A DNA stretch of 64,000 nt from Turneriella parva DSM 21527 (lineage in GTDB: Bacteria; Spirochaetota; Leptospiria; Turneriellales; Turneriellaceae). Where the stretch lies: NCBI RefSeq assembly GCF_000266885.1, contig NC_018020.1, positions 3,286,001 to 3,350,000 on the forward strand. The letters are read 5' to 3'. Below the pieces are notes generated by a model. That model worked only from the letters and a program-made list of their open reading frames with translations, was not told where the DNA came from and searched no databases. Both the position numbers and the translations under genes were made by a program. Shown piece after piece: positions 1-64,000 of the stretch. Within the stretch, counting starts at the first letter, position 1; every line of letters starts with the position of its first letter.

Positions 1-119
1 GCGACACCCGACGCGCAAATAGCCCGCAGGTAGAGCTTAACCCGGGTTTTCTCGTTGTGGTTCCCTGTTTTGTGCCAAAAAACAGCCCAAACACCGCGCA
101 TATTTCAATGCAAAAAAAC

Positions 120-148
120 TTGACGGTCATTTACCAAAATGGTAAGTT
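120..148 (+). promoter_or_regulatory. Promoter with internal palindrome upstream of the DksA-like gene
   Basis: A TTGACG -35 box at 120-125 is followed after 17 bases by TAAGTT (143-148), a moderate -10. Between and overlapping them lies the perfect inverted repeat TTACCA-AAA-TGGTAA (131-145), placed like a repressor operator. Transcription predicted about 7 bases after the -10 would begin at or next to the ATG at 155. No Shine-Dalgarno sequence is visible, so the message could be leaderless. The boxes are read by eye only. Confidence 0.5.
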
Positions 149-154
149 CCGGCA

Positions 155-559
155 ATGGCTAAATCTCCGTTTTCTGCAAAAGAACTCACCGAGTTCAAAG
201 ACCAGCTGCTCGAAAAAAAAGAGCACCTGATAAAAGAGATTCAAGGCAAAGAAGCTGAACTCACCAGCGGAGAAAAAGACGAAGTCGGCGACATGGCAGA
301 CCTCGCTACCGAGCTGATCGAGCGCGAGCTAAACATGTCTCTCTCAGAGGTCGACCGTTCGCGCCTCGAAGAAATCGATGCAGCGCTCAATCGCATCAAA
401 GAAAAAACCTATGGCATCTGCGTCGATACGGGCGAAGTAATCAACAAAGCCCGTCTCAAAGCGGTGCCAGAAGCGCTCAGAACCCTCGCGGCGCAAGAGG
501 CGTACGACAGGCAGATGCGCAAAAAGAAAACCATGCAGCGCATGCCCGATCTCGACTGA
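155..559 (+). CDS. DksA/TraR-family transcription regulator lacking zinc-finger cysteines
   Basis: This 134-residue protein has the DksA/TraR layout: a long N-terminal coiled-coil hairpin rich in Lys and Glu (residues about 8-90) with acidic residues near the tip (GDMADLATELIERE), then the C-terminal globular part YGIC...RLKAVPEA. DksA proteins bind the RNA polymerase secondary channel and modulate initiation, often with ppGpp. The four-cysteine zinc finger is degenerate: the first pair reads CVDTG with only one Cys, and the second pair is replaced by TLAAQ. It is therefore expected to fold without zinc, as some DksA paralogues that keep fewer cysteines do. It is followed at once by an unrelated ORF in another frame. 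The family call is firm; which promoters it controls is unknown. Confidence 0.85.
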   Translation: MAKSPFSAKELTEFKDQLLEKKEHLIKEIQGKEAELTSGEKDEVGDMADLATELIERELNMSLSEVDRSRLEEIDAALNRIKEKTYGICVDTGEVINKARLKAVPEALRTLAAQEAYDRQMRKKKTMQRMPDLD

Positions 560-564
560 CGTGG

Positions 565-1308
565 TTGTTCTGCGGGGCAACCTGGTTGCGTGTCGATCTC
601 TATCCTGAATTTCTAGAAATACTCGCGGCCGCGAAGGGCCTCGTCGCGGGCAGGCGCTTCTTTCTTTGGCGCGGAGAGCACGAAAGCGAGCCTGAAGGGG
701 TCGATTTTTCGTTTCGGCCGGTCGTGTCAGAAAAACTGGTCGAACGCACGCTCGACAAGAATGCCTGCGTTCTCTGCACGCAGCGTATCTCGTACAAGCG
801 GGGCCAGTTCAGTCCACAGCATCCGTCGCAGCCCTACCTGATGCTCGTACACAACGATTTTCTCGGCCCCCGGGGCGGCATCTATCAGAACAGCGAAGAA
901 GACAGCCTCTTCGGCCGCATGGTCGAGCGTGTGCTCGGTTTCGCCCCGGCTGAGGCTCTTGTGCGCGAGGTGTTGCGCTGCCATTTTGCAGCCGAGCACC
1001 TGACCAATGCGGATCTATTACAGAACTGTTTCTCGCACCTGCGTGCCGACATTGAACACTACGGTATAAAGGGCATTTTGCTGTTCGGCAAGGCTGCGAG
1101 CCTTGTTTTTCCCGACAAAGCAAAACTCGAAAGCATGCAGGGGCAGGTATTCGAATGGCAGGGCGTGGCAACCACCGTCTGTGCGGGGCCCGGCAGGCTC
1201 GTCTATATGCGTGAGAAGGGTTTTGCGAAAGAGGCCATCGATGCTGAACGGCAGAAGATTTTTGCCGCGCTGACCACCTTTAAAGAAAAAATCATCGGGG
1301 GTGTTTAA
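565..1308 (+). CDS. Divergent uracil-DNA-glycosylase-superfamily-like protein
   Basis: The product is up to 247 residues, starting at TTG 565 five bases after the dksA-like stop; another TTG eight codons in is possible. It has no signal peptide or membrane segment. The middle and C-terminal half resemble the alpha/beta fold of family-4-like uracil-DNA glycosylases: a product-like segment LVHNDFLGPRGG, a cysteine-containing stretch (VLRCHF, then LLQNCFSHLRADIEHYGIKG), the strand-turn ILLFGKAAS typical of the 'viv.lG..A' motif, and a late AGPGRLVYM. The iron-sulfur cysteines and catalytic Asp/His motifs of classical members are not obvious, so activity is uncertain. The C-terminal codons and stop lie inside a large inverted repeat. 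Confidence 0.5.
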   Translation: MFCGATWLRVDLYPEFLEILAAAKGLVAGRRFFLWRGEHESEPEGVDFSFRPVVSEKLVERTLDKNACVLCTQRISYKRGQFSPQHPSQPYLMLVHNDFLGPRGGIYQNSEEDSLFGRMVERVLGFAPAEALVREVLRCHFAAEHLTNADLLQNCFSHLRADIEHYGIKGILLFGKAASLVFPDKAKLESMQGQVFEWQGVATTVCAGPGRLVYMREKGFAKEAIDAERQKIFAALTTFKEKIIGGV

Positions 1309-1440
1309 AAAATCGCCGTGCAGGCGAAAACGCTGCATTTGCCTGCGGCAAACACACGCCGAGCGGCCTATTCAGGCCGGTTTCCGCCCGAGCGCCGCGC
1401 ATGTGCAGCGCGGTACGCGATTTTTTGGACACCCCCGATG
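1293..1440. other. Large multi-branched stem-loop element between convergent genes
   Basis: Arms at 1293-1316 and 1417-1440 are reverse complements at 22 of 24 positions, enclosing 100 bases. The enclosed DNA holds four consecutive smaller hairpins: TGCA(G)GCG-AAAA-CGCTGCA near 1319-1337, TTTGCC-TGC-GGCAAA near 1337-1351, CGGCCT-ATTC-AGGCCG near 1362-1378, and CCGCGC-loop-GCGCGG near 1395-1413. The outer stem ends in an A6/T6 tract, so it could act as a bidirectional terminator between the + strand glycosylase-like gene, whose stop at 1306-1308 is inside the arm, and the - strand Lys-rich gene. A structured RNA or a small non-autonomous repeat are alternatives. Confidence 0.75.
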
Positions 1441-1449
1441 CAAGGCAGA

Positions 1450-1692
1450 TTAACCGCCTGTTTCTTCGGTTGAAGCTTCGCTTTCTGCTTTTTTAGCTTT
1501 CTTGCGCTTCTTCTTGCCTTTTTTGGCTTTCTTAGCTTTTTTCGCTTTCTTGCCTTTTTTACCTTTTTTGGTATCTTCTTTTGCTGGTTCTTCTTTCGCT
1601 GGTTCTTCAGCTGAAGGTTCAGCGTCTTGTGCTACTGCAACGCCACCAAAGAGTGTGAAAGCGAGCAGCAATGCCAATAATTTTTTAAGCAT
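1450..1692 (-). CDS. Small secreted Lys/Ala-rich low-complexity protein
   Basis: The 80-residue product starts with a clear signal peptide (KK, then a hydrophobic run ending VAVAQ, cleavage expected near residue 21). An acidic Glu-rich stretch with EEPAKE repeats follows, then a very basic block of KKAK/KKGK repeats and an acidic tail. The start is well supported by AGGAG six bases upstream (complement of 1697-1701). The mature part looks intrinsically disordered and polycationic in the middle. Similar low-complexity Lys/Ala proteins occur in spirochaetes and many Gram-negatives, but no biochemical role can be assigned. It could bind anionic envelope polymers; that is a guess. Confidence 0.75.
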   Translation of the reverse strand: MLKKLLALLLAFTLFGGVAVAQDAEPSAEEPAKEEPAKEDTKKGKKGKKAKKAKKAKKGKKKRKKAKKAESEASTEETGG

Positions 1693-1737
1693 TATGTTCT
1701 CCTAAAGACTTATGTTTGCGATCAGAGGGTTTGCCAA

Positions 1738-1751
1738 TGGGCGCGCGCCCA
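1738..1751. promoter_or_regulatory. 14-base perfect palindrome upstream of the Lys-rich gene
   Basis: TGGGCGCGCGCCCA is its own reverse complement. It lies about 46 bases upstream of the Lys-rich gene start and 160 bases upstream of the RRM gene, in a 220-base divergent region. Its position would suit an operator, but no family is recognised and GC-rich palindromes can arise by chance. Confidence 0.3.
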
Positions 1752-1792
1752 CGAACAAGCCTCAAATCACGCGTCAATAATAATACGTTGAC

Positions 1793-1909
1793 AAACCGGA
1801 TTATCGGACAATTTTGGCGGCGGAATCCGGCAGGATTTCAATTTTTTCAGAGTGTTCGAAGGTCAATTGTCGTCGGCGCGCTGAGAGTCTAGAACTGGGA
1901 GATCAAAAC
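1793..1909 (+). promoter_or_regulatory. Likely promoter and leader of the RRM protein gene
   Basis: A perfect TTGACA lies near 1793-1798 in an AT-rich stretch; the matching -10 about 17 bases later (ATTTTG) is weak. GGGAG near 1900-1904 is a reasonable ribosome-binding site for the ATG at 1913. The implied leader of roughly 90 bases may be structured, as is common for cold-inducible RNA-binding proteins, but no conserved element is recognised. Confidence 0.35.
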
Positions 1910-1912
1910 TAA

Positions 1913-2338
1913 ATGAATATCTATGTGGGAAATCTGGCGTACAACGCCACTGATGAAGAGCTGCGTTCAGCGTTTGAGGCATTCGGTCAGGTAACGTCGG
2001 TGAAAATCGTGCGTGACCGCGATACAGGCCGCTCACGCGGGTTCGCATTCGTCGAGATGGAAGATGGCGAAGGCGCGCAGAATGCAGTGGCTGAGATGAA
2101 TGGCAAAGACCTGAAGGGCAGAAATCTGGTCGTCAACGAAGCACGTCCGCGTGAGCAGGGCGGCGGCGGTGGTTTTGGCGGCGGTGGCGGCGGCGGCCGT
2201 GGTGGTTATGGCGGCGGCGGCGGTGGTGGCCGCGGCGGTTATGGCGGCGGCGGTGGTCGCAGCGGTGGCGGCGGTCGTGGTGGCCGTGGCGGCGGCGGAA
2301 ACTTTCGCCGTGACCGCGGTGACGAAAACGTCTGGTAG
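1913..2338 (+). CDS. Glycine-rich RNA-binding protein with one RRM domain
   Basis: Residues 1-80 form one RNA-recognition motif, with RNP2 as IYVGNL at residues 3-8 and RNP1 as RGFAFVEM near residues 42-49. The remaining 55 residues are almost entirely Gly with scattered Arg, Tyr and Phe (GGGGGRGGYGG repeats), ending in RRDRGDENVW. This is the layout of bacterial and cyanobacterial Rbp proteins and plant GRPs, which bind single-stranded RNA and often respond to cold. The RGG-like tail would add non-specific RNA binding or self-association. The gene stands alone, with its own promoter region and a strong terminator downstream. The Gly-rich tract is a tandem GGC/GGT repeat and a likely hotspot for length variation. 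Confidence 0.92.
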   Translation: MNIYVGNLAYNATDEELRSAFEAFGQVTSVKIVRDRDTGRSRGFAFVEMEDGEGAQNAVAEMNGKDLKGRNLVVNEARPREQGGGGGFGGGGGGGRGGYGGGGGGGRGGYGGGGGRSGGGGRGGRGGGGNFRRDRGDENVW

Positions 2339-2384
2339 ATTCTACCACTTGCCCGCAAGGCCCAGGTCTGTGCGGGCTAAACAC

Positions 2385-2418
2385 AAAAAAGGGGGGACAT
2401 GCGTCCCCTCTTTTTTTT
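2385..2418 (+). terminator. Rho-independent terminator after the RRM gene
   Basis: The stem GGGGAC-ATGC-GTCCCC is flanked by an A6 run upstream and a T8 run downstream, a textbook bidirectional-looking intrinsic terminator. It separates the RRM gene from mutL. A weaker hairpin (GCCCGC...GCGGGC) lies just upstream. Confidence 0.9.
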
Positions 2419-2445
2419 ACAGCTAAACGCAGTTAAAAATAATTC

Positions 2446-4200
2446 ATGTCCCGTATTCAAAAACTCGACGCAGCGCTGATCGCGCAGATTGCCGCCGGCG
2501 AAGTCATCGAATCGCCCGCAGCCATTGTGAAAGAGCTGGTCGAAAACGCGCTCGACGCAGGTGCAACGTCGATTGATATCCGCGTCTTGGGCGATGGTTT
2601 CGATGAAATACAGGTTCGCGATAATGGCACGGGTATTGTTGCAGCTGATCTCGAGCTCGCCGTCACAAGTTTTGCGACGAGCAAGATTTCTTCGCTCGAA
2701 GACCTGCTGAAGGCGCGCACTATGGGCTTTCGCGGTGAAGCGCTGGGTTCAATTGCTTCGGTAAGCCGGCTCACGATCGAATCCCGGTCGAAGGCCGAAG
2801 AGCATGGCTCGTCGATTCAGGTCGACGAGCACGGCAGGCAGATCGCACCGGCGGCTATCGACGCGGGCACGCGCGTTGTCGTCCGTGACCTGTTTTATAA
2901 TGTACCTGTGCGCCGTGACTATTACCAGAATGTCGCCAAAACACGCAAACAGCTGAGCGAGATGTTTATCGCCCTCGCGGTGGCATCGCCGGGCGTCGCG
3001 TTTCGTTACGATAACGCCATCGATGAGCCGGTGGTACTGTCCCGGCAGGCAGCTGTCATCGGCCGCATGCAGGGCATCTGGGGTGAAAAGATCGCGCAAG
3101 ATGTAATGCCGCTTTACCACGAGGTCAACGGCATCGCGCTCGAAGGTTATATTTCCCGGTTCTATTTTTACCGCACTCATGCCTCTGATGTGCGTTTTTG
3201 GGTGAACCGTCGCCCTGTCGTCTATAAGCCGCTCGTGATGCTGCTCAGAAATGCATACGGCGAACTGATGCCGAAGGGGCGATTCCCGTTTGCCGCGCTC
3301 TTTCTCAGTCTACCCGAAACCGAGGTGGACGTCAATGTGCACCCGCAGAAGCGCGAAGTCAGATTTCGCGACGAGAAGCGCGTGCTGTCGCTGCTGCGCG
3401 ACGCATTTCACCGCACGATATCAGAGGGGGGTGGTATTGCCGCGCACTCGATGGTGCGAATGCCAGGTAACATGCCGGCGACCGCGGGATTATCGCGGGA
3501 AGAACCGCCCGATCAGCGCGATGCAACGGCATTTCACCTGCCTCTGTTCGAGAAAGCGCCCGAAAATTTTACCGAAGCGGGCGCCGAATTATCTGCCAGC
3601 GCTCAGGCGCGGCCTGCGGTGCCGCAGAACCTGGTGCTGCATTCGCGCATCTTCAATACGTTCATTGTGGCTACCAACGACGAGGGCCTGTTTCTGATCG
3701 ACCAGCACACGGCGCATGAGCGCATCAACTATGAGCGCTTTCTGCGCCGACTCGCTGAAAAGCGCGACATGGCGCAGCAGCTGGCGACGCCCGTCGCTTT
3801 GGGTATCGCGGCGCCCGACCGCGGCCGCATTCTCGCAAAACGGGACACCCTGGCAGTAATGGGGTTTATGCTCGAAGACCTCGGCCCTGCGGGGTTGGCG
3901 CTGACCAGCGTCCCTTCATACCTTGACCCGGGTGAAGAGGGCGATGCGCTGCAGAAAGCGGTCGCGATCATCGAGCACGACGAAGAGGCCGACTCTGCAG
4001 TGCTATTTGACCAACTGGCGAAAGACCTTTCATGCCGGCATGCCATTCGCAAGGGCGAAACAGCCTCATTAACCGATTTTGCCGAGCTGATCGATCAGCT
4101 ACGCCGGTGTGCATCGCCGCTCAGATGCCCGCATGGCAGGCCGACAATTGTGCGCATCGACGAGCGCGAAATCTTTTCTTATTTCAAGAGACAGGTTTGA
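2446..4200 (+). CDS. mutL: DNA mismatch repair protein MutL
   Basis: The 584-residue product is full length for MutL. The N-terminal GHKL ATPase carries AAGEVIESP, the Mg-binding VENALDAGA, DNGTGI and GFRGEAL motifs (residues about 15-105), followed by the transducer domain. The C-terminal dimerisation domain holds the endonuclease metal-binding motif DQHTAHERINYE (starting at Asp419; the usual Ala is Thr), SCRHAIRKGE and CPHGRP, so nicking activity is expected, as in bacteria lacking MutH. It acts after MutS recognises a mismatch. No mutS is in the window. No clear Shine-Dalgarno precedes the ATG, and the 3' end overlaps the convergent reductase gene by 17 bases. Confidence 0.97.
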   Translation: MSRIQKLDAALIAQIAAGEVIESPAAIVKELVENALDAGATSIDIRVLGDGFDEIQVRDNGTGIVAADLELAVTSFATSKISSLEDLLKARTMGFRGEALGSIASVSRLTIESRSKAEEHGSSIQVDEHGRQIAPAAIDAGTRVVVRDLFYNVPVRRDYYQNVAKTRKQLSEMFIALAVASPGVAFRYDNAIDEPVVLSRQAAVIGRMQGIWGEKIAQDVMPLYHEVNGIALEGYISRFYFYRTHASDVRFWVNRRPVVYKPLVMLLRNAYGELMPKGRFPFAALFLSLPETEVDVNVHPQKREVRFRDEKRVLSLLRDAFHRTISEGGGIAAHSMVRMPGNMPATAGLSREEPPDQRDATAFHLPLFEKAPENFTEAGAELSASAQARPAVPQNLVLHSRIFNTFIVATNDEGLFLIDQHTAHERINYERFLRRLAEKRDMAQQLATPVALGIAAPDRGRILAKRDTLAVMGFMLEDLGPAGLALTSVPSYLDPGEEGDALQKAVAIIEHDEEADSAVLFDQLAKDLSCRHAIRKGETASLTDFAELIDQLRRCASPLRCPHGRPTIVRIDEREIFSYFKRQV

Positions 4201-4834
4201 CCTTTGGGGTCGGGCGCTGCCTGCGCACATAACGAAAGAACATTTCGTCGCCGCGTTTTTCAGCCCGCCGCAGGCGAAAGCGCTCGAGCGGCAGAGAATT
4301 TTCGCTGACGACACTGCGGTCGGTAGTCTTGCCACCCCAGAGCAGCGGCAATAGAGTCAGAAAAAACTCATCGACGAGGCTGTGGAAAAAAAAACGGCCA
4401 TTGAGGCTCGGGCCGCCTTCGAGCAGCAGTTTCTGAAAACCCCGGCCATAGAGCGAAGCGACGATGTCGCGCACGTCTTTGTACCGGTTGAGCTGCCATG
4501 GGTGGGTTAAATCGGGCCAGATTTCAGCCAGCGTTGCGGATTTAGCAGTTTCTGAAATCCACACTTCGCCTTCGATTTTGCTGTGCTGCAAGACCTTTAG
4601 GCCCGCTTTGAGAGGCTCGGCGCTGTTCAGAACAATCACGGGTCTTGGATGCGAACGGCTGTGCGGTTTCGTGCGCACCCGCAGATCCATATTGTCGTGT
4701 TCGAGGGTTTTGCGCGAGACAATGAGACAGTCAGCCCATTCGCGCAGGCGATCCATACGGCGGCGGTCTTCGCTGCTGCCGAAGTTCCAGGCTTCAGTCG
4801 GGTGGGCGACATGGCCATCTAACGTCATGGCCAT
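4184..4834 (-). CDS. RibD C-terminal-domain reductase (DHFR-like fold)
   Basis: The protein of about 216 residues matches the reductase half of RibD: the N-terminal MTLDGHVA motif, DCLIVSRKTL, RPVIVLNS, and the Gly-rich LLLEGGPSLNG followed by VDEFFLTLLPLLWGG. In riboflavin synthesis this domain reduces the ribosyl side chain with NADPH, but no deaminase domain is fused and no other rib gene is nearby, so it may be a stand-alone RibD/ArfC-like reductase with another substrate. The ATG at 4834 is the first Met. In-frame codons upstream (LKPTLRLN) resemble the family's N-terminus, so translation may begin further up at a non-ATG codon overlapping the preceding gene. It is the last gene of the exbB operon. 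Confidence 0.75.
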   Translation of the reverse strand: MAMTLDGHVAHPTEAWNFGSSEDRRRMDRLREWADCLIVSRKTLEHDNMDLRVRTKPHSRSHPRPVIVLNSAEPLKAGLKVLQHSKIEGEVWISETAKSATLAEIWPDLTHPWQLNRYKDVRDIVASLYGRGFQKLLLEGGPSLNGRFFFHSLVDEFFLTLLPLLWGGKTTDRSVVSENSLPLERFRLRRAEKRGDEMFFRYVRRQRPTPKVKPVS

Positions 4835-4854
4835 GTTGAGTCGCAGCGTGGGCT

Positions 4855-5364
4855 TCAGAAGAACTGGGCGCGACGAATATCGGCCTTGATATTGAAAATG
4901 GCAAGCAGCGCACCGGCCATGCCGAAAAGAAAATAGGTCGCAAAGGTGATCGAACCGATCGCGATAAATGTCGGCGCTGTAAACGAAGGGAAAAGCAGGC
5001 TGCCCGGCACCTCGCCAAAAAGCACCGCCAGCTGGCCTACCGGCAAAAGACCGCCGATAAGGCTGCCGCAGAAATAAATGTATTTCGCAAGCACTTTGCC
5101 GAACGGGTTATACCCAATCGCCAGAAGCAGGCTGTAGAGTACCGTTGATGCGATGGTGCTGACAATCGCGAACTTGATCGTGAGCCAGGCTGACTGAAAA
5201 AGACCGGGTACCTGTTTCTTGTGCTGGTAAAGATTCTTGATGATATTGTAGGCTCCGCGGCCCTGAAAGAAAAAGAAAATATAGTTCAGATAAGGCAGGT
5301 GAAGAAAAAGGCTCGTGGGCCCTGAGTTTTTCTGAATGCGTATCTCTTCGCCGACGTCAAGCAT
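4855..5364 (-). CDS. Hypothetical polytopic membrane protein
   Basis: This 169-residue protein has several hydrophobic stretches: residues about 22-34 (partly aromatic, IFFFFQ), about 58-85, 95-118 and 128-158, consistent with three to four transmembrane helices separated by short basic loops. No family motif is recognised. It sits 41 bases downstream of the PAS sensor gene and 20 bases upstream of the RibD-like gene, so it is probably co-transcribed with exbB-exbD. A transport or sensor-accessory role would fit the context, but there is no direct evidence. Confidence 0.65.
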   Translation of the reverse strand: MLDVGEEIRIQKNSGPTSLFLHLPYLNYIFFFFQGRGAYNIIKNLYQHKKQVPGLFQSAWLTIKFAIVSTIASTVLYSLLLAIGYNPFGKVLAKYIYFCGSLIGGLLPVGQLAVLFGEVPGSLLFPSFTAPTFIAIGSITFATYFLFGMAGALLAIFNIKADIRRAQFF

Positions 5365-5405
5365 GAGGGAAAAGCCTCGTTACGCCGGGCAGTGTCAATA
5401 ATTAA

Positions 5406-6647
5406 TCATTGAGGCCGCCCTGATTCGAACACGATGCAGGTCACATCGTTTGCCGGCGCTGCAACGAGCAGAAAAAGTTCAAAATTGCGCCCTGCAAGAA
5501 CGAACTGCTCAGAGCGCCTTAACCCCGGCTCAGAGAAGTTCTTCGCAGCCAGATTAAACTCGAGGTAGGCTTTCATGTCAGATTCAAGCTGTGCCCAGGC
5601 GTTCAGCCATTCAGGGGGATTCAGAACCGTCACGCGCCTTGCCTTAATATCGTAGCGGGCGACCAGCGGCGAAAGGGTACTAAATACCCTCGCCGTGAGT
5701 TCACGGGTTTCTTCGGCGCGGCGAATCGCCAGGTTCAGCGCGCGCAGGTCTTCGCTGATCGTGATCAAGAGCCTTCTGCCAGAACTCTCAAGTTCGAGCG
5801 GTATGCGATACGTGCGAAAGTGCCAGTGTATGCCGGTCGTGTGCACGAGATTTTCGTCGGGTTCGATATGGTAGGTCACGCTGCGCAGCACCTCCTGGTC
5901 GAGGCGTGAGACAGCTGTGGCCGATGTTTCAGAAAAAGTCGTGATGTTCGAATTGCGGGCGTCGGGCCGCAGGTCATAGGTCAGCTGCGCGGCGCTGTTG
6001 AAGAACACATATTCGAGCGTAATGCCGTCTTTGATGATGATCGGCAGCGGAATGCTGTCGAGCGTGTTCGAGTAAAATTCGTTTTCCAGCCGCCGTAGCC
6101 TTTCAGTCGCGAAATACTGCCGGCGCATGAAATAGAGCGCGGTGAAGCCACCGAGCGCAACCGACATGCTGAGAATATGCCTGATAAAATCGCGCTCTGC
6201 GGGAAGCAATGGGCTTTCCCATTGCGGCAAATAGCGCAGCACGAGAGAGAAAAAAACCGGAATCAATGTCATGACGATGATCGTCACGCGGCGCGATTCA
6301 GAGAACATCACCCAGGGCAGTAGCGCAATGATCCACCATTTGAGCTGGTGCACCTGTCCAAAGCCGATCAGCCATGACATGAATGCCACGACCATGTAGA
6401 CGCTCGCAACAACGACGATGCTGCCCAGGTAGGGCTTACCGCGCGACATGAGGTAAATGCCGCTGGCGCATATAGGGGGATATATCAGGTAATAGACAAT
6501 GAATATGCTGTTCTGAATCAGCAAGAGGAAGGTGGGTATTGCCAGAAAGACCAACAATAACAGCGCGATACTGACGCGCGCTTCAACTTTGTCGTGCCAG
6601 GCTAGAGCCGCGCGGCGTTCAAGAAAGATGCCGGCGGCCGATTTCAT
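5406..6647 (-). CDS. Membrane protein with multi-TM N-terminus and PAS-like sensor domain
   Basis: Of 413 residues, the first 190 or so carry about five to six hydrophobic helices (for example IALLLLVFLAIPTFLLLIQ and IVVVASVYMVVAFMSWLIG). A PAS-like domain follows (residues about 195-310: NTLDSIPLPIIIKDG, EYVFFNSAAQ), then a short helical linker and a C-terminal alpha/beta stretch that may be a second, degenerate PAS. No histidine kinase, GGDEF, EAL or phosphatase output domain is present, so it either signals through a partner or works as a ligand-binding membrane protein. It starts 13 bases after exbD and is very likely co-transcribed with it. Confidence 0.65.
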   Translation of the reverse strand: MKSAAGIFLERRAALAWHDKVEARVSIALLLLVFLAIPTFLLLIQNSIFIVYYLIYPPICASGIYLMSRGKPYLGSIVVVASVYMVVAFMSWLIGFGQVHQLKWWIIALLPWVMFSESRRVTIIVMTLIPVFFSLVLRYLPQWESPLLPAERDFIRHILSMSVALGGFTALYFMRRQYFATERLRRLENEFYSNTLDSIPLPIIIKDGITLEYVFFNSAAQLTYDLRPDARNSNITTFSETSATAVSRLDQEVLRSVTYHIEPDENLVHTTGIHWHFRTYRIPLELESSGRRLLITISEDLRALNLAIRRAEETRELTARVFSTLSPLVARYDIKARRVTVLNPPEWLNAWAQLESDMKAYLEFNLAAKNFSEPGLRRSEQFVLAGRNFELFLLVAAPANDVTCIVFESGRPQ

Positions 6648-6660
6648 CGGTTTCTATGTT

Positions 6661-7080
6661 TTAGTATGTCTTGTCTGCGTCAACCGCAAGGCCGACCTTA
6701 GATGCGCCTGCAGCCTTTATCTTATCGAGTACAGTGAGCACCTTGCGATACGGGTGATCGCCTTCGGCGCGCAGAATCACAGCGAGGTCGGGGTAGGTCT
6801 CTTTCGCCGCTTTGACCTGGTCGAACACGTCGTCGAGGTTTAGCGCCGGCTTATCTTGAATAAACAGGTCGCCGGTTTTCTTAATCGTCACGGTCAACCG
6901 GTGCGGCTCGCTTTTTACCGCCGCCGCGTTCACTTTCGGCAGATTGACAGGTATCGTTTTGTAACGGGTAAATTCAGCCGTGACCATCAGAATAATGACG
7001 AGCACGAGCATGATATCAACGAGCGGTGTGACGTTGATATCACTGATCGGCCCAGAACCTTTTTGCGACGAGCCGGCCAT
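6661..7080 (-). CDS. exbD: ExbD/TolR-family biopolymer transport protein
   Basis: This 139-residue protein has a short cytoplasmic N-terminus, one transmembrane helix (residues about 17-35) carrying the family's essential Asp in NVTPLVDIMLVLVIILMV, and a periplasmic domain of about 95 residues. ExbD and TolR pair with ExbB or TolQ to convert proton flow into work on the outer membrane. The ATG lies one base after the exbB stop, so translation is coupled. No tonB or tolA/tolB gene lies beside it, so TonB-type versus Tol-type function cannot be decided here. Confidence 0.92.
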   Translation of the reverse strand: MAGSSQKGSGPISDINVTPLVDIMLVLVIILMVTAEFTRYKTIPVNLPKVNAAAVKSEPHRLTVTIKKTGDLFIQDKPALNLDDVFDQVKAAKETYPDLAVILRAEGDHPYRKVLTVLDKIKAAGASKVGLAVDADKTY

Positions 7081-7081
7081 A

Positions 7082-7849
7082 TTATTTGTTCAGGCGAATT
7101 GCCCGAATCAGGGTTGCAATCTCTTCAGCCTGCGATAGTTTATCTTGTACGATACGCGATAATGCGTTATAGGCGATCACCACGGGAATAGCCACCGCAA
7201 GGCCCATCGCCGTCGCGATCAGGGCTTCAGAAATACCGCGCATCACGACAGAAGGGCCCGAGTCGCCCATTTCGGCGAGGTCGCGAAAGGCTTTCATGAT
7301 ACCGAGAACAGTACCCAAGAGACCGATGAACGGCGTGTTGTTACCGAGTGTCGACAGAATGACGAGTCTCTTTTCAAGCGAGCGGCGTTCGGCAATGAGC
7401 GCCGCCTCAGCGTATTCTTTCATCGCATGCTCGCCTTTGTCCCAGCCTTTGAGCGAGAGGGCTGCCACACGGCCTTCGAGGCCGTATTGCGATTCAGCGG
7501 CTTTTTCGGCTACCTTATCTATTGCATCACCTTTGTGCAGTGCTGCGGTCAGGTATTCGACGAGGCCCGCGCTGTCGCCACGCACTTTGCGCAGCACATA
7601 GACGCGTTCAAGCACGACAAAAAGCGCCAGGTTGAAGATGAAGATCATGACCCAGACTGTCGGGTCTGAACCAAAATGCCAGCGCCCGGCTTCGGCAAGC
7701 GTATTGGCTGCCGCGGGGGCAGCTTCAGCTGCCGGGACAGGTGTTGCTGCAGCCGGTGCCTGACCAGCCGCTGGTGGTTGCTGCGCATTCAGCAGCAAGG
7801 TCGCAGAGAGCATCGTGACCGATGCCACTATAAAGAGACGGTATCGCAT
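7082..7849 (-). CDS. exbB: ExbB/TolQ/MotA-family proton channel protein
   Basis: The C-terminal two thirds is a typical MotA/TolQ/ExbB domain with three membrane helices: one near WVMIFIFNLALFVVLERVYVL, then GNNTPFIGLLGTVLGIMKAF and ALIATAMGLAVAIPVVIAY. The start chosen is the ATG at 7849, giving 255 residues with a cleavable signal peptide (MRYRLFIVASVTMLSATLLLNA) and an Ala/Pro-rich periplasmic linker. An ATG at 7978 also keeps the frame open, but it would bury the signal sequence and overlap the divergent lipoprotein gene. Signal-peptide-bearing ExbB proteins are a known subgroup. It is the first gene of a five-gene minus-strand operon with exbD. Confidence 0.9.
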   Translation of the reverse strand: MRYRLFIVASVTMLSATLLLNAQQPPAAGQAPAAATPVPAAEAAPAAANTLAEAGRWHFGSDPTVWVMIFIFNLALFVVLERVYVLRKVRGDSAGLVEYLTAALHKGDAIDKVAEKAAESQYGLEGRVAALSLKGWDKGEHAMKEYAEAALIAERRSLEKRLVILSTLGNNTPFIGLLGTVLGIMKAFRDLAEMGDSGPSVVMRGISEALIATAMGLAVAIPVVIAYNALSRIVQDKLSQAEEIATLIRAIRLNK

Positions 7850-7950
7850 AAGGCACAACGGGACTCGCGCAGACGGCGTAAAGTTTTCAGAGTATGTACC
7901 CAGGTACAATTCTCCGTTGACTTGATGGCTTAACCCACAGAATCGGGTCA

Positions 7951-8991
7951 ATGGTTCACCGGAGCTGTGCGCGCGCAAGCAATGTCTTTTTTGCCTGTTT
8001 GGCTTTTCTTATAGCTTGTACAAGAACGGATACACGATCGATGCTGAACTTAGGTTTTATCGAAACCGTGCGCGTTCAGAACGTGCGCCTAATCAGCCTG
8101 AATACGACTTCGGTCACCTTGAAATGGGACGTTGTACCGCCCGGAAAAAGCACTGTTGAGCTGAGTACCAACGCAATATTCTCGTCGATAGGTTTTTCTT
8201 CAGGGCAATTATCAGAAACCACCTATACGTTTACGGGTTTGGCCGTCAATACGACATATTTTTACAGGGTGCGCCTGCAGAGCGAGGCCGGCCAATATAG
8301 TGAATATGCGCCAAACCCTGTCGGTTCATTCACTGTACCCATCGATATGAATCCATCGTTGCCGCGTCGAAGTTGTTTAGAGCTGCACCAGTTGTTTCCC
8401 GCATATTCCTCAGGCACCTATAATCTCGATACCGATGGGGCAGGCCCAAACGCACCATTTCAGGCCTACTGTGATATGACTTTTACCGATGGCGACACCG
8501 CCGGCGGCTGGACCCTCATTGCCGCCTATAACGACAACCAGGGTATTTTCCTGCATACAGACACCATGGCCACAGTCGTCTCGCCGGGCCCGAATCAGAA
8601 GGCGTTTATGGCCTATTCGCGCATGGAGCCGCTCTCGAAAGGCGGTCAACAGATTGCTTTTCGGCAAAGTGGTTCAACAACGCATTATCTCATCAGCCGC
8701 CGGGGCACCCCACAGGTCGCCTTGCTGAGTTATGCCGGTGTGGGCTCTGCTGTGAATATTTTTCCCGGAATGAATGTTGCGAGCAAAGTAGATCTGGCAT
8801 GGATTCGGGGTTCTGGCGTTGCCACGTCGCAAGTGACGGCAACCTGCGTCCCCGGAGGCGAGCCTTATCCTGAGGTCGTCTTTCAGACCTGTGGCAATGG
8901 CTCGGGTTTCCATTTCACCCCGCACACCGGCATTGCGAACTGGAATAACAGTGTTGCTTCAGGGATTAATTTTGAAGTATTGTTACGATAA
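7951..8991 (+). CDS. Lipoprotein with fibronectin III-like and fibrinogen-like domains
   Basis: The 346-residue product begins with a signal sequence ending in lipobox LIAC (Cys23). Residues about 40-130 read as a fibronectin type III-like beta sandwich (SLNTTSVTLKWD, then the late TTYFYRVRLQSEAG). From residue about 140, SCLELHQLFPAYSSGTYNLD followed by FQAYCDM and GGWTLI reproduces the start of the fibrinogen C-terminal (FReD) fold, with its Cys pair and the Cys-Asp-Met / Gly-Gly-Trp core. Surface adhesion or glycan binding is a reasonable inference. The C-terminal subdomain is less typical. The gene is divergent from exbB and has no clear operon partner. Confidence 0.75.
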   Translation: MVHRSCARASNVFFACLAFLIACTRTDTRSMLNLGFIETVRVQNVRLISLNTTSVTLKWDVVPPGKSTVELSTNAIFSSIGFSSGQLSETTYTFTGLAVNTTYFYRVRLQSEAGQYSEYAPNPVGSFTVPIDMNPSLPRRSCLELHQLFPAYSSGTYNLDTDGAGPNAPFQAYCDMTFTDGDTAGGWTLIAAYNDNQGIFLHTDTMATVVSPGPNQKAFMAYSRMEPLSKGGQQIAFRQSGSTTHYLISRRGTPQVALLSYAGVGSAVNIFPGMNVASKVDLAWIRGSGVATSQVTATCVPGGEPYPEVVFQTCGNGSGFHFTPHTGIANWNNSVASGINFEVLLR

Positions 8992-9090
8992 CAATGCTTC
9001 ATGGCGCAGAACGATCTTAATCATACCAGCACCAGCTGGCAGGTCGCGTTTTTTGAAAGACGAAGCGACGCATAATTGCGATTATACTCT

Positions 9091-10626
9091 ATGCGCCTTA
9101 CCTTAAGCCTGTTCTTGTTGTTTCCTCTGGCCGTGTTCGCCGAACTGAAAATCACCTCGCTCGGCAATACCGTGAACTCGCGTTATGACGAGCTGGCACC
9201 GGTGCTTTCGCCAGACGGCAACACCATCTTTTTCTGCCGCGAAGGTCACCCTGACAACGTAGGCGTCAGAACTATCGTCGACGGCGCGAGCGCACTGCGT
9301 GACGATCAGGATATCTGGATGAGCCGCAAACGCCCTGACGGAACCTGGACAGACGCCGAACACCTTAAAGCCGCATTCAATTCGCGCACATACGATTTTC
9401 CGATTGGCACTTCGGCCGATGGCCTGACGCTCTACATCGGCAATGTCTATAACAAAGACGGCAGTGTGGTGCCGGGGGTATCAAAGACACGGTTCTCGAA
9501 AGGCAAATGGTCGTTTCCCGAACCATTGCGGATTCAGAACTTCTACAACGATGCCAACCTGGTGAACTATTCGCTCTCTGCTGACGAACGCACTCTCATA
9601 CTGAACCTGCAACGCAAAGATACCGTGGGGCGCATGGACCTCTACGTCAGCTTTCTGCAGCCAGACGATTCGTGGTCTGAGCCGATGAACCTGAGCAACG
9701 AAATCAATTCAGCGTTTATGGAGGTAACGCCTTTTCTCGCGTCTGACAACAAAACTCTCTATTTCGCGTCGAATCGTCCCGGCGGTACGGGCCAATTCGA
9801 CATGTACATGTCACGGCGGCAAGATAACACCTGGACACACTGGAGCGAGCCGGTTAACCTTGGCCCCAAAATCAACACGACGGGAAACGACATCAATTAC
9901 GTAATCGCTCCGACTGGTGACTATGCCATCTTTTCGTCTGACACTCCCGGCAAGGGAAAAGACCTCTACCGCATCACGCTGCCCGAAGAACTGCGTCCCG
10001 AAAAATCGGTTATCGTTTTCGGCAAGGTCGTCGGTAAAGACGGGCAGGGTGTCGCCTCGCGTGTTGTGTTTGAGCGCCTCAGCGACGGGGCATTACTCGC
10101 GCGCACTGAAACGAGTGAAAACGGGGAGTTCAAGATGAACCTGCCGATCGGTGAAGTTTACGGCATTCACGCTGAATCGGGCGGTTATCTGCCGCAGAGC
10201 ACAAACATCAACCTGCGTGACGGTTTCACCAAAGAGACCCCGATCGAACTGACAATGACCCAGATGAAACCGGGCGCGAAAATGCCGATCAACAATATCT
10301 TCTTCAAACAAGGTTCGTACCAATTGTCGAAAGACTCCTATGCCGAGCTGAACCGCCTCACGAAAATCTTACGAAACTACAAAGGGATTAAAATTGAAAT
10401 CGGCGGTCACACAGACAACACCGGCAATCAAAAGGCCAATATGGAACTGTCAAAAAACCGTGCCCGTGCCGTGATGGACTATCTGATCGACAAGGGTTTA
10501 CCCCGGGCAAATATCAAAGCAGTCGGGTATGGCGAATCGAATCCGGTGGCATCGAACGCGACAGCTGAAGGCAAGAAGAAGAACCGCCGCGTTGAGCTGA
10601 CGATTCTGTCGATAGAGAAGAATTGA
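9091..10626 (+). CDS. OmpA-family protein with PD40 beta-propeller repeats
   Basis: The 511-residue product starts at ATG 9091, which leads straight into a signal peptide (LTLSLFLLFPLAVFA); an in-frame TTG lies five codons upstream. Residues about 20-310 contain PD40/WD40-like repeats (APVLSPDGNTIFF, TPFLASDNKTLYFASNRPGG, NYVIAPTGDYAIFSSD) forming a TolB-type propeller. A carboxypeptidase-regulatory-like beta domain follows (about 315-390), and then an OmpA C-terminal peptidoglycan-binding domain (about 405-510) with IEIGGHTDNTG, NRARAVMDYL and NRRVEL. The protein probably tethers the envelope to peptidoglycan. A REP-like repeat follows the stop. Confidence 0.92.
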   Translation: MRLTLSLFLLFPLAVFAELKITSLGNTVNSRYDELAPVLSPDGNTIFFCREGHPDNVGVRTIVDGASALRDDQDIWMSRKRPDGTWTDAEHLKAAFNSRTYDFPIGTSADGLTLYIGNVYNKDGSVVPGVSKTRFSKGKWSFPEPLRIQNFYNDANLVNYSLSADERTLILNLQRKDTVGRMDLYVSFLQPDDSWSEPMNLSNEINSAFMEVTPFLASDNKTLYFASNRPGGTGQFDMYMSRRQDNTWTHWSEPVNLGPKINTTGNDINYVIAPTGDYAIFSSDTPGKGKDLYRITLPEELRPEKSVIVFGKVVGKDGQGVASRVVFERLSDGALLARTETSENGEFKMNLPIGEVYGIHAESGGYLPQSTNINLRDGFTKETPIELTMTQMKPGAKMPINNIFFKQGSYQLSKDSYAELNRLTKILRNYKGIKIEIGGHTDNTGNQKANMELSKNRARAVMDYLIDKGLPRANIKAVGYGESNPVASNATAEGKKKNRRVELTILSIEKN

Positions 10627-10632
10627 TAATCT

Positions 10633-10720
10633 TGTCACCCTGCGACCCGTTACGGGTCTCAGCCTCGGAGCTTGTCGAAGGGTGACCACCGGCGCCATAC
10701 TTCGACGGGCTCAGTCTGAC
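10633..10720. repeat. REP-like inverted repeat element
   Basis: This intergenic stretch between ompA-like and rpmG stops contains GTCACCCT paired at a distance with AGGGTGAC, a nested hairpin GACCCG-TTA-CGGGTC, and two oppositely oriented copies of a CTTCGAC(A/G)(A/G)GCTC core (complement of 10671-10684, and near 10700-10713). This organisation is that of paired REP/BIME-type palindromes, which are usually dispersed in many intergenic copies. Only this copy of the family is seen in the window. Confidence 0.65.
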
Positions 10721-10721
10721 G

Positions 10722-10880
10722 CTACTTGGAGGCTTTTTTCTCGACGAATTTGACGTGCTTGCGAATCTTCGGGTCATATTTCATGACTTCGAGTTTGCCG
10801 CCCTGCGCCTTCTTGTTGCGGGTAGTGGTGTAAAAGAAGCCCGTACCTGCAGTGGATTCGAGTTTGACGATTTCGCGCAT
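10722..10880 (-). CDS. rpmG: 50S ribosomal protein L33
   Basis: A 52-residue reading frame on the minus strand, from the ATG complementing 10878-10880 to TAG at 10722-10724, begins [17 protein letters not shown] and continues with TTTRNKK and [15 protein letters not shown]. These are the signature features of bacterial ribosomal protein L33. It is the cysteine-free, zinc-independent type, because the CxxC pairs of the zinc form are absent. The protein binds 23S rRNA near the E site of the large subunit. It stands alone: in many genomes rpmG is next to secE-nusG and a tRNA, and neither is seen here. Confidence 0.95.
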
Positions 10881-11067
10881 GCGTCAGGCGCGAGTGGCAA
10901 AACAGGGTGTAAAGCCTATTGTGGCCGGGGCAGGCCATGGCACATGTTTTTTTCGATTGGGCCTTTAAGTCTGCGGCGGCTAAAGTCGAAGCTGATAGTA
11001 GAGAACTTCCCCCCAGTGGAGGTTTGGCCATGGCGGGTTAAAACAACCTGCTGTGGGCGTCTTCTCG

Positions 11068-11115
11068 CCCGTTTACTCCGAAAGAAAAAAATCCAGCGGA
11101 GTAAACGGGTTTTTT
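11068..11115 (+). terminator. Strong intrinsic-terminator-like hairpin in the efp leader
   Basis: A perfect 13-bp stem (CCCGTTTACTCCG at 11068-11080 and its complement at 11097-11109) with a 16-base A-rich loop is followed by T6. No plus-strand protein gene ends just upstream: the nearest, the OmpA-like gene, stops 440 bases earlier, and rpmG reads the other way. The hairpin therefore ends either a short non-coding transcript or an attenuated efp leader. Confidence 0.75.
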
Positions 11116-11117
11116 AT

Positions 11118-11153
11118 TGCGCAAAACAGGCTTTGCAGCCTGTTTCGCGCAAA
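11118..11153 (+). other. Second strong hairpin just before efp
   Basis: TTGCGCAAAACAGGC and GCCTGTTTCGCGCAA form a stem of 15 positions with one G-T pair around the loop TTTGCA, ending about a dozen bases before the efp ATG. The presumed ribosome-binding region (ACCTCC-like context at 11157-11163) lies between hairpin and start, so folding could influence translation. It may also simply be part of a repeat; no other copy is seen here. Confidence 0.6.
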
Positions 11154-11164
11154 AAGACCTCCAC

Positions 11165-11731
11165 ATGATCAATTCGAACCACATCAAGCGTGGCATGGCC
11201 CTCAAGGTCGATGGTGACCTCGTCGTTATCCAGAGCTTTGAACACCATAAACCGGGCAAGGGCGCGGCGATTGTGCGCGTACGCATCAAGTCGCTGAGTA
11301 AGGGCACGACTGTCGAGCGTACCTGGCGTTCGGGCGAGATGCTCGAAGACGTTGAACTCGAAAAGCGCAACGTGACCTTCAACTTTGAAGATGGCGATCA
11401 GCTGGTCTTTATGGACAGTGAAACGTATGACCAGATTCACGTCGATAAATCTGACCTCGAAGACCTGCTAAAATTTATCAGCGACGGAATGGAGTTCCAG
11501 ATTCTGCTGTACGAGGGCAAGCCCGTGAGCGTGATTCCGCCGAACTTTATTGTCGCGAAGGTCGAATACGCAGAAGAGGGGCTAAGGGGCGATACGGCGA
11601 CGACCGCCTACAAAGAAGTAACCGTAGAAGGCGGTGGCAAGATTCAAACCCCGCTCTTCGTCAAGACAGGCGACATGATCAAGATCGACCTGCGCGATAT
11701 GACCTACGTTGAGAGAGTGAATCAAAAGTAA
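11165..11731 (+). CDS. efp: Translation elongation factor P
   Basis: The ATG at 11165 gives 188 residues, exactly the usual EF-P length; an upstream in-frame ATG at 11117 falls inside the leader hairpins and would add a non-conserved tail. The N-terminal KOW-like domain carries the modification-site loop HHKPGKGAAIVRVR, with Lys32 in PGKG as the residue normally beta-lysylated. Two OB domains follow, and the conserved C-terminus reads TPLFVKTGDMIKIDLRDMTYVERV. EF-P rescues ribosomes stalled on consecutive prolines. The modifying enzymes EpmA and EpmB are not encoded in this window. The stop codon is embedded in a perfect 16-bp hairpin. Confidence 0.97.
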   Translation: MINSNHIKRGMALKVDGDLVVIQSFEHHKPGKGAAIVRVRIKSLSKGTTVERTWRSGEMLEDVELEKRNVTFNFEDGDQLVFMDSETYDQIHVDKSDLEDLLKFISDGMEFQILLYEGKPVSVIPPNFIVAKVEYAEEGLRGDTATTAYKEVTVEGGGKIQTPLFVKTGDMIKIDLRDMTYVERVNQK

Positions 11732-11756
11732 TTGCCTGCCGCAATTACTTTTGATT
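11720..11756. other. Perfect 16-bp hairpin overlapping the efp stop codon
   Basis: AATCAAAAGTAATTGC (11720-11735) is followed by the 5-base loop CTGCC and its exact reverse complement (11741-11756). The efp stop TAA (11729-11731) is inside the left arm, and the right arm reaches a candidate start of the next gene. There is no T-run after it, so it does not look like a classical terminator; mRNA end protection or control of the downstream start are possible. Confidence 0.85.
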
Positions 11757-11769
11757 GGTCGTACTCGTT

Positions 11770-12981
11770 ATGGCCGGTTTAGCCGCGGCGTTCGATCTGT
11801 TTCGCGGCGGGCTTTTCGCTGAAGCCAAGGCCGCAGCTCAGCAAATTCTGGCAGATGAGCCGCAGAATATCTGGGCTTATTACCTTGCGGCGATCAGTGC
11901 TGCGTTCGAGCCCGACCTCAAAGAATTCGAAAATTATCTCGCCGAGTTCGAAGCGGCGCTCTTGCACACGCCCGGCCGCCCGCACGAAACCGATGCCCCG
12001 CTGTATTTGCACTATCTGAAGGCATGGCATGCGCTGCTGGCCCGCGACGTCGAGAAGGCGCTGTGGCACTACCTGCAGATCGCAGATCAGCCAGAAGGCT
12101 GGCTCGCGAGGTCACTGATCAAGAAATTTCGCAAAGTCAAAGAGATCACGAATCCCGCGTTTCATGCGGCCGACTACGTGGTATTGCCTGCAACTCTGCC
12201 GCCGCCGAAAAGACCACTACCGGCGAAATCTCCGCTACCGGCAATTCTACCGCAGAAAGAATCGACAGGTTGGCAATACGCCAAACCGCGCCAACTGAAG
12301 CTGCCGCAGATTCGGCTCGCGGCGTTTTCGTGGTGGCGACTGATGATCGCGCTGGCATTCATGTCGGTCGCCACCACCGGTTATTTTTACCACCGCTACC
12401 GCAGCGCACGGGCTGCCGAGCCGCAGGTGCCGCAATTGCAGGTCGCCGATTCAGCCGCGGTGATGCCGGTGGTCGACCCGGCAAAGATACTGTACCGCTA
12501 TAAAACCCGAGAGGCCATCATCGCTGATTTCGACAGGGCCAAAGCAAATCTCAAGGCGAACAAAGTCAACCAGACACGGTACCTGCTGTTGCGCCTGTTG
12601 CATTCGAATGCGGATTTTCAGACGCGCGAAAAATCGCGCCTGTTTGTCGGCTTTATTCCCGAACCAGATTTTGCGGCTTTCAACGACAATCTGCGCCTGA
12701 AAGACCTGTTCGAAGATATCAGGCTGCGGCGTGACAGCCTTGTTGTCATCGGCGGTGAATTGCGCGATGCGATCGCCGAGGGTAAGGGTATGCTTTACCA
12801 GTTTATCGCCAACGAAAACGGCGAAGAGTACCGTATCCACGCGTACCGCAGCGAAATTGTTAAAGAAGAAACTCGTTCTGAAACACAGGGCAAACGAACA
12901 GTGCAGGTCTATGGTCGTTTCAAAGGGCTTGTGGGCGCGCAGCAGGCAATCTACGTTGAAGCTCTGCGCGTCTGGCGATAG
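11770..12981 (+). CDS. Membrane-anchored protein with TPR-like N-terminus
   Basis: This product of about 403 residues starts at ATG 11770; a TTG at 11755, inside the efp-end hairpin, would add five residues. Residues 1-125 are helical and alanine-rich with a tetratricopeptide-like pattern (AAAFDLFRGGLFAEAKAAAQQILADEP). A Pro/Lys-rich linker, one transmembrane helix near residues 190-212 (MIALAFMSVATTGYFYH), and a C-terminal domain of about 165 residues follow. No enzyme motif is visible. The layout suggests a cytoplasmic protein-interaction domain facing a periplasmic domain. It follows efp closely and may be co-transcribed with the secreted protein genes downstream. Confidence 0.7.
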   Translation: MAGLAAAFDLFRGGLFAEAKAAAQQILADEPQNIWAYYLAAISAAFEPDLKEFENYLAEFEAALLHTPGRPHETDAPLYLHYLKAWHALLARDVEKALWHYLQIADQPEGWLARSLIKKFRKVKEITNPAFHAADYVVLPATLPPPKRPLPAKSPLPAILPQKESTGWQYAKPRQLKLPQIRLAAFSWWRLMIALAFMSVATTGYFYHRYRSARAAEPQVPQLQVADSAAVMPVVDPAKILYRYKTREAIIADFDRAKANLKANKVNQTRYLLLRLLHSNADFQTREKSRLFVGFIPEPDFAAFNDNLRLKDLFEDIRLRRDSLVVIGGELRDAIAEGKGMLYQFIANENGEEYRIHAYRSEIVKEETRSETQGKRTVQVYGRFKGLVGAQQAIYVEALRVWR

Positions 12982-13060
12982 GATGTTGAGCCCATATAGA
13001 TGTACCTGTATACCTGCAAAAAGGATTGCAGGCCTTTGGCTCTGTATTGTTTCGCCCCCC

Positions 13061-13675
13061 ATGCAGGTTGGTGCGCGGGCATTCTCGTTATTCTTTGTAT
13101 CAGCTTTGCTGGCCGCATTTGTTCAACCCGTTCACAGCGAAGGCGGGGCGGGTGCGTTAGAACTCGAAATTTTGCGCGGTGTAGCGGTTTCTCCTGCGGC
13201 CACCATGCGCGATCTCTGCGACATCGTACTGATTCAGCGTGGCGAACTTGAAAAGTATCCGCAGGCCGCCAGTCGGTGTGAGGCCGTTGCCGCGCAAAAA
13301 ATCTATGAATTCAGTAAAGGGGATATCCCCCTTATTATGCCGGTGACGGCGGGTGCCGCGAGTAAAGCAGCCATCAATGCGCATGGCCTCGAAAAGTCCT
13401 TTATGTTCGCCCTGACCGGGCTCGAGTGGTATGCGGTGCAATCGGCCGAACACCTGGGGCTTGTCAAAGCGCGGACGGCTCACTACAAAAAACTTTCCGG
13501 CGAAGAGCTGCTGGCAATATTTGAAATTGCATTCGATCAGGCCGAGGCGAAGAGCAAATGGCAGAAGCCCGTAAATCCATACGAGCCTTTCGGCGGCAAT
13601 TCATATGAAGAAATCAATAAAGCCTACGAAAAGATGACCGAGACCGGCAAAGAGCCGACAAAAAACAAAAAGTAG
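13061..13675 (+). CDS. Hypothetical secreted protein upstream of FecR-domain gene
   Basis: The ATG at 13061 gives 204 residues with a good signal peptide (ARAFSLFFVSALLAAFVQPVHS). The open frame extends upstream to 12731, but that part overlaps the previous gene out of frame and lacks coding character. The mature protein is helical with two cysteines (RDLCDIV and ASRCEAV) that could form a disulfide, and it ends in a Lys/Pro-rich tail. No known family is recognised. It lies seven bases before the FecR-domain gene and is probably in one operon with it and the outer-membrane protein gene. Confidence 0.7.
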   Translation: MQVGARAFSLFFVSALLAAFVQPVHSEGGAGALELEILRGVAVSPAATMRDLCDIVLIQRGELEKYPQAASRCEAVAAQKIYEFSKGDIPLIMPVTAGAASKAAINAHGLEKSFMFALTGLEWYAVQSAEHLGLVKARTAHYKKLSGEELLAIFEIAFDQAEAKSKWQKPVNPYEPFGGNSYEEINKAYEKMTETGKEPTKNKK

Positions 13676-13682
13676 GTTCTCT

Positions 13683-14768
13683 ATGAAAAAAGGTTTCTTG
13701 CCGCCGCGCGGGATGATCTTTACGCTGCTGCTTTTTTTCACCTGGGTTTTTTCACTTCAGGCCGAAGCACGGTTTGCATCTCTCAAAGGTACGGTGCAAA
13801 TTTATGAAAAGCAGAAATGGGTCAATGCGACCGCGCAGACAAAATTACCATCAGGAGCGATGATACAGACCGCGTACCGCAGCCAGGCGGTGGTCATCTA
13901 TCCGCAGGGCGGTCAGCTCGCCATCGGCCCAAACACACGCGTGACGATCTTTGATAATCCGGGGGGGGCAGGCACCGACCGTGAGATGATGATCGACCAT
14001 GGGCAGCTGAGCGCATTTGTCAAGAAAGGGCCCGAAGGTGCGCGAAACGCATTTCGCATTCGATCACCCACGACCGTCGCGGGTGTACGGGGGTCGCTGA
14101 TTGCCGGGCGCCTTGTCGGCCAGACGCTGACGGTAAGCGCCATTCAGTCGGCTGCGCAGATTGAAATGAGCCGGCAGCAATCGCGCATTCGTTCTGCTGA
14201 ACTGCAACTTGCCAATGCACGCAAGAATCTGGCCGACCAGCAGGCGCGCGTCAAGGCTACAGAAGAATACGTTAAGCAGCTTAAAGATGAAATAAAGACG
14301 CTCGAGGCAGATAACTCACCCCGCAATGCGGCCAGGCTGAACCAGGCAATTCGAATGCTCAATCTTTACTCGAACAATGTTGCGATCTATTCGGCAGACC
14401 TGAAAAAGATGGAGCAGTTCGAGGCGACAGCCGTGACAAAACTGGCGGCTGCAAAGGCTGACCTAGCGGCAATTGCGGCTGAAGAGAAGGCACTGATTGA
14501 AAGCCTCGAAAAAAGTCAGCCCACAAAAATTGCAGAGGGTGATTCGGCGGCTGCAGAGGGAGAAATCATACCACCGCTCGAATCGGAAAAAAAGAAAGTG
14601 CGCCCGGCAAATCTCACGACTGTCGGCCAGACAGGCAGCGAAGAAAAGTTCACGCAGCAGAGCGACGTAAAGGTCGGCGTGGGCAGCGACTTTCAGCAGA
14701 TCTACAATAACGTTAATTCAGTCACGCAACCGACGTCGACGGGGTTGCCTACGCTCAAAAAGCTCTGA
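13683..14768 (+). CDS. Secreted FecR-domain protein with coiled coil
   Basis: This 361-residue protein has a signal peptide ending near FSLQAEA, then a FecR-type beta domain (residues about 27-150: SLKGTVQIYE, LPSGAMIQT, GGQLAIGPNTRVTI, FRIRSPTTVAGVRGS). A long Ala/Lys/Glu-rich coiled coil (about 155-275) and a disordered Thr/Gln/Ser-rich tail follow. Classical FecR passes a siderophore signal from an outer-membrane transporter to a sigma factor. This secreted version lacks the membrane anchor and anti-sigma region, so a structural or ligand-binding role is more likely. Similar FecR-domain proteins are common in Leptospira. Its last codons form a 9-bp hairpin with the sequence just after the stop. 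Confidence 0.85.
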   Translation: MKKGFLPPRGMIFTLLLFFTWVFSLQAEARFASLKGTVQIYEKQKWVNATAQTKLPSGAMIQTAYRSQAVVIYPQGGQLAIGPNTRVTIFDNPGGAGTDREMMIDHGQLSAFVKKGPEGARNAFRIRSPTTVAGVRGSLIAGRLVGQTLTVSAIQSAAQIEMSRQQSRIRSAELQLANARKNLADQQARVKATEEYVKQLKDEIKTLEADNSPRNAARLNQAIRMLNLYSNNVAIYSADLKKMEQFEATAVTKLAAAKADLAAIAAEEKALIESLEKSQPTKIAEGDSAAAEGEIIPPLESEKKKVRPANLTTVGQTGSEEKFTQQSDVKVGVGSDFQQIYNNVNSVTQPTSTGLPTLKKL

Positions 14769-14779
14769 GCGTAGCAAAA
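14754..14779 (+). terminator. Hairpin spanning the stop codon of the FecR-domain gene
   Basis: CTACGCTCA and TGAGCGTAG form a perfect 9-bp stem around a short loop, and the TGA stop is in the right arm. An A-rich run follows instead of T, so on this strand it is not a standard intrinsic terminator. It is the same arrangement seen at the ends of efp and the glycosylase-like gene. Confidence 0.5.
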
Positions 14780-14798
14780 AACCAGGGGCACCATTTTC

Positions 14799-16232
14799 AT
14801 GAAGAAGTTGATTTGCGCAATGACTATTGCGGCTGTAACCGGCGCGGTAACAGCACAGCCGAAGCAGGCTGAAGAGGCAAAGCCTGCCGCCGCGACCGGG
14901 CCGCTTGAGGCACCAGCAGCCGGTGCCGATCATTTTTTTCGGGCAGGTCTTTTGGCGACCACGACCTATTATCAAGATCAGGTCTTGAAGCAAGGCCTGG
15001 TGAACGGCAACTACCGCCCGTTTGCAAACTACGCGTATAACGAAAAATACAGCTTCATGGTGCGCGGCAATCTCGCGCTGAAGTATTACCCCGAAAAACC
15101 GGCGAGCGTCGAGCGTCAGGTAAATGCGGTCGGCATTCTCGAAATCACCTCGTTCGAAGGCAATTTCGGCAGGCACAGCGTCACTGCAGGCCGCAGCTTC
15201 TACTAAACAGAGCAGGGCATTCTGTTCGCGAATTTTGCCGATGGGGCGGCATATTCGGGCGATTACGCGTTCGGCAGGGTCAAAGCAATGGCGCTCTATT
15301 CAGCAGACTACGGCAAGAGTGCCTGCTACATCAATATCAACGGTTGCGGGGGAGATCCCAATCCGTTCAACACGATACCCGGCTTGCAGCCCGATGCCTC
15401 GGTCACCGGTTCGGGCCAGCGCATCTTTGCGACGCTCGAGTACACCAGCCGCGCCTTTGATTTTGGACCGCTGAATACCACGGCGATGGCCTACGGCGTC
15501 TACAGCAAAGACCTGATCAAAGAAAGTTCTGCGGTCGTCACGCGCTATGAATACAATCCGTATTACGCGGGGCTGGGCGCTTTGGGTTACATTGTGAATG
15601 CAAAACTGCAGTATCGTGTCGACGGTATCTACCAGGGCGGTAATGCGTATAATCTCACTTCAAATGGTGAATCGCTGCAGACAAACATCATGGCTGCAGC
15701 GGTGCTTGCGCGGCTCGATTATTCGCTGCCGGTGCTGACCTCGACTGACACCCGGCTGAGCGGCGAATTTGCGATGGGCTCGGGCGATGCGGATGCAGCT
15801 CGTGCTGGCACGGCTTCGCAGTCGAACACGGCAGGCAGTTATAATGCGTTTCAAAGCTTTGGGGCCTATTCGGGCGGACTTGCGCTGAAGCCCCGACTCA
15901 CGAATTTACAGATCTACCGCGGCGGTTTTGCGCTGCGGCCGCTGAAATTCTGGTATTGGGGGCGCAACGTCGGCCTGCAGGCGAAGTATTCGCTCTACCG
16001 TAAAAGCTCGCCTACCGGTGGTATTTCAGATTCCGGCGCGACCGAGGCGTCATCTGATGTCGGCATGGCGGGTGATGTAGGGCTTACTGTCACTGCGCGC
16101 AGCGACCTGCAGTTCTTCTATGGTTTTGGAGTGTTTAAACCCGGCGAGGCTTACCCGACCACTGCCGCCGATGGTTCAGATGGGCGTGTGCTGAGGCAGG
16201 CGCATATTGTTAGTTTGACGTTGGTGTTTTGA
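14799..16232 (+). pseudogene. Outer-membrane beta-barrel protein gene interrupted by an in-frame TAA
   Basis: The first part (14799-15203) encodes 135 residues with a signal peptide, ending in HSVTAGRSFY. The same frame continues immediately after the TAA at 15204-15206 with TEQGILFANFADGAAYSGDY and runs open to 16232. The whole would be 477 residues of alternating aromatic beta strands ending in LTLVF, the terminal-Phe signature of outer-membrane barrels. No frameshift is needed, so a single base change (for example AAA to TAA) explains the break. Possibilities are a recent nonsense mutation, a sequencing error, or suppressed translation. The part after the stop has an ATG only at 15288 and no signal peptide, so it would not be exported on its own. 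Confidence 0.75.
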
Positions 16233-16290
16233 TCCCCCTCCCGTCCTCCCCCGCAAGCGGGGGAGGTGCCCGCAGGGCGGTGGGGGACAC
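16233..16290. repeat. GC-rich REP-like palindromic repeat
   Basis: Immediately after the barrel-gene stop, CTCCCCCGC-AA-GCGGGGGAG forms a near-loopless perfect stem, flanked by an outer pair of C-rich and G-rich tracts (CCCCCTCCCG and GGCGGTGGGGGAC). Such C/G-rich palindromes are often dispersed intergenic repeats. It can also act as a strong RNA stem between the two genes. It belongs to a different family from the one at 10633-10720. Confidence 0.65.
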
Positions 16291-16301
16291 TAGGAGTTAC
16301 A

Positions 16302-18341
16302 ATGAAAGGAATGAAGTTATTGGCTGGATTTTCAATGTGTTTGGGGCTGATGGCCTGCAAAGGCGATGTGTCTCCTGCCAAACTTAGCGGCAACGCATCT
16401 CTGCGCCTCGCCGATGGCTCACCCATTTCACAATCCGCCACAACGGAGTATAATCCGTACGTCGTGAAAATGCCAGATGGTTTTCTCATGCTTGTTTTCG
16501 GTTCTGACCGCTCTTGTGGCGGATGTACCGCCGGGACGCACAACATTCTGGTGGCGCGGTCTCTGGCTGCATACAACGACGACGCCAGGCTGCCTGCTTT
16601 CAGCACGCCGACGGTATTTACTGTGGGGGGCACGCCGCTCAATTCGGCCACCGCAGTGAGTTTTGTCGCAACGAAGAGCTCCGCACTGCTGCGCATTTAT
16701 CTGGCTAATGCCGGTATAATACAATACGCCGAGCTAACACCGACGGCGACGCCTTATAATGTGGCGGCGTTGTCATCGATCGCCCAGGCGACTCTGGCGC
16801 GTTCAACGCTTCTGGGTATCGACGCAACCGGGGGCAAACTGTTCGCCAAACATGCGTCTGCATCGCAACCGTTTTATTTTGAGCCGATGCAGAATACCCG
16901 GGGCATGACGCGCATATCAGCCAGCACCGATGCAACAGCTGTGCTCCACGTATCAGCGGACACGACGGGCCAGTCGGACGCATTTCTTGCGCTCGTGAAT
17001 GGCGCTGTCGTGAGTGTGTCACACGGCGCTCAGGGCGCAGAGCTGACGCAGCTTGCGGCGGTCTTCAAGAATGCGAAGGTCAATGTGAAATCTCTGAGCG
17101 TACTCCATGCAGCCGCGAAAGCTGGCGAATTGGTGTTTCTCTCAGGCAGTGAAGCTGGCGATACAAAGCAGGATCTTTTCGTACTCGAAGGCTCGAACGC
17201 CGGCTCACTTTGGGAAACCCTGAGCTCGCGACCCGCTTCGGGGTCAGCTGCCTATGCGGCCTGGACACAGCCGCAACTAACGGCCACGCGCGTCTATGGA
17301 CAGAATGGTTCATTCACCTGTAATGTGATCAACAACAATAACTCGGGCTGCGTCTCTGGTGGGGCCACGCCCAACGACAGGAGTTTTGAGCGTGCCTTTA
17401 CGGTTTCGGTCTCTGACAATGGCATCTATGTGGCCGATCAATACAATAATCGCGCCCTGTACTTTCCCGGGGTTTCTCTGAGTGCCACGCGTGTCTACTG
17501 CCAAAGTGGTAATTTTAACACGCGGATTTTTGGTGGCACTCCGAATTCGCAGACTTGTCGTGGCCAGGGCACATATGGCAATGTACCATCAGTCTTTGCG
17601 GATAATTCTGGCGTGTACCTGAACGATATTGAGTCCAGTCGTATTCTCTACTTCGCGGGCACAAATATTGATGCGGCGTCGGGTTTGGGCGGTCGCGTCT
17701 ACGGACAGGCCGGCAATTACGCGACATTTGCGTCCTCTACTACAGACCAGGGGCTATTCAATCCCGATTCCACTGCCGCAGATGCGACAGGTGTTTACGT
17801 GGCAGACACTTTCAATAATCGCATATTGCATTACCCGGGCACATCAACCACGGCAGATCGTGTTTATGGCCAGCCAAACTATACCACGAATACGGCAGGG
17901 ACTTCGGCTACAAGCCTCAACGGTCCACGTGGTTTGGCGATTGCGCCCGACGGGTTGTATGTTGCAGATACGGGGAACAACAGAATAGTTTTCTTTCCCG
18001 GTACGTCGACGACCGCCAGCCGTGTTTATGGGCAGCCAGACTTTACGTCGAATACGGCGGGTACAACAGCTGGTTCGTTAAATTCTCCGTGGGGTATTCG
18101 CTTTTTCGCAGGTGGTATCTATGTGGCAGACTACAACAATCACCGCGTGCTCTATTTCGCTCCAGAGGCCACTGTGGCCACGCGCGTATGGGGGCAGGGC
18201 GGCAGTTTTACGGCAAACACCGCGAACAATGGGGGACTATCGGCAAGTTCATTGAACTTTCCTCCTGGGCTCGACGTTGACCAAACAGGACTATACATTG
18301 CCGATTCTCTGAACCATCGCGTACTTTTCTTTCCGCGCTGA
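16302..18341 (+). CDS. NHL-repeat lipoprotein
   Basis: The ATG at 16302, with AGGAG five bases upstream, gives 679 residues with lipobox LMAC (Cys19). Residues about 30-335 form an uncharacterised beta-rich domain. From residue about 340 to the end there are about six NHL-type repeats, each with a GIYVAD.YNNR.LYFPG strand set and a spacer of the RVYGQPDFTSNTAG type, making a six-bladed propeller. Such lipoproteins are frequent in Leptospira-related genomes and are likely surface-exposed and ligand-binding. The start at 16266 is rejected because it lies in the REP-like repeat. The gene follows the interrupted barrel gene and may share its transcript. Confidence 0.88.
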   Translation: MKGMKLLAGFSMCLGLMACKGDVSPAKLSGNASLRLADGSPISQSATTEYNPYVVKMPDGFLMLVFGSDRSCGGCTAGTHNILVARSLAAYNDDARLPAFSTPTVFTVGGTPLNSATAVSFVATKSSALLRIYLANAGIIQYAELTPTATPYNVAALSSIAQATLARSTLLGIDATGGKLFAKHASASQPFYFEPMQNTRGMTRISASTDATAVLHVSADTTGQSDAFLALVNGAVVSVSHGAQGAELTQLAAVFKNAKVNVKSLSVLHAAAKAGELVFLSGSEAGDTKQDLFVLEGSNAGSLWETLSSRPASGSAAYAAWTQPQLTATRVYGQNGSFTCNVINNNNSGCVSGGATPNDRSFERAFTVSVSDNGIYVADQYNNRALYFPGVSLSATRVYCQSGNFNTRIFGGTPNSQTCRGQGTYGNVPSVFADNSGVYLNDIESSRILYFAGTNIDAASGLGGRVYGQAGNYATFASSTTDQGLFNPDSTAADATGVYVADTFNNRILHYPGTSTTADRVYGQPNYTTNTAGTSATSLNGPRGLAIAPDGLYVADTGNNRIVFFPGTSTTASRVYGQPDFTSNTAGTTAGSLNSPWGIRFFAGGIYVADYNNHRVLYFAPEATVATRVWGQGGSFTANTANNGGLSASSLNFPPGLDVDQTGLYIADSLNHRVLFFPR

Positions 18342-18440
18342 CTGCAGAATTTCGCAAGTCCCGTTAATGCGCCGCACTATATACTGACAGTGGCGTCATT
18401 ATTTTGCAACCGGGGAAGATACTCAGGCATCTCACTACTG

Positions 18441-19583
18441 ATGAAACTTGCTGTTAAACGGCCGCCCGTCGGCCGAACCCAATGGGTATCGATCGCGTTT
18501 CTTAGCCTATCACCGGTCATTGGCTTTGGTTCGCTTGCGTATTTCATGACTACCGGTACGCTTACTTCAGCGACGCTGGTGCTGGCGCTGGTGATTGCCA
18601 CCGTCGCTGGCATGGGCACAACCGCCGGCTACCACCGGCTGTTTTCGCACCGTTCATACGAAGCAGCTTTGCCGGTGCGCATCGTTATGCTGCTCATCGG
18701 TCTCCTGGGCCTGCAGGGTTCGGCGCTCGAGTGGTCGCTCGACCACCGCACGCACCACAAGTTTGTCGACCGCGACAAAGACCCGTACAGCATCACCAAA
18801 GGCTTCTGGTTTGCGCACATGCTTTGGATCTTCAAAACCAGGGCACGCGATTGGCGGCCATCGCACAATGCCGACCTCTTTCGTGACAAATTCGTATTTT
18901 TTCAGCACCGCTACTTCATGCCGCTGGCAATTGCCGCCAACTTTGTTCTGCCTGCGGCCATCGCCGGTATCTTCTGGGGCGACATATGGGGGGGATTTCT
19001 CATCGCCGGGTTTCTGCGCCTCGTCTTTACGCATCACTCCACCTTTTTTATCAATTCACTCTGCCATATTGCCGGCTCGCAGCCATACAGCGATAAGCAC
19101 ACCGCACGCGACAACGCGATCACCGCATTCTTCACGTGGGGCGAAGGCTACCACAACTTTCACCACGAATTCGCGAACGACTACCGCAACGGCGTGCGCT
19201 GGTACCAGTACGATCCGGGAAAATGGGCAATTAAGCTCTTGTCATATCTGCGCCTTGCTTCGAATCTCAAGCGCGTGCCCGACACAACCATCAAACAGCG
19301 GCGCATGCAGATGCAAAAGGGCGAGCTGCTCTCAAAACTGGAGAAATGGGGCTGGACCGAAGAGCGCCAGCAGCTCTTTCGTGCGCAGCTCGATGAGACC
19401 TTTGCTGCATTCAGGCGGCGTGCTACGGTGATGAATGAAATCCGCAACCGCATGAAGACCGATGCCGTGCAGGCCACCCAGCGCCGTTTCGAGCTGATGC
19501 AAGAGCGTTATGCACGCCTGCAAGATGCCGTTGAAGAAACGGCGATACAATGGAAATTGCTGCGCCGTCGTGCGCGTTCGTGA
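18441..19583 (+). CDS. Membrane fatty-acid desaturase (acyl-CoA delta-9 type)
   Basis: The three histidine boxes of the stearoyl-CoA desaturase family are intact: HRLFSH, HRTHH and EGYHNFHH, which bind the di-iron centre. Four hydrophobic helices surround them. The enzyme would introduce a double bond into saturated acyl chains to adjust membrane fluidity. ATG 18441 gives 380 residues; GTG 18390 is in frame and would add 17. The last 100 residues or so, after the catalytic core, are a charged helical extension (RRMQMQKGELLSKLEKWGW through the end) with coiled-coil character, longer than usual. A GC hairpin at 19606-19622 separates it from the convergent aminotransferase gene. Confidence 0.92.
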   Translation: MKLAVKRPPVGRTQWVSIAFLSLSPVIGFGSLAYFMTTGTLTSATLVLALVIATVAGMGTTAGYHRLFSHRSYEAALPVRIVMLLIGLLGLQGSALEWSLDHRTHHKFVDRDKDPYSITKGFWFAHMLWIFKTRARDWRPSHNADLFRDKFVFFQHRYFMPLAIAANFVLPAAIAGIFWGDIWGGFLIAGFLRLVFTHHSTFFINSLCHIAGSQPYSDKHTARDNAITAFFTWGEGYHNFHHEFANDYRNGVRWYQYDPGKWAIKLLSYLRLASNLKRVPDTTIKQRRMQMQKGELLSKLEKWGWTEERQQLFRAQLDETFAAFRRRATVMNEIRNRMKTDAVQATQRRFELMQERYARLQDAVEETAIQWKLLRRRARS

Positions 19584-19605
19584 GGTGGATTGCTAAAGAT
19601 TACCG

Positions 19606-19622
19606 CGCGGCCTGAGGCCGCG
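19606..19622. terminator. GC hairpin between convergent genes
   Basis: CGCGGCC-TGA-GGCCGCG is a perfect 7-bp stem in the 44-base gap between the convergent desaturase and aminotransferase genes. No T-run follows on either strand, so termination by it alone is uncertain. Confidence 0.5.
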
Positions 19623-19627
19623 AGGGA

Positions 19628-20800
19628 TTAGCCTTTGACGAAAGCCGCAATCTTCGTGAGAGCGGCTTCGATTTCCCTGCGGGCTGTTGCATAAGAGCAG
19701 CGGATAAACCCTTCGCCCGACGCGCCGAAAGCGGTGCCCGGAACAACGGCAACGTTCTGCGCCTCAAGCAGTTCTTTGGCAAAATCCATCGAGGTTCTGC
19801 CAGCCCCGCGAATATCGGGGAAAACGTAGAACGCGCCCTGCGGCATGAAACATTTGAGGCCCATGTCGTTGAAGCCTTTCACGATCAGGTCGCGCCGCAA
19901 GCGGTATTCGTCGCGCATTTTGTCGCGTTCGCCGAGCGCATATTTCAGCGCCGCTTCGGCTGCGATTTGCGCAAGCGTCGGCGCGCACAGCATCGAATAT
20001 TGGTGAATTTTCGTCATTGCCTTGATGAGATTCTCATCGCCGCAGGCATAACCGATGCGCCAGCCCGTCATCGCAAAGGCTTTCGAGAAACCGCCCAAAA
20101 GCAGCGTGCGCTCTTTCATGCCGGGCAAAGTAGGGAAAGGAATATGTTTCTCTTCGTAGCTGAGCTCGCCGTAGATTTCGTCTGAAATAACGATCAGGTT
20201 CTTTTCTTCGGCGAGTTTGGCGATGTTCAGGAGTTCGTCTTTGCCGATCGACGCACCGGTCGGGTTTGAAGGATAGTTGAGAAAGAGCGCCTTGCTGCGT
20301 GCGCCATGCGCATCGACCTTTTCAGCGATGTTGCGCGCTTTGAGCGAGAAATCATTTTCAGCAGTCGCGTGCACCAGCTGCGGCACGCCGGCCGCAAGGC
20401 GAATCATTGGGTCGTAAGATACATAACAGGGTTCAGGATACAGAACACCGTCGCCGGCATTGAGAATGGCCCTGAATGCCAGATCGACTCCCTGCGAGAC
20501 ACCGACGGTAATCAGAATTTCTTTCTCGGGGTTGTAGCTCAGCCCGTATTCTTTTTCGAGATACCGCGACACTTCACGGCGCAGCGACAACAGGCCCGCG
20601 TTACCCGTGTAATGGGTATATCCGTCTCTGAGCGCCTGAATCGAATGGTCGATCACGACCTGCGGTGAAACAAAATCGGGTTCGCCCACGCCGAGCGAGA
20701 TACAGTCTTTGCGCGTTGCGACGATGTCGAAGAACTGGCGAATACCCGAAGGCTTCAGCTCTTGCACGACCGATGAAAGTTTGTCTTGCCAGTCGATCAT
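19628..20800 (-). CDS. Class I/II PLP-dependent aminotransferase
   Basis: This 390-residue fold-type I aminotransferase has ISLGVGEPDF, LNYPSNPTG, VISDEIYGEL, the Schiff-base Lys in GGFSKAFAMTGWRIGY, and the C-terminal substrate Arg in GFIRCSYA. The pattern is that of the PatA/aspartate-aminotransferase-like subgroup (prephenate, aspartate or alanine as amino donors); the exact substrate cannot be read from sequence. It follows pgk on the same strand after 67 bases containing a 6-bp hairpin (20849-20865), so it may have partly independent transcription. Confidence 0.93.
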   Translation of the reverse strand: MIDWQDKLSSVVQELKPSGIRQFFDIVATRKDCISLGVGEPDFVSPQVVIDHSIQALRDGYTHYTGNAGLLSLRREVSRYLEKEYGLSYNPEKEILITVGVSQGVDLAFRAILNAGDGVLYPEPCYVSYDPMIRLAAGVPQLVHATAENDFSLKARNIAEKVDAHGARSKALFLNYPSNPTGASIGKDELLNIAKLAEEKNLIVISDEIYGELSYEEKHIPFPTLPGMKERTLLLGGFSKAFAMTGWRIGYACGDENLIKAMTKIHQYSMLCAPTLAQIAAEAALKYALGERDKMRDEYRLRRDLIVKGFNDMGLKCFMPQGAFYVFPDIRGAGRTSMDFAKELLEAQNVAVVPGTAFGASGEGFIRCSYATARREIEAALTKIAAFVKG

Positions 20801-20848
20801 GCTGATGATGGGCCTTCAGTCACGTGAGGATTACGATTCTACCAGAGT

Positions 20849-20865
20849 CTCTCTGCCGAAGAGAG
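20849..20865 (-). terminator. Hairpin in the pgk-aminotransferase gap
   Basis: CTCTCT-GCCGA-AGAGAG (on the minus strand CTCTCT-TCGGC-AGAGAG) is a perfect 6-bp stem with a UUCG-like loop, a few bases after the pgk stop. There is no T-run, so it may be a processing or stabilising hairpin or a weak terminator. Confidence 0.45.
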
Positions 20866-20867
20866 CC

Positions 20868-22064
20868 CTATTTCATCAGCGCTTCAACGCCTGGCAGCTT
20901 CTTGCCCTCGAGGTATTCGAGCGTTGCACCACCGCCGGTAGACACGTGCGTGATTTTGTCTTCAAGGCCCGACTGCGACAAGGCAAAAATCGAATCGCCG
21001 CCCCCGACAATCGTGGTGCCCTTAACCTTCGCCATTGCTTTGGCAATGGAGAGCGTGCCCGAAGCAAATTTCTTCATTTCGAAGACACCCATTGGGCCGT
21101 TCCAAAGAACGGTTTTGGCACCCTTGATCACTTTGGCATAGTGGTCTGCAGTCTTGGGGCCTATGTCCATGCCCATAAACCCGTCGGGGATTGAACGCTT
21201 CACGGTTTTAATCTTGCCCTTTTCGCCAAATTCAGATGACACAATATGGTCTTCGGGCAGCAGCAGCTCGCGCTTGTTGTAGGCAGCCTTGTCGATAATC
21301 TGAAAAGCCTGGCTTAGGTAATCTTTTTCGATCATCGATGTACCGACTTCGATCAGGCGTGATTTCAGAAAAGTATACGCCATCGCCCCGCCGATGAGAA
21401 TCGAGTCGGCTTTGGTGATCAGGTTTTCGAGCACAGCAAGTTTACTCGAGACCTTTGAGCCGCCAATAATTGCGACAAACGGGCGGGGTGGGTTCGTCAC
21501 GAGTTTCTCGAGAATGTCGATTTCTTTCTTGAGCAGCAGCCCTGCGTAGCCCGGCAGCAGTTTTGCACACTCGTAGATTGAGGCATGCGCGCGGTGCGCC
21601 GCGCCGAAGGCGTCGTTTACATAGATATCTGCAAGTTTGCAGAGCTTTTTGGCAAAATCGTTACGAACCTTTTCGTCTTTTGCAGTTTCTTCGTCATAGT
21701 AGCGGATGTTCTCGAGTACGAGTATTTCACCGCGCTGCAGTTTCGCGGCCTTTTCTTCGGCAACCGGACCGACCGCCTCAGGTGAAAAATGCACGCTGGT
21801 TGCCGGCAGTAGTTTGCCGAGGCGCTCGGCGATGGGCTTCAGCGAAAGCGCTGGGTCGCCCTTTTTTTCGGGTCGGCCGAGGTGTGAAATAATGACCAAA
21901 GCTGCACCGCGTGAGAGCATCAGCTCGATCGACGGCAGACTCTTGACAATGCGGGTGTCATCGCTGATCGCCCCGGTGGTTTTATCGAGCGGTACGTTAA
22001 AGTCGACGCGCAGCAGAATTTTTTTACCGGTAACGTCAACCTGTTCAATCGAGGGCAATGGCAT
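20868..22064 (-). CDS. pgk: Phosphoglycerate kinase
   Basis: This 398-residue protein has full family length and motifs: the N-terminal RVDFNVPLD, SHLGRP (substrate-binding Arg), the hinge KSRLIEVG, and the nucleotide-binding part with VLWNGPMGVFE and the terminal GGGDSIFAL and STGGGATLEYLEGK. It transfers phosphate from 1,3-bisphosphoglycerate to ADP in glycolysis. Neither gap nor tpi is adjacent, so it is not in the usual glycolytic cluster. Confidence 0.98.
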   Translation of the reverse strand: MPLPSIEQVDVTGKKILLRVDFNVPLDKTTGAISDDTRIVKSLPSIELMLSRGAALVIISHLGRPEKKGDPALSLKPIAERLGKLLPATSVHFSPEAVGPVAEEKAAKLQRGEILVLENIRYYDEETAKDEKVRNDFAKKLCKLADIYVNDAFGAAHRAHASIYECAKLLPGYAGLLLKKEIDILEKLVTNPPRPFVAIIGGSKVSSKLAVLENLITKADSILIGGAMAYTFLKSRLIEVGTSMIEKDYLSQAFQIIDKAAYNKRELLLPEDHIVSSEFGEKGKIKTVKRSIPDGFMGMDIGPKTADHYAKVIKGAKTVLWNGPMGVFEMKKFASGTLSIAKAMAKVKGTTIVGGGDSIFALSQSGLEDKITHVSTGGGATLEYLEGKKLPGVEALMK

Positions 22065-22194
22065 TTGCAGAACATACCAAAAATCAAGTGGAGCAGTAAA
22101 TCATTTAAGGCAGTTCTGAAAAAATCAGAATCACGAGCCTGTTGCAAGGCTTTTTCGCATGACAATCTAAACGCCATTTGCCAGATTGTCCGCC

Positions 22195-22878
22195 GTGAAG
22201 CAATCGAGTTGCCCTTCATGCGGTGCCCCGCTCACTTTCGAAAATGCGCACAGTCTTTATGCCGTTTGCAAGTACTGCCGTACCATGTCCGTACAGACAG
22301 AAGATGCGCTCAAAGAAGTCGGCAAAACCGCCGCACTCGTCGAAGATGGCTCACCCCTGCAGCTCGGCACAACAGGCACAATCGATGGCAAAACTTTCAA
22401 GATCGTGGGCCGCATTCAGTACCAGTTTGGGCTCGGCTTCTGGAACGAATGGTATATCTCGATTGACAGTGACGATGCCTGGCTCGGTGAAGCGAGCGGA
22501 CTTTATTTTTATACGCGGCTAAAAAAAGACGCAAAAATACCCGAGAATCTTGAATTTGCCAATCTTTATGCGGGTGCGCCCGTAACGATCGACGGCAAAG
22601 AATTTTTTGTCAAAGACATGCAGACAAGTAAGGTGGTTTCGGGCGAAGGTGAACTTCCCTTTCCGTTCGAGACAGCGTATGAAGCGCCCGTCGTCGATCT
22701 GGTACGCCACGACGGCACGTTTGCAACGATCGATTTCAGCGAAGACGGTTCGACCGGGCTCACCGCAGGTGCCCCGCTGGTGTTTATCGGCCGGCCGCTG
22801 CTTTTCAGCGATCTGAATTTAACGCGAATTCGTTCGGTTTATGGTTTCAAGGCTTCGGCCGCCGAGGTCGCGTCATGA
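22195..22878 (+). CDS. Zinc-ribbon DUF4178 protein
   Basis: GTG 22195 places the zinc-ribbon CPSCG...CKYC near residues 6-30; a TTG three codons earlier is also possible. The rest (about 200 residues) is beta-rich DUF4178: GTTGTIDGKTFKIVGRIQYQF, then W..WYISIDSD and LPFPF. DUF4178 proteins are known from conserved operons with DUF350 membrane proteins and sometimes stomatin-like or spermidine-synthase-like partners; their biochemical role is not established. The next gene overlaps its stop by four bases (ATGA) and encodes a second, larger DUF4178 protein. Confidence 0.82.
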   Translation: MKQSSCPSCGAPLTFENAHSLYAVCKYCRTMSVQTEDALKEVGKTAALVEDGSPLQLGTTGTIDGKTFKIVGRIQYQFGLGFWNEWYISIDSDDAWLGEASGLYFYTRLKKDAKIPENLEFANLYAGAPVTIDGKEFFVKDMQTSKVVSGEGELPFPFETAYEAPVVDLVRHDGTFATIDFSEDGSTGLTAGAPLVFIGRPLLFSDLNLTRIRSVYGFKASAAEVAS

Positions 22879-24692
22879 GCGAACGCGTGAACGATAGCCT
22901 CGCGCCGCAAGAATCGGCGCCCGTAGAGGCTAAAGGATTTAAATGCCCCAACTGCGGCGGCCCGGTAAATCTTGAACTGCCGGGCAAATCGCAGACAGTC
23001 CGCTGCCCTTATTGCAGTTCAATACTTGAGCCTGAGCACGACGTGCTCGTGCTGCGCGATAAGTACAACGAAAAGCTCAAATACCGTATGTGGATTCCCC
23101 TCGGGGCCACAGGCAGGTTGGGTGGCGTCGAGTTTAAGTGTGTCGGCATGGTCGTACGTGGCGACGACGACGGTGGCGAGTGGAGCGAATACTTGCTGTT
23201 TAATCCGTACCATGGGTATCGCTACCTCGTAGAAAGTTCTGGCCATTGGACTTTGGTGCGTTCAGAACCCGGCCTCGGGTTCGACTCCTCTGGCAGACCG
23301 GGCATGACCGGCCCCACCGGCAAGATTCAGCTCGCCGGCAAAAAACTCAAATATTTCACACATTACGATGCGACCGTTAAGAGTATCGTCGGCGAGTTTC
23401 CGTGGCAGGCATCTCTGGGCGAAGAAAATGAAGTCACTGAATATATAAATCCCCCTTACCAGGCTTCGTGCGAAGTAGTGTATGCCTATGTCGACAAGAA
23501 TGGTAAACAATACAGCAAGAAAGAACTCGAAGATCTGGCGAACGAGGCGAAGCGCAGCAACGCCGATCGCGGCGAAGAGCTGAACGAAATAACGCAGAAC
23601 CGGCGTCTGACCGAAAGTAACTGGTCTATCGGCGAATATAAATATCCCGAAGAGATTCAGGCTGCATTCGACCTCAAAGAAATGCCCGCGAAAGTTGGGT
23701 TTGGCATGTGCGAGCCCAACCCGGCGAAACGGCGGTTTTTGTTTGCCCTCGCATGGTCGGCGATGCTGTTTCTGGCGACAACAGTCACGTGTTCTATTGT
23801 ATCGGGGCGTGCAGAAAGCAAGCCTGTGTTGAACCGCACGCTGTCTCTGAACTCCGCAGAGTTTGAATACAAAACCGAAGGTGCGACCGATTATCTCGAA
23901 TTCAATTTTGAACCCGGCGAGATTGAGCTGCCGAAAGAAACGAACGTCGAATTCAGATTTTCATCTTCGCTGAGCCAGCAATGGATCAGTTTCAATGTCT
24001 TCATGATCAATGAGGCGACCGGCGCGGGTTATATTTACGATGGGGAGCTTTCGCGTTACTACGGCGGCAGCGGAGAAGACGCCTGGTCAGAAGGCAGCAA
24101 CGATACCGAATTCGAAACGGAAAAGATGCCCGCAGGCACGTATTACCTCTTTGTCGCCGGAGCAACCAATGTCGGCGTGGCTGAATTCAAGACTTCGCTC
24201 TTGCGTTACGGACAGCGCATCGATGCGCCGCCCGTGCCGGCTACGGGCATGCTCGGCAAGGCGCAACCTGGCAAGACTGCTGGGGCAAGCGCTGCTCCGC
24301 TGAAGCTGTCGCCTGCCGAGGCGCGCATGCGCATAATTGCCCTCTTCAAAAAGTACGACCCGGCGAAAGCTGCGCAGACTGATGCGCTGCTAAGAACCTA
24401 CAAGGGTCGCGAAGCGCAGCTCGTTGCTGAACTGCAGGCCAAATATGAACCCGCAGCGGCAGCGGCCGGCACAGCGCCGCCGCAGGCTGCTGCCCCGGCA
24501 GCAGCGGGCAAGACGGGTAAACTTCTGCCGATGGATTTTCCCGGCAGGGCATTTGCGCCCAAGCTGACAATTACCATGAATGCCAAGCGTGACGTCGCTT
24601 CGGTCGGTTCGGCCGTACTTTTTGTCTTTACGCTTATTGGCTTTCTGATCTATTATTACATTCGTTACCGCATGAAAGAAGGGGAAAGATAA
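22875..24692 (+). CDS. Large zinc-ribbon DUF4178 membrane protein
   Basis: The 605 residues begin with a zinc ribbon (FKCPNCGGPVN...RCPYCSS, residues about 22-50). A DUF4178 region (about 60-220) contains WIPLGATGRLGGVEFKCVGMV and WSEYLLFNPYHGYRYLVE. A membrane helix near 290-312, a beta-sandwich domain, an Ala/Pro-rich linker, and a second helix near the C-terminus (AVLFVFTLIGFLIYYYIRYR) follow. The beta domain between the two helices is probably outside the cytoplasm. It overlaps the upstream DUF4178 gene and, by one base, the small downstream TM gene, so the four are translated as a unit. Confidence 0.82.
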   Translation: MSERVNDSLAPQESAPVEAKGFKCPNCGGPVNLELPGKSQTVRCPYCSSILEPEHDVLVLRDKYNEKLKYRMWIPLGATGRLGGVEFKCVGMVVRGDDDGGEWSEYLLFNPYHGYRYLVESSGHWTLVRSEPGLGFDSSGRPGMTGPTGKIQLAGKKLKYFTHYDATVKSIVGEFPWQASLGEENEVTEYINPPYQASCEVVYAYVDKNGKQYSKKELEDLANEAKRSNADRGEELNEITQNRRLTESNWSIGEYKYPEEIQAAFDLKEMPAKVGFGMCEPNPAKRRFLFALAWSAMLFLATTVTCSIVSGRAESKPVLNRTLSLNSAEFEYKTEGATDYLEFNFEPGEIELPKETNVEFRFSSSLSQQWISFNVFMINEATGAGYIYDGELSRYYGGSGEDAWSEGSNDTEFETEKMPAGTYYLFVAGATNVGVAEFKTSLLRYGQRIDAPPVPATGMLGKAQPGKTAGASAAPLKLSPAEARMRIIALFKKYDPAKAAQTDALLRTYKGREAQLVAELQAKYEPAAAAAGTAPPQAAAPAAAGKTGKLLPMDFPGRAFAPKLTITMNAKRDVASVGSAVLFVFTLIGFLIYYYIRYRMKEGER

Positions 24693-24895
24693 TGTTGAAA
24701 GACATTCTGAAAATGTACGTCTTTCTGCCGCTTTCGCTCATGATGTTTGTCTGGTCGGCGCACCGCATGCTGACGCAGGCTGGCGGCAAAGAGCCCATGA
24801 CCGCGCAAAACCTGAATGTTAAAAATATACGGGCTAACCCGACGTCGTTCAGGTCTGTCTACATGCCGCGCATACTCTCTGGTGGCGGCAAATAA
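24692..24895 (+). CDS. Small single-TM protein of the DUF4178/DUF350 operon
   Basis: This 67-residue product has one N-terminal hydrophobic helix (residues about 9-24, VFLPLSLMMFVWSAHRML) and a polar C-terminal half ending in GGGK. The start ATG shares a base with the upstream TAA (TAATG), which supports coupled translation and a real gene. No family is recognised. It may be a small subunit of a membrane complex formed with the neighbouring proteins. Confidence 0.65.
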   Translation: MLKDILKMYVFLPLSLMMFVWSAHRMLTQAGGKEPMTAQNLNVKNIRANPTSFRSVYMPRILSGGGK

Positions 24896-24897
24896 CC

Positions 24898-24957
24898 ATG
24901 AAAAAACTGAATTATAAAATTTTGTCAGAGAATCTGAAAGTGAAGAGGTCACCATGA
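24898..24957 (+). CDS. Possible 19-residue micro-ORF coupled to the DUF350 gene
   Basis: An ATG two bases after the previous stop opens a 19-codon frame (starting MKKLNYKILSE) whose TGA overlaps the DUF350 ATG as ATGA. It could be a coupling or leader peptide, or no more than a start-codon-like relic: its first codons resemble those of the DUF350 gene (both MKKL). No independent ribosome-binding site is evident. Confidence 0.25.
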   Translation: MKKLNYKILSENLKVKRSP

Positions 24958-25244
24958 AAAAATTGATGTTCTATCTGCTGCTCGCCGGCGCGGCGTTTGC
25001 ACAGGCGGCTGAGCCCGTGCGCACCAAATTGCCCTTGCTCGACCTTGAGCATGTACTGGCTGTTCTGGTCTATTCGGTAATTGGCATTGTGGTGATGGTG
25101 CTGTCTTTTGCGATCATCGATTGGGTGCACCCGCGGGATATCTGGGGCGAAATTGCCGATAAACAGAACCGGGCAATGGCGATTGTTTTCGGCTGCATGA
25201 TGCTCGGCATTGCCATCATCATTGCTGCCGCAATCGTTGGCTGA
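24954..25244 (+). CDS. DUF350-family membrane protein
   Basis: The 96-residue protein has a possible signal-like N-terminal helix (MKKLMFYLLLAGAAFAQA) and two further hydrophobic helices (VLAVLVYSVIGIVVMVLSFAIID and AMAIVFGCMMLGIAIIIAAAIVG) separated by the polar loop WVHPRDIWGEIADKQNRA. This matches one DUF350 unit, a small membrane domain usually found in DUF4178 operons. GAGG upstream (near 24949) supports the start. Function is unknown in the family. Confidence 0.8.
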   Translation: MKKLMFYLLLAGAAFAQAAEPVRTKLPLLDLEHVLAVLVYSVIGIVVMVLSFAIIDWVHPRDIWGEIADKQNRAMAIVFGCMMLGIAIIIAAAIVG

Positions 25245-27318
25245 AGACGCTCCCGCTTCGAGTACGCCCGTGCGGCGGCGTACGCTTCTCAGATGGTTCT
25301 TGGTCGCACTCGCTCTGCTGCTGATGGCAGCGGTAGCGGGTGTCTGGTATCTGAGAAAGAACTTCTCATCGGAAAAAATAAAGGCAGAGATTTCTGCTCT
25401 CGCCCAGAAATACAGTGGTTTTTCACTCACAGTCGATGAAGTTGACCTGACCTGGTCAGGCGATGTGCGCCTAAGGCGCATCTGTCTCAAGAACCCGCGC
25501 ATGGTTTCAGACAGGTGTTTCGTCTCGGCGAACATAGTTTCGCTCGATCTTGCGCTTGCGCCACTCTTAAAGAAACAGGTAGAGGTACGCGGTGCGCACT
25601 TCGATCGCCTTGAGGTGAACTTCTTCACCGAACGGCCTGCAGGTACGAAGACCGATGTTGGCAGCTGGCAGGGCAAAAATGTCGCGCCAGAAGCGAATAT
25701 CGGTGAATCGCAGCGCTCTGGCAGCGACGCACGTTTCAGGCTCAAATCGCTGCGCGTGACCAATGGGGCGATATTGCATGAAGTGAGGGTCTTGCCGATA
25801 CCCTTAGGCAAGACGAGCTTTGAAGCAAAGCTCGACTATGCTGCTGAGCGGCAGCGACTGACCGGAGCGATGCAGTTTGCCGATGCGTCGCGTATTGACG
25901 CTGACCTTGATATTGAGAGCGCTAACCTCATTGGCTTTGTCAGGCAAATTGCTGCGGGCCAGACGGTGGGTGAGGCCCACAAAACCAGCGGCACGCTGAA
26001 ATGTACCGGCCTCAATCTGGGTGTTTTCGATTCGCGCCTGCAAACGCTGAATGGCAGCCTCGCCGTAAAATCGTCGGGGCAGGTGATCACGCTGAAATCT
26101 GAAACGGCTACTATTGGCGTGCTGCAGCCATTGCGCTTAGATCTCGTGTGGGCCGGCGAAGTGGGGATTGATATCGTCAAGCTAGCCTTAACCTCGGGGC
26201 AGGGCAAACTCACCGGCCCCGGTCTTAGCCTCGAATACTCTGAATTAGGTGTTGACCAAAAACAAAATTTGAAAGTTCTTTTCGCCCTCGCCGCCGAACT
26301 TTCAGCCCTGGCCGGAAAAATCTCCGGTGCGGCAAATATCAAGGGCAGCCTGCATCTTTCCGGTAAGTACGAGAACTCAGTACCGAGCGCGTACCTCAAG
26401 GCAACAAATCTTTCGGTACAGCGCGGCGGCCTGCCTGCCGTCAGCGCCGAGGTATTGAATGCCAGCCTGCAGGGAAAAAACATAGCCTTCAGCAAGCAAA
26501 AGCTTCAGCTCGGCGGGCAGCCGTTCGAGGCGAGTGCGAATATCCAGTTTGCGGGCGGTACGCCGGTCGCGAGCGGCAACGTCGACTTTAAGGTGCTGAA
26601 GCCGAACCAGTTATTTTCGGGCGACAAGGGCACGGGTGCGGCAATAGAATTCGCACCTTTCTCGGCGCAGTTTATGCGCACGCCGGCAGGTATTCGTCTC
26701 GAAAAAATCTCCACGGGTTTTTCGCGCGGCACGATTACCGGGTCATATGCCTATGATACGACCGCCGAACGCCATGCTGCGCGCCTAACCCTCAGCAAAA
26801 TCAAAACGCAGGACCTAAGCGAAGCGCTGAAGCTCAAGGCAACTGTTTTCGCCGTGCTCGACGGGCGCTGCGATCTGGTATTTGCCGGTGAGAATCTCGA
26901 CGCGATCAAGAAGAATGTGACCGGCTCGTTAATCGCAGCGATTGGCCGTGGAAAGATCAAAGACAGCTTCTTGCAAAAGGGAATATTGAATGGCCCGTTG
27001 CATAAACTCGAAGAAAAATTCTCAGATACCGAATTTGAATCTGCTGCGATTGAGGCGAGTTTCAACGCCGGTGCGGTTAGCCTGAAAAAGCTCAGTTTCG
27101 ATGCGGGCGAATTTGACGTCAGCATGCGGGCCGAAGCCGCCTCAGGTGGGCAGGGCAAGGCGACGCTCAACTTTCGCTTTCGTTCGAGCTTTGTTGAGAA
27201 TGTGGCGAATCCGCTTCACATGGGCATCGAAAACCTGCGCGAGGGCGATTATTATAACCTGCCCTTTGCCTGTCGCGGCGATGTCTTCAGCTCGGCGTGT
27301 TATGTGAAGAATTGGTGA
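25210..27318 (+). CDS. AsmA-like membrane-anchored protein
   Basis: Up to 702 residues: an N-terminal anchor helix (RWFLVALALLLMAAVAGVWYL) precedes a long beta-rich periplasmic region typical of AsmA/TamB-related proteins (VDEVDLTWSGDVRLRRICLKNPR near the N-terminus; the TIPR-like AKGKIKDSFL and FNAGAVSLKKLSFD region towards the C-terminus). Such proteins are thought to bridge the membranes for phospholipid transport. The frame opens inside the DUF350 gene; candidate starts are TTG 25210, TTG 25237 and GTG 25270, and the last fits the helix best. It converges closely on the MFS gene. Confidence 0.72.
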   Translation: MPSSLLPQSLAEDAPASSTPVRRRTLLRWFLVALALLLMAAVAGVWYLRKNFSSEKIKAEISALAQKYSGFSLTVDEVDLTWSGDVRLRRICLKNPRMVSDRCFVSANIVSLDLALAPLLKKQVEVRGAHFDRLEVNFFTERPAGTKTDVGSWQGKNVAPEANIGESQRSGSDARFRLKSLRVTNGAILHEVRVLPIPLGKTSFEAKLDYAAERQRLTGAMQFADASRIDADLDIESANLIGFVRQIAAGQTVGEAHKTSGTLKCTGLNLGVFDSRLQTLNGSLAVKSSGQVITLKSETATIGVLQPLRLDLVWAGEVGIDIVKLALTSGQGKLTGPGLSLEYSELGVDQKQNLKVLFALAAELSALAGKISGAANIKGSLHLSGKYENSVPSAYLKATNLSVQRGGLPAVSAEVLNASLQGKNIAFSKQKLQLGGQPFEASANIQFAGGTPVASGNVDFKVLKPNQLFSGDKGTGAAIEFAPFSAQFMRTPAGIRLEKISTGFSRGTITGSYAYDTTAERHAARLTLSKIKTQDLSEALKLKATVFAVLDGRCDLVFAGENLDAIKKNVTGSLIAAIGRGKIKDSFLQKGILNGPLHKLEEKFSDTEFESAAIEASFNAGAVSLKKLSFDAGEFDVSMRAEAASGGQGKATLNFRFRSSFVENVANPLHMGIENLREGDYYNLPFACRGDVFSSACYVKNW

Positions 27319-27324
27319 TCGTCG

Positions 27325-28548
27325 CTACTTCTGCGAGTCGGTAAATTGCAGGCGCCGCAGTTCTGGCAATGCTATAGCGATGATCACCACAACAACAATC
27401 GTCATGCTGCCGCCAAAAACCACGGCCGGTACAAGCCCCATATACTTGGCCGTGAAACCGCTCTCGAATGCGCCGATTTCATTCGATGACGCAATAAAGA
27501 TAGAATTTACGGCGGCAACCCTGCCGCGCATCGCATCGGGCGTGTGTGTCTGCAGAATTGTCGAGCGCAGAACGACGCTGATGTTGTCGACCAGGCCGCT
27601 GAACGCCAGAATAGCAATCGCCAGATAATAATGCGTATTGAGGCCAAAGGCGATAATCGCGAATCCGAATGCGCCGACTGCGCAGAGCAGAATTCTGCCG
27701 GCGTGCCTGCGTATCGGAAAAACCACGAGCAAGAGGCCCATGATCGCCGCACCGAGCGCCGGGGCTGCGCGCAGGTACCCGAGACCTGAAGCGCCGCGCA
27801 TGTAAATCTGGTCGCTGAATGCCGGCAGTAATGCAATAGCTCCCCCAAACAGCACGGCAAACATGTCGAGGCTCATAGCACCCAGCACAATCTTGTTCTT
27901 CAGCAGAAATTGAAATCCTTTGGCAATTGCCACGGTAATCTTCTCGCGCGGCTTCTTTTCGCGTTTCGGCGCCTTCAGCAGAAACAAAAAAGTGCCCGAG
28001 GCGAGTGTCAGCGCCATCGCATAGCGGTAGCAGAGAGCCGCAGAGTATTTTTCATACATGATACCGGCAAAAGCAGGCCCGGTAATGAGTGCAATATGCC
28101 AGCCGATCGAATTGAAGACCGCAGCCCGGCCAAAGTAATGGTGGGGTACAATTTCGCCGAGCAGTGCCGAGCTCGCCGGCGCGATGATGCCGCGCCCGAT
28201 GCCAATGATTACCACGGCGACGAAGAGCGGCCAGATATTCGTCAGGTTATCTGCTGAGGCCGCCAGTAACAGAAGTAATGTACTGAGAATCGTGAACGCC
28301 GTGCCGATGAGCGCGATGATGCGCCGGTTAAACGTATCTGCCCAGTAACCTCCCAAAAGGCTCATCGCGATCGCCGGTAAAACTTCTGAAAGTGCCAGAT
28401 ACCCGATGTAGATCGAATCGCGGGTAATTGCGTAAACCTGCCAGTGCGCGATCGTGCCGACGATCTGAAATCCCAGCACCATCGAGGTACGAAAGCCGAT
28501 AAAATACAGAAAGCTTCTGTTCGAAAGCAGATGAAGGTTGGCGCTCAT
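27325..28548 (-). CDS. Major facilitator superfamily transporter (EntS-like)
   Basis: The 407-residue protein shows about twelve hydrophobic helices and the MFS loop 2-3 motif GGYWADTFNRRI. The family appears to be the EntS/MFS_3 type (MRGRVAAVNSIFIASSNEIGAFESG near the C-terminus), which includes exporters of siderophores and drugs. It is the last gene of a five-gene minus-strand operon after murG. The substrate cannot be told from the sequence, and no siderophore genes are nearby. Confidence 0.9.
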   Translation of the reverse strand: MSANLHLLSNRSFLYFIGFRTSMVLGFQIVGTIAHWQVYAITRDSIYIGYLALSEVLPAIAMSLLGGYWADTFNRRIIALIGTAFTILSTLLLLLAASADNLTNIWPLFVAVVIIGIGRGIIAPASSALLGEIVPHHYFGRAAVFNSIGWHIALITGPAFAGIMYEKYSAALCYRYAMALTLASGTFLFLLKAPKREKKPREKITVAIAKGFQFLLKNKIVLGAMSLDMFAVLFGGAIALLPAFSDQIYMRGASGLGYLRAAPALGAAIMGLLLVVFPIRRHAGRILLCAVGAFGFAIIAFGLNTHYYLAIAILAFSGLVDNISVVLRSTILQTHTPDAMRGRVAAVNSIFIASSNEIGAFESGFTAKYMGLVPAVVFGGSMTIVVVVIIAIALPELRRLQFTDSQK

Positions 28549-28560
28549 TTGCAGGCGTCG

Positions 28561-30159
28561 CTAAAAGCCGTCTTCGATTGCATCGCTCTCAGGCGGCAGT
28601 ATCTGCAAGACCTTTCCTGTAAAAATATAGAACGAACGGCCCGCAAGGGATTGCCGCAGATATCGCTGCGGATTTCGAATGTATTCGCTCACATTGAGCT
28701 CGAATGCCGCTGCGCTCTCATCTGCGCGCTTCATGACAATGAGCGGCGTCGCGCTGTTTTGCAGCACATCGCGGGTATGTGAACTCTTGAGTTCTGCAAA
28801 GATACGCGCCGGTTCACCTACTGCCAGTTTCTGTGCGTCGTTTGCCGTGAGACTCAGATAGTAACGCTGGCCTGCCTGTTCGAGCAACACGCGCCACAGC
28901 ACAGCGCCACTCGCTGCGCCGGGTTTGTAGGTGCTGCGCAGCGTTTGCAATAACGGCTCGGCATAAATTTCGGGAGGCGTCGAAGAGACGACCTTATTGC
29001 CCGAGAGCAGTCCATAGAGCTTCACGAGATCTGCGGGTGATGCCATGTCGGAATATTTTTCAGGAATCGCGATGCCGCCTTGCAGCCTGTCGGGGTTGGC
29101 GTTACGCAGCTCATAGATGCGGCCGGTCGCGCGAAAAATATGCCACTCCTGTCCCGATGAGAGGCCGACGCGAACGTGCTGCGCCATGGGCCGTAAAGTG
29201 GCCGCATCGCCAAGTTCGCGCACAATCTGCACCCAAAACTTCTGTGCGGCTATGTCCAGCGAACTTGCCGGTGCAACAACGAGCCGCGTGTTTCTGGCGA
29301 GTTTACGCAGCGATGCCCTGGCTGAAATCTGCGCGCCGTTCGATTGGGGGTGAGCCGAAACCACGAGCAGAACCGTCGCGCGCCGGCCCGAAGACCGTGC
29401 CGCGTCGAGGCCTTTCGCCAGACACTCTGACATCTGCGAATTAATCGCAAAATCACCCTGGCCTTCATGCCGCAGCTTCTTAAGGTATTCGCGCTGTTTG
29501 GCTGCTTCACCTGCGAAAAATGCCTGCTGCACCGAGCCATTCTTATCGACGAGGCAATAACTTGTGCGCACAGCGTCGAATTGCGGCAGGTCATTCTGCA
29601 AGCGCTGCCATTCGAAATAGCCTGCGCCGAAAAGGTCGCCTGCAACCATCAGGTCGGCCCCTTCACCTTTGTCGGCGTGCGGCGTGCGCCCGAAACGCTC
29701 GTGCAGGTTTTTGCCGACTGCATCGAGCAGAGCAGGGCCTTCGGTTGTCAGCGTGTCGGTAACCTGGCCCGCTTCGCTGTAATAGACTTTGCTGGTAACT
29801 TCGGCTCTGTCTGATCGCAGGCGCACGCGGGTCAGGAGCAGCCGTTCGGCATTGCAGCTTCTGGCAACCTGTTTCAGCGATTCAGGCTGCACCCGCTGCG
29901 CCGTGTTCACTCCCGCTTCTTTGAGGCATGCCTCTGCCTCGGTAACGCCTGCTATTTCATTGACGCGGCTCGCACGCAGGTAAAGCGCCATGCCCCTCGC
30001 GAGGTCGGCCGCAGGCATCGCCGCAGAGCCACCCTCGATGCGGGGCGGCAGAATCAGCCAGCGTTCGGCGCTGAGATTGCCGGCGAAGATGAGCAGCGCC
30101 AGTGGCAACATGCGGATTGCCCCCGTTAATGTTGTGGTCATAGTGCGGTGTGGGTGCAT
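28561..30159 (-). CDS. Hypothetical secreted protein downstream of murG
   Basis: The product is up to 532 residues with an N-terminal signal peptide (GAIRMLPLALLIFAGNLSA); two later in-frame ATGs (30141, 30111) are also possible starts. The N-terminal half (RWLILPPRIEGG..., LARGMALYLRASRV) resembles the N-terminus of TolB/CsgG-like secreted domains. The central part has a hydrophobic strand (ATVLLVVSAHPQS) reminiscent of VWA-like folds but without a MIDAS motif. No known family can be named. It lies 12 bases downstream of murG and 12 bases upstream of the MFS gene. Confidence 0.6.
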   Translation of the reverse strand: MHPHRTMTTTLTGAIRMLPLALLIFAGNLSAERWLILPPRIEGGSAAMPAADLARGMALYLRASRVNEIAGVTEAEACLKEAGVNTAQRVQPESLKQVARSCNAERLLLTRVRLRSDRAEVTSKVYYSEAGQVTDTLTTEGPALLDAVGKNLHERFGRTPHADKGEGADLMVAGDLFGAGYFEWQRLQNDLPQFDAVRTSYCLVDKNGSVQQAFFAGEAAKQREYLKKLRHEGQGDFAINSQMSECLAKGLDAARSSGRRATVLLVVSAHPQSNGAQISARASLRKLARNTRLVVAPASSLDIAAQKFWVQIVRELGDAATLRPMAQHVRVGLSSGQEWHIFRATGRIYELRNANPDRLQGGIAIPEKYSDMASPADLVKLYGLLSGNKVVSSTPPEIYAEPLLQTLRSTYKPGAASGAVLWRVLLEQAGQRYYLSLTANDAQKLAVGEPARIFAELKSSHTRDVLQNSATPLIVMKRADESAAAFELNVSEYIRNPQRYLRQSLAGRSFYIFTGKVLQILPPESDAIEDGF

Positions 30160-30171
30160 GCCTGTGTGGGT

Positions 30172-31275
30172 TTAGAGATCCTTTAATATATATCGGGTAA
30201 TTTTCTGCTCAGCAGCAGTATGTTGTCGATCGGTTTGGGCCTTTGGCGGGTTCTGCAGAAAACTCTTGAGCGCCGCCAGCGCCTCGTTCACCGCGAACGG
30301 GCGCACGTCAAATATCGTGGCCGCAAGATGAGCCCGAATTGCGACGGCGTTCGCTTTCTGGTGGTCGTCTGCCGCGTATGGGTAGGGTATCAGAAACGCA
30401 GGCTTCGCCGCCCAGACGAGTTCAAACAGCGTGCCACTGCCGCAGCGCGCCACGACAAAATCAGCGGCTGCCAGTGCAGCCGGCATGTCGTGAACAAAGG
30501 GTAAAATTGCGTCGGCTTTGCGCGCGCTGGCTTTGAGAGCATCGGCCCCTTTTGCGCCTGCCGCAACGGTACAGACGTAGTTCTTGGCCGCCGCATCGGA
30601 ACTGAAGGCCGAGTAGAGAGAATTGATATCTGTCGCGCCCTGACTGCCGCCGATGAAGAAGATATGCGCCTTTTTGCCTCTTGCGCGCCCCGTGATTTTC
30701 GGAGGCTTGCCGAACATTGCCCGCAATGGATTACCCGTCACCACGTACTTCGCTGAAAGTTTCTCGTCAGTGCCAAAAGCGAGAAAAATTCTGCTCGCAA
30801 AGCGGCGCATATAGCGCGTGACAAGGCCCCAGGCAGCATTTTGTTCGCAAAGATAGAGTTTCTTGCGGTTAATGGCAGCATAAAGCACCGGCGGAAACGA
30901 ACTGTAGCCTCCCATGCCGACGACTGCCACTGCATTGAGTTCATTGCCGACACGGCGAATCAGCTGGTATGCCGATTTGAACTGCTTTGCGAACGCCAAA
31001 ATCTTCAAAGGATTCTTGGGCAGGCGTGGCGCATCGTATGCGACGATCGAGACCGATTCGTTGCGGGCGAGCGCAATTATGTCGGGGTATTCAAGATTCT
31101 TCGATAGCGTTGCCAAAATGACACTACCGCCCTGGCGCAGCCAGTCTTGCGCGATGCTGATGCCGGGCGTGATATGGCCGCCGGTACCGCCGGCCGCGAT
31201 AATTATCGTCTTACCGGCCGCCGGGCCTTTCAGGGGCTCTGCCAGCCGGGCTTTTTTTCGCTTTGGCGCTTTCAT
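30172..31275 (-). CDS. murG: UDP-N-acetylglucosamine transferase MurG
   Basis: The 367 residues carry the GT-B family motifs of MurG: the N-terminal GGTGGHITPG, MGGYSSFPPV, CEQNAAWG, the donor-binding FIGGSQGA, and RCGSGTLFEL with PYPYAADDHQ. MurG adds GlcNAc to lipid I at the inner face of the cytoplasmic membrane. The Lys-rich N-terminal extension before the first strand (MKAPKRKKARLAEPLKG) is unusual but compatible with membrane association. The start overlaps the HD-protein stop (ATGA). No other mur gene is directly adjacent. Confidence 0.96.
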   Translation of the reverse strand: MKAPKRKKARLAEPLKGPAAGKTIIIAAGGTGGHITPGISIAQDWLRQGGSVILATLSKNLEYPDIIALARNESVSIVAYDAPRLPKNPLKILAFAKQFKSAYQLIRRVGNELNAVAVVGMGGYSSFPPVLYAAINRKKLYLCEQNAAWGLVTRYMRRFASRIFLAFGTDEKLSAKYVVTGNPLRAMFGKPPKITGRARGKKAHIFFIGGSQGATDINSLYSAFSSDAAAKNYVCTVAAGAKGADALKASARKADAILPFVHDMPAALAAADFVVARCGSGTLFELVWAAKPAFLIPYPYAADDHQKANAVAIRAHLAATIFDVRPFAVNEALAALKSFLQNPPKAQTDRQHTAAEQKITRYILKDL

Positions 31276-32513
31276 GTCGATGCCTCTGCTGCCCGGCGGC
31301 TTTCGACGAGAGCGAGCAGGGTTTCGCGGTTGTTTTCGGCGCGGCCGGCCTTCACTTCTTCAAACAGGTACTTCAGCATGTCACCCATCGCACGGGTCTG
31401 CGGCATGCCGAGTTCAATCAGCGTGTGCCCGTCGATCGCCAGGTCTTTAATTTTGAACTCCTGCTCTTTGGCGATCAGTTCGTCGATATGGCCCATCAGC
31501 TTTTGCAGCGCTTTGGGAAAAGCAGTCTTTTTGCCAGAACCTTTGCGGTCGGCGAGGCGCAGCGAAATCAGGTCTTGCAGTTCACCGAGCGGTACTTTTT
31601 TGACAAACCGACGCACCGCCTTGTCAGACCATTCGTCGGTATAATGAAACATATGGTTGCGCACAAGAAACTTCACCTTCTGCCCAACCGATATCGGCAC
31701 GGCGAGGCGCTTCATGATCGGCACGACCATTCGCGCCGAATACATCTCATGATTGTGAAAAGTCGATTCACCATCGGCTTGTTCGACGCGGGTAGGCACT
31801 TTACCGATGTCGTGCAGCAGCGCAGACCAGCGCACCGGCTCATTGAGGTCAAGCGCACCATCGGCGGCGCGCAGCAGGTGCTCGAAGATGTCGTGGGCGT
31901 GAAAGCGGTTCTGCGAAAGCCCGCGCCCCGCAGTCACCTCGGGCAAAAAAATATCGAGCAGCCCGAGGCTGTCGAGCAGTCGAAAACCTGCAGTGGGCCT
32001 GCGCCCGAGAATAATGCCTCGAAATGCGTGGCGGCGCTGCGAAGCCGGCAGATCGTCGGCACTCTTGAGCGTTACGGGGTCTGCACCTTCGGTGTATAGA
32101 ATCAGCTGGGGGTAGCGCGCCGCTATGCGTGCTATGCTGAGCACATCACTCGCCGACAAGGTGCCCGAAAGATCAATTTCAGAACCGGCAACGCGCACAC
32201 CTGCTGTCGGCAACTGCTGCAGCGGCTTCGTCGTGAAACGAATCTGTGCGGGCTGCCTGCCATGGGGTGGCAGCGATAGCTGCAGATCGCCTTCGGTCAT
32301 GACTGCTTCGGGAAAACTTAACTGCAGCCGGGACAAATCTTCGGGCGATACCTGTAGCTTCAGGTTGAGAGTCTCGCGTTTCAGGTCGTCGGCCAGGTCT
32401 GGTTTTTGCTGAGTTGCGGGTGCATACCAGTAGAGCTCCCACCCTAAGAGCGTGCGGGCCTCGCCTTCGCCGAGAAGCCCGTGCACTTTATGGAGAATGT
32501 CATATGCCTGCAT
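31272..32513 (-). CDS. HD-domain protein resembling the C-terminal part of CCA-adding enzymes
   Basis: Of 413 residues, the second half matches the RNA-binding and HD portion of tRNA nucleotidyltransferases (RGIILGRRPTAGFRLLDSLGLLDIFLPE, then HDIFEHLLRAADG, ALLHDIGK and HNHEMYSARMV with the metal-ligand His/Asp of an HD phosphohydrolase). The N-terminal nucleotidyltransferase domain with its GG/DxD catalytic motif cannot be recognised; the corresponding region is short and unrelated in sequence. It is therefore probably a phosphohydrolase rather than a CCA-adding enzyme, unless the catalytic part has diverged. It is translationally coupled to both the methyltransferase (TGATG) and murG (ATGA). 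Confidence 0.75.
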   Translation of the reverse strand: MQAYDILHKVHGLLGEGEARTLLGWELYWYAPATQQKPDLADDLKRETLNLKLQVSPEDLSRLQLSFPEAVMTEGDLQLSLPPHGRQPAQIRFTTKPLQQLPTAGVRVAGSEIDLSGTLSASDVLSIARIAARYPQLILYTEGADPVTLKSADDLPASQRRHAFRGIILGRRPTAGFRLLDSLGLLDIFLPEVTAGRGLSQNRFHAHDIFEHLLRAADGALDLNEPVRWSALLHDIGKVPTRVEQADGESTFHNHEMYSARMVVPIMKRLAVPISVGQKVKFLVRNHMFHYTDEWSDKAVRRFVKKVPLGELQDLISLRLADRKGSGKKTAFPKALQKLMGHIDELIAKEQEFKIKDLAIDGHTLIELGMPQTRAMGDMLKYLFEEVKAGRAENNRETLLALVESRRAAEAST

Positions 32514-33364
32514 CAGCCCTCGCGCCTCAGAACTGCATAGATGGTATCGGCGAGCGGCGCGGCTTCAAGAACTTTTCGGTAAAGACGCGCCATAGGGGCA
32601 AAACGGCCGAGCGGAAAACGATGCGGATGTATACCTTCAGAAAACGTGGCGACGCTCACAAAGCCGAAACGTTTCGCTGTAGTGCTGAGCGAATCGGGCG
32701 AATAGTCGATCTTGTGGTCCGTCGGGTGAGAGGCGTACCACTCGCTGCGGTGAAACCTGAACATCGGGCCGGCTGCCGAAGGCAGCGCGAGCAACAGATA
32801 ACCGCCGGCTTTGACCAGCGCCGAGAGGTGCTGCCAGACTTCGGCCTGTTCGGGCAGGTGTTCGAGTACATAGAACATCGCGACGATGTCGAAAGGCTTA
32901 CGCTTGCGTGCCTGGTGCTGGCGGGCACCCTTGAGAAAATCCTGTTGGGTGGTTTTGAGCCCTCGTGCATTGGCGTATTTTGCCATCGCGGCTGAGATTT
33001 CCCAACCGTGTACCGAAAAGCCATGGTCTTGCATGATTTTCAGAAAATAACCGGCGGCAGAGCCAATTTCGAGCACCTGCGGGTGCGAGCGGTGAGAGAC
33101 GAGGTGCGCGATGTGCTGAAATCTCTTGTGGTTGCGTTCGAGAATCGACTGGCGATCGGCAGTGTAACTCTTCCCGTACTGGTTCTTGTATTCTTTTTCA
33201 AAGTAGTCGTGTTCGTAGCGGCGAAATTCGTACGCGAGGTTAATCACGACCCCTTCGGCAGGGCAAACGGCGAACCGGCGGTCGCTGAGTGGCGCCACCG
33301 GGCCTTGGCAGATCGGACAAGACACCCTTACTCTAAACGGTAGCGATGACAGGTTGAAAATCAA
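32513..33364 (-). CDS. Class I SAM-dependent methyltransferase with N-terminal zinc-ribbon-like Cys
   Basis: The 283-residue product begins with a small Cys motif (CPICQGP...FAVCPAEG), then a Rossmann methyltransferase with motif I VLEIGSAAGYFL, post-I VHGWEIS, and DIVAMFYVLEHLPE. It belongs to the ubiE/methyltransferase-11-like group, often modifying small molecules, lipids or glycans; the substrate is unknown. The start is uncertain: TTG 33364 is the longest, while GTG 33325 would begin MSCPICQGP. It is the first gene of the operon leading to murG. Confidence 0.88.
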   Translation of the reverse strand: MIFNLSSLPFRVRVSCPICQGPVAPLSDRRFAVCPAEGVVINLAYEFRRYEHDYFEKEYKNQYGKSYTADRQSILERNHKRFQHIAHLVSHRSHPQVLEIGSAAGYFLKIMQDHGFSVHGWEISAAMAKYANARGLKTTQQDFLKGARQHQARKRKPFDIVAMFYVLEHLPEQAEVWQHLSALVKAGGYLLLALPSAAGPMFRFHRSEWYASHPTDHKIDYSPDSLSTTAKRFGFVSVATFSEGIHPHRFPLGRFAPMARLYRKVLEAAPLADTIYAVLRREG

Positions 33365-33388
33365 ATTCGCACTCTACAAGCTTTATCA

Positions 33389-33409
33389 TTGACGGCGCGC
33401 GGGCGTCAA
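33389..33409. promoter_or_regulatory. TTGACG/CGTCAA inverted repeat in a divergent promoter region
   Basis: TTGACG and its complement CGTCAA face each other across nine GC-rich bases in the short gap between the divergent methyltransferase and macroglobulin genes. Each half also resembles a -35 box, one on each strand, so the repeat could be an operator or a pair of divergent promoters. No -10 boxes are convincing. Confidence 0.3.
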
Positions 33410-33421
33410 AAACCCACCATC

Positions 33422-36400
33422 ATGCGTTTATTGCGTGCGGCAATTCTGCTGCTGGTTGTGTTTGGTCATCGCCTATCTGCCCTCGAAATCTACCTGAACC
33501 GAGCATTCACGACGGGTGAAAAGCCCGTTGCGACTTTGTACGCTTCGGGCGAAGGTACACTCTATCTGCGTCTCTACCGCATCGACGACGTGCACGCCTA
33601 CCTCAGCGGCCAGGCGAATGCGCATACGGTCACCGAGAAAAACGAACGCCTGATGCAACCGGGCTATTTTCTTTGGTCGAGTGTTATCGAAAATATGGAG
33701 TATGCGATGCACCAGTTCGCGCGCCGCTATATGCGCGGTGACTATCGCGAGAGGCTGCGCACCGACCTGGGACTGAAACCCTATGCGTTTCCGTTTCGTG
33801 ACAGGTTTCCCGAAATCAATCTGTTTGCCCCTTTGAAATTACCGATCGTCGATGAAACCGCGATTCCCGTGCGCGCGAGACACTGGCGGGCGGTTCACCA
33901 CACGTTTTCTGAAATGAAGCCCGGTTACTATTTGCTCGAAGCATCGCAGGGGCGCCACATTGCGCATGCCCCCCTTGTGGTATCAGACGTGGCGATGGTC
34001 ACCAAAACATCACCGCACAACGTGTTGATCTATGCGGTGAATCTTAAAACGGGCGAGGTGTTGAGCGACGCAACTGTCACCGCCTATACGCGTGTCAAAA
34101 ACGAGTACCAGCGCAAGGCGACCTTCAATCTGAAGAATGGCCTCGCATTCTCTGATAAAACGGATTACCTCGCCGGCGCTGAGTCAACCCTCTACGTGCT
34201 GCAGCAGGGTGGCCACTATGCGTTTTCAGACCTCTATGCGATAGAAGCGGGTAAGTCGCTTTTTGAATCGGCCATTTATACTGATCGGCCGGTTTACCGC
34301 ATAGGCGATACCGTTCAGGTGCGTGCGGTCTTTGTGCGCAACCAGGCAGCTGCGGCGCATGGTAAGGTCAAATACCAGATCAAGAGTTCAGACAATGAGA
34401 TTCTGCACAGCGGCGAGGCAGAATTGTCGCCGGCGGGCAGCCTTTCGTTTGCCTATAAATCCTCATCATTAAAACCCGGACGTTATTCGCTGCAGATGAC
34501 CCTCGAAAATGAGACGCACTACGGGAGCTTTTATATCGAGCAGTACAAGAAGCCCGAAACGCGCGCCACGTTTACGGTCGAAAGACCCGTTGTGCTGAGC
34601 GGCGAGAATGGACAGGTTGTGCTCTCGGCGTCTTACTATTCAGGCGAACCGCTGTCGAAATCGAAAACAGAAATCGTGATTGAAAGATCGCGCATCAGCT
34701 ATCCGTGGTGGTATGGCCTTGGTTACGAAGAGTATTATGGCGACGGCTATGACTATGCGTCGTGGGAATTCGTCAAAGACTTCACAGCCGATCTCGACGT
34801 TGCGGGCAAACTCAGGGTTGAAGTCGCCACTGACGGTAAGGCCGATGGCGATTATACATACCGTGTGCGCGCAGCTGTAAAAGCGCAGAACCGCGAAGAA
34901 ACGGCTGCAGTCGTGCGGTTCAAGGTCTATCGTGCGCCCGTCTCGCTGCGGCTCTCGCAAGACCGCTGGTATTATGCCGCGTCGAGCGCCATCGGTTTCC
35001 GGGTGAATGCAGCGCGTGTCACCGATAATAAACCCGTCGCAGCCCAGGTCAAGGCAGAGCTGATTTATCGTCAGTACAACAGCAAGACCCAAAAATACGA
35101 TGACTCAGTTGTGCAGACGAAAACCATCGACATCTCCGCAGCAGGCGAAGCCAATGCCGAATTCGCGGCGGCAAAAGTGGGCGGCACTTACCTGATTCGC
35201 GTGTCTGCGGTCGCCGAAGGGCGCTCGACCTTTGAACTTACCGAAACCTATGTGTATGCAGGCTCTGACTATGCCGGCTTCGGTGAAGACAGCCAGCGAC
35301 CCGTGACCGTCAGCCCCGGCAAAAAGAAATATGAACTTTATGAGACGGCAGAATTTGCCGTGAGATTACCAACGCAGAAACGGCTGCCCGTTCTCGTGAC
35401 CGTTGAAAACGACCGGGTGCGTAAGTACAGCCTGGTGCGTCCCGACAGTGCGGAGTTCATACACAAACAAGAGCTGCTTTCTGAACTGAGCCCCAACTTC
35501 GACTTACATGTCACAGCGATCGGCTTCGACCGCTCGCCGCAATTTTATGCAGGTTCGGCGCAGATTGTACTGCCGCCGAAGCACCGTATTCTGCAGGTTG
35601 AAGCCGTCGCCGACCGCGATCGTTACCGTCCCGGTGAAGAGGCGAACATTATCGTGCGGGCGTTCGACAGCAAGAAAAACCCGGTGGCGGCCGAGTTTTC
35701 GCTTGCTGTTGTCGACGAAGCCATATACAGCCTGCGCGAAGATTCGCTAACTTCGTTGCCGCTCGTTTTGAACCCACGCATCTCGTCTTCGGTTGTCACG
35801 AACAACTCGATTGCGTTCAGTTTTTATGGCTACGGCGCTGAAAAGAGCCTCTACGCGCTCTACCGTGAACAAATGGCCGAAGCGGCTGCGCTCCGCAAAG
35901 GCGAATCGCCGCAGGTGAAGATCCGCAAGAATTTTAAAGATACGGCGTTCTTCACAGCCACCGGCAAAACCGGCGCCGACGGCATTGCGCGCGTGCGCGT
36001 GCCTTTACCCGACAACCTGACCGAATGGCGTATCACGACGCATGCGCACACGACCGCAGGCCTTTCGGGTAGCGAACGTGGTAAACTCGTGGTCGCGAAA
36101 GATTTCGCGCTGCGCCTTGCACAGCCACGCTTTTTGCGCGAGCGTGACGAGGCGAAGCTGCGCCTTTTGGTCTCTAACCAGCTCAAAGAACCGCAGGTTG
36201 CCCGCTTTGAGGCGAACCTGACATCGCTGAAACTCACCCAGCCATTCGCGAAAGAACTTTCGATACCCGCCGGCGAAGAGCGTTATGTCGACTTCACGGT
36301 AACAGCCCCGTTTTATCCGGCTGACGGCAAGGCGAAGCTGCAGTTTATCGCCCGCGCCGAAAAAGACAACGACGGTCTCGAATTGGCGCTGCCGGTTCTG

Positions 36401-38041
36401 CCTTACGGCGTCGAAAACTTTGTGGCAGAGCAGAAGGTATTTGCCGACAGCCAAGGCGAGTGGACGACAAAACTTAAGCTAGACGCCGATGCGCGCAGCG
36501 AACTGGCTGAAATGCAGATCAGTTTCACCGCAGGCGTGATACCGTCGATTGTCGAAACATTGCCGTACCTGATTCAGTATCCCTATGGCTGCGTCGAGCA
36601 GACGCTATCGACCTTTTTGCCTGCGATCTGGGCGGGGCAGGCGGCGCAGAAGCTCGGTCTCGCACTGCCCGTCAAGACCGCGCAGATCAAAGACATCACC
36701 GAAGCCGGGCTCAAGAAGCTTTACGGCTACCAACACAATGATGGCGGCTGGGGCTGGTGGGCTGACGACCCGACCGATGCGTACATGACGGCTTACACTC
36801 TTTGGGGTCTCAGCGAAGCGGAGAAATCGAACGTTGCTGTCGACAAGGCAGTCATTAAGAAAGGGCTGAAGTATCTCGGCGAGCAACTGGCCACGGTTAC
36901 GCTGGGCGATCTTAAAGACAGCTACGCCAGACACCGCGTGGTATTTACGCAGGCAGTTCTCTTAAAGCTGCAGGGTGCTTCGCCGGCCGACGCAAAGATA
37001 AGGGCCGAATGGAATGAACTCTTGAACAGCAACTCTGCTGAGCCCACGCAGTTGGCGCTGATCGCCGAAACGGCGGCATTACGCAAGTTCAAAGACGTGC
37101 AGCAGAACGCATTGAAGCAACTCACCGCGCAGGCAAAAACCTCGGCGCAGGGTACGTGGTTTGAAAACACGAAGCAAAAGGCTTATTATTGGTACAGCGA
37201 CCGCGATGAAATTACGGCGCAGGTATTGAATGCAGTCGTGTCAGAAACATCGGGTGAATGGCCGCAAATGACGCGCGGCATGATTACGCATCTCATGACG
37301 CAGAAAAAGCAGCGGCGCTGGCGCAGCACCAAAGTCAGCGCGCTCGTTACGCGGGCGTTTGCGGCCTATGCAATCAAGACCGGTGAGAAACCCAATGCTG
37401 TCGAAGTGACCGCCTCAGTTGACGGTGAAAGGCGCGACGTCGTCTATAATGCCAAAAAGCAGGCAGGCCTTGAACCCATGGTCTTTAAAACACGCAGCCG
37501 CGAGGCAAAGGTGGATATTTCGCGCAGCGGCAAGGGCTTTTTTATCGCGCGCGCCGAATGGAAGCATTACCTGAACAAGCCGCTGATCGTGCCGCGCGAA
37601 GGCAGCTTCAGGCTGTCGCGGCGCTATTTTCCGGTCGCTCGCAGCGGTAACAATTACACCCGAGGTGAGGCGCGTTATGCATTCAAAGCCGGCGATCTGG
37701 TCATGACTGAAGTGGCGTTGACAGCCGCCAAGGGCAGCGAATACCTGCTCGTCGAAGATATGATACCTGCAGGTTTTGAGCCTCTGAATAACGCTGAACT
37801 GTCGTTGCTGGGCAATTTGCGCTACGACAACTACGCCGATGCACCCGCTGCAGTCGAGCGCCTCGATGACCGGGTGGGGCTTGCCAAGACCTATCTGAGC
37901 AACGAACGTTTTGCACCAAGAGCTTTTTACCGAGCGGTTTTTCCAGGAAAATACCAGGCGATGCCTGCACAGGGTGGCCTCATGTATTACCCGGAGACAT
38001 ATGCCTGGTCGGGTTCTGACGTGATCACGATCAGTGAATGA
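33422..38041 (+). CDS. Bacterial alpha-2-macroglobulin with intact thioester motif
   Basis: ATG 33422 begins a 1539-residue protein with a signal peptide (RLLRAAILLLVVFGHRLSA; no lipobox, unlike E. coli YfhM). Successive MG domains lead to the bait region (VVDEAIYSLRED and NFKDTAFFTATGKTGADG precede the A2M core LPDNLTEWRITTHAHT), then the thioester signature PYGCVEQTLS with Cys1057 and its Gln intact, and the complement-like helical domain (NDGGWGWWADDPTDAYMTAY). The family traps proteases in the periplasm, covalently through the thioester. In many Proteobacteria it is paired with the penicillin-binding protein PbpC. Here that partner is absent and a small secreted protein gene overlaps its stop instead. 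Confidence 0.95.
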   Translation: MRLLRAAILLLVVFGHRLSALEIYLNRAFTTGEKPVATLYASGEGTLYLRLYRIDDVHAYLSGQANAHTVTEKNERLMQPGYFLWSSVIENMEYAMHQFARRYMRGDYRERLRTDLGLKPYAFPFRDRFPEINLFAPLKLPIVDETAIPVRARHWRAVHHTFSEMKPGYYLLEASQGRHIAHAPLVVSDVAMVTKTSPHNVLIYAVNLKTGEVLSDATVTAYTRVKNEYQRKATFNLKNGLAFSDKTDYLAGAESTLYVLQQGGHYAFSDLYAIEAGKSLFESAIYTDRPVYRIGDTVQVRAVFVRNQAAAAHGKVKYQIKSSDNEILHSGEAELSPAGSLSFAYKSSSLKPGRYSLQMTLENETHYGSFYIEQYKKPETRATFTVERPVVLSGENGQVVLSASYYSGEPLSKSKTEIVIERSRISYPWWYGLGYEEYYGDGYDYASWEFVKDFTADLDVAGKLRVEVATDGKADGDYTYRVRAAVKAQNREETAAVVRFKVYRAPVSLRLSQDRWYYAASSAIGFRVNAARVTDNKPVAAQVKAELIYRQYNSKTQKYDDSVVQTKTIDISAAGEANAEFAAAKVGGTYLIRVSAVAEGRSTFELTETYVYAGSDYAGFGEDSQRPVTVSPGKKKYELYETAEFAVRLPTQKRLPVLVTVENDRVRKYSLVRPDSAEFIHKQELLSELSPNFDLHVTAIGFDRSPQFYAGSAQIVLPPKHRILQVEAVADRDRYRPGEEANIIVRAFDSKKNPVAAEFSLAVVDEAIYSLREDSLTSLPLVLNPRISSSVVTNNSIAFSFYGYGAEKSLYALYREQMAEAAALRKGESPQVKIRKNFKDTAFFTATGKTGADGIARVRVPLPDNLTEWRITTHAHTTAGLSGSERGKLVVAKDFALRLAQPRFLRERDEAKLRLLVSNQLKEPQVARFEANLTSLKLTQPFAKELSIPAGEERYVDFTVTAPFYPADGKAKLQFIARAEKDNDGLELALPVLPYGVENFVAEQKVFADSQGEWTTKLKLDADARSELAEMQISFTAGVIPSIVETLPYLIQYPYGCVEQTLSTFLPAIWAGQAAQKLGLALPVKTAQIKDITEAGLKKLYGYQHNDGGWGWWADDPTDAYMTAYTLWGLSEAEKSNVAVDKAVIKKGLKYLGEQLATVTLGDLKDSYARHRVVFTQAVLLKLQGASPADAKIRAEWNELLNSNSAEPTQLALIAETAALRKFKDVQQNALKQLTAQAKTSAQGTWFENTKQKAYYWYSDRDEITAQVLNAVVSETSGEWPQMTRGMITHLMTQKKQRRWRSTKVSALVTRAFAAYAIKTGEKPNAVEVTASVDGERRDVVYNAKKQAGLEPMVFKTRSREAKVDISRSGKGFFIARAEWKHYLNKPLIVPREGSFRLSRRYFPVARSGNNYTRGEARYAFKAGDLVMTEVALTAAKGSEYLLVEDMIPAGFEPLNNAELSLLGNLRYDNYADAPAAVERLDDRVGLAKTYLSNERFAPRAFYRAVFPGKYQAMPAQGGLMYYPETYAWSGSDVITISE

Positions 38042-38556
38042 GATTTAGCCCAAGAGTTTTTGGTCTCTTGATCGCGACGGTTGCGCTGTCGGCTGAAACG
38101 GGCGATGCGCAACTCGTCGTCGTGACGGCGACGGGCCGCATCGCTGCCGAAACGCGCGCCTTTCTCATGCGCAGGTTCTCGCCGATTGAGCTCAAAGCAC
38201 AAAAACCAGAGCCATTCTACCGCGAGAAGCCGCAGCTGCCCACACCCGTATGCGCCGAATCGAGTTGGTACCTTTTTTCACCCACGGGCAGTCTCGCAGG
38301 CCACGGCTGCATAAGCGACAAGAGGCCAGCCGAAGCAGAGCGCGAAATCCGCCGGGCTTATGTCGGCGTTCTTGCACAGAGACGCCCGCAGCGCTCTGCC
38401 AATTCTGAGGCGATCGAGGCGGTCATTGCCGACGCTGCCGCGGGCCTATTGCCCGAAGCACGCGCAAAACTCAAAGAAATCGAAGGCCGGCAGCTCAGCG
38501 CCGAAGAACAGAAACTCGTGCGCCGACTGCGCCTCTACCTGGGCCGGGCACGTTAA
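38038..38556 (+). CDS. Small secreted protein coupled to the alpha-2-macroglobulin gene
   Basis: The 172-residue product has a signal peptide (RVFGLLIATVALSAETG) and two cysteines (TPVCAESS and GHGCISDKR) about 22 residues apart, likely a disulfide. An Ala/Glu/Arg-rich helical C-terminal region follows (AEAEREIRRAYVGV through KLKEIEGR). Its ATG overlaps the macroglobulin stop as ATGA, so the two proteins are probably made together in the periplasm. No known family is recognised; a partner or substrate-presenting role for the macroglobulin is an inference from coupling. Confidence 0.65.
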   Translation: MRFSPRVFGLLIATVALSAETGDAQLVVVTATGRIAAETRAFLMRRFSPIELKAQKPEPFYREKPQLPTPVCAESSWYLFSPTGSLAGHGCISDKRPAEAEREIRRAYVGVLAQRRPQRSANSEAIEAVIADAAAGLLPEARAKLKEIEGRQLSAEEQKLVRRLRLYLGRAR

Positions 38557-38605
38557 GGCTTGCCCCTCGGGGGGATTTCGAAATACATGGCTGTGCTCCG
38601 CAATT

Positions 38606-38622
38606 CTGGCATCAACTTTGCA
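38606..38622 (+). promoter_or_regulatory. Sigma-54-type promoter upstream of the transglutaminase-amidoligase gene
   Basis: CTGGCATCAACTTTGCA matches the sigma-54 consensus TGGCACG-N4-TTGC(A/T), with invariant GG and GC separated by exactly ten bases. Transcription would begin near 38633, very close to the TTG start at 38636, leaving almost no leader; that is unusual and weakens the case. The ribosome-binding GAGGA at 38624-38628 would then lie upstream of +1. Either the message is leaderless or another promoter is used as well. Confidence 0.5.
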
Positions 38623-38635
38623 TGAGGATTAAACC

Positions 38636-41600
38636 TTGATACGCGTCAGTCTCACTCATCTGACGGAATATTCTTATGACAGGGCCGTTGCACTTTCGCC
38701 GCATGTGATAAGGCTGCGACCGGCGCCGCACACGCGCACACATATTGAGTCTTATGCACTCAGCGTTTCGCCCGAAAAGCAGTTTCTTAACTGGCAACAA
38801 GACCCATTTGCCAACTGGCAGGCCAGGCTGGTCTTTCCCGAGAAGACGAAGAAGCTGAGCGTGCGCGTGAAACTCGTCGCGCATATCAAGGTCTATAACC
38901 CTTTTGACTTTTTTACCGAAGAGTACGCGAAAAATTATCCCTTTAGATATGAACCGAAGCTCGCGCACGAGCTGCAGCCTTACCTCGTTATATCAGACAA
39001 TGCCCCTGAGCTCGCAGAATTTGCCAAGGGGTTTCGCGGCGACGGGCTCACGATGGTTGATTTTCTTGTGGGCATCAACAACCATGTGAAGCAGAAGGTC
39101 GGCTATGTGATTCGCATGGAACCCGGCGTGCAGTCGGTGCGCGAGACCTTGACCAAAACATCGGGCTCATGCCGCGACAGCGCATTTTTGCTCGTGCAGC
39201 TGCTCCGCCTCTTTGGCATCGCCGCCAGATTTGTATCAGGATACCTGATTCAGCTTAAAGCCGACACCGTGGCGGCGGGCGGCGAGGCAGGCCCGCAGAA
39301 TGATTTTACCGATCTGCATGCATGGGCCGAAGCGTTTGTTCCCGGGGCAGGCTGGGTCGGCCTCGATGCGACTTCGGGCCTTCTCGCAGCAGAGGGCCAT
39401 ATTCCGCTTGCGGCGACTCCCGAACCTGAAAGCGCCGCGGCCATACACGGTTTCAGCGACCCGTGCAATTCGAAGCTGCATTTCGAGATGCATGTCGAGC
39501 GTCTCACCGAAACGGCGCGGGTCAGCAAACCTTACACCGAAGCCGTTTGGCATGAAATTCTGTCTGTCGGCGAAAAGATCGATAAGGTTCTGGCGAAATC
39601 TGACATGCGGCTTTCGATGGGGGGCGAGCCGACGTTTGTGTCGGCAACTGACCGCGAGAGCCGCCAGTGGAACTTTGACGCGCTCGGCGAAGACAAATAC
39701 CGGCTCAGTGAAGCCTTGCTCGAACGCCTCTACAGCATCTATTGCCAGGGTGGCATCATCTTGCGCTCGCAGGGGAAATGGTATCCGGGTGAGCCGCTGC
39801 CCCGCTGGTCTCTCGATTGTTTCTGGCTCAAAGACGGTACAGCTCTCTGGAACAATCTTAAGCTGCTCGGCATCGGCGGCGCAGAGCCGAAATCGGCAGA
39901 GGTTTCGCAAGCGAAGCAGTTTACCGAGGCATTCGCCGAATCTCTCGGGTTGCCGACCGCCTGTGTGCAGGCTGCGTACGAAGACCCTGCGCACTATATC
40001 ACGGCTGAATCGAAACTGCCGCCTGAGTTTGACACGTTAATTACCGGCAATTCATTCGACGAGATTGAACGGCGACGGTTGCTCGCGGTGCTCGACCGGG
40101 GGTTGGGAAAAGCTGTCGGCTTCTGCCTGCCGCTGAAGTACAATGCGACGAAAGGGCTGTGGCAGAGCGCGAAAATAGAATTTCGCCGGGGATTTTTGTC
40201 TTTGATACCGGGCGATTCGCCGATGGGGCTCAGATTGCCGCTCGCTTCGATCACTGAAACCCATGAAATCGATGCGGTTCAAGACCCGCTTGCGCGCACA
40301 AAGACGAAGGTCGCGGCGAAAGGTGAGGTTCGCGAAGAGCCGATTCGCACGATTCTCTGCGCTGAAATTCGCAGCGCTAAACTCTGGGTATTCTTGCCGC
40401 CGGTGAATACTCTCGATGAGTTTATCACTTTGGTCCAGCTCGCAGAAAGTGTTGCGGCAAAATTGTCGCTCGTTCTGCATCTTGAAGGCTATGAGCCGCC
40501 GAAAGATGGCCGTCTCGGTTTCTTTCGCATCACCCCCGACCCCGGTGTTATCGAAGTGAATCTTTTCCCGTCGAGCTCGATGAAAGAGGCCGCAGCGAAG
40601 ACGCAGGTCATCTACGACGAAGCCGAAAAGCTGGGGCTCACCACAGACAGGTACATGCTCGATGGCAGGCCATCTGCTACCGGCGGCGGTAACCACATCA
40701 CTGTCGGCGCGCTGAACCCCGCAGACAGCCCATTCTTGCGGCGCGCCGACCTGTTGGCGTCGCTCGTGGCGTACTGGCAGAACCATCCTTCGTTGTCTTA
40801 TTTGTTCAGCGGCATGTTTATCGGGCCGACGTCGCAGGCCCCGCGTATCGATGAAGCGCGCGATTCAAACCTTTACGAAGCCGAAATCGCACTGAAAGAG
40901 CTGCGGCGGCACGAGAAACATCCCCCCTGGCAGATCGACCGCACAATGCGCAACGTGCTCGTTGACATCACGGGCAACACGCACCGTACTGAAATATCAA
41001 TCGATAAGCTTTATGCTCCCGGCTCGGCAACGGGGCGCCTGGGTTTGGTGGAGCTCAGGGCGTTCGAGATGCCGCCGCACTACCGCATGAGTGTCGCGCA
41101 GCAGTTTCTCGTAGCTGCGCTACTTTTGAAATTCTGGAAAGAGCCATACCGGCACGAACTTATTCGCTGGGGTGGCAGCCTGCGGGACAAATGGCTGATG
41201 CCGCTCTACATCGAAGAAGATATGCGGCGCGTCATTAGTGAACTTGACCGCGCGGGTTTTGCGTTTCGCGATTATTTCTTTGAGCCGTTCTATGAATTCC
41301 GATTTCCTCTTTATGGGCGTTATGCCTATGAAGGCATGCAGTTTGAACTGCGCATGGCGCTTGAACCCTGGCATGTGCTCGGTGAAGAAATGGTCAATGG
41401 CGGCGTGTCGCGTTCTGTCGACAGCGCCGTTGAGCGCGTTCAGCTGAAGGCCCAAGGGTTCGATAGCACGCGGTTCGAAGTCGTCTGTAATGGTTTTCAG
41501 GTGCCATTGGTCCATGTCGCACATCTGCACTGCCATGTCGCAGGCGTCGTGTTCAAGGCCTGGGCGCCGCCGTTTACGCTGCACCCAACGATACCCGTGC

Positions 41601-41836
41601 ATGCGCCGCTCAACTTCTCGGTCTATGACCGTGCGGCAAAGAAATACATTGCGGGTTTTGGCTACCACGTGGCGCACCCCGGCGGCAGGTCATACGATAC
41701 GTATCCGGTGAATTCATACGAAGCAGAGAGCAGGCGGCTTTCGCGTTTTTCAGAGCAGGCCGATTATCCGACGCACCCGCCGCGCCGGCTGGCGCAAGAC
41801 GAATATCCGCATACGCTTGACCTGCGGTGGGCCTGA
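38636..41836 (+). CDS. Transglutaminase-like domain fused to DUF2126 putative amidoligase
   Basis: The 1066 residues have no signal peptide. Residues 1-260 are a bacterial transglutaminase-like thiol domain with a complete triad: Cys179 in GSCRDSAFL, His228 in DLHAWAEAF and Asp244 in WVGLDATSG. From residue about 320 the DUF2126 region (Pfam: putative amidoligase, glutamine-synthetase-related) carries MRLSMGGEPTFVS, SQGKWYPGEPLPRW, DGRPSATGGGNHITVG and FIGPTSQAPRIDEARD. The start is TTG 38636, which puts RVSLTHLTEYSYDRAVALSP at the N-terminus as in relatives. The family is predicted to make or break amide bonds in peptides, with unknown substrates. It overlaps the fused ATP-grasp gene's open frame and heads that operon. 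Confidence 0.92.
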   Translation: MIRVSLTHLTEYSYDRAVALSPHVIRLRPAPHTRTHIESYALSVSPEKQFLNWQQDPFANWQARLVFPEKTKKLSVRVKLVAHIKVYNPFDFFTEEYAKNYPFRYEPKLAHELQPYLVISDNAPELAEFAKGFRGDGLTMVDFLVGINNHVKQKVGYVIRMEPGVQSVRETLTKTSGSCRDSAFLLVQLLRLFGIAARFVSGYLIQLKADTVAAGGEAGPQNDFTDLHAWAEAFVPGAGWVGLDATSGLLAAEGHIPLAATPEPESAAAIHGFSDPCNSKLHFEMHVERLTETARVSKPYTEAVWHEILSVGEKIDKVLAKSDMRLSMGGEPTFVSATDRESRQWNFDALGEDKYRLSEALLERLYSIYCQGGIILRSQGKWYPGEPLPRWSLDCFWLKDGTALWNNLKLLGIGGAEPKSAEVSQAKQFTEAFAESLGLPTACVQAAYEDPAHYITAESKLPPEFDTLITGNSFDEIERRRLLAVLDRGLGKAVGFCLPLKYNATKGLWQSAKIEFRRGFLSLIPGDSPMGLRLPLASITETHEIDAVQDPLARTKTKVAAKGEVREEPIRTILCAEIRSAKLWVFLPPVNTLDEFITLVQLAESVAAKLSLVLHLEGYEPPKDGRLGFFRITPDPGVIEVNLFPSSSMKEAAAKTQVIYDEAEKLGLTTDRYMLDGRPSATGGGNHITVGALNPADSPFLRRADLLASLVAYWQNHPSLSYLFSGMFIGPTSQAPRIDEARDSNLYEAEIALKELRRHEKHPPWQIDRTMRNVLVDITGNTHRTEISIDKLYAPGSATGRLGLVELRAFEMPPHYRMSVAQQFLVAALLLKFWKEPYRHELIRWGGSLRDKWLMPLYIEEDMRRVISELDRAGFAFRDYFFEPFYEFRFPLYGRYAYEGMQFELRMALEPWHVLGEEMVNGGVSRSVDSAVERVQLKAQGFDSTRFEVVCNGFQVPLVHVAHLHCHVAGVVFKAWAPPFTLHPTIPVHAPLNFSVYDRAAKKYIAGFGYHVAHPGGRSYDTYPVNSYEAESRRLSRFSEQADYPTHPPRRLAQDEYPHTLDLRWA

Positions 41837-41843
41837 GCCGGCT

Positions 41844-44384
41844 ATGCAAACCGATACCGTGATGTCTGTCGAAAACCGACCAACCAGCCCGCTCGCAGGT
41901 TATACACCGATCGAAGGTTCGTACGACGAGCTGCTCGATGCGAAGGGTTTTCCGCGCGAAAAATACCGCTTCATTCTGAATTCATACGAAGAGATTGGCG
42001 AAGCCGAAATGGCGCTGCGCCGCAAAGAGCTGACCCGGCTGCTGCGCGAAAACGGCGTCACCTACAATGTCTACGGCAGTCCTGAAGAGACCGAACGCCT
42101 CTGGTCGCTCGACCTCATGCCGTTTCTGATGGAAAGCAGCGAGTTCAGCAGCCTCGAGCGCGGCCTCTTGCAGCGCGGTGAACTTCTGAACGCGCTCTTC
42201 AAAGATCTTTATGGGCCGCGCCGGCTGCTTTTCGACCGCATAGTGCCGCCCGAAGTTGTTTATGGTGCTCAGGGGTTTCTGCGGCAGTGCCACAACCTCT
42301 ATCAGGCGCGCGACCGGGAGCTGCAATTCTTCTCGAGCGATTTGGCGCGCAGGGCAGACGGTACTTTTGTTGTTATTGGCGATCGCGCGCAGGCCCCCTC
42401 AGGTACCGGGTATTCGCTCAAAAACCGCATTGTGCTTTCGCGCGTTTTTCCGAGTTTGTATCGTGACAGCGAGGTGCACCGCGTCGCGATTTTCTTCAGA
42501 TCGCTGCGCAAAACCCTCGCGACGCTGGTGCGCAACAGCCCGAACCAGGAGCCGGTGGTCGTGCTGCTGACGCCGGGCCCCGAAAACGAAACGTATTTTG
42601 AGCACGTCTATCTCGCCGGATACCTCGGCTATACGCTCGCACAGGCGACCGACCTCACCGTGCGCAATAACCGCGTTTTTATCAAAACAGTCGAAGGGCA
42701 TCAGCAGGTTGACGTCATCTTTCGCCGTACCGATGATCTATTTTTAGACCCGTTGGAGCTCAAAGGCGATTCTCTATTGGGCGTGCCAGGGCTAATTGAA
42801 GCAGTGCGTTCTGGTAACGTGTCGGTGGTGAATCCGCTGGGTTCTGCCGTGCTCGAAAACCGCTCGCTGATGGCTTATTTTCCTGCGCTGTGCAAATTTT
42901 ATTTCGGCGAAGAATTGATCTTGCCGAATACCGAGACGTATTATCTCGGCGACGCGCAGCACCGCGCAGAAGTTTTGCGTGAGCCGAACCGCTTTGTCGT
43001 CAAACCCAGTGCCCGCACGGGTAACACGCGCCATATTTATCCGGCGCAGCTTAGCCGCTCAGAGCTCGCAGATCTGGTAAGTCGCATCGCCTCGCACGGC
43101 GAAAACTACATCGCGCAGGAGATTGTGCCGGGCTCATCGATACCCGTGCTCGACCAGAACAACCGCATGGTCGCAGGCAAATGTGTCATACGCACATTTC
43201 AGGTCGCAACCGAGTCGGGTTACCAGGTGATGCCGGGTGGCCTGGCGCGGGTATCAACCCGCACCGACGAGCTCATCGTTACCAACCAAAGCGGCGCAGG
43301 CAGCAAAGACATATGGATTCTGGCCTCAGAGCCGCAGAAAGACGTGTCGCTGTTGAGGCAGAACATCGCCGAAACGCGTATTTCGCGCAAATCTTCGGGC
43401 GGCGTACCGAGCCGCATAGCAGACAATATTTTCTGGATGGCGCGCTACGCCGAACGGGCTGAAAACCTGTCACGCCTGCTGAAGAATGTCATCGCGCGCA
43501 TCACGCAGATCGAAGACAGTGCGGGCACTGAAGATATTGCCAAACTCTTGAAAATGGTCACCCACGTTACGGCTGAATATCCGGGCTTTTTGGGCGACGA
43601 TGCCGCAGACCTCTTGCGCAAGCCTGAACAAGAGCTGAACCGACTGATCTATGACAGCTCTGTACATGGTAGCGTGCGCTACAATGTTCTTGCGATGATT
43701 CGGGCTTCGCGAAACCTGCGCGAGAGCCTCTCAGATGATATGCGCCGTATTATTTCACAGCTCGAATCGCCACCTTATGCCTCGATGGTGCTGTCGGTGC
43801 AGCATGCGCACCTGTTTGATGTTGTGATCTATCTGTCATCGATCTCGGGCCTTTCACAAGAAAACATGAGCCGTGAAGTCGGCTGGCACTTTCTCGAGCT
43901 TGGTCGACGCATCGAGCGCGCTACGTTCTCGCTGCGAATACTGAAAGCCTACCTTGCGCTTGGCAATTTATACGACAAATTCATGGTCGAAAACCTCTTG
44001 AACATCAACGACATTCGTATTACCTACACGCGCCGCTATCGCCACCGCATTGAAACCGATTCGGTGCTGGATATTCTGCTCTATGACGAGACGAACCCAC
44101 GTTCCCTCGGCTACCAGCTCGCCCGCATACGCGATGCGGTGCCGATGCTGCCGGCGCGCAGTGAAGGTTCAAGGCCTGCAACCGAAAAGGCGGCGCTCAA
44201 ACTCTACACTGCATACCGCGTGACCGATATTCGCGAGATCTTTTCGACAGAGAACGCCAATGAAAAGCTCGCCCCATGGTTAGACACCCTGTCGTCTGGT
44301 CTCGAAGAACTGCACCGCAGCATTACCGAAACCTACTTCACATACGTTGAAGAGCAGGTACGTATCGGAGAGATGAATGGCTGA
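41844..44384 (+). CDS. Circularly permuted ATP-grasp fused to alpha-E (DUF403) domain
   Basis: ATG 41844 gives 846 residues; an earlier in-frame start at 41817 overlaps the preceding gene. Residues 1-515 are the DUF404/DUF407 circularly permuted ATP-grasp region (RLWSLDLMPFLM, SSLERGLLQRGELL, LLTPGPENETYFEHVYLAGYLG, FRRTDDLFLDPLEL, ENYIAQEIVPGS). Residues about 518-846 are a complete alpha-E helical domain (PSRIADNIFWMARYAERAENLSRLL). The glycine-rich nucleotide loop seen in the stand-alone paralogue as GAGGYGMLIGP reads SARTGNTRHIYP here, as in other fused members. Predicted role: ATP-dependent carboxylate-amine ligation on a peptide or amino-acid substrate. The 3' end overlaps the second transglutaminase gene by eight bases. 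Confidence 0.92.
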   Translation: MQTDTVMSVENRPTSPLAGYTPIEGSYDELLDAKGFPREKYRFILNSYEEIGEAEMALRRKELTRLLRENGVTYNVYGSPEETERLWSLDLMPFLMESSEFSSLERGLLQRGELLNALFKDLYGPRRLLFDRIVPPEVVYGAQGFLRQCHNLYQARDRELQFFSSDLARRADGTFVVIGDRAQAPSGTGYSLKNRIVLSRVFPSLYRDSEVHRVAIFFRSLRKTLATLVRNSPNQEPVVVLLTPGPENETYFEHVYLAGYLGYTLAQATDLTVRNNRVFIKTVEGHQQVDVIFRRTDDLFLDPLELKGDSLLGVPGLIEAVRSGNVSVVNPLGSAVLENRSLMAYFPALCKFYFGEELILPNTETYYLGDAQHRAEVLREPNRFVVKPSARTGNTRHIYPAQLSRSELADLVSRIASHGENYIAQEIVPGSSIPVLDQNNRMVAGKCVIRTFQVATESGYQVMPGGLARVSTRTDELIVTNQSGAGSKDIWILASEPQKDVSLLRQNIAETRISRKSSGGVPSRIADNIFWMARYAERAENLSRLLKNVIARITQIEDSAGTEDIAKLLKMVTHVTAEYPGFLGDDAADLLRKPEQELNRLIYDSSVHGSVRYNVLAMIRASRNLRESLSDDMRRIISQLESPPYASMVLSVQHAHLFDVVIYLSSISGLSQENMSREVGWHFLELGRRIERATFSLRILKAYLALGNLYDKFMVENLLNINDIRITYTRRYRHRIETDSVLDILLYDETNPRSLGYQLARIRDAVPMLPARSEGSRPATEKAALKLYTAYRVTDIREIFSTENANEKLAPWLDTLSSGLEELHRSITETYFTYVEEQVRIGEMNG

Positions 44385-45255
44385 GTACGAAGTCACGCAC
44401 ACCACCCGCTATAATTACAGCGAGAAGGTCGGGCACTGCCAGAACATTGCGTACCTGACGCCGCAGAGCGACAACCGGCAGACCTGCAAGAACTCCTCGG
44501 TCTTTGTCAGCCCGTACCCGACGATTCTGAACCAGCACCAGGACTACTTTGGCAATAAGTATTATTATTTTTCGGTCGAAGACGCGCACAATGCGCTTGA
44601 GGTCATTGGCAAAACACATGTCGTCACGTCAGCACTCACCCCAGTTGAAGAACTCTATTCGCCGCCATGGGAGGCAGCCGTCGAGGCGCTGAAGTCACCG
44701 CAGGGCGAAGCAGATATTCGCGCTCAGGAATTTTTGTTGCCTTCGCCCTTTGTGCCACTGTCAGAAACGTTTGCCGGTTTTGCGCGCGAAACGTTCACGC
44801 CTGAAAAACCGGTGCTGACCGCCGCGCTCGATCTCACGCGCCGCATCTACGCCGAATTCAAATACCAGCAGAAATCGACGAACATTCTCACCCCGCTCAC
44901 TGAAGTTTACCAGAAGCGCACCGGTGTCTGCCAGGATTTCGCCCACCTCTGCATCGCGGCGCTGAGGTCGATCGGGCTTGCGGCGCAGTATACCAGCGGC
45001 TACATCGAAACTTTCCCGCCGAAAGATAAACCCAAACTGCGCGGCAGCGATGCGAGCCATGCGTGGTTTGCGATTTACGTTCCCGGTCAGGGGTGGTTTG
45101 ATTTCGACCCGACGAACGGCAAGGCGATTGGCGAAGAATTCATCGTCACCGCGCGCGGCCGCGACTTCGGCGACGTCTCGCCGCTCAAGGGCATCATCTT
45201 CGGCGGCGGCAAGCACACGCTTAAAGTCGAGGTGGATGTACATCGAATCAGTTGA
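44377..45255 (+). CDS. Second transglutaminase-like protein
   Basis: The 292 residues have no signal peptide and a complete Cys-His-Asp triad: Cys185 in GVCQDFAHL, His228 in ASHAWF and Asp244 in DFDPTNG. The N-terminal beta domain (EYEVTHTTRYNYSEKVGHCQNIAYLTP) is the transglutaminase-N type. It is coupled to the fused ATP-grasp gene by an eight-base overlap. Together with the first transglutaminase it gives the locus two thiol hydrolase/transferase enzymes; peptide cleavage or isopeptide formation are both possible. Confidence 0.92.
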   Translation: MAEYEVTHTTRYNYSEKVGHCQNIAYLTPQSDNRQTCKNSSVFVSPYPTILNQHQDYFGNKYYYFSVEDAHNALEVIGKTHVVTSALTPVEELYSPPWEAAVEALKSPQGEADIRAQEFLLPSPFVPLSETFAGFARETFTPEKPVLTAALDLTRRIYAEFKYQQKSTNILTPLTEVYQKRTGVCQDFAHLCIAALRSIGLAAQYTSGYIETFPPKDKPKLRGSDASHAWFAIYVPGQGWFDFDPTNGKAIGEEFIVTARGRDFGDVSPLKGIIFGGGKHTLKVEVDVHRIS

Positions 45256-45262
45256 CTCAGCC

Positions 45263-45279
45263 GCCTGCGAGGCGCAGGC
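45263..45279 (+). terminator. GC hairpin after the second transglutaminase gene
   Basis: GCCTGCG-AGG-CGCAGGC is a perfect 7-bp stem eight bases after the stop. No T-run follows, so termination is possible but not assured. It divides the locus into two transcription units, the second headed by the sigma-54-like site. Confidence 0.5.
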
Positions 45280-45298
45280 AGCGGAGCCAAATCTTAAC

Positions 45299-45315
45299 TT
45301 GGCATGAATTTTGCT
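45299..45315 (+). promoter_or_regulatory. Sigma-54-type promoter upstream of the stand-alone ATP-grasp gene
   Basis: TTGGCATGAATTTTGCT fits the sigma-54 consensus TGGCACG-N4-TTGC(A/T) at all but one position, with the required GG-N10-GC spacing. Transcription would start near 45326, leaving a 24-base leader with AAGGTGG (45339-45345) correctly placed for the ATG at 45350. This is the best promoter seen in the window. An activator-binding site upstream would be expected inside the transglutaminase gene; none was identified by eye. Confidence 0.7.
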
Positions 45316-45349
45316 GATTTAACTTGAGCAACCTGCTCAAGGTGGAATC

Positions 45350-46777
45350 ATGTTAATGCAACGCTACAGCCCGGCCAAGGCTTTCGACGAGATGGTGACG
45401 AAAGACGGGGGCGTGCGGCCGCAGTACGAAAGTTTAGGTTCGCGCCTGCAGACACTCGGCGTTCCCGAGCTCGTGAAGCGCAAAACGCGCGCCGAAAAAG
45501 CTCTGTTCTCTTCGGGCATCACATTCACGCTCTATGGTGACAAGGGCGCTGAAGACCGCATTCTCCCGTTCGATATTATTCCGCGTATCATTCGCAGCGA
45601 CGAATGGGCTTCACTCGAAGGCGGCCTCGTGCAGCGCACCCTTGCCCTGAATGCATTCTTGAACGACATATACGGCAAACAACAGATTATCAAAGACAAG
45701 ATTATCACGCGCGAGGTTGTCGAATCGAGCACCGGATACCTGCCGCAGTGCAACGATGTTAAGCCGGCGAAAGGCATTTTTACAAATATTTCAGGTACTG
45801 ACCTGATTCGCGGCGAAGACGGCAAATATATGGTGCTTGAAGACAACCTGCGTTGCCCTTCGGGCGTCAGCTATGTGCTCGAAAACCGCGAGGTCATGAA
45901 GCAGATCTTTCCCGAGCTGTTCGCGAATCTGCGCATTAAACCGGTTTCGAACTATCCGTTCAGGCTGCGGCAGGCGCTCGCGTACCTGAGCGAGAAGTCA
46001 AACCCGACGATCGCGCTTCTGACCCCTGGAATCCATAACTCCGCCTATTTCGAACATTCATACCTTGCGCAGCAAATGGGGATTTCCCTCGTCGAAAACA
46101 AAGACCTCGTGGTTGAGTCTGACAAAGTGTACATGAAAACCATACGGGGCCTCAAGCAGGTCGACGTTATCTACCGCCGCACCGACGACACGTTTATCGA
46201 CCCCCAGGCGTTCAGAAAAGATTCTCTGCTCGGAGTGCCGGGCATTTTCAAGGCGTACCGCAAGGGCAATGTCGCGCTCGCCAACGCCCCGGGTACCGGC
46301 GTGGCAGACGACAAGGTCGTCTACGCGTATGTGCCCGAGATGATTCGCTATTATCTCAGCGAAGAGCCGATTATCAGCAACGTGCCGACGTATCTCTGCT
46401 TTCGCGACAGCGACAGAAAATATGTGCTCGAGAACCTCGACAAAATGGTCGTGAAGGCGGCAAACGGGGCAGGTGGCTATGGTATGCTGATTGGCCCGCA
46501 CGCGAGCGAAGCCGAGCGCGGCGAATTTAAAGAGAAAATTCTCACCGACCCGCGCGGCTACATCGCGCAGCCGATGATTTCATTATCAACGGCACCGACG
46601 ATGATCGACACCGAAATCGAAGCACGGCATATCGACCTGAGGCCTTACATCGTCTTCGGCAAAGACTGTTATGTACTGCCGAGTGGGCTCACGCGCGTCG
46701 CGCTTAAGAAAGGCTCGCTCGTGGTAAATTCATCACAGGGCGGCGGCACCAAAGACACCTGGGTGCTAGACACCTGA
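45350..46777 (+). CDS. Stand-alone circularly permuted ATP-grasp protein (DUF404/DUF407)
   Basis: The 475-residue protein covers the same region as the ATP-grasp part of the fused gene but is clearly diverged. It keeps LLTPGIHNSAYFEHSYLAQQMG, YRRTDDTFIDPQAF, the glycine-rich loop VVKAANGAGGYGMLIGP (about residues 365-381) and GYIAQPMISLSTAP, so it should bind ATP. It is preceded by a strong ribosome-binding site and the sigma-54-like promoter and followed after 17 bases by the alpha-E gene. The family is predicted to make amide or peptide bonds, with an unknown product. Confidence 0.94.
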   Translation: MLMQRYSPAKAFDEMVTKDGGVRPQYESLGSRLQTLGVPELVKRKTRAEKALFSSGITFTLYGDKGAEDRILPFDIIPRIIRSDEWASLEGGLVQRTLALNAFLNDIYGKQQIIKDKIITREVVESSTGYLPQCNDVKPAKGIFTNISGTDLIRGEDGKYMVLEDNLRCPSGVSYVLENREVMKQIFPELFANLRIKPVSNYPFRLRQALAYLSEKSNPTIALLTPGIHNSAYFEHSYLAQQMGISLVENKDLVVESDKVYMKTIRGLKQVDVIYRRTDDTFIDPQAFRKDSLLGVPGIFKAYRKGNVALANAPGTGVADDKVVYAYVPEMIRYYLSEEPIISNVPTYLCFRDSDRKYVLENLDKMVVKAANGAGGYGMLIGPHASEAERGEFKEKILTDPRGYIAQPMISLSTAPTMIDTEIEARHIDLRPYIVFGKDCYVLPSGLTRVALKKGSLVVNSSQGGGTKDTWVLDT

Positions 46778-46794
46778 TTCAGCCGGTGTGAAAC

Positions 46795-47760
46795 ATGCAC
46801 ATTCTCAGCCGCGTTGCCGATTCAATTTACTGGCTCAACCGTTACGTTGAGCGGGTTGAAAATTACGCGCGGCTGATCGAGACCTACCAGCAGATATCCG
46901 TAGAAAACGCCGAGGTTGCAGACCCGTTGTGGCTCGCGCTCGTCGAATCGACGGCTGACACGGCGGGTTTTAACGAGACCTATGCCGAGATCGGGCAGCA
47001 GAATGTCATCGAATACCTGACTTTTAACCGCAAAAATCCGAATTCGATTCTTTCATGCCTATATCTCGCAAAAGAAAATGCCCGTTCGATACGCGAGAAA
47101 ATTTCAAAAGACATGTGGGAATCGATCAATGAACTCTATAACGAGGTTGCGACCGCGGCAAATCAGGGTGGTGCATCGGCGATTTCGGGTGTAGCGGGGC
47201 TGAACGCATTTTTTCGCGACATTCGCCGCAGCTGCCATGCATTCTACGGCATTTCAGACGGTACACTCAACCATGACGAGACGTATTTTTTCGCGCTGCT
47301 GGGGCGGGCGATCGAGCGCGCCGACAAAACGACTCGCATTCTCGACCTGCAGTCTTATATGCTCTCGCATGAAACGCAGGTAGAGTTTGGCGAAGGCCAG
47401 ATATTTCTCGGTCTGGCATTGCTTCGGGCAACGAGCGCGCACGAAATGTTCAGCCAGAGTTACGCGAAAATTACCGTAGAGAATATTCTCGAGTTTCTGC
47501 TCTTGAACCGCACTTTTCCGCGCGCGATCATTGCGATTCTGTTGCAGATTGAATATGCGCTGCGCTGCCTTGCCGGCGAGCAGAAAGGTTTTTTCATCAA
47601 TACGGCGCAAAAAAAGGTACAGCGGTTGTTGCTCGAGACGCGGCATGTCGATGTCGCCGCTCTTGTCGGGCCGTCGCTCAACGGCTATCTCGATAATCTA
47701 CAGGTCAGGCTCAATGAAATTGGTATCGAGATCAGCAACACGTACTTTAGCGCCGCATAA
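46795..47760 (+). CDS. Alpha-E (DUF403) protein
   Basis: The 321 residues are all helical and start with the family hallmark LSRVADSIYWLNRYVERVENYARLIE, followed by the paired-helix core (TYFFALLGRAIERADKTTRIL). In many bacteria an alpha-E protein is encoded beside or fused to the circularly permuted ATP-grasp, and it is thought to support its function, possibly in substrate binding. In this locus alpha-E is present twice, as a free protein and as the fused domain. It lies 17 bases downstream of the ATP-grasp gene. Confidence 0.93.
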   Translation: MHILSRVADSIYWLNRYVERVENYARLIETYQQISVENAEVADPLWLALVESTADTAGFNETYAEIGQQNVIEYLTFNRKNPNSILSCLYLAKENARSIREKISKDMWESINELYNEVATAANQGGASAISGVAGLNAFFRDIRRSCHAFYGISDGTLNHDETYFFALLGRAIERADKTTRILDLQSYMLSHETQVEFGEGQIFLGLALLRATSAHEMFSQSYAKITVENILEFLLLNRTFPRAIIAILLQIEYALRCLAGEQKGFFINTAQKKVQRLLLETRHVDVAALVGPSLNGYLDNLQVRLNEIGIEISNTYFSAA

Positions 47761-47822
47761 AAGCAGCGTACAAAGAATTTCAGTGCCAAAAAAAATCTGC
47801 CCTCAGCAGAATTTGTGCACGT

Positions 47823-49166
47823 TTGTACTTTACAATGCATGGTCGATTTTCCGAAAATTTTGTAGTGCTCGTTACAGAGGGGGGAAATATCGAACTTTCG
47901 CGACTTGACCCCGCACTGGCGGGCAATCCTTTCCCGTATTTTCAGCCGATCATCTCAATCGAAGACAAACGCGTTGTCGGTTACGAGGTTTTGGCGCGTG
48001 GCCGCGACGCTCTGGGCAACATAACTTCGCTCGGCTACATGTTCGAAAAATATGCGGATAGCCGGGTTGCCATCGAGCTCGACCTCTACATCAGAGATCT
48101 CGCCTTCAAACAGTACAGCGAATCGCAGATTGCATTCGGCAAGCGGCTCTTTGTGAATATTCTGCCGCGCTGGCTGAACTATACCTACAGCGACGACCTG
48201 AGCGACGTGATCAATCCACTGCTGCAGCAGGTCGCAAAGCACCGCCTCAAGCCAGAGAACGTGGTCATTGAGATCACCGAAGGCGAATACCTGCAGCACC
48301 CCGACGTGATGACGCGCGCGATTCATGAGCTCAAAAACCACGGCTTTGATATTGCTATTGATGACTTTGGCGCCGGTTATTCGAACATGAGCCGCATCGG
48401 GCAGATGAGGCCGAAGTTCATCAAGCTCGACCTGCACCTGATTCGCAAGGGTTTTTCTGACCTCGTCTACAAAGAGATTCTTAACTCGCTGGCTTTTCTA
48501 TCAGAAAAAATCGGGGCTGTGCTGCTTGTTGAAGGCATCGAGCACGAAGAAGAGGTCTACGGCGCACTCGACATCGGTGCGCGCTATTTGCAGGGCTACT
48601 TTCTTGGCTTTCCTGAAGCGAGTTTTTCGAACCTCGACGAACTGCAACAGATTCTGCACGACTATATGCGCGATTTTACCGCGCGCAAGCTCACGCACAT
48701 GCAGAGTCTCATGTATTTTAAATCGATCACATCAGAATATTTTGACGTACACCTAAAAGAGCTCTTCTTGCCTGAGGTGAAAGACGGCGAAAGCTTCTTC
48801 AGGCCAATCGAACCGCACAGTTTTCCCGCATTTTTGCGCGACCATCTGCGTCTGGTATACTTCTTGAACGCGCACGGTGTGCAGATCAGCCCCAACTACC
48901 GCCTCTTGCGCGACGACGACGGTTTTCGCTGGCAGCAAGACCATAACTATTCTCAGAAAGACTGGTCATGGCGCCCTTATTTTCTCGAATTTATGGCCAG
49001 GCGCGAGTCAGACGGCACTCAGCGAAATTATTCAGAAGTTTACCGCGATATCAAATCGAGCGAACCGATTGTAACGCTCGTGCACTCATACGGAGACGAC
49101 TGTCTGCTCTGCCTCGACTTTTCAGTCGCGCACATTCACAACCCGCTCTGGCACAGAAAAATCTGA
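47823..49166 (+). CDS. EAL-domain c-di-GMP phosphodiesterase with YkuI-type C-terminus
   Basis: The 447 residues (an ATG five codons in is also possible) contain a complete EAL domain: the signature reads YEVLARG (E retained, AL replaced by VL), then FVNILP, VIEITEGEY, AIDDFGAGYSN, FIKLD, VEGIE and QGYFLG, so all metal and substrate ligands appear present and hydrolysis of c-di-GMP is likely. The C-terminal 170 residues (from about MQSLMYFKSITSEYF) resemble the YkuI-type sensor domain. No membrane segment or GGDEF domain is present. It starts 62 bases after the alpha-E gene, so it may be regulated with the ligation locus. Confidence 0.9.
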   Translation: MYFTMHGRFSENFVVLVTEGGNIELSRLDPALAGNPFPYFQPIISIEDKRVVGYEVLARGRDALGNITSLGYMFEKYADSRVAIELDLYIRDLAFKQYSESQIAFGKRLFVNILPRWLNYTYSDDLSDVINPLLQQVAKHRLKPENVVIEITEGEYLQHPDVMTRAIHELKNHGFDIAIDDFGAGYSNMSRIGQMRPKFIKLDLHLIRKGFSDLVYKEILNSLAFLSEKIGAVLLVEGIEHEEEVYGALDIGARYLQGYFLGFPEASFSNLDELQQILHDYMRDFTARKLTHMQSLMYFKSITSEYFDVHLKELFLPEVKDGESFFRPIEPHSFPAFLRDHLRLVYFLNAHGVQISPNYRLLRDDDGFRWQQDHNYSQKDWSWRPYFLEFMARRESDGTQRNYSEVYRDIKSSEPIVTLVHSYGDDCLLCLDFSVAHIHNPLWHRKI

Positions 49167-49201
49167 CTCTATTGCCGGTGGTTTCTTAAAGGCTGCCGAG
49201 A

Positions 49202-50233
49202 CTAAAAGGTGAAGTGAGCGCCGACGTCGGTAATGTGCAGCCGGCTCTTGTCTATTGCGTGCCGCTCGGCCGCCGCTAGCGTCTCTAAGCGTGGTTGATC
49301 CAAATCTTCATCGGCGAGATCGTACGTGCCCCAGTGAATGCCGAGCATTCTGGTCGCCTTTAGGTCGAGAAAGGCCTGAACGGCTTCATCGGGCGAAACG
49401 TGCACCTCGCGCATGAACCAGCGGGGCAGGTACGCACCAATCGGCATCAGCGTCAGGTCGATGCTCTCAAAGACGTCGGCAATTTCGGTGAAGTGCGGCG
49501 AGTAGGCCGTGTCGCCTGCAAAATAGATGTGCTTGTTGCTTTCGCACAGCGAAATCATGAAAGAAGCCCAGAGTGTTTCGTTGCGGTCGGTCGCGCTGCG
49601 GCCAGAAAAATGTTTCGCGGGCAGACAGGTCACTTTATAGCTTTCTGTTTCGACCGCCTGCCACCAGTCGAGTTCAAAAACGCGCGTGAAACCGAGCGAC
49701 CGCATGAGCGCTGCAACGCGCAGCGGCACATAAACCGCCGGGTTATCGCGGCGCGCGAGACCTGCCAGCGTTTCCGCTTCAGCGTGGTCGTAGTGGTTGT
49801 GCGAAAGAACTATCGCATCGATACGCGGCAGGTCATGGGTCTCAATTGCGCGCCCGCAAAGGCGGCGCGGCCCCGCAAATTTTACAGGCGATACGCGGTC
49901 GGCAAAGACTGGGTCGGTAATGATATTCAGATCACCCTGCTGAATCAGCACCGCTGCATGCCCCAGCCAGACGGTGCGCGGCAAATCGCCGGGCTGTTCG
50001 AGGTCTGCTTTCGTCAGGGGCAGCACCGCAGGCACCTTGCCCGACTTCTGCCCGCCCAGACCTTTGCGAAAGATCCAGCTGGCGACGTCGAGAGCGCGGT
50101 GCCTGATGTCGCTGCTCGCCTCGTCGAAGCGCGTCGCGTCAGAATCGCTGTGTGGCCCCCAGATATTTCGAAACCGCCGGCCGTTGTGGTGCTTCGTGTG
50201 GTATTGGGGCAATTTGAGGATCTCGTAAGTCAT
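49202..50233 (-). CDS. Metallo-beta-lactamase-fold hydrolase (UlaG/NAPE-PLD-like)
   Basis: ATG 50233 gives 343 residues; five earlier in-frame codons from 50248 are possible. The HxHxDH metal site is SHNHYDHAE, with downstream ligands in PAKHFSGRS, YFAGDTAYS and GIHWGTYDL. The pattern with WLGHAAVLI near the N-terminus and the final GIHWGTY is that of the UlaG/N-acylphosphatidylethanolamine phospholipase D group of MBL-fold proteins. The substrate could be a lactone or a phosphodiester lipid. No signal peptide is visible, so it is probably cytoplasmic. It stands alone on the minus strand. Confidence 0.88.
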   Translation of the reverse strand: MTYEILKLPQYHTKHHNGRRFRNIWGPHSDSDATRFDEASSDIRHRALDVASWIFRKGLGGQKSGKVPAVLPLTKADLEQPGDLPRTVWLGHAAVLIQQGDLNIITDPVFADRVSPVKFAGPRRLCGRAIETHDLPRIDAIVLSHNHYDHAEAETLAGLARRDNPAVYVPLRVAALMRSLGFTRVFELDWWQAVETESYKVTCLPAKHFSGRSATDRNETLWASFMISLCESNKHIYFAGDTAYSPHFTEIADVFESIDLTLMPIGAYLPRWFMREVHVSPDEAVQAFLDLKATRMLGIHWGTYDLADEDLDQPRLETLAAAERHAIDKSRLHITDVGAHFTF

Positions 50234-50321
50234 CGCAGGCACTACCACCGTGAAAGGCTTTCGCTACGCGCCGTAAATTAAATTGATTTATCAGGAGCTT
50301 CGGCAGGCAGATACCGATAAA

Positions 50322-50735
50322 TCACGCGTCTGAAAGATAGCGCAACAGAACAATTTTCGCTGCCTGTGAATCTTGTGTGCGCTTCTTGCGGTTCTTACCG
50401 ATACCGGTTGTCTGCGCGAGTTCGTCTGCTTCTGCACTGCTGTAAGACTCATCGACATAGTCGATGGGCACATTCTGAAAGCGAGCCGCCAGACTTTCCC
50501 GAAAAGAGTGTATGTTTCGGTGTATATCCCCCTCGACATCTGAGAAGGGAAAACCCAGCAAAATTCGCGTGACCTTTTCTGCCTCGATCACACGCGCGAT
50601 CGCTGCGAGCGCATCAGTTCTGTCTGGCCGAATCGTCTCAAGCGCGCGCGCGGTAATACCCGGATAGTCAGCCACCGCGAGCCCCATGAATTTGAGGCCG
50701 AAGTCGATGCAGAGAATGCGTTCGGCGCTATTCAC
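50322..50735 (-). CDS. ruvX: YqgF/RuvX-family putative Holliday junction resolvase
   Basis: The 137-residue protein has the RNase H-like YqgF fold: LCIDFGLKFMGLAVAD at the N-terminus, LLGFPFSDVEGD, VDESYSS, and the late DSQAAKIVLLRYL. The family is implicated in pre-16S rRNA end processing and, by homology, in Holliday junction resolution. The start is GTG 50735, overlapping the hpt stop by eight bases, so it is translationally coupled. Confidence 0.9.
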   Translation of the reverse strand: MNSAERILCIDFGLKFMGLAVADYPGITARALETIRPDRTDALAAIARVIEAEKVTRILLGFPFSDVEGDIHRNIHSFRESLAARFQNVPIDYVDESYSSAEADELAQTTGIGKNRKKRTQDSQAAKIVLLRYLSDA

Positions 50736-51303
50736 CGTCGAAAAGTTTCAGCTGCTGTGCGTCGGTCACCTGCGCGATATAGGGCAGGTTGCGCATATAC
50801 CCTTTGTAGTCCATGCCCATGCCGACGACGAATTCGTCGCTGACCTCGAATGCGCGGTATTTCACCGGGTAGATGAGCTTACGCTGCAGCGCGACGTTCT
50901 TGGGTTTAATGAGCAGGGTCGCAACCTCAACCGATGTAACCCCCCGGCCTTTAAGCAGATCGATCATGCTCTGTAGCGTCAGCCCTGTGTCGATGATATC
51001 TTCGGCGATGACCACATGCTCGCCGTGCACGTCGTCGCTCAGGTCTTTGAGAATCTTGATGTTGCCCGATGAAGTGGTGGCGCTGCCATAACTCGAAATT
51101 TCCATGAAGTCAACCTTAACGGGCATTTCGATTGCCCGAATCAGATCGGCCATGAATACGAAACAGCCGCGCAGCGCCCCGATGACCCGCAGGTGGCTTT
51201 GGGTCGCATAATCAGCCGTGATCTGCCGGCCGAGTTCGCCGATGCGTTTTTCAATGTCTTCTTTGCCGATGAGCGGCGGAACCGGTTGGTAGCTGTTGGC
51301 CAT
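50728..51303 (-). CDS. hpt: Hypoxanthine phosphoribosyltransferase
   Basis: ATG 51303 gives 191 residues (TTG 51312 would add three). The PRPP-binding motif is VVIAEDIIDTGLTL, with the substrate-proximal ISSYGSATTSSGN loop and the C-terminal DEFVVGMGMDY that completes the purine pocket. The enzyme salvages hypoxanthine (and usually guanine) to nucleotides in the cytoplasm. It is in an operon with a lysophospholipid-type acyltransferase, a CBS protein and yqgF; hpt-yqgF adjacency is not a common arrangement and no functional link is implied. Confidence 0.95.
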   Translation of the reverse strand: MANSYQPVPPLIGKEDIEKRIGELGRQITADYATQSHLRVIGALRGCFVFMADLIRAIEMPVKVDFMEISSYGSATTSSGNIKILKDLSDDVHGEHVVIAEDIIDTGLTLQSMIDLLKGRGVTSVEVATLLIKPKNVALQRKLIYPVKYRAFEVSDEFVVGMGMDYKGYMRNLPYIAQVTDAQQLKLFDGE

Positions 51304-51308
51304 AAAAT

Positions 51309-51800
51309 TCAAATGCCGGTTTCGCCCACGAGGCGGCCATAGGCGCGAATCAGGTCGGCAATCGCTATAACGCCAACAAGAGTGTCGCCCTCGATGACGG
51401 GTATCGTGCGCTGGCCATAGGCGGTAAAGAGGCGCGCCGCAGAGTCGAGCGAGTCTGTAGGTTTGAGCGAGTGCAAGAGCGGCTTCTCAATAAGGCTCGA
51501 CAGCGACGACCTGAGGTAATCCATCTTGTCTGAAAAACTTTCGACGTAGCTCTTGTGCAGCAAGTCGAATGCGCTCAAAACCGACCACGGCTTGCCGTCT
51601 TTCATCACAATCACGCCGTGAATCTTGTTCTCGATCAGCGTGCGCGCGGCGGTCGCGAGCAGGTCATTGGCGTCGAGAGTGATCACGTCGCGTTTCATGA
51701 CGTCGCCGACACGCGTATTGCGCACGCGTGAAAGCCGCTGGTGCAGCGCGTTCAACTTCTTTTCTTCGGTCGTGCTAATCTCAGAAATCTCTTCACTCAC
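51309..51800 (-). CDS. Two-CBS-domain protein
   Basis: The 163 residues are a basic N-terminal helix (about 35 residues) followed by a CBS pair: DVMKRDVITLDANDLLATAARTLIENKIHGVIVMKDGKPWSVLSAFDLL, and later SLKPTDSLDSAARLFTAYGQRTIPVIEGDTLVGVIAIADLI. CBS pairs bind adenosine nucleotides or related ligands and usually regulate a partner protein. It lies between an acyltransferase gene (24 bases upstream) and hpt (six bases downstream); a nucleotide-sensing role is possible. Confidence 0.88.
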   Translation of the reverse strand: MSEEISEISTTEEKKLNALHQRLSRVRNTRVGDVMKRDVITLDANDLLATAARTLIENKIHGVIVMKDGKPWSVLSAFDLLHKSYVESFSDKMDYLRSSLSSLIEKPLLHSLKPTDSLDSAARLFTAYGQRTIPVIEGDTLVGVIAIADLIRAYGRLVGETGI

Positions 51801-51824
51801 GGGTGCCTCTGTTGTTCTGCCAAT

Positions 51825-52595
51825 TTATCGAAACGCTACGCTGCGCTTCATCACTTCGTTGTTAAGTTCGTGCTGAATGCGGTAGCGAATATTCTGGTTG
51901 ATCTCTTTGACAAAGCGCGCATCTTTGATGTCTTTTTTGTTATACTTGCTGAAATCTATCGGGCTCAAGAACTTGATCTTCCACTTGGCGGGAAACGGAA
52001 TAAAGTTGAGCGGCAGCGGTATGCTCGCACCGATCAGTTCTTTGAACCAGTCGATTTTGGCGAGGTTAATGTTGCTCTCTTCAGCGCCGATAATCGCCGC
52101 CGGCACAACCGGTGCCTGCTGCATGATAGCCAGCGGTACGAAGCCCGGGTTAAAGTCGACCATCTTGTACATGCTCGACGAAACCTTGAAGTTACCTTCT
52201 GCACCTTCGGGAAAAATGACGACGATGTGGCCGTCGCGCAGGTTATTGAGGCCTTCTTTGAGGTCAGCGGGAAACACACCCCACCGACGGCTGAAGGCTG
52301 CCGAAAAACCGTTGCTGAACCAGAAGTTGTGCCCCATGACCCGCGGTACGCGGCGTGTGAATTTCTTGAGCGCCATCACCATCATGAAGGCGTCAAAGCC
52401 GATCGCATTCGAGTGGTTCGGCACCACGAGCATGCGGCCGCGGCCTTTGTCGGGCAGGTTTTCAATGCCTTCGACCTCGAGGCGAAAATACGAGGCGAGC
52501 ACGTCGAACAGCGAATCGGGCAAAAATTTGAGATTGCGTGCGAGCCACTCGGCAGATTGCCGGGTGCGTTCATCTGGTTTAGCGATCTTGCTCAC
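51825..52595 (-). CDS. Lysophospholipid acyltransferase superfamily protein
   Basis: The 256 residues carry LVVPNHSNAIGFDAF (an H-X6-D variant of the usual H-X4-D motif) and IVVIFPEGAEG, typical of the DAGAT/TMEM68-like branch of the LPLAT superfamily, which transfers acyl groups to glycerolipids at the membrane. Amphipathic regions near the N-terminus suggest peripheral membrane association. First gene of a four-gene operon and divergent from the RsbU-like phosphatase gene. The exact acceptor is unknown. Confidence 0.82.
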   Translation of the reverse strand: MSKIAKPDERTRQSAEWLARNLKFLPDSLFDVLASYFRLEVEGIENLPDKGRGRMLVVPNHSNAIGFDAFMMVMALKKFTRRVPRVMGHNFWFSNGFSAAFSRRWGVFPADLKEGLNNLRDGHIVVIFPEGAEGNFKVSSSMYKMVDFNPGFVPLAIMQQAPVVPAAIIGAEESNINLAKIDWFKELIGASIPLPLNFIPFPAKWKIKFLSPIDFSKYNKKDIKDARFVKEINQNIRYRIQHELNNEVMKRSVAFR

Positions 52596-52651
52596 TTACC
52601 GCAAGGTTCATGACTCGCAAATCGCGTCAAGCAGAATGAATACCCGGGCGC

Positions 52652-54280
52652 ATGCATCTTCAGGGCTTTTATACTTTGCGCGGTGCGCACCGTCTGAGAT
52701 TGAGCGGCGTGGATGCAGTAACGCTTATCGTATTTTTTGCCACGATGGTCGCGGTGGTACTGCCTATCTGGCCGTTGCAGATTCTGCGTGGCCGCGGCTT
52801 TCGTGAACCGTTTTTGGTCTATATCGCATTTCTTTGGTTTCTGTCGTTTTTTATCGGCGGGCTGAACTTTTCAACCAGCATCACTTTGGGTGAAGTCGCG
52901 TATAAATTTCGCCTCTCTTCGGGCGTCTACACGGTGATTTTTGCCGCATTGCTGTTCGTGTATATAGCCGAAGGCATCAACGAAGCACGAAAAGTAATCA
53001 TGATTTCCATCGGCTGCCAGCTGCTGCTGATTTTTACACAGGTATTTCTATTTAATGCGAAAGCCCTCTATTTGCCGGCAAGCGACTGGGCGCTGACGAA
53101 CCAGGTGCTCGAACCACGGGTGTTCAACATTGCCGTTTCGGTGATGAACACGATTTTCGACCTTTTTCTCGCAGTGGTGTTGTTTCAGTTTCTGGTCAAC
53201 CGCCTCAGGGTAATGCCGTTGTGGATCAATATGTTCATCGCCCTTTGGCTGATCATGATGTTTGATTCGATCGTTTACATCGGTCTTACTCGCCCTGAGG
53301 CATTCTCCAACAACGTTACGGGGCACGCAATTTTCAAAACCGGTATCTTGCTGCTGCTCGTGCCAATGCTGGCTTTCTTCATCAGGCGCTTTCGCCGGCA
53401 AGAAGACCTTAACCTGAACCGGGGCAGCCTCGATATTTTCAAAAAACTGGAGAATCTTGAGAAAGACCTCGAACGCGCGCACGCAGAACTCAAGGCCTAT
53501 GCGCAGAATCTGGAGCACATGGTCGAAGACCGCACGAAAGAAATCAAAGCCAAGTCAGAGACGATGTCACGCGAGCTCGAACTTGCAACCGAGGTGCAGC
53601 AGGCGATGCTGCCGGCGAGCACGGCGCTCGACAGGTTGCAATTCGCAACGCTTTACCGGCCATGCCATGAGGTCTCGGGCGATCTTTACGACTACGCCGA
53701 ACTTCCCGATGGACGCATCTTTATCTTCATCGCCGATATCTCGGGGCATGGCGTGCCGAGCGCGCTTGTCGGTGCCATGTGCAAGATGTCGCTCGGCAGT
53801 CAGGATTTCACGCGAACCAATGCCGGCGACATTCTCAAAAAATTATCTGAGGCAATGAAGCAGGTGACGACGAACCACTACCTGACCGGCGTTGTGCTGC
53901 TGATCGACCCCAAGGCCCGCACCATTGAATTTGCAAACGGCGGGCATATACCGTGCCTGTTGCAGAGCGGCAAAGCCTCGTTCTTGCCGCTCGAGGCAAC
54001 CGGTACTGTCATCGGTTCGTTCATTTCAGCGCCGTACGATTTCAAGAAGATTGCCTACCCGGCGGGCACGCGACTGATTCTTTTTACCGACGGTATTGTT
54101 GAACAAAAGAACGCCGCGCGCGAAGAATTTGGCATGCCGCGTTTTGAATCGGTGCTCGCGGAGCTCAGAAATGAGAATCCGGCGTTGGTCTTGAGCGAAG
54201 TTTACCGCCGTGTCGTCGAATTTTCCGGTACGGAAAAATTCTCTGACGATGTGACGCTCCTTATTTCTGATCTGCCGTGA
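52652..54280 (+). CDS. RsbU/SpoIIE-type PP2C phosphatase with multi-TM sensor
   Basis: The 542 residues start with about seven hydrophobic helices (residues about 20-245, 7TM-like), then a coiled coil (NLEKDLERAHAELKAYAQNL) and a C-terminal SpoIIE/PP2C domain: ATEVQQAMLPAS, metal-binding SGDLYDY, FIADISGHGVPSALVGAM, FANGGHIPCLL, and KFSDDVTLLI. Such proteins dephosphorylate anti-sigma-factor antagonists in stress-response pathways, or other phosphoproteins. The sulfatase gene follows with a TGATG overlap. Confidence 0.92.
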   Translation: MHLQGFYTLRGAHRLRLSGVDAVTLIVFFATMVAVVLPIWPLQILRGRGFREPFLVYIAFLWFLSFFIGGLNFSTSITLGEVAYKFRLSSGVYTVIFAALLFVYIAEGINEARKVIMISIGCQLLLIFTQVFLFNAKALYLPASDWALTNQVLEPRVFNIAVSVMNTIFDLFLAVVLFQFLVNRLRVMPLWINMFIALWLIMMFDSIVYIGLTRPEAFSNNVTGHAIFKTGILLLLVPMLAFFIRRFRRQEDLNLNRGSLDIFKKLENLEKDLERAHAELKAYAQNLEHMVEDRTKEIKAKSETMSRELELATEVQQAMLPASTALDRLQFATLYRPCHEVSGDLYDYAELPDGRIFIFIADISGHGVPSALVGAMCKMSLGSQDFTRTNAGDILKKLSEAMKQVTTNHYLTGVVLLIDPKARTIEFANGGHIPCLLQSGKASFLPLEATGTVIGSFISAPYDFKKIAYPAGTRLILFTDGIVEQKNAAREEFGMPRFESVLAELRNENPALVLSEVYRRVVEFSGTEKFSDDVTLLISDLP

Positions 54281-56217
54281 TGCTTACCCGAGTCTCATCA
54301 GCTATTCAGGCTCCATTTACCGATCGCGCGTTTCGGGCCTTCTTGCAGGTATTTTTCGGTGTGGGCATTCTCTACCGTACTATTCTGGTGCTTGCCCTGT
54401 TTGTCTCAGAATCACCCCCTTTGGGGGCCGCGCGCAGCTTCTGGTCGGCAGCAGCGATTCTCTCGGGTCTGGCCTATGATCTGGTACTCATTGCAGTTGT
54501 CGTCGCGGTTCGAATTATCTGGCATCTACTGCGCGCAAAGGCAACGGAACAGCGGGCATCGGGTTCAGGCCTTGCGGCACGCGTGGCGTTCGCAGCGCTT
54601 CTGCTGTGGCATTCGGTCGTGCTGGGTTCGCATCTGAACCTGTTATTCACGATGAATACCGGTTTCACCTGGTCGATGTTCGTCGAATTCTTGACAGTGC
54701 TCGGTTTCAAAGATTTTTTTGCGCTACTGGGTCTTAAAGACTACCTGGCGATGGTGTTACCCCAGATTGCCTTTATACTGCTGCTCGCCGCGGGATACCG
54801 TTTCACGCTGCGTATGGGCGCGACCGCGGCGGCAATGGGAGGGCTTTTTCTGACTCTTGCCGAAGCGACGCCGGCGCGTTCGGCACCGCGTGAACTCGTG
54901 CAAAGCCCGCACCTTTACCTGTTGGGTGATGCGTGGAAAAGCCTGACAGCCTCGCGCGGGCGCGCGAGCGCGCCGGTAACGGGCGTGAATCTGGCGATAG
55001 ACGACCCGGTTTTTTATCGGTCTAAATCCTCACCTGAGGCGAGGGCGATCAGGCCCCGCGCCGATGCGAACGTAATCTTTATCATTCTCGAAAGCACGGC
55101 GCGCGAGTATATATTCGATACGCGAAAATACGCCGGCGGCAAGATGCCGATGCCCTATCTATGGGCGCTCGCGCAGAAATCGCTATACTTCAGCAGGCAT
55201 TTTGCATCGAACAACAGTTCACCGCGTTCGATTTTCTCTATTTTCTCTGGTCTTTACGAAAGCCCTGAGACGCGTTTTTTTTCGATGGAGAACGATCTGC
55301 AGGTGCCTCACCTGATCGACCTTTTGGGCAAGGGTTACTCCGGTTTTCTGGTAACACCGGCCGACTTAAACTGGTATTTTCCGCGAGCGTGGTTTAAGAA
55401 CCGGGGCTTTACCGACCTCGAAGATTATAACCGCCTCAAGCAGCTCAGAGAATACAAGGCGGGGCCGACACCCGCGCGCGATGAATTTGAGGCGGTGGCG
55501 CACTTCAATGCCCGCGTGGCGAAAATGCCGCAGCCCTTTGTCGGCGTCTATTACACATTTGTCGGCCACTGGCCTTACCCTGACATCGGGCCCGAACACC
55601 GCATCATTCAGCCTGCATCGTCGCGCGATCGTTACGTCAATAACCTTTACGCGCAAGACCAGCTGATTCGGCAGATTGTTGAAAATCTGGAGGCGACGGG
55701 CCGCATCGAAAACTCGATCGTGGTCATTGTCGGCGATCACGGCGAGGCTTTTTACCAGCACCCGGGCAATCGTGTGCACTCGGGCGAAAGTTACAACGAG
55801 AACATTGCTTCACCGCTCATTATCTATTCGCCGAAGTTGCTGCAGCCGGCAACCATCACCGAGCCGACGGTGCACGCCGATATTGTGCCGACGCTGCTCG
55901 ACGCGCTGGGTATCGCCTACCGCCGCGACCGCTTTCAGGGTGAATCGTTGCTGCGCGCAGAACTCAGCAGAAAGTATGTCTTTACCTATGGCAACGAGAA
56001 CACGTTAACTGCTGTGGCGCGCGATCTGCAAAAAGTGCAGATTCTCTATTCGACCAAGGGCTGCCGCAGCTTTAACCTCGCCGCAGACCCGGCAGAGCAG
56101 AACCTGCTTCCCTGCGAAACTTCAGGTGCACAATACCTGGCGCTGCAGAAATTCTACAACTCTCAGCCGGGCATGATCAAGGGTTACAACAATTACTGCA
56201 AGAAGAACGGCTGTTGA
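54280..56217 (+). CDS. LtaS/MdoB-like sulfatase-family membrane protein
   Basis: The 645 residues (GTG 54277 would add one) start with about five membrane helices (residues 1-200), followed by a sulfatase/alkaline phosphatase-superfamily domain: NVIFIILESTAREYIFD, the nucleophile region FASNNSSPRSIFSIFSGLYESP, VGVYYTFVGHWPYPD, IVVIVGDHGEAFYQHPG and HADIVPTLLDALG. The group includes LtaS, phosphoglycerol transferase MdoB and related phosphoethanolamine transferases. An envelope-modifying role is likely; the exact group transferred cannot be told. It is translationally coupled to the SpoIIE-type gene. Confidence 0.88.
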   Translation: MLTRVSSAIQAPFTDRAFRAFLQVFFGVGILYRTILVLALFVSESPPLGAARSFWSAAAILSGLAYDLVLIAVVVAVRIIWHLLRAKATEQRASGSGLAARVAFAALLLWHSVVLGSHLNLLFTMNTGFTWSMFVEFLTVLGFKDFFALLGLKDYLAMVLPQIAFILLLAAGYRFTLRMGATAAAMGGLFLTLAEATPARSAPRELVQSPHLYLLGDAWKSLTASRGRASAPVTGVNLAIDDPVFYRSKSSPEARAIRPRADANVIFIILESTAREYIFDTRKYAGGKMPMPYLWALAQKSLYFSRHFASNNSSPRSIFSIFSGLYESPETRFFSMENDLQVPHLIDLLGKGYSGFLVTPADLNWYFPRAWFKNRGFTDLEDYNRLKQLREYKAGPTPARDEFEAVAHFNARVAKMPQPFVGVYYTFVGHWPYPDIGPEHRIIQPASSRDRYVNNLYAQDQLIRQIVENLEATGRIENSIVVIVGDHGEAFYQHPGNRVHSGESYNENIASPLIIYSPKLLQPATITEPTVHADIVPTLLDALGIAYRRDRFQGESLLRAELSRKYVFTYGNENTLTAVARDLQKVQILYSTKGCRSFNLAADPAEQNLLPCETSGAQYLALQKFYNSQPGMIKGYNNYCKKNGC

Positions 56218-56236
56218 GCCTTTCTTTGGCAATATA

Positions 56237-57445
56237 TCAGACGCCCAGAAGTAATCTCACCGGATCTTCAATCGCCTGTTTGACCTTGACCAAGAAGGTC
56301 ACGGCCTCTTTACCATCAACGATACGGTGGTCGTACGAGAGTGCAATATACATCATCGGGCGGATTTCGATCTTATCGGTGTTGCCTTCGCTCACCACGA
56401 CGGCTCGCTTCACGATATTGTGCATGCCGAGAATGCCGCTCTGCGGCGGATTCAATATCGGGGTCGACATCATCGAGCCATAGATGCCGCCATTCGAAAT
56501 CGTGAAGGTGCCGCCTTCCATTTCGGGTAAAGTAATGCTGCCTTCTTTGACGCGTGCCGCGAGACGGCTGATCTCAATCTCAATCTCAGAAAAATTCAGC
56601 TGGTCTGCGCCGCGCACAATCGGCACAACCAAACCACGCGGGCCACCGACTGCCACGCCGATATCGTAATAGTTCTTGTAGACGATGTCGTTGCCGCGTA
56701 TTTCAGCGTTAATCGCGGGCACTTCTTTGAGCGCGCTGACGACAGCTTTCGTAAAGAGGCTCATGAAGCCGATCTTCACGCCATATTTCTTCTGAAAGTC
56801 TTCGTTGTGTTTGGCGCGCAGATCCATCGCGGGTTTCATGTCGACTTCGTTGAAGGTCGTAAGAATCGCCGCCGTCTGCTGCGCCGAAACCAGGCGTTCG
56901 GCGATTGCACGCCTCAGGCGCGACATCGGCTGAACAGTTTCGCGTTCACCTGGCGCCACAGTTACGACGCGTGCCGGCTGAGCCGGGGCAGGGGCCGCCT
57001 GTTTTTGTGCGGCCGCTTCGAGTACGTCACCTTTGGTTACCTGGCCATGCTTACCTGAGCCTGCGATGGCTGAAGTGTCTACACCCTTTTCGGTCGCTAG
57101 TTTTTTTGCGGCAGGCGGCAGTGTCTCAGCCATCGGTTGCTGTTTTGGTGCTGTTGCGGCTGCGGGGGCAGCAGGTTTCTCCGCCGGTGCAGCCGCTGCG
57201 CTGGCTGAAGAATCGATCACGGCGACGGTTTCGCCGACAGCCGCATTGGCTCCCTGCGCTTTTTGCAGTTTCTTCACGACGCCGCTGACCGGGGCATAAA
57301 TTTCTTGTGTGACTTTATCGGTCTCAATCTCAAAGAGTGCTTCGTCTGCCTTTATGGCCTCACCCTCTTTCTTGAACCAGCGCGAGATAGTGCCCTCGCT
57401 GATCGATTCACCCATTGCCGGTACCTTAACTTCGACGTCTGCCAT
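56237..57445 (-). CDS. sucB: 2-oxoglutarate dehydrogenase E2 (dihydrolipoyl succinyltransferase)
   Basis: The 402 residues show one N-terminal lipoyl domain with the lipoylated Lys in ETDKVTQE, an Ala/Pro-rich linker, the E3-binding domain ([29 protein letters not shown]), and the catalytic acyltransferase domain with [19 protein letters not shown] and the active-site [14 protein letters not shown] single lipoyl domain and the [26 protein letters not shown] core point to the succinyl type (SucB) rather than pyruvate E2. sucA and lpdA are not in the window. It is transcribed away from glyA. Confidence 0.95.
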
Positions 57446-57573
57446 GGTTGGGTGGCCAATCTTTGACCTGTCGCGTCAAGAATAGATCGATATCAGCTGT
57501 TACCGCGTTCGGCGCATTGGCCCCCGCGGGAGGGGTTTTGCGCCTGTATTTTCGTTTGCGGCGTGTCGGGAAA

Positions 57574-58851
57574 ATGGTTTCTGCTGCTATGTCTTATCCG
57601 TTAATTAGCTCGCAAGACCCTGAACTTTCGGCGGCCCTCAAGGCCGAAGATGACAGGCAAGAGTCGCACCTCGAACTCATCGCCTCAGAGAATTTCGTTT
57701 CGAAAACCGTGCTCGAGGCCTATACCTCGACGCTGACGAACAAATACGCCGAGGGTTATCCCGGTAAACGTTATTATGGCGGCTGCGGCCCGTCAGACAT
57801 GGTTGAGACGCTGGCGATCGAGCGCATCAAAAAGGTCTTCGGCGCGAAATATGCCAACGTGCAGCCTCATTCAGGTGCCTCGGCAAACCTCGCCGCATTC
57901 TATGCAGTGCTGCAGCCGGGCGATACGTTTCTCGGTATGGATCTCGCGCATGGTGGCCACCTGACACACGGCAGCGCGGTGAATTTTTCAGGCCTTTACT
58001 ACAAACCCGTGGCGTACGGCGTCGATGAGAAGACACACCTCATCGACTACGACAGGGTCGAGAAGCTGGCGCACGAGCACCGCCCGCGCATGATCATCGT
58101 CGGCGCTTCAGCTTACCCGCGCATCATCGACTTCGCACGCTTTCGTAACATCGCAGACCAGGTCGGTGCAAAGGTCATGGTCGATATGGCACACATTGCG
58201 GGCCTTGTGGCGGCAAAGCTGCACCCCTCACCGATCGAACATGCTGACATCGTCACATCGACGACGCACAAGACGCTAAGGGGGCCGCGCGGGGGCATTA
58301 TTCTCACAAACAGCGAAGATATTATCAAGACGATCAACTCGCGCGTTTTTCCCGGTGTTCAGGGCGGCCCGCTCATGCACGTCATTGCCGCGAAGGCCGC
58401 GGCCTTCGGTGAGGCGCTGCAGCCCGAATTCGTCACCTACCAGAAACGCATTCTGCAAAATGCAAAGGCTCTTGCCACGCGGCTCGTGGAGCGCGGCTTT
58501 ACGCTCGTTTCGGGTGGTACAGACAACCACCTGATGATTGTAAACACGTTTGATACCAAGGGCATTACGGGCAAAGACGCGCAGGCAATGCTCGAGGCCG
58601 CGAACATTACCACCAATAAGAACATGCTGCCTTACGACAAAAATAAGCCGGCCGTTTCGAGCGGTATTCGCCTCGGTTCGCCTGCGCTCACAACGCGCGG
58701 TTTCGATGCACCCGAGTTTATCGAAACAGCAGACATTATTGCTGACGTGCTCGAGGCCAAAGGCTCTGACGCGGCGATAGTGGCGGCAAAAACGCGGGTT
58801 GCTGCGCTCTGCGCCCGCTTCCCGATGAAAAACTTTCGCCTGTTGCCATGA
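57574..58851 (+). CDS. glyA: Serine hydroxymethyltransferase
   Basis: ATG 57574 gives 425 residues; ATG 57589 (MSYPLISSQ) would give 420, closer to E. coli's 417. The frame is open upstream to 57448, but that part has no family similarity. Conserved motifs include [23 protein letters not shown], the PLP-Lys region [14 protein letters not shown], and [10 protein letters not shown]. The enzyme interconverts serine and glycine with tetrahydrofolate. The 3' end overlaps the cytochrome c'-like gene by four bases (ATGA). No glycine riboswitch is recognisable in the 128-base gap upstream. Confidence 0.97.
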
Positions 58852-59279
58852 GACTTTTCGGTTTTTCGGCCGCGTGCGCCGTCGTTCTTGTCACAGCGCT
58901 AGTTGCCGCCGACGCACAGCAGATTGCAGTTCGCCGCGAAATGATCGAGATGGATATTTCGGTGCGCAACCTCGCCAGTGCCATAGCGATCGGTGACCGC
59001 AAAGTGCTCGACGACGTGCTGCAGCGACTCGCAGCCTGGCAAATGAAAGACCACCCCGAATACGGTAAGGCATTTCGTGAAGTGCTTGGCAAGTGGGAGA
59101 ATAAGAACGTGATCAAATTCGGCCGGCAGGTTCAGACAGAGGCGCAGAATCTGCGCGGTTATCTATCCGCACGCGGTAAACTAGCCGACGCCGACTGGGC
59201 GCGGGTCAATGTGGGGCTCGGCAAGATTCTCACCAGTTGCCAGGCATGCCACAACACACTACAGAAGGAAAAAAAATGA
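58848..59279 (+). CDS. Cytochrome c'-like (class II c-type) haem protein
   Basis: The 143 residues have a signal peptide ([22 protein letters not shown]) and are otherwise helical, ending with the haem-attachment motif CQACH (Cys131-His135) close to the C-terminus, the arrangement of four-helix-bundle class II cytochromes. A periplasmic electron-transfer or NO/CO-binding role is expected. No clear terminal Met ligand is needed in c' types. It overlaps the glyA stop and, in turn, its stop overlaps the lepB start (both ATGA). Confidence 0.85.
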
Positions 59280-60241
59280 AGAGATTCTACGAACGCTATT
59301 TTCGCATCAGGCATTACCTCGAAGGCAATCGCATCGCCGGCAGCGTGGTTTCACTCGGTGGACTTGTCGCCTTTGTATTCGCGATCAAAACGAGCGTGCT
59401 CGATGCGAACAACATTCCTTCGCCTTCGATGGAGCCGACACTGATGATCGGTGACTTTCTGTTCGTGAATAAGATGCGCTACACGTTCGATTTACCCTAT
59501 ACCAACATACACCTGTTCCGCATCGCATACCCCGAGCGCGGTGACATCGTCACGTTTACGCCGCCGCAAGATTCCATGTCGTACGTGAATAAGACTCTTG
59601 TCAAGCGCGTCGTCGGCGTGCCGGGTGACACGATCGAAGTCACCGACCATGAAGTTACAGTGTCTGGCGTCAAATACCCGACGCGGCCAGTCATGAACGA
59701 ACCGCTGCTCAAGACGCTTGCAGACGGCCTGACCGGCGAGCGCGAAAGGCTCTACGAAGAAAAGATGATCGATGCCAAAACCGGCAAAGAGGTCGTCACT
59801 CATTACATCATGAAATCGCGCGAGCGCGCATCCGATACGCTGATGTCGACCCCGGGCCGCAAGTGGGTGATACCGCCGGGAAAATACCTGATGATGGGTG
59901 ACAACCGCGACCACAGCTCTGACGGGCGCGCCTGCGATATGGTTGAAACCAAACTGCGCTCGGCCTGCAAAGAGTTCAACGACTGTATGTACGACACGTA
60001 TTCGAACGAAAAAACCGCGAAGGATTGCAAGCGAATCTATGACCGCGCGCAGGGTGAAACCTGGGGGCTCATCGATGCAAACCAGATTCATGGAAAGGTT
60101 TATCTGTCGTATTTGTCTGTGAACTGGGGCACTGGCGGCAACAGTGAACTCAATCCAATCATTAACCTCTGGTACACCATCACCGGGCGCTTTTCGGGAG
60201 TCTACGTAAGGTGGGAGAGAGTTTTTAGAAGAATCTACTAA
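59276..60241 (+). CDS. lepB: Signal peptidase I
   Basis: ATG 59276 gives 321 residues (an upstream frame from 59237 is rejected as it lies within the cytochrome gene). One membrane anchor helix (GSVVSLGGLVAFVFAIKTSV) is followed by the catalytic Ser51 in IPSPSMEPTL, Lys110 in LVKRVVGVPGDTIEV, and LMMGDNRDHSSDGR. Between the conserved boxes lies an insertion with several cysteines (GRACDMVETKLRSACKEFNDCMYD, then KDCKRIYD) that is not part of the usual E. coli enzyme. It releases signal peptides of exported proteins. Confidence 0.95.
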   Translation: MKRFYERYFRIRHYLEGNRIAGSVVSLGGLVAFVFAIKTSVLDANNIPSPSMEPTLMIGDFLFVNKMRYTFDLPYTNIHLFRIAYPERGDIVTFTPPQDSMSYVNKTLVKRVVGVPGDTIEVTDHEVTVSGVKYPTRPVMNEPLLKTLADGLTGERERLYEEKMIDAKTGKEVVTHYIMKSRERASDTLMSTPGRKWVIPPGKYLMMGDNRDHSSDGRACDMVETKLRSACKEFNDCMYDTYSNEKTAKDCKRIYDRAQGETWGLIDANQIHGKVYLSYLSVNWGTGGNSELNPIINLWYTITGRFSGVYVRWERVFRRIY

Positions 60242-60260
60242 AAACCGATAATAAAGAAGC

Positions 60261-61763
60261 ATGCTGGCCAAAGGCACTCCGCGGCAGATCGTTTTATGTC
60301 TCATTGCGGGTGGAGCTTTGGCTTTATCGGCGCAGGGCTACCACAATGCCCGCATAACTTCACTGAAACAGCTCGGCGACGGCCGCATCGAAGCGCGCGT
60401 TCAGGCCGCCACCACGGGCGATGCCGCTGAATCGGCGAATGACGTCGCTGCAACGTTCAAACTCAAAGAAAACGGTGTCACGCAAGATTCGCTGAAAGTT
60501 GAAAAAGCAGAAAGCGAAAGCGGTTCCCGTACTGTGCTGCTCGCCGACCTCAGCCGTTCGCTGCACAGGCGCCAATTTGCCGATTACAAAAAGGCTGCGC
60601 TCGCGTTTGTCGATCGCCTGAAGCCGGGCGATCAGGTTGCACTCGTCACCTTCGACCGCCGCGTTTTTCGCCAGGCAAATTTCACCTCTGACCGCGAACT
60701 CTTAAAGAACAAAATACGCCAACTCAAACAGACGGGATCGCGCACCATGCTCTATGACGCGATTCTCGAGGCGCACAAGCTGCTGCGCGATGTGCCGCAA
60801 CAGCGCGCGATCGTTGTTTATACCGATGGCAAAGAAAATGCCTCGCGCGTTGTCATCGGCGATCTGATCGAACTTTTCACCGCGAATCCGGTACCGCTTT
60901 TCGTCGCGGGCCGATACCGTTCGTTCTCGCTGAAGCAGGTGATTCGACTCGCCAGAATTTCGGGCGGTGATGCTTTCAGGGCGCAGAACAGCCATGACCT
61001 CGATAAGGTTTTTCGCTATCTCAGCCGCCTCAAAACGCAGGATTTCAAACTCACCTATGCCACGCGCCAGAAACCCGGTGCGGCTCTCGATATCGAAATC
61101 GAATCGGCTCTCTCGGCGGCAAGCCTCGTGCGCTCTTATACGCTGCCGCATAACCCCGCGGCGTCACTGGGGGCCGGCGAAAGTAGAAACGAGAGCGAAC
61201 AATCTGAAACATTACACTGGCCTACGCAAATCAGGAGTCACATGCCCGAAATCTTATTATCGCTGATCGTCATTTTGCTGATCGCAGTGATCATTATGCT
61301 GTTCTTCAGGCGCCAAGAGATCAATGTCAAAGTCGAGAACTCGAATCCTCCGGCGTATGTAGCGCCCGAAGACATGTCGCTTTTGCCTGCGCGCAAGCTG
61401 CCGCAGACCAAGGCAAAGCTGCCGCTCGACTACCACCATGGCTGGCTGGTCGAAAAAGAAGGGCCCCATACCGGTCGAAAATACCGCATCAACTGGCATA
61501 ACATCAGCATCGGATTTGCCGAAGACAATTCGATCGTGATCGACGACAGCACCGTGTCGGCGCGGCATGCCAAAATTGAGCGGCAAAAACAGAAATTTGT
61601 CCTGTACGACCTCATGTCAGAACATGGTACCTACCTCAACGGCAAGAAACTGCTGCGTCCGAAAGAACTGAACGACTTCGACGAAATCAGTCTCGGCAGA
61701 ACTAAACTTATATTCAGAAAAAGCGCGGCAACGTATGAAAGAGACCCGGACGAAGAAAACTAA
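60261..61763 (+). CDS. VWA-domain membrane protein with C-terminal FHA domain
   Basis: The 500 residues have a signal-like N-terminus (RQIVLCLIAGGALALSAQ). A VWA domain follows with the MIDAS DLSRS (in VLLADLSRSLHRRQ), Thr in GSRTMLYDAI and Asp in YTDGKEN. A transmembrane helix (ILLSLIVILLIAVIIMLFF) comes next. A cytoplasmic FHA domain follows, with NISIGFAEDNSIVIDDSTVSARHAKI and SEHGTYLNGKKL, which reads phospho-threonine. A periplasmic VWA linked to a cytoplasmic FHA suggests a membrane receptor or scaffold. The end overlaps the TraB-family gene by 29 bases. Confidence 0.9.
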   Translation: MLAKGTPRQIVLCLIAGGALALSAQGYHNARITSLKQLGDGRIEARVQAATTGDAAESANDVAATFKLKENGVTQDSLKVEKAESESGSRTVLLADLSRSLHRRQFADYKKAALAFVDRLKPGDQVALVTFDRRVFRQANFTSDRELLKNKIRQLKQTGSRTMLYDAILEAHKLLRDVPQQRAIVVYTDGKENASRVVIGDLIELFTANPVPLFVAGRYRSFSLKQVIRLARISGGDAFRAQNSHDLDKVFRYLSRLKTQDFKLTYATRQKPGAALDIEIESALSAASLVRSYTLPHNPAASLGAGESRNESEQSETLHWPTQIRSHMPEILLSLIVILLIAVIIMLFFRRQEINVKVENSNPPAYVAPEDMSLLPARKLPQTKAKLPLDYHHGWLVEKEGPHTGRKYRINWHNISIGFAEDNSIVIDDSTVSARHAKIERQKQKFVLYDLMSEHGTYLNGKKLLRPKELNDFDEISLGRTKLIFRKSAATYERDPDEEN

Positions 61764-62967
61764 GAGAGCCTCAACACCTTCTGCCCGCAAGGGAAAATAT
61801 TCGATTGAGCTCACCAGAGTTAAACTCGGCAAGAGCGATGTTGTTCTGCTCGGTACGGCGCACGTTAGCCAAGAGAGTGTCGCAGACGTTGAGCGCGCGA
61901 TCGCGCTTGAAAAACCCGACCGGGTGCTGATCGAACTCGACGAGGGCAGGGCAAAGAACCTGCGCGACCCCGACCATTGGAAGCACATGGACATCGTGCA
62001 GGTCATCAAATCGGGTAAAATCTACCTGCTGTTTTCTTCGATTCTGCTCTCGATCTTTCAGAAAAAGATGGGCGACCGCCTCACCTCTGCTCCTGGGGCT
62101 GAATTCAAAAAAGCGATCGAAGTCGCCGAAGCCAAAAAAATCTCCGTCGAATTTATCGACCGTGAAATTCGTATTACGCTGAAGCGCGCCTGGCAGAGCG
62201 TCGGCTTTTGGGGCAAATTGCGGCTCATGAGCGAGCTCATCGCTTCACTTTTCGTCAGCGAAGACATGCAAAAAGACGACATCGAGAAGCTCAAAGAAAA
62301 AGATGCGCTGCAATCTCTGCTCGATTCACTGCCGCCGACTTTCAGAAAGATCAGGGAAATTATCATCGACGAACGCGACCAATACATGGCGCAAAAGGTC
62401 CGTGATTCGGTGCTGCACGGAAAAAAACACCCGCGCAAGGTACTCGTCGTGATCGGGGCAGGTCACCTGCGGGGCATGACAGAGGCGCTCTCAATCGAGC
62501 ACAACCTCAATACGCTCACTTACATTAAAGAAGCCAGGCTCTGGCGCTCGCTCGTCGCGTTTCTTGCGCCGATCGTGATTATCGTCGCGCTGCTGACCTA
62601 TTTCACTCTGAGCGGCAACAAGACGCTCGACATCGCGGCCACCCTCAAAGCTTGGATCATCATCAAGTGCTCGGTGACGGCAGTCGTCACCATTATCTGG
62701 TCTCCGCATATTCTGGCATACCTGGCGGGAATTATCGTCTCGCCAGTGAGTACGTTTTTACCAGTAATTAAATCAGGCTGGGTAGCGGCGTTGCTCGAAG
62801 CCATGTTTCGTAAACCCGAGGTAACCGACTTCGAATCGATGCCCGAAGCGACCACACGGTTCAAGAGTTTCTACCGCAACCGTATTTTTCGTATATTTAT
62901 GGTGTTCTTTCTCGGCCAGTTTTCGAGCATGCTGGGCTACTGGGTCTTCATTTGGTACGTGAAATAA
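61735..62967 (+). CDS. TraB/PrgY-family membrane protein
   Basis: The 410 residues contain the TraB/PrgY core with LLGTAHVSQESV, VLIELDEGRAKNL and VIGAGHLRGM, and three to four hydrophobic helices in the C-terminal 160 residues (SLVAFLAPIVIIVALLTYFT, AWIIIKCSVTAVVTIIWS, IFMVFFLGQFSSMLGYWVF). The family, first known for pheromone shutdown in enterococci, resembles metal-dependent proteases of the TIKI/EreA type, but its targets in these bacteria are unknown. It overlaps the VWA-FHA gene by 29 bases and converges on mpl. Confidence 0.88.
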   Translation: MKETRTKKTKRASTPSARKGKYSIELTRVKLGKSDVVLLGTAHVSQESVADVERAIALEKPDRVLIELDEGRAKNLRDPDHWKHMDIVQVIKSGKIYLLFSSILLSIFQKKMGDRLTSAPGAEFKKAIEVAEAKKISVEFIDREIRITLKRAWQSVGFWGKLRLMSELIASLFVSEDMQKDDIEKLKEKDALQSLLDSLPPTFRKIREIIIDERDQYMAQKVRDSVLHGKKHPRKVLVVIGAGHLRGMTEALSIEHNLNTLTYIKEARLWRSLVAFLAPIVIIVALLTYFTLSGNKTLDIAATLKAWIIIKCSVTAVVTIIWSPHILAYLAGIIVSPVSTFLPVIKSGWVAALLEAMFRKPEVTDFESMPEATTRFKSFYRNRIFRIFMVFFLGQFSSMLGYWVFIWYVK

Positions 62968-62993
62968 CCTGCCAGCGCTTTGCGAGAGTCGTT

Positions 62994-64000
62994 TTATTCC
63001 CGCGCGGCAAGCGCAGCGACGGTTTCGTCGATTAATCCGCCGAAGCTGCCGTTGGTCATAAAGCAGACCACGTCACCTGGGCGAATATGCGAGAGCAAGA
63101 ATTTCAGGCGCGATTCAGCGGGCAGTTCATCGGCGGCTTTGCCAGCTGCGCGAATATCTGCAATCAGCTCACCCAGATTCAATCGCTCTGATGCCGCATA
63201 CTTCTCGGGGCGATAGATCTGGGTGATCAGCGTTTCGTCGCTGAGCGCAAGTGTTTCAGCCAGCTCTTTCTGAAATATATTGCGCACCATAGTGTTGCTG
63301 CGCGGCTCGATGAGCAGCATCAGCCGCCTGCCGGCGTAGCGCTGTCTTAAAGTCCCGATGTTGGCGCGTATCGCCGTGGGGTGGTGCGCAAAATCTTCTA
63401 TAACGGTCAGCGAATCGCTTTCATATCGTTTTTCGAGCCGGCGCCTGACGCCTTTAAAATTCTGCAGCGCTGCAGCTAATGCCGCTTCTGGCAACTTCTG
63501 CGCCGACAGTAGCGCTATGGCTGCGAGCAGATTGAGTGCATTGTGCTCACCTGGCAGGGCGAACTGGTAAGTATGTTCTTTGCCTGCGTGAGAGAAAGTG
63601 ACACGATTGGTTGACGCGTCGTGGTGAAGCAACCTGTAATCAGCAGATTCGCTGCGGCCAAATGTCAGAACCTGCGAACGTGCCGTCGCCGCAAGCTGCA
63701 TGCACGCGGCGTTGTCGGCATTCGTTACCAATAAGCCGTTTTCGGGTATAATTTTGACGAGGCGTGCAAAGGCAGCCTGAACCGCCGCAAAATCGGCAAA
63801 AATATCAGCATGGTCAAACTCAATATTGTTCATGAGCACATGCGAAGGACGGTAAGAGAGAAATTTCGGCCTGGGGTCGAAGATCGATGTATCGTATTCA
63901 TCCCCCTCGATAACAAAGTTGTTTGCCGTGCCGAGATCGGCGCTGCGCGCAAAATCAGGGGCAACGCCGCCAATCATATAACCCGCGTCTATGCCGGCGC
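62994..64000 (-). CDS. mpl: UDP-N-acetylmuramate peptide ligase Mpl (partial, start beyond the window)
   Basis: The frame is open to the right edge (reading AGIDAGYMIGG before the first Met at 63977), so the N-terminal part with the nucleotide loop is missing. The visible 335 residues carry NNFVIEGDEYDTSIFD, the Mpl-type NNIEFDHADIFADF, LPGEHNALNLLAAIAL, and EDFAHHPTAIRANI. These point to Mpl, which reattaches recycled murein tripeptide to UDP-MurNAc, rather than MurC. The closest neighbour in the window is the TraB-family gene, which converges on it. Confidence 0.92.
   Translation of the reverse strand, partial: AGIDAGYMIGGVAPDFARSADLGTANNFVIEGDEYDTSIFDPRPKFLSYRPSHVLMNNIEFDHADIFADFAAVQAAFARLVKIIPENGLLVTNADNAACMQLAATARSQVLTFGRSESADYRLLHHDASTNRVTFSHAGKEHTYQFALPGEHNALNLLAAIALLSAQKLPEAALAAALQNFKGVRRRLEKRYESDSLTVIEDFAHHPTAIRANIGTLRQRYAGRRLMLLIEPRSNTMVRNIFQKELAETLALSDETLITQIYRPEKYAASERLNLGELIADIRAAGKAADELPAESRLKFLLSHIRPGDVVCFMTNGSFGGLIDETVAALAARE

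Follow-up and report, generated by a model that had tools for sequence, protein, structure and literature searches.

Bacterial fusions of a membrane protein with an aminopropyltransferase were reportedly described by Li et al. in 2019. According to the accessible part of a 2025 paper that cites Li et al. 2019, such fusions were shown not to make spermidine or spermine (PMC12803844). In the accessible text of another paper, DUF4178 and DUF350 belong to operons of the type CesT/PspA–DUF4178–DUF350–7TM-spermine-synthase, for which membrane dynamics was proposed (PMC11237479). In E. coli, YjfIJKLMC and YgiBC include YjfC and YgiC, which are peptide-spermidine ligases by their RefSeq names.

We analysed a window of 64,000 nucleotides from Turneriella parva DSM 21527 (NC_018020.1, positions 3,286,001 to 3,350,000), in which one operon carries both DUF families.

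22195..22878, plus strand: DUF4178A, 227 aa, without transmembrane (TM) segment (PF13785, E 2.6e-13)
22875..24692, plus strand: DUF4178B, 605 aa, with zinc ribbon, DUF4178, TM, beta domain and TM (PF13785, E 2.4e-13)
23736..24650, plus strand: TM-beta-TM half of DUF4178B, homologous to a stand-alone TM-beta-TM protein
24692..24895, plus strand: TM67, 67 aa, one TM, tail ...RILSGGGK
24898..24957, plus strand: 19-codon micro-ORF, which exists and is judged not to be a conserved gene
24954..25244, plus strand: DUF350 protein, 96 aa (PF03994, E 2e-15)
25237..27318, plus strand: AsmA-like protein, 693 aa, TTG start (PF05170, E 4.5e-12)

The locus resembles the CesT/PspA operons, as the accessible text describes them, in that DUF4178 and DUF350 are neighbours, the TM-beta-TM part is homologous and a synthase is encoded in the genome. 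On the other hand, the T. parva locus has neither CesT nor PspA, its synthase is unlinked, and it contains two zinc-ribbon DUF4178 genes, a half-length DUF350 and an AsmA-like gene instead.

The four genes from DUF4178A to DUF350, recognized in the initial annotation, are real. Both DUF4178 proteins score 50.8 bits against PF13785 (cut-off 25) and the DUF350 protein 57.5 bits against PF03994 (cut-off 26), all above the gathering scores. Genome G007 has ATG at the codon that corresponds to the GTG at 22195, and in G004 no start codon immediately precedes it, which makes this GTG a plausible start. Start coupling, previously claimed throughout, holds for DUF4178A/DUF4178B (ATGA) and DUF4178B/TM67 (TAATG) but not for TM67/DUF350, where the DUF350 gene follows a 58-nt gap and comes with a separate SD-like AGAGGT. 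As a coupling device, the 19-codon frame suggested as a possible link between these two genes was rejected because it is not conserved among relatives: G001, G004, G005 and G007 have no counterpart, in the nearest relative (G003) there are 11-codon GTG/TTG frames only, and the 17-codon frame of G002 is unrelated. The stop of the T. parva frame simply coincides with the ATGA of the DUF350 start.

A full-length DUF350 with four TMs was ruled out as well, since just positions 4-66 of the 133-position profile match in the 96-aa protein, which consists of one 2-TM unit and a hydrophobic N-terminus. A fifth operon gene, overlooked before, starts at TTG 25237 inside the 3′ end of DUF350, and its product lies above the cut-off of the AsmA family profile (PF05170, 46.0 vs. 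29.8 bits). This gene is immediately 3′ of DUF350 in all six genus genomes having the locus, with starts that overlap or nearly abut. The AsmA-like protein takes the place of the synthase at the locus in this genus, and no link of AsmA to DUF4178 or DUF350 was found in the literature searched.

DUF4178 is present in 16 of 61 genomes, and 15 of the 16 encode it together with DUF350 on one contig. The order DUF4178, small TM protein, DUF350 occurs in 13/16, T. parva included, with several of the clusters ended by contig edges. Comparison across genomes thus bears out the view that this is a recurring family set of unassigned function with a conserved gene order. Internal promoters and terminators were rejected, as promoter-like sites (6 vs. 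a shuffled mean of 3.5, sd 1.9) and terminator-like sites (11 vs. 8.0) in the operon are near chance.

DUF4178A, with N-terminal zinc-ribbon cysteines followed by DUF4178, is predicted to be cytoplasmic. As annotated initially, the larger DUF4178B contains a beta domain flanked by hydrophobic TM segments at residues 288-306 and 574-592, and the smaller protein has no TM. In the AlphaFold2 model of DUF4178B (mean pLDDT 79.5) the beta domain is confident, and the four cysteines of its zinc ribbon are invariant in 26 aligned sequences. The TM-beta-TM half aligns with 25 other DUF4178B proteins from related loci. By hhalign, tails of other DUF4178B proteins match the stand-alone TM-beta-TM protein (98.4%, E 5.1e-15), and the genus tail matches the other tails (99.6%, E 2.2e-24), while its direct match to the stand-alone protein reaches only 65% (E 6.1e-5). 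The odd architecture is explained because this half is homologous to a stand-alone protein of CesT/PspA-type operons. An Ala/Pro-rich insert within it (~residues 435-560) is peculiar to the genus and poorly modelled, with low pLDDT at 435-475 and 527-558.

Solved relatives found by sequence were not convincing for DUF4178A or DUF4178B (best 0.72 and 0.017). Fold matches to DUF4178B are dominated by the beta domain (residues 313-575, Z up to 9.2) and comprise jelly-rolls of capsids, CBMs, collagen-binding and p24 domains. They were discounted as a clue because this beta arrangement is common; the query was the whole protein, and the beta domain fills the list.

The initial annotation noted that SPFH and polyamine-synthase partners are missing. 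This stands for the locus, where no synthase is present and the eight proteins scanned include neither SPFH nor a GSP_synth ATP-grasp gene, but not for the genome, in which the synthase is displaced rather than lost (G000, T. parva).

G000:C1:239074-240612, minus strand: 7-TM spermidine-synthase-type fusion, unlinked to the operon
G000:C1:3275004-3276572: Tat-type FAD amine oxidase, 32 kb from the operon

Of 11 DUF4178 genomes outside the genus, 9 carry within the cluster a fusion of a 7-TM protein to a spermidine-synthase domain. The TM domain of this fusion occurs in 16 of the 61 genomes (not counting G050, a weak match of another kind), and together with DUF4178 in 14 (p 6e-10 by Fisher test, without correction for relatedness). 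Among the linked synthases, a 100/99 branch has the unlinked ones on one of its sides, and the T. parva synthase is orthologous. It matches PF01564 at E 8.8e-32. By sequence, the fusions match solved spermidine synthases with E down to 1.8e-27, and structure comparison agrees. Computation thus gives the unlinked partner a spermidine-synthase fold and seven TMs, and makes it of the same kind as the fusions of Li et al. 2019. A D-x-P-D-P motif is found in 16 aligned fusions, that of T. parva included, and all of 36 fusions have Arg at the position beside the active-site Tyr, where three aligned enzymes of solved structure carry Tyr, Ile or Cys.

FAD oxidases, including that of T. parva, carry twin-arginine motifs; a loose pattern is found in 14 of 25, two of which (L103, L115) were judged mis-extended ORFs. 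Synthase and oxidase orthologues are retained in most genus genomes. A ~440-aa neighbour of the unlinked synthase was ruled out as a lysine-tail partner, as its seven versions have no terminal lysine.

Also overlooked before was the conserved lysine with which the small TM protein ends, and this is the new element here.

24881..24892, plus strand: C-terminal Gly-Gly-Gly-Lys of TM67, examined by genus alignment and cross-phylum tail tests

Terminal GGGK is invariant in six genus TM67 sequences, and the small TM protein ends with Gly-Lys or His-Lys ([GH]K) in 17/17 spirochaete loci. Its sequence varies greatly between lineages, with the terminal lysine kept. Among 73 loci of other genomes from many phyla (7 of 80 having been excluded beforehand for short upstream sequence), a lysine-tail ORF was found upstream of the synthase in 60, compared with 0/73 on the reverse strand and 15/666 in other same-strand stretches; 14 of the 60 fall under a simple TM threshold, and some matches are long or fused ORFs. 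None of 39 other called small TM genes ends with [GH]K. In a replicate with a fresh sample from another phylum, 39/73 had the ORF in the preset slot (reverse strand 0/73), and widening increased this to 52/73 (control 2/244 stretches); nine of the added loci passed a TM and composition filter, and four seen by eye are truncated ORFs without visible TM. Within about 7 kb, 18/73 synthase loci of the replicate had no lysine-tail protein.

The 13 misses of the first test are of several kinds. At L118 and L120, a lysine-tail ORF sits at another place in the cluster. Relatives of the ATP-grasp peptide-spermidine ligases, found at 0/60 lysine-tail loci, occur at 5/13 misses (L075, L077, L079, L088, L105), and all five encode a protein ending with Gly-Gly instead. 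In the other six of the 73 (L071, L073, L078, L086, L092, L094), neither a lysine tail nor a Gly-Gly tail was found. Gly-Gly endings are also those of E. coli YjfM (...HWGG) and YgiB (...SMGG). The E. coli sets resemble the T. parva module in two features, a DUF350 protein (YjfL) and a protein anchored in the membrane whose Gly-rich tail has a fixed C-terminus. They differ in that an ATP-grasp ligase replaces the aminopropyltransferase, DUF2491 and DUF1190 stand where T. parva has DUF4178 and TM67, and the end is Gly-Gly, not the Gly-Lys of TM67.

That the operon is part of a conserved module with its synthase half elsewhere in the genome is well supported. As the best explanation of the whole, to which we assign a probability of roughly 40%, the operon would encode the membrane and scaffold components, one half of an envelope module for aminopropyl transfer, with the unlinked synthase and oxidase as the other half. 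TM67, a good candidate for the acceptor, would display a flexible tail with the terminal lysine, and the synthase domain would most likely move an aminopropyl group from decarboxylated AdoMet onto the side-chain amine; the four-carbon amine of lysine resembles half of putrescine. DUF350 in the membrane, the cytoplasmic zinc-ribbon parts of DUF4178A and DUF4178B, and the TM-beta-TM part may hold or gate the complex, the FAD oxidase may act on the modified product, and the AsmA-like protein might have a role in the module. The synthase fusions are N-in by the positive-inside rule in 36/36 with seven long helices modelled, which would place the catalytic domain outside, so the reaction site is probably outside the cytoplasmic membrane. 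Lys and Arg flanking the TM of the small protein (1.9 before and 1.3 after, n = 34) favour an outward tail only weakly.

Several points stand against this explanation. With the catalytic domain facing outward, decarboxylated AdoMet would have to be present outside or pass through the 7-TM domain, which the explanation does not account for, and the E. coli tail ligases, which use ATP, should be cytoplasmic. G006 (99% complete) keeps synthase and oxidase without DUF4178, DUF350 or TM67. The operon and the unlinked synthase gene lie 1.3-3.1 Mb apart in T. parva, and the loci without a matching tail (18/73 in the replicate, 6/73 in the first set) count against it as well.

Alternatively, DUF350, DUF4178 and the small TM protein could be a sensor or remodelling complex for membrane stress, kin to the PspA operons, with polyamines or lipid headgroups as substrates of the synthase; the lysine tail would then make only an electrostatic contact to the membrane or to a partner. 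The membrane dynamics proposed for the CesT/PspA operons in the accessible text of PMC11237479 fits this, as do G015, which has CesT, PspA, DUF4178, DUF350 and synthase together, and the many basic residues in the tails of small TM proteins. We consider it somewhat unlikely, because general electrostatics would leave unexplained both the fixation of lysine as the final residue and the Gly-Gly swap exactly at peptide-spermidine-ligase loci. Moreover, the only PspA match in the T. parva genome (C1:2435909) is 872 kb from the operon, and PspA occurs without DUF4178 in G006 and G010; being unlinked and differently distributed, PspA was ruled out as a hidden partner.

The constant position of the AsmA-like gene next to DUF350 would also suit a genus module rewired for outer-membrane lipid transport, served by DUF4178, DUF350 and TM67, with the distant synthase unrelated. 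This is improbable, as GGGK is kept invariant in the genus as if the tail role persisted, and synthase and oxidase orthologues are kept too. Equally improbable is a sorting or processing signal for a protease or sortase-like factor, which a Gly-rich tail ending in a fixed dipeptide may resemble and a VanY-type carboxypeptidase adjoining in one relative (L033) would suit, since no consistent protease appears in the locus maps, although the loci were fished by synthase, making synthase the constant neighbour by design.

Extending the aminopropyl-transfer reading to many phyla, an aminopropyltransferase embedded in the cytoplasmic membrane, with its catalytic domain at the outer face, would aminopropylate a small tail-anchored protein at its C-terminal lysine. 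ATP-grasp ligases, by coupling spermidine to a Gly-Gly tail, would arrive at much the same outcome, giving a polyamine-tipped envelope protein either way. So general a scheme is unlikely.

The accessible text of PMC11237479 does not mention the lysine tail ('lysine' occurs 0 times in the main text), and no proposal of a lysine-tail acceptor was found in the literature searched, where most subscription papers were out of reach. Beyond the fusions of Li et al. 2019, a candidate acceptor is put forward here: the terminal lysine of a neighbouring small protein, with Gly-Gly in its place where a peptide-spermidine ligase occurs, is a specific acceptor candidate for the membrane aminopropyltransferase fusions. 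If true, DUF350 and DUF4178, whose function is unassigned, would gain a shared biochemical setting, E. coli YjfM and YgiB would be tied to the same logic, and an aminopropylated C-terminal lysine would be a new kind of post-translational modification.

The initial annotation had placed two DUF4178 proteins, a 67-residue protein with one TM (TM67) and a DUF350 protein in a row. The coordinates agree, and three of the four have Pfam matches.

Genes of the operon and an outlying gene in the same genome
22195-22878, +, DUF4178A, above the PF13785 cut-off
22875-24692, +, DUF4178B, above the PF13785 cut-off
24692-24895, +, TM67, no Pfam family matched
24954-25244, +, DUF350 protein, above the PF03994 cut-off with only half of the profile matched
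TTG start at 25237, +, fifth gene, AsmA-like protein (PF05170), starting five bases before the DUF350 stop codon
G000:C1:3275004-3276572 (L152:2505-4073, + on L152), FAD amine-oxidase orthologue, good match with a twin-arginine motif, NRRSFLAY

Among the starts described as coupled, the A/B and B/TM67 overlaps are real, but TM67 and the DUF350 gene are 58 nt apart. A 19-codon frame proposed to link them is present in this gap without conservation in relatives, and it is not retained as a link. Elsewhere in the window, inspection by eye alone suggests that 16266-18341 (+) encodes a 691-aa protein in which NHL/beta-propeller-like motifs repeat, and 18390-19583 (+) a fatty-acid-desaturase-like protein with a His-box.

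A search of 61 genomes of the phylum found DUF4178 in 16, this genome among them, and DUF350 in 24; 15 of the 16 have both on one contig. Genes run DUF4178, small TM, DUF350 in 13 of these 16, in keeping with the recurrence of the family set noted at the outset. Both DUF4178 domains lie within one protein in three genomes (G009, G018, and G022), which argues that DUF4178A and DUF4178B work as a pair. CesT/PspA operons encode a homologue of the TM-beta-TM half of DUF4178B as a separate protein (98.4%, E 5e-15 with the family); the genus sequences alone give only 65% (E 6e-5) because of a genus insert. Charges flanking both TMs would put its beta domain outside.

Outside the genus, the cluster includes a protein of about 500 aa, seven TMs fused to a spermine/spermidine-synthase domain, in 9 of 11 DUF4178 genomes; the contigs of the other two (G007 and G013) stop short of that position. 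AsmA occupies its place in the six genus genomes with the locus (G000-G005, the G005 contig being cut within DUF4178B). A polyamine-synthase partner had been noted as missing, and it is indeed not in the operon, but the same fusion is encoded at C1:239074-240612 on the minus strand of this 4.41-Mb, two-contig genome, a distance of 3.07 Mb on the contig, or of 1.3 Mb in the opposite direction should the contig be circular. The partner is displaced, not lost. In a tree of 16 fusions, rooted by midpoint only, a 100/99 branch has all seven unlinked fusions (G013 and the genus members) on the same side, adjoining linked ones.

The fusion has strong matches in 16 of the 61 genomes (a weak G050 match was dropped), 14 of them with DUF4178 (Fisher p 6e-10, relatedness ignored). 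The discordant genomes are G004 (82% complete), G007 (54% complete), G005 (DUF4178 domain lost at the contig end), and G006. The last, of the same genus and 99% complete, contains the synthase and the oxidase, and DUF4178, DUF350, and TM67 were not found in it; it is a true exception, whose synthase may have another acceptor. The FAD amine oxidase follows the synthase in several relatives, and its orthologue here lies 32 kb before the operon, outside the window. AdoMet decarboxylase is also present, as two weakly matching pieces (36.7 and 25.5 bits against a cut-off of 25) within a single 313-aa frame. We put the probability that the operon and the unlinked synthase belong to one module at about 0.85.

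Across the genus, the unlinked synthase adjoins a one-TM protein of about 400-440 aa (L052:7617-8945, -; counterparts in L053-L056 and L058) with a conserved C-terminal motif, FLIDSL...IGELELMRQLGRF, and no Pfam match. Incidentally, one genome (G065, with locus L122) has two different fusion synthases.

Here ‘lysine tail’ refers to a C-terminal [GH]K. Apart from a TM, the small proteins at spirochaete loci share little, yet 17 of 17 end in lysine after Gly or His, which was noted before the wide scan. The final tetrapeptide of TM67, GGGK, is identical in six genus sequences, whereas the TM differs among them over much of its length. For the wide scan, 7-TM domains from 14 fusions served as query, and the best 80 of 585 confirmed matches were kept, covering Gastranaerophilales, Nitrospirota, Bacteroidetes, Acidobacteria, Gemmatimonadota, Clostridia, several proteobacterial groups, Plesiocystis, Lentisphaerales, Elusimicrobia, and others. 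Among these 80, 73 loci had at least 900 nt upstream, and 60 of the 73 contain an ORF ending [GH]K whose stop falls between 850 nt upstream and 60 nt downstream of the synthase start; the reverse strand gave 0/73 and other same-strand stretches 15/666. Called small TM genes end so in 14/15 cases within this slot vs 0/39 outside. In some loci (L074, Bacillota) a larger protein carries the tail, fused at its C-terminus.

A replicate was drawn from the phylum to which the Plesiocystis genome belongs. Of its 282 genomes, 93 had a match with E no higher than 0.001; a threshold of 1e-30 left 76 matches, of which 75 were new loci, and 73 were testable. With the preset criterion, 39/73 have the tail (reverse strand, 0/73). 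It lies just past the slot in four more, and on the same strand in 9 of the remaining 30 when widened to 7-14.6 kb, totaling 52/73. At three loci (L246, L248, and L250) a TM protein encoded on the opposite strand ends in SK or GK, and in 18, mostly with one DUF350 subtype, no lysine tail was found. The tail and the synthase are thus strongly associated, though not always within a single gene cluster; parts of the module can be far apart, as in the window's own genome.

Five of the 13 first-set misses (L075, L077, L079, L088, and L105) have relatives of ATP-grasp glutathionylspermidine-synthetase-type ligases (PF03738 in the four scanned, phmmer for L105), each with an adjoining membrane or lipoprotein-like protein ending Gly-Gly; no such ligase was found among the 60 lysine-tail loci. 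Likewise, E. coli YjfC and YgiC, peptide--spermidine ligases by RefSeq name, adjoin YjfM and YgiB, DUF1190 proteins (K-12, L143 and L145) that also end Gly-Gly, there after a Gly/Ser/Arg-rich tail. Hence the tail end tracks the enzyme, a Gly carboxylate with an amide ligase and a lysine amine with an aminopropyltransferase. On a Paraglaciecola contig (L073:9740-10924, +), a 7-TM synthase adjoins a PrnB-family gene (PF08933, E 1.5e-197), and neither tail was found.

In sequence, the catalytic domain of the fusion matches spermidine synthases of solved structure (to 1.8e-27); its predicted structure matches 1uir, also a spermidine synthase (1.9e-16), and D-x-P-D-P is kept. An Arg directly before the active-site tyrosine (R269 in the L121 fusion) is invariant in 36 aligned fusions, whereas three solved spermidine synthases have Tyr, Ile, or Cys there; speculatively, it could meet the carboxylate of the C-terminal lysine. 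In the AlphaFold2 model of the L121 fusion (pLDDT 92.3), the catalytic domain is preceded by seven long helices. Loop charges favor N-in in all 36 fusions taken from the 65 full-length ones listed, favoring a catalytic domain outside, and the twin-arginine motifs on the oxidases would fit an outer-face reaction. The specific acceptor chemistry, with the synthase acting on the lysine tail, is tentative and somewhat doubtful.

In the accessible portions of earlier papers, a CesT/PspA-synthase-DUF350-DUF4178 operon is described and aminopropylation of other substrates suggested (PMC11237479), bacterial membrane fusions are reported as not involved in spermidine or spermine synthesis (PMC12803844), and yjfIJKL is linked to heat tolerance (PMC12492005); no mention of the lysine tail was found in those portions of the three. 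The finding varies a known gene neighbourhood and yields a precise biochemical prediction.
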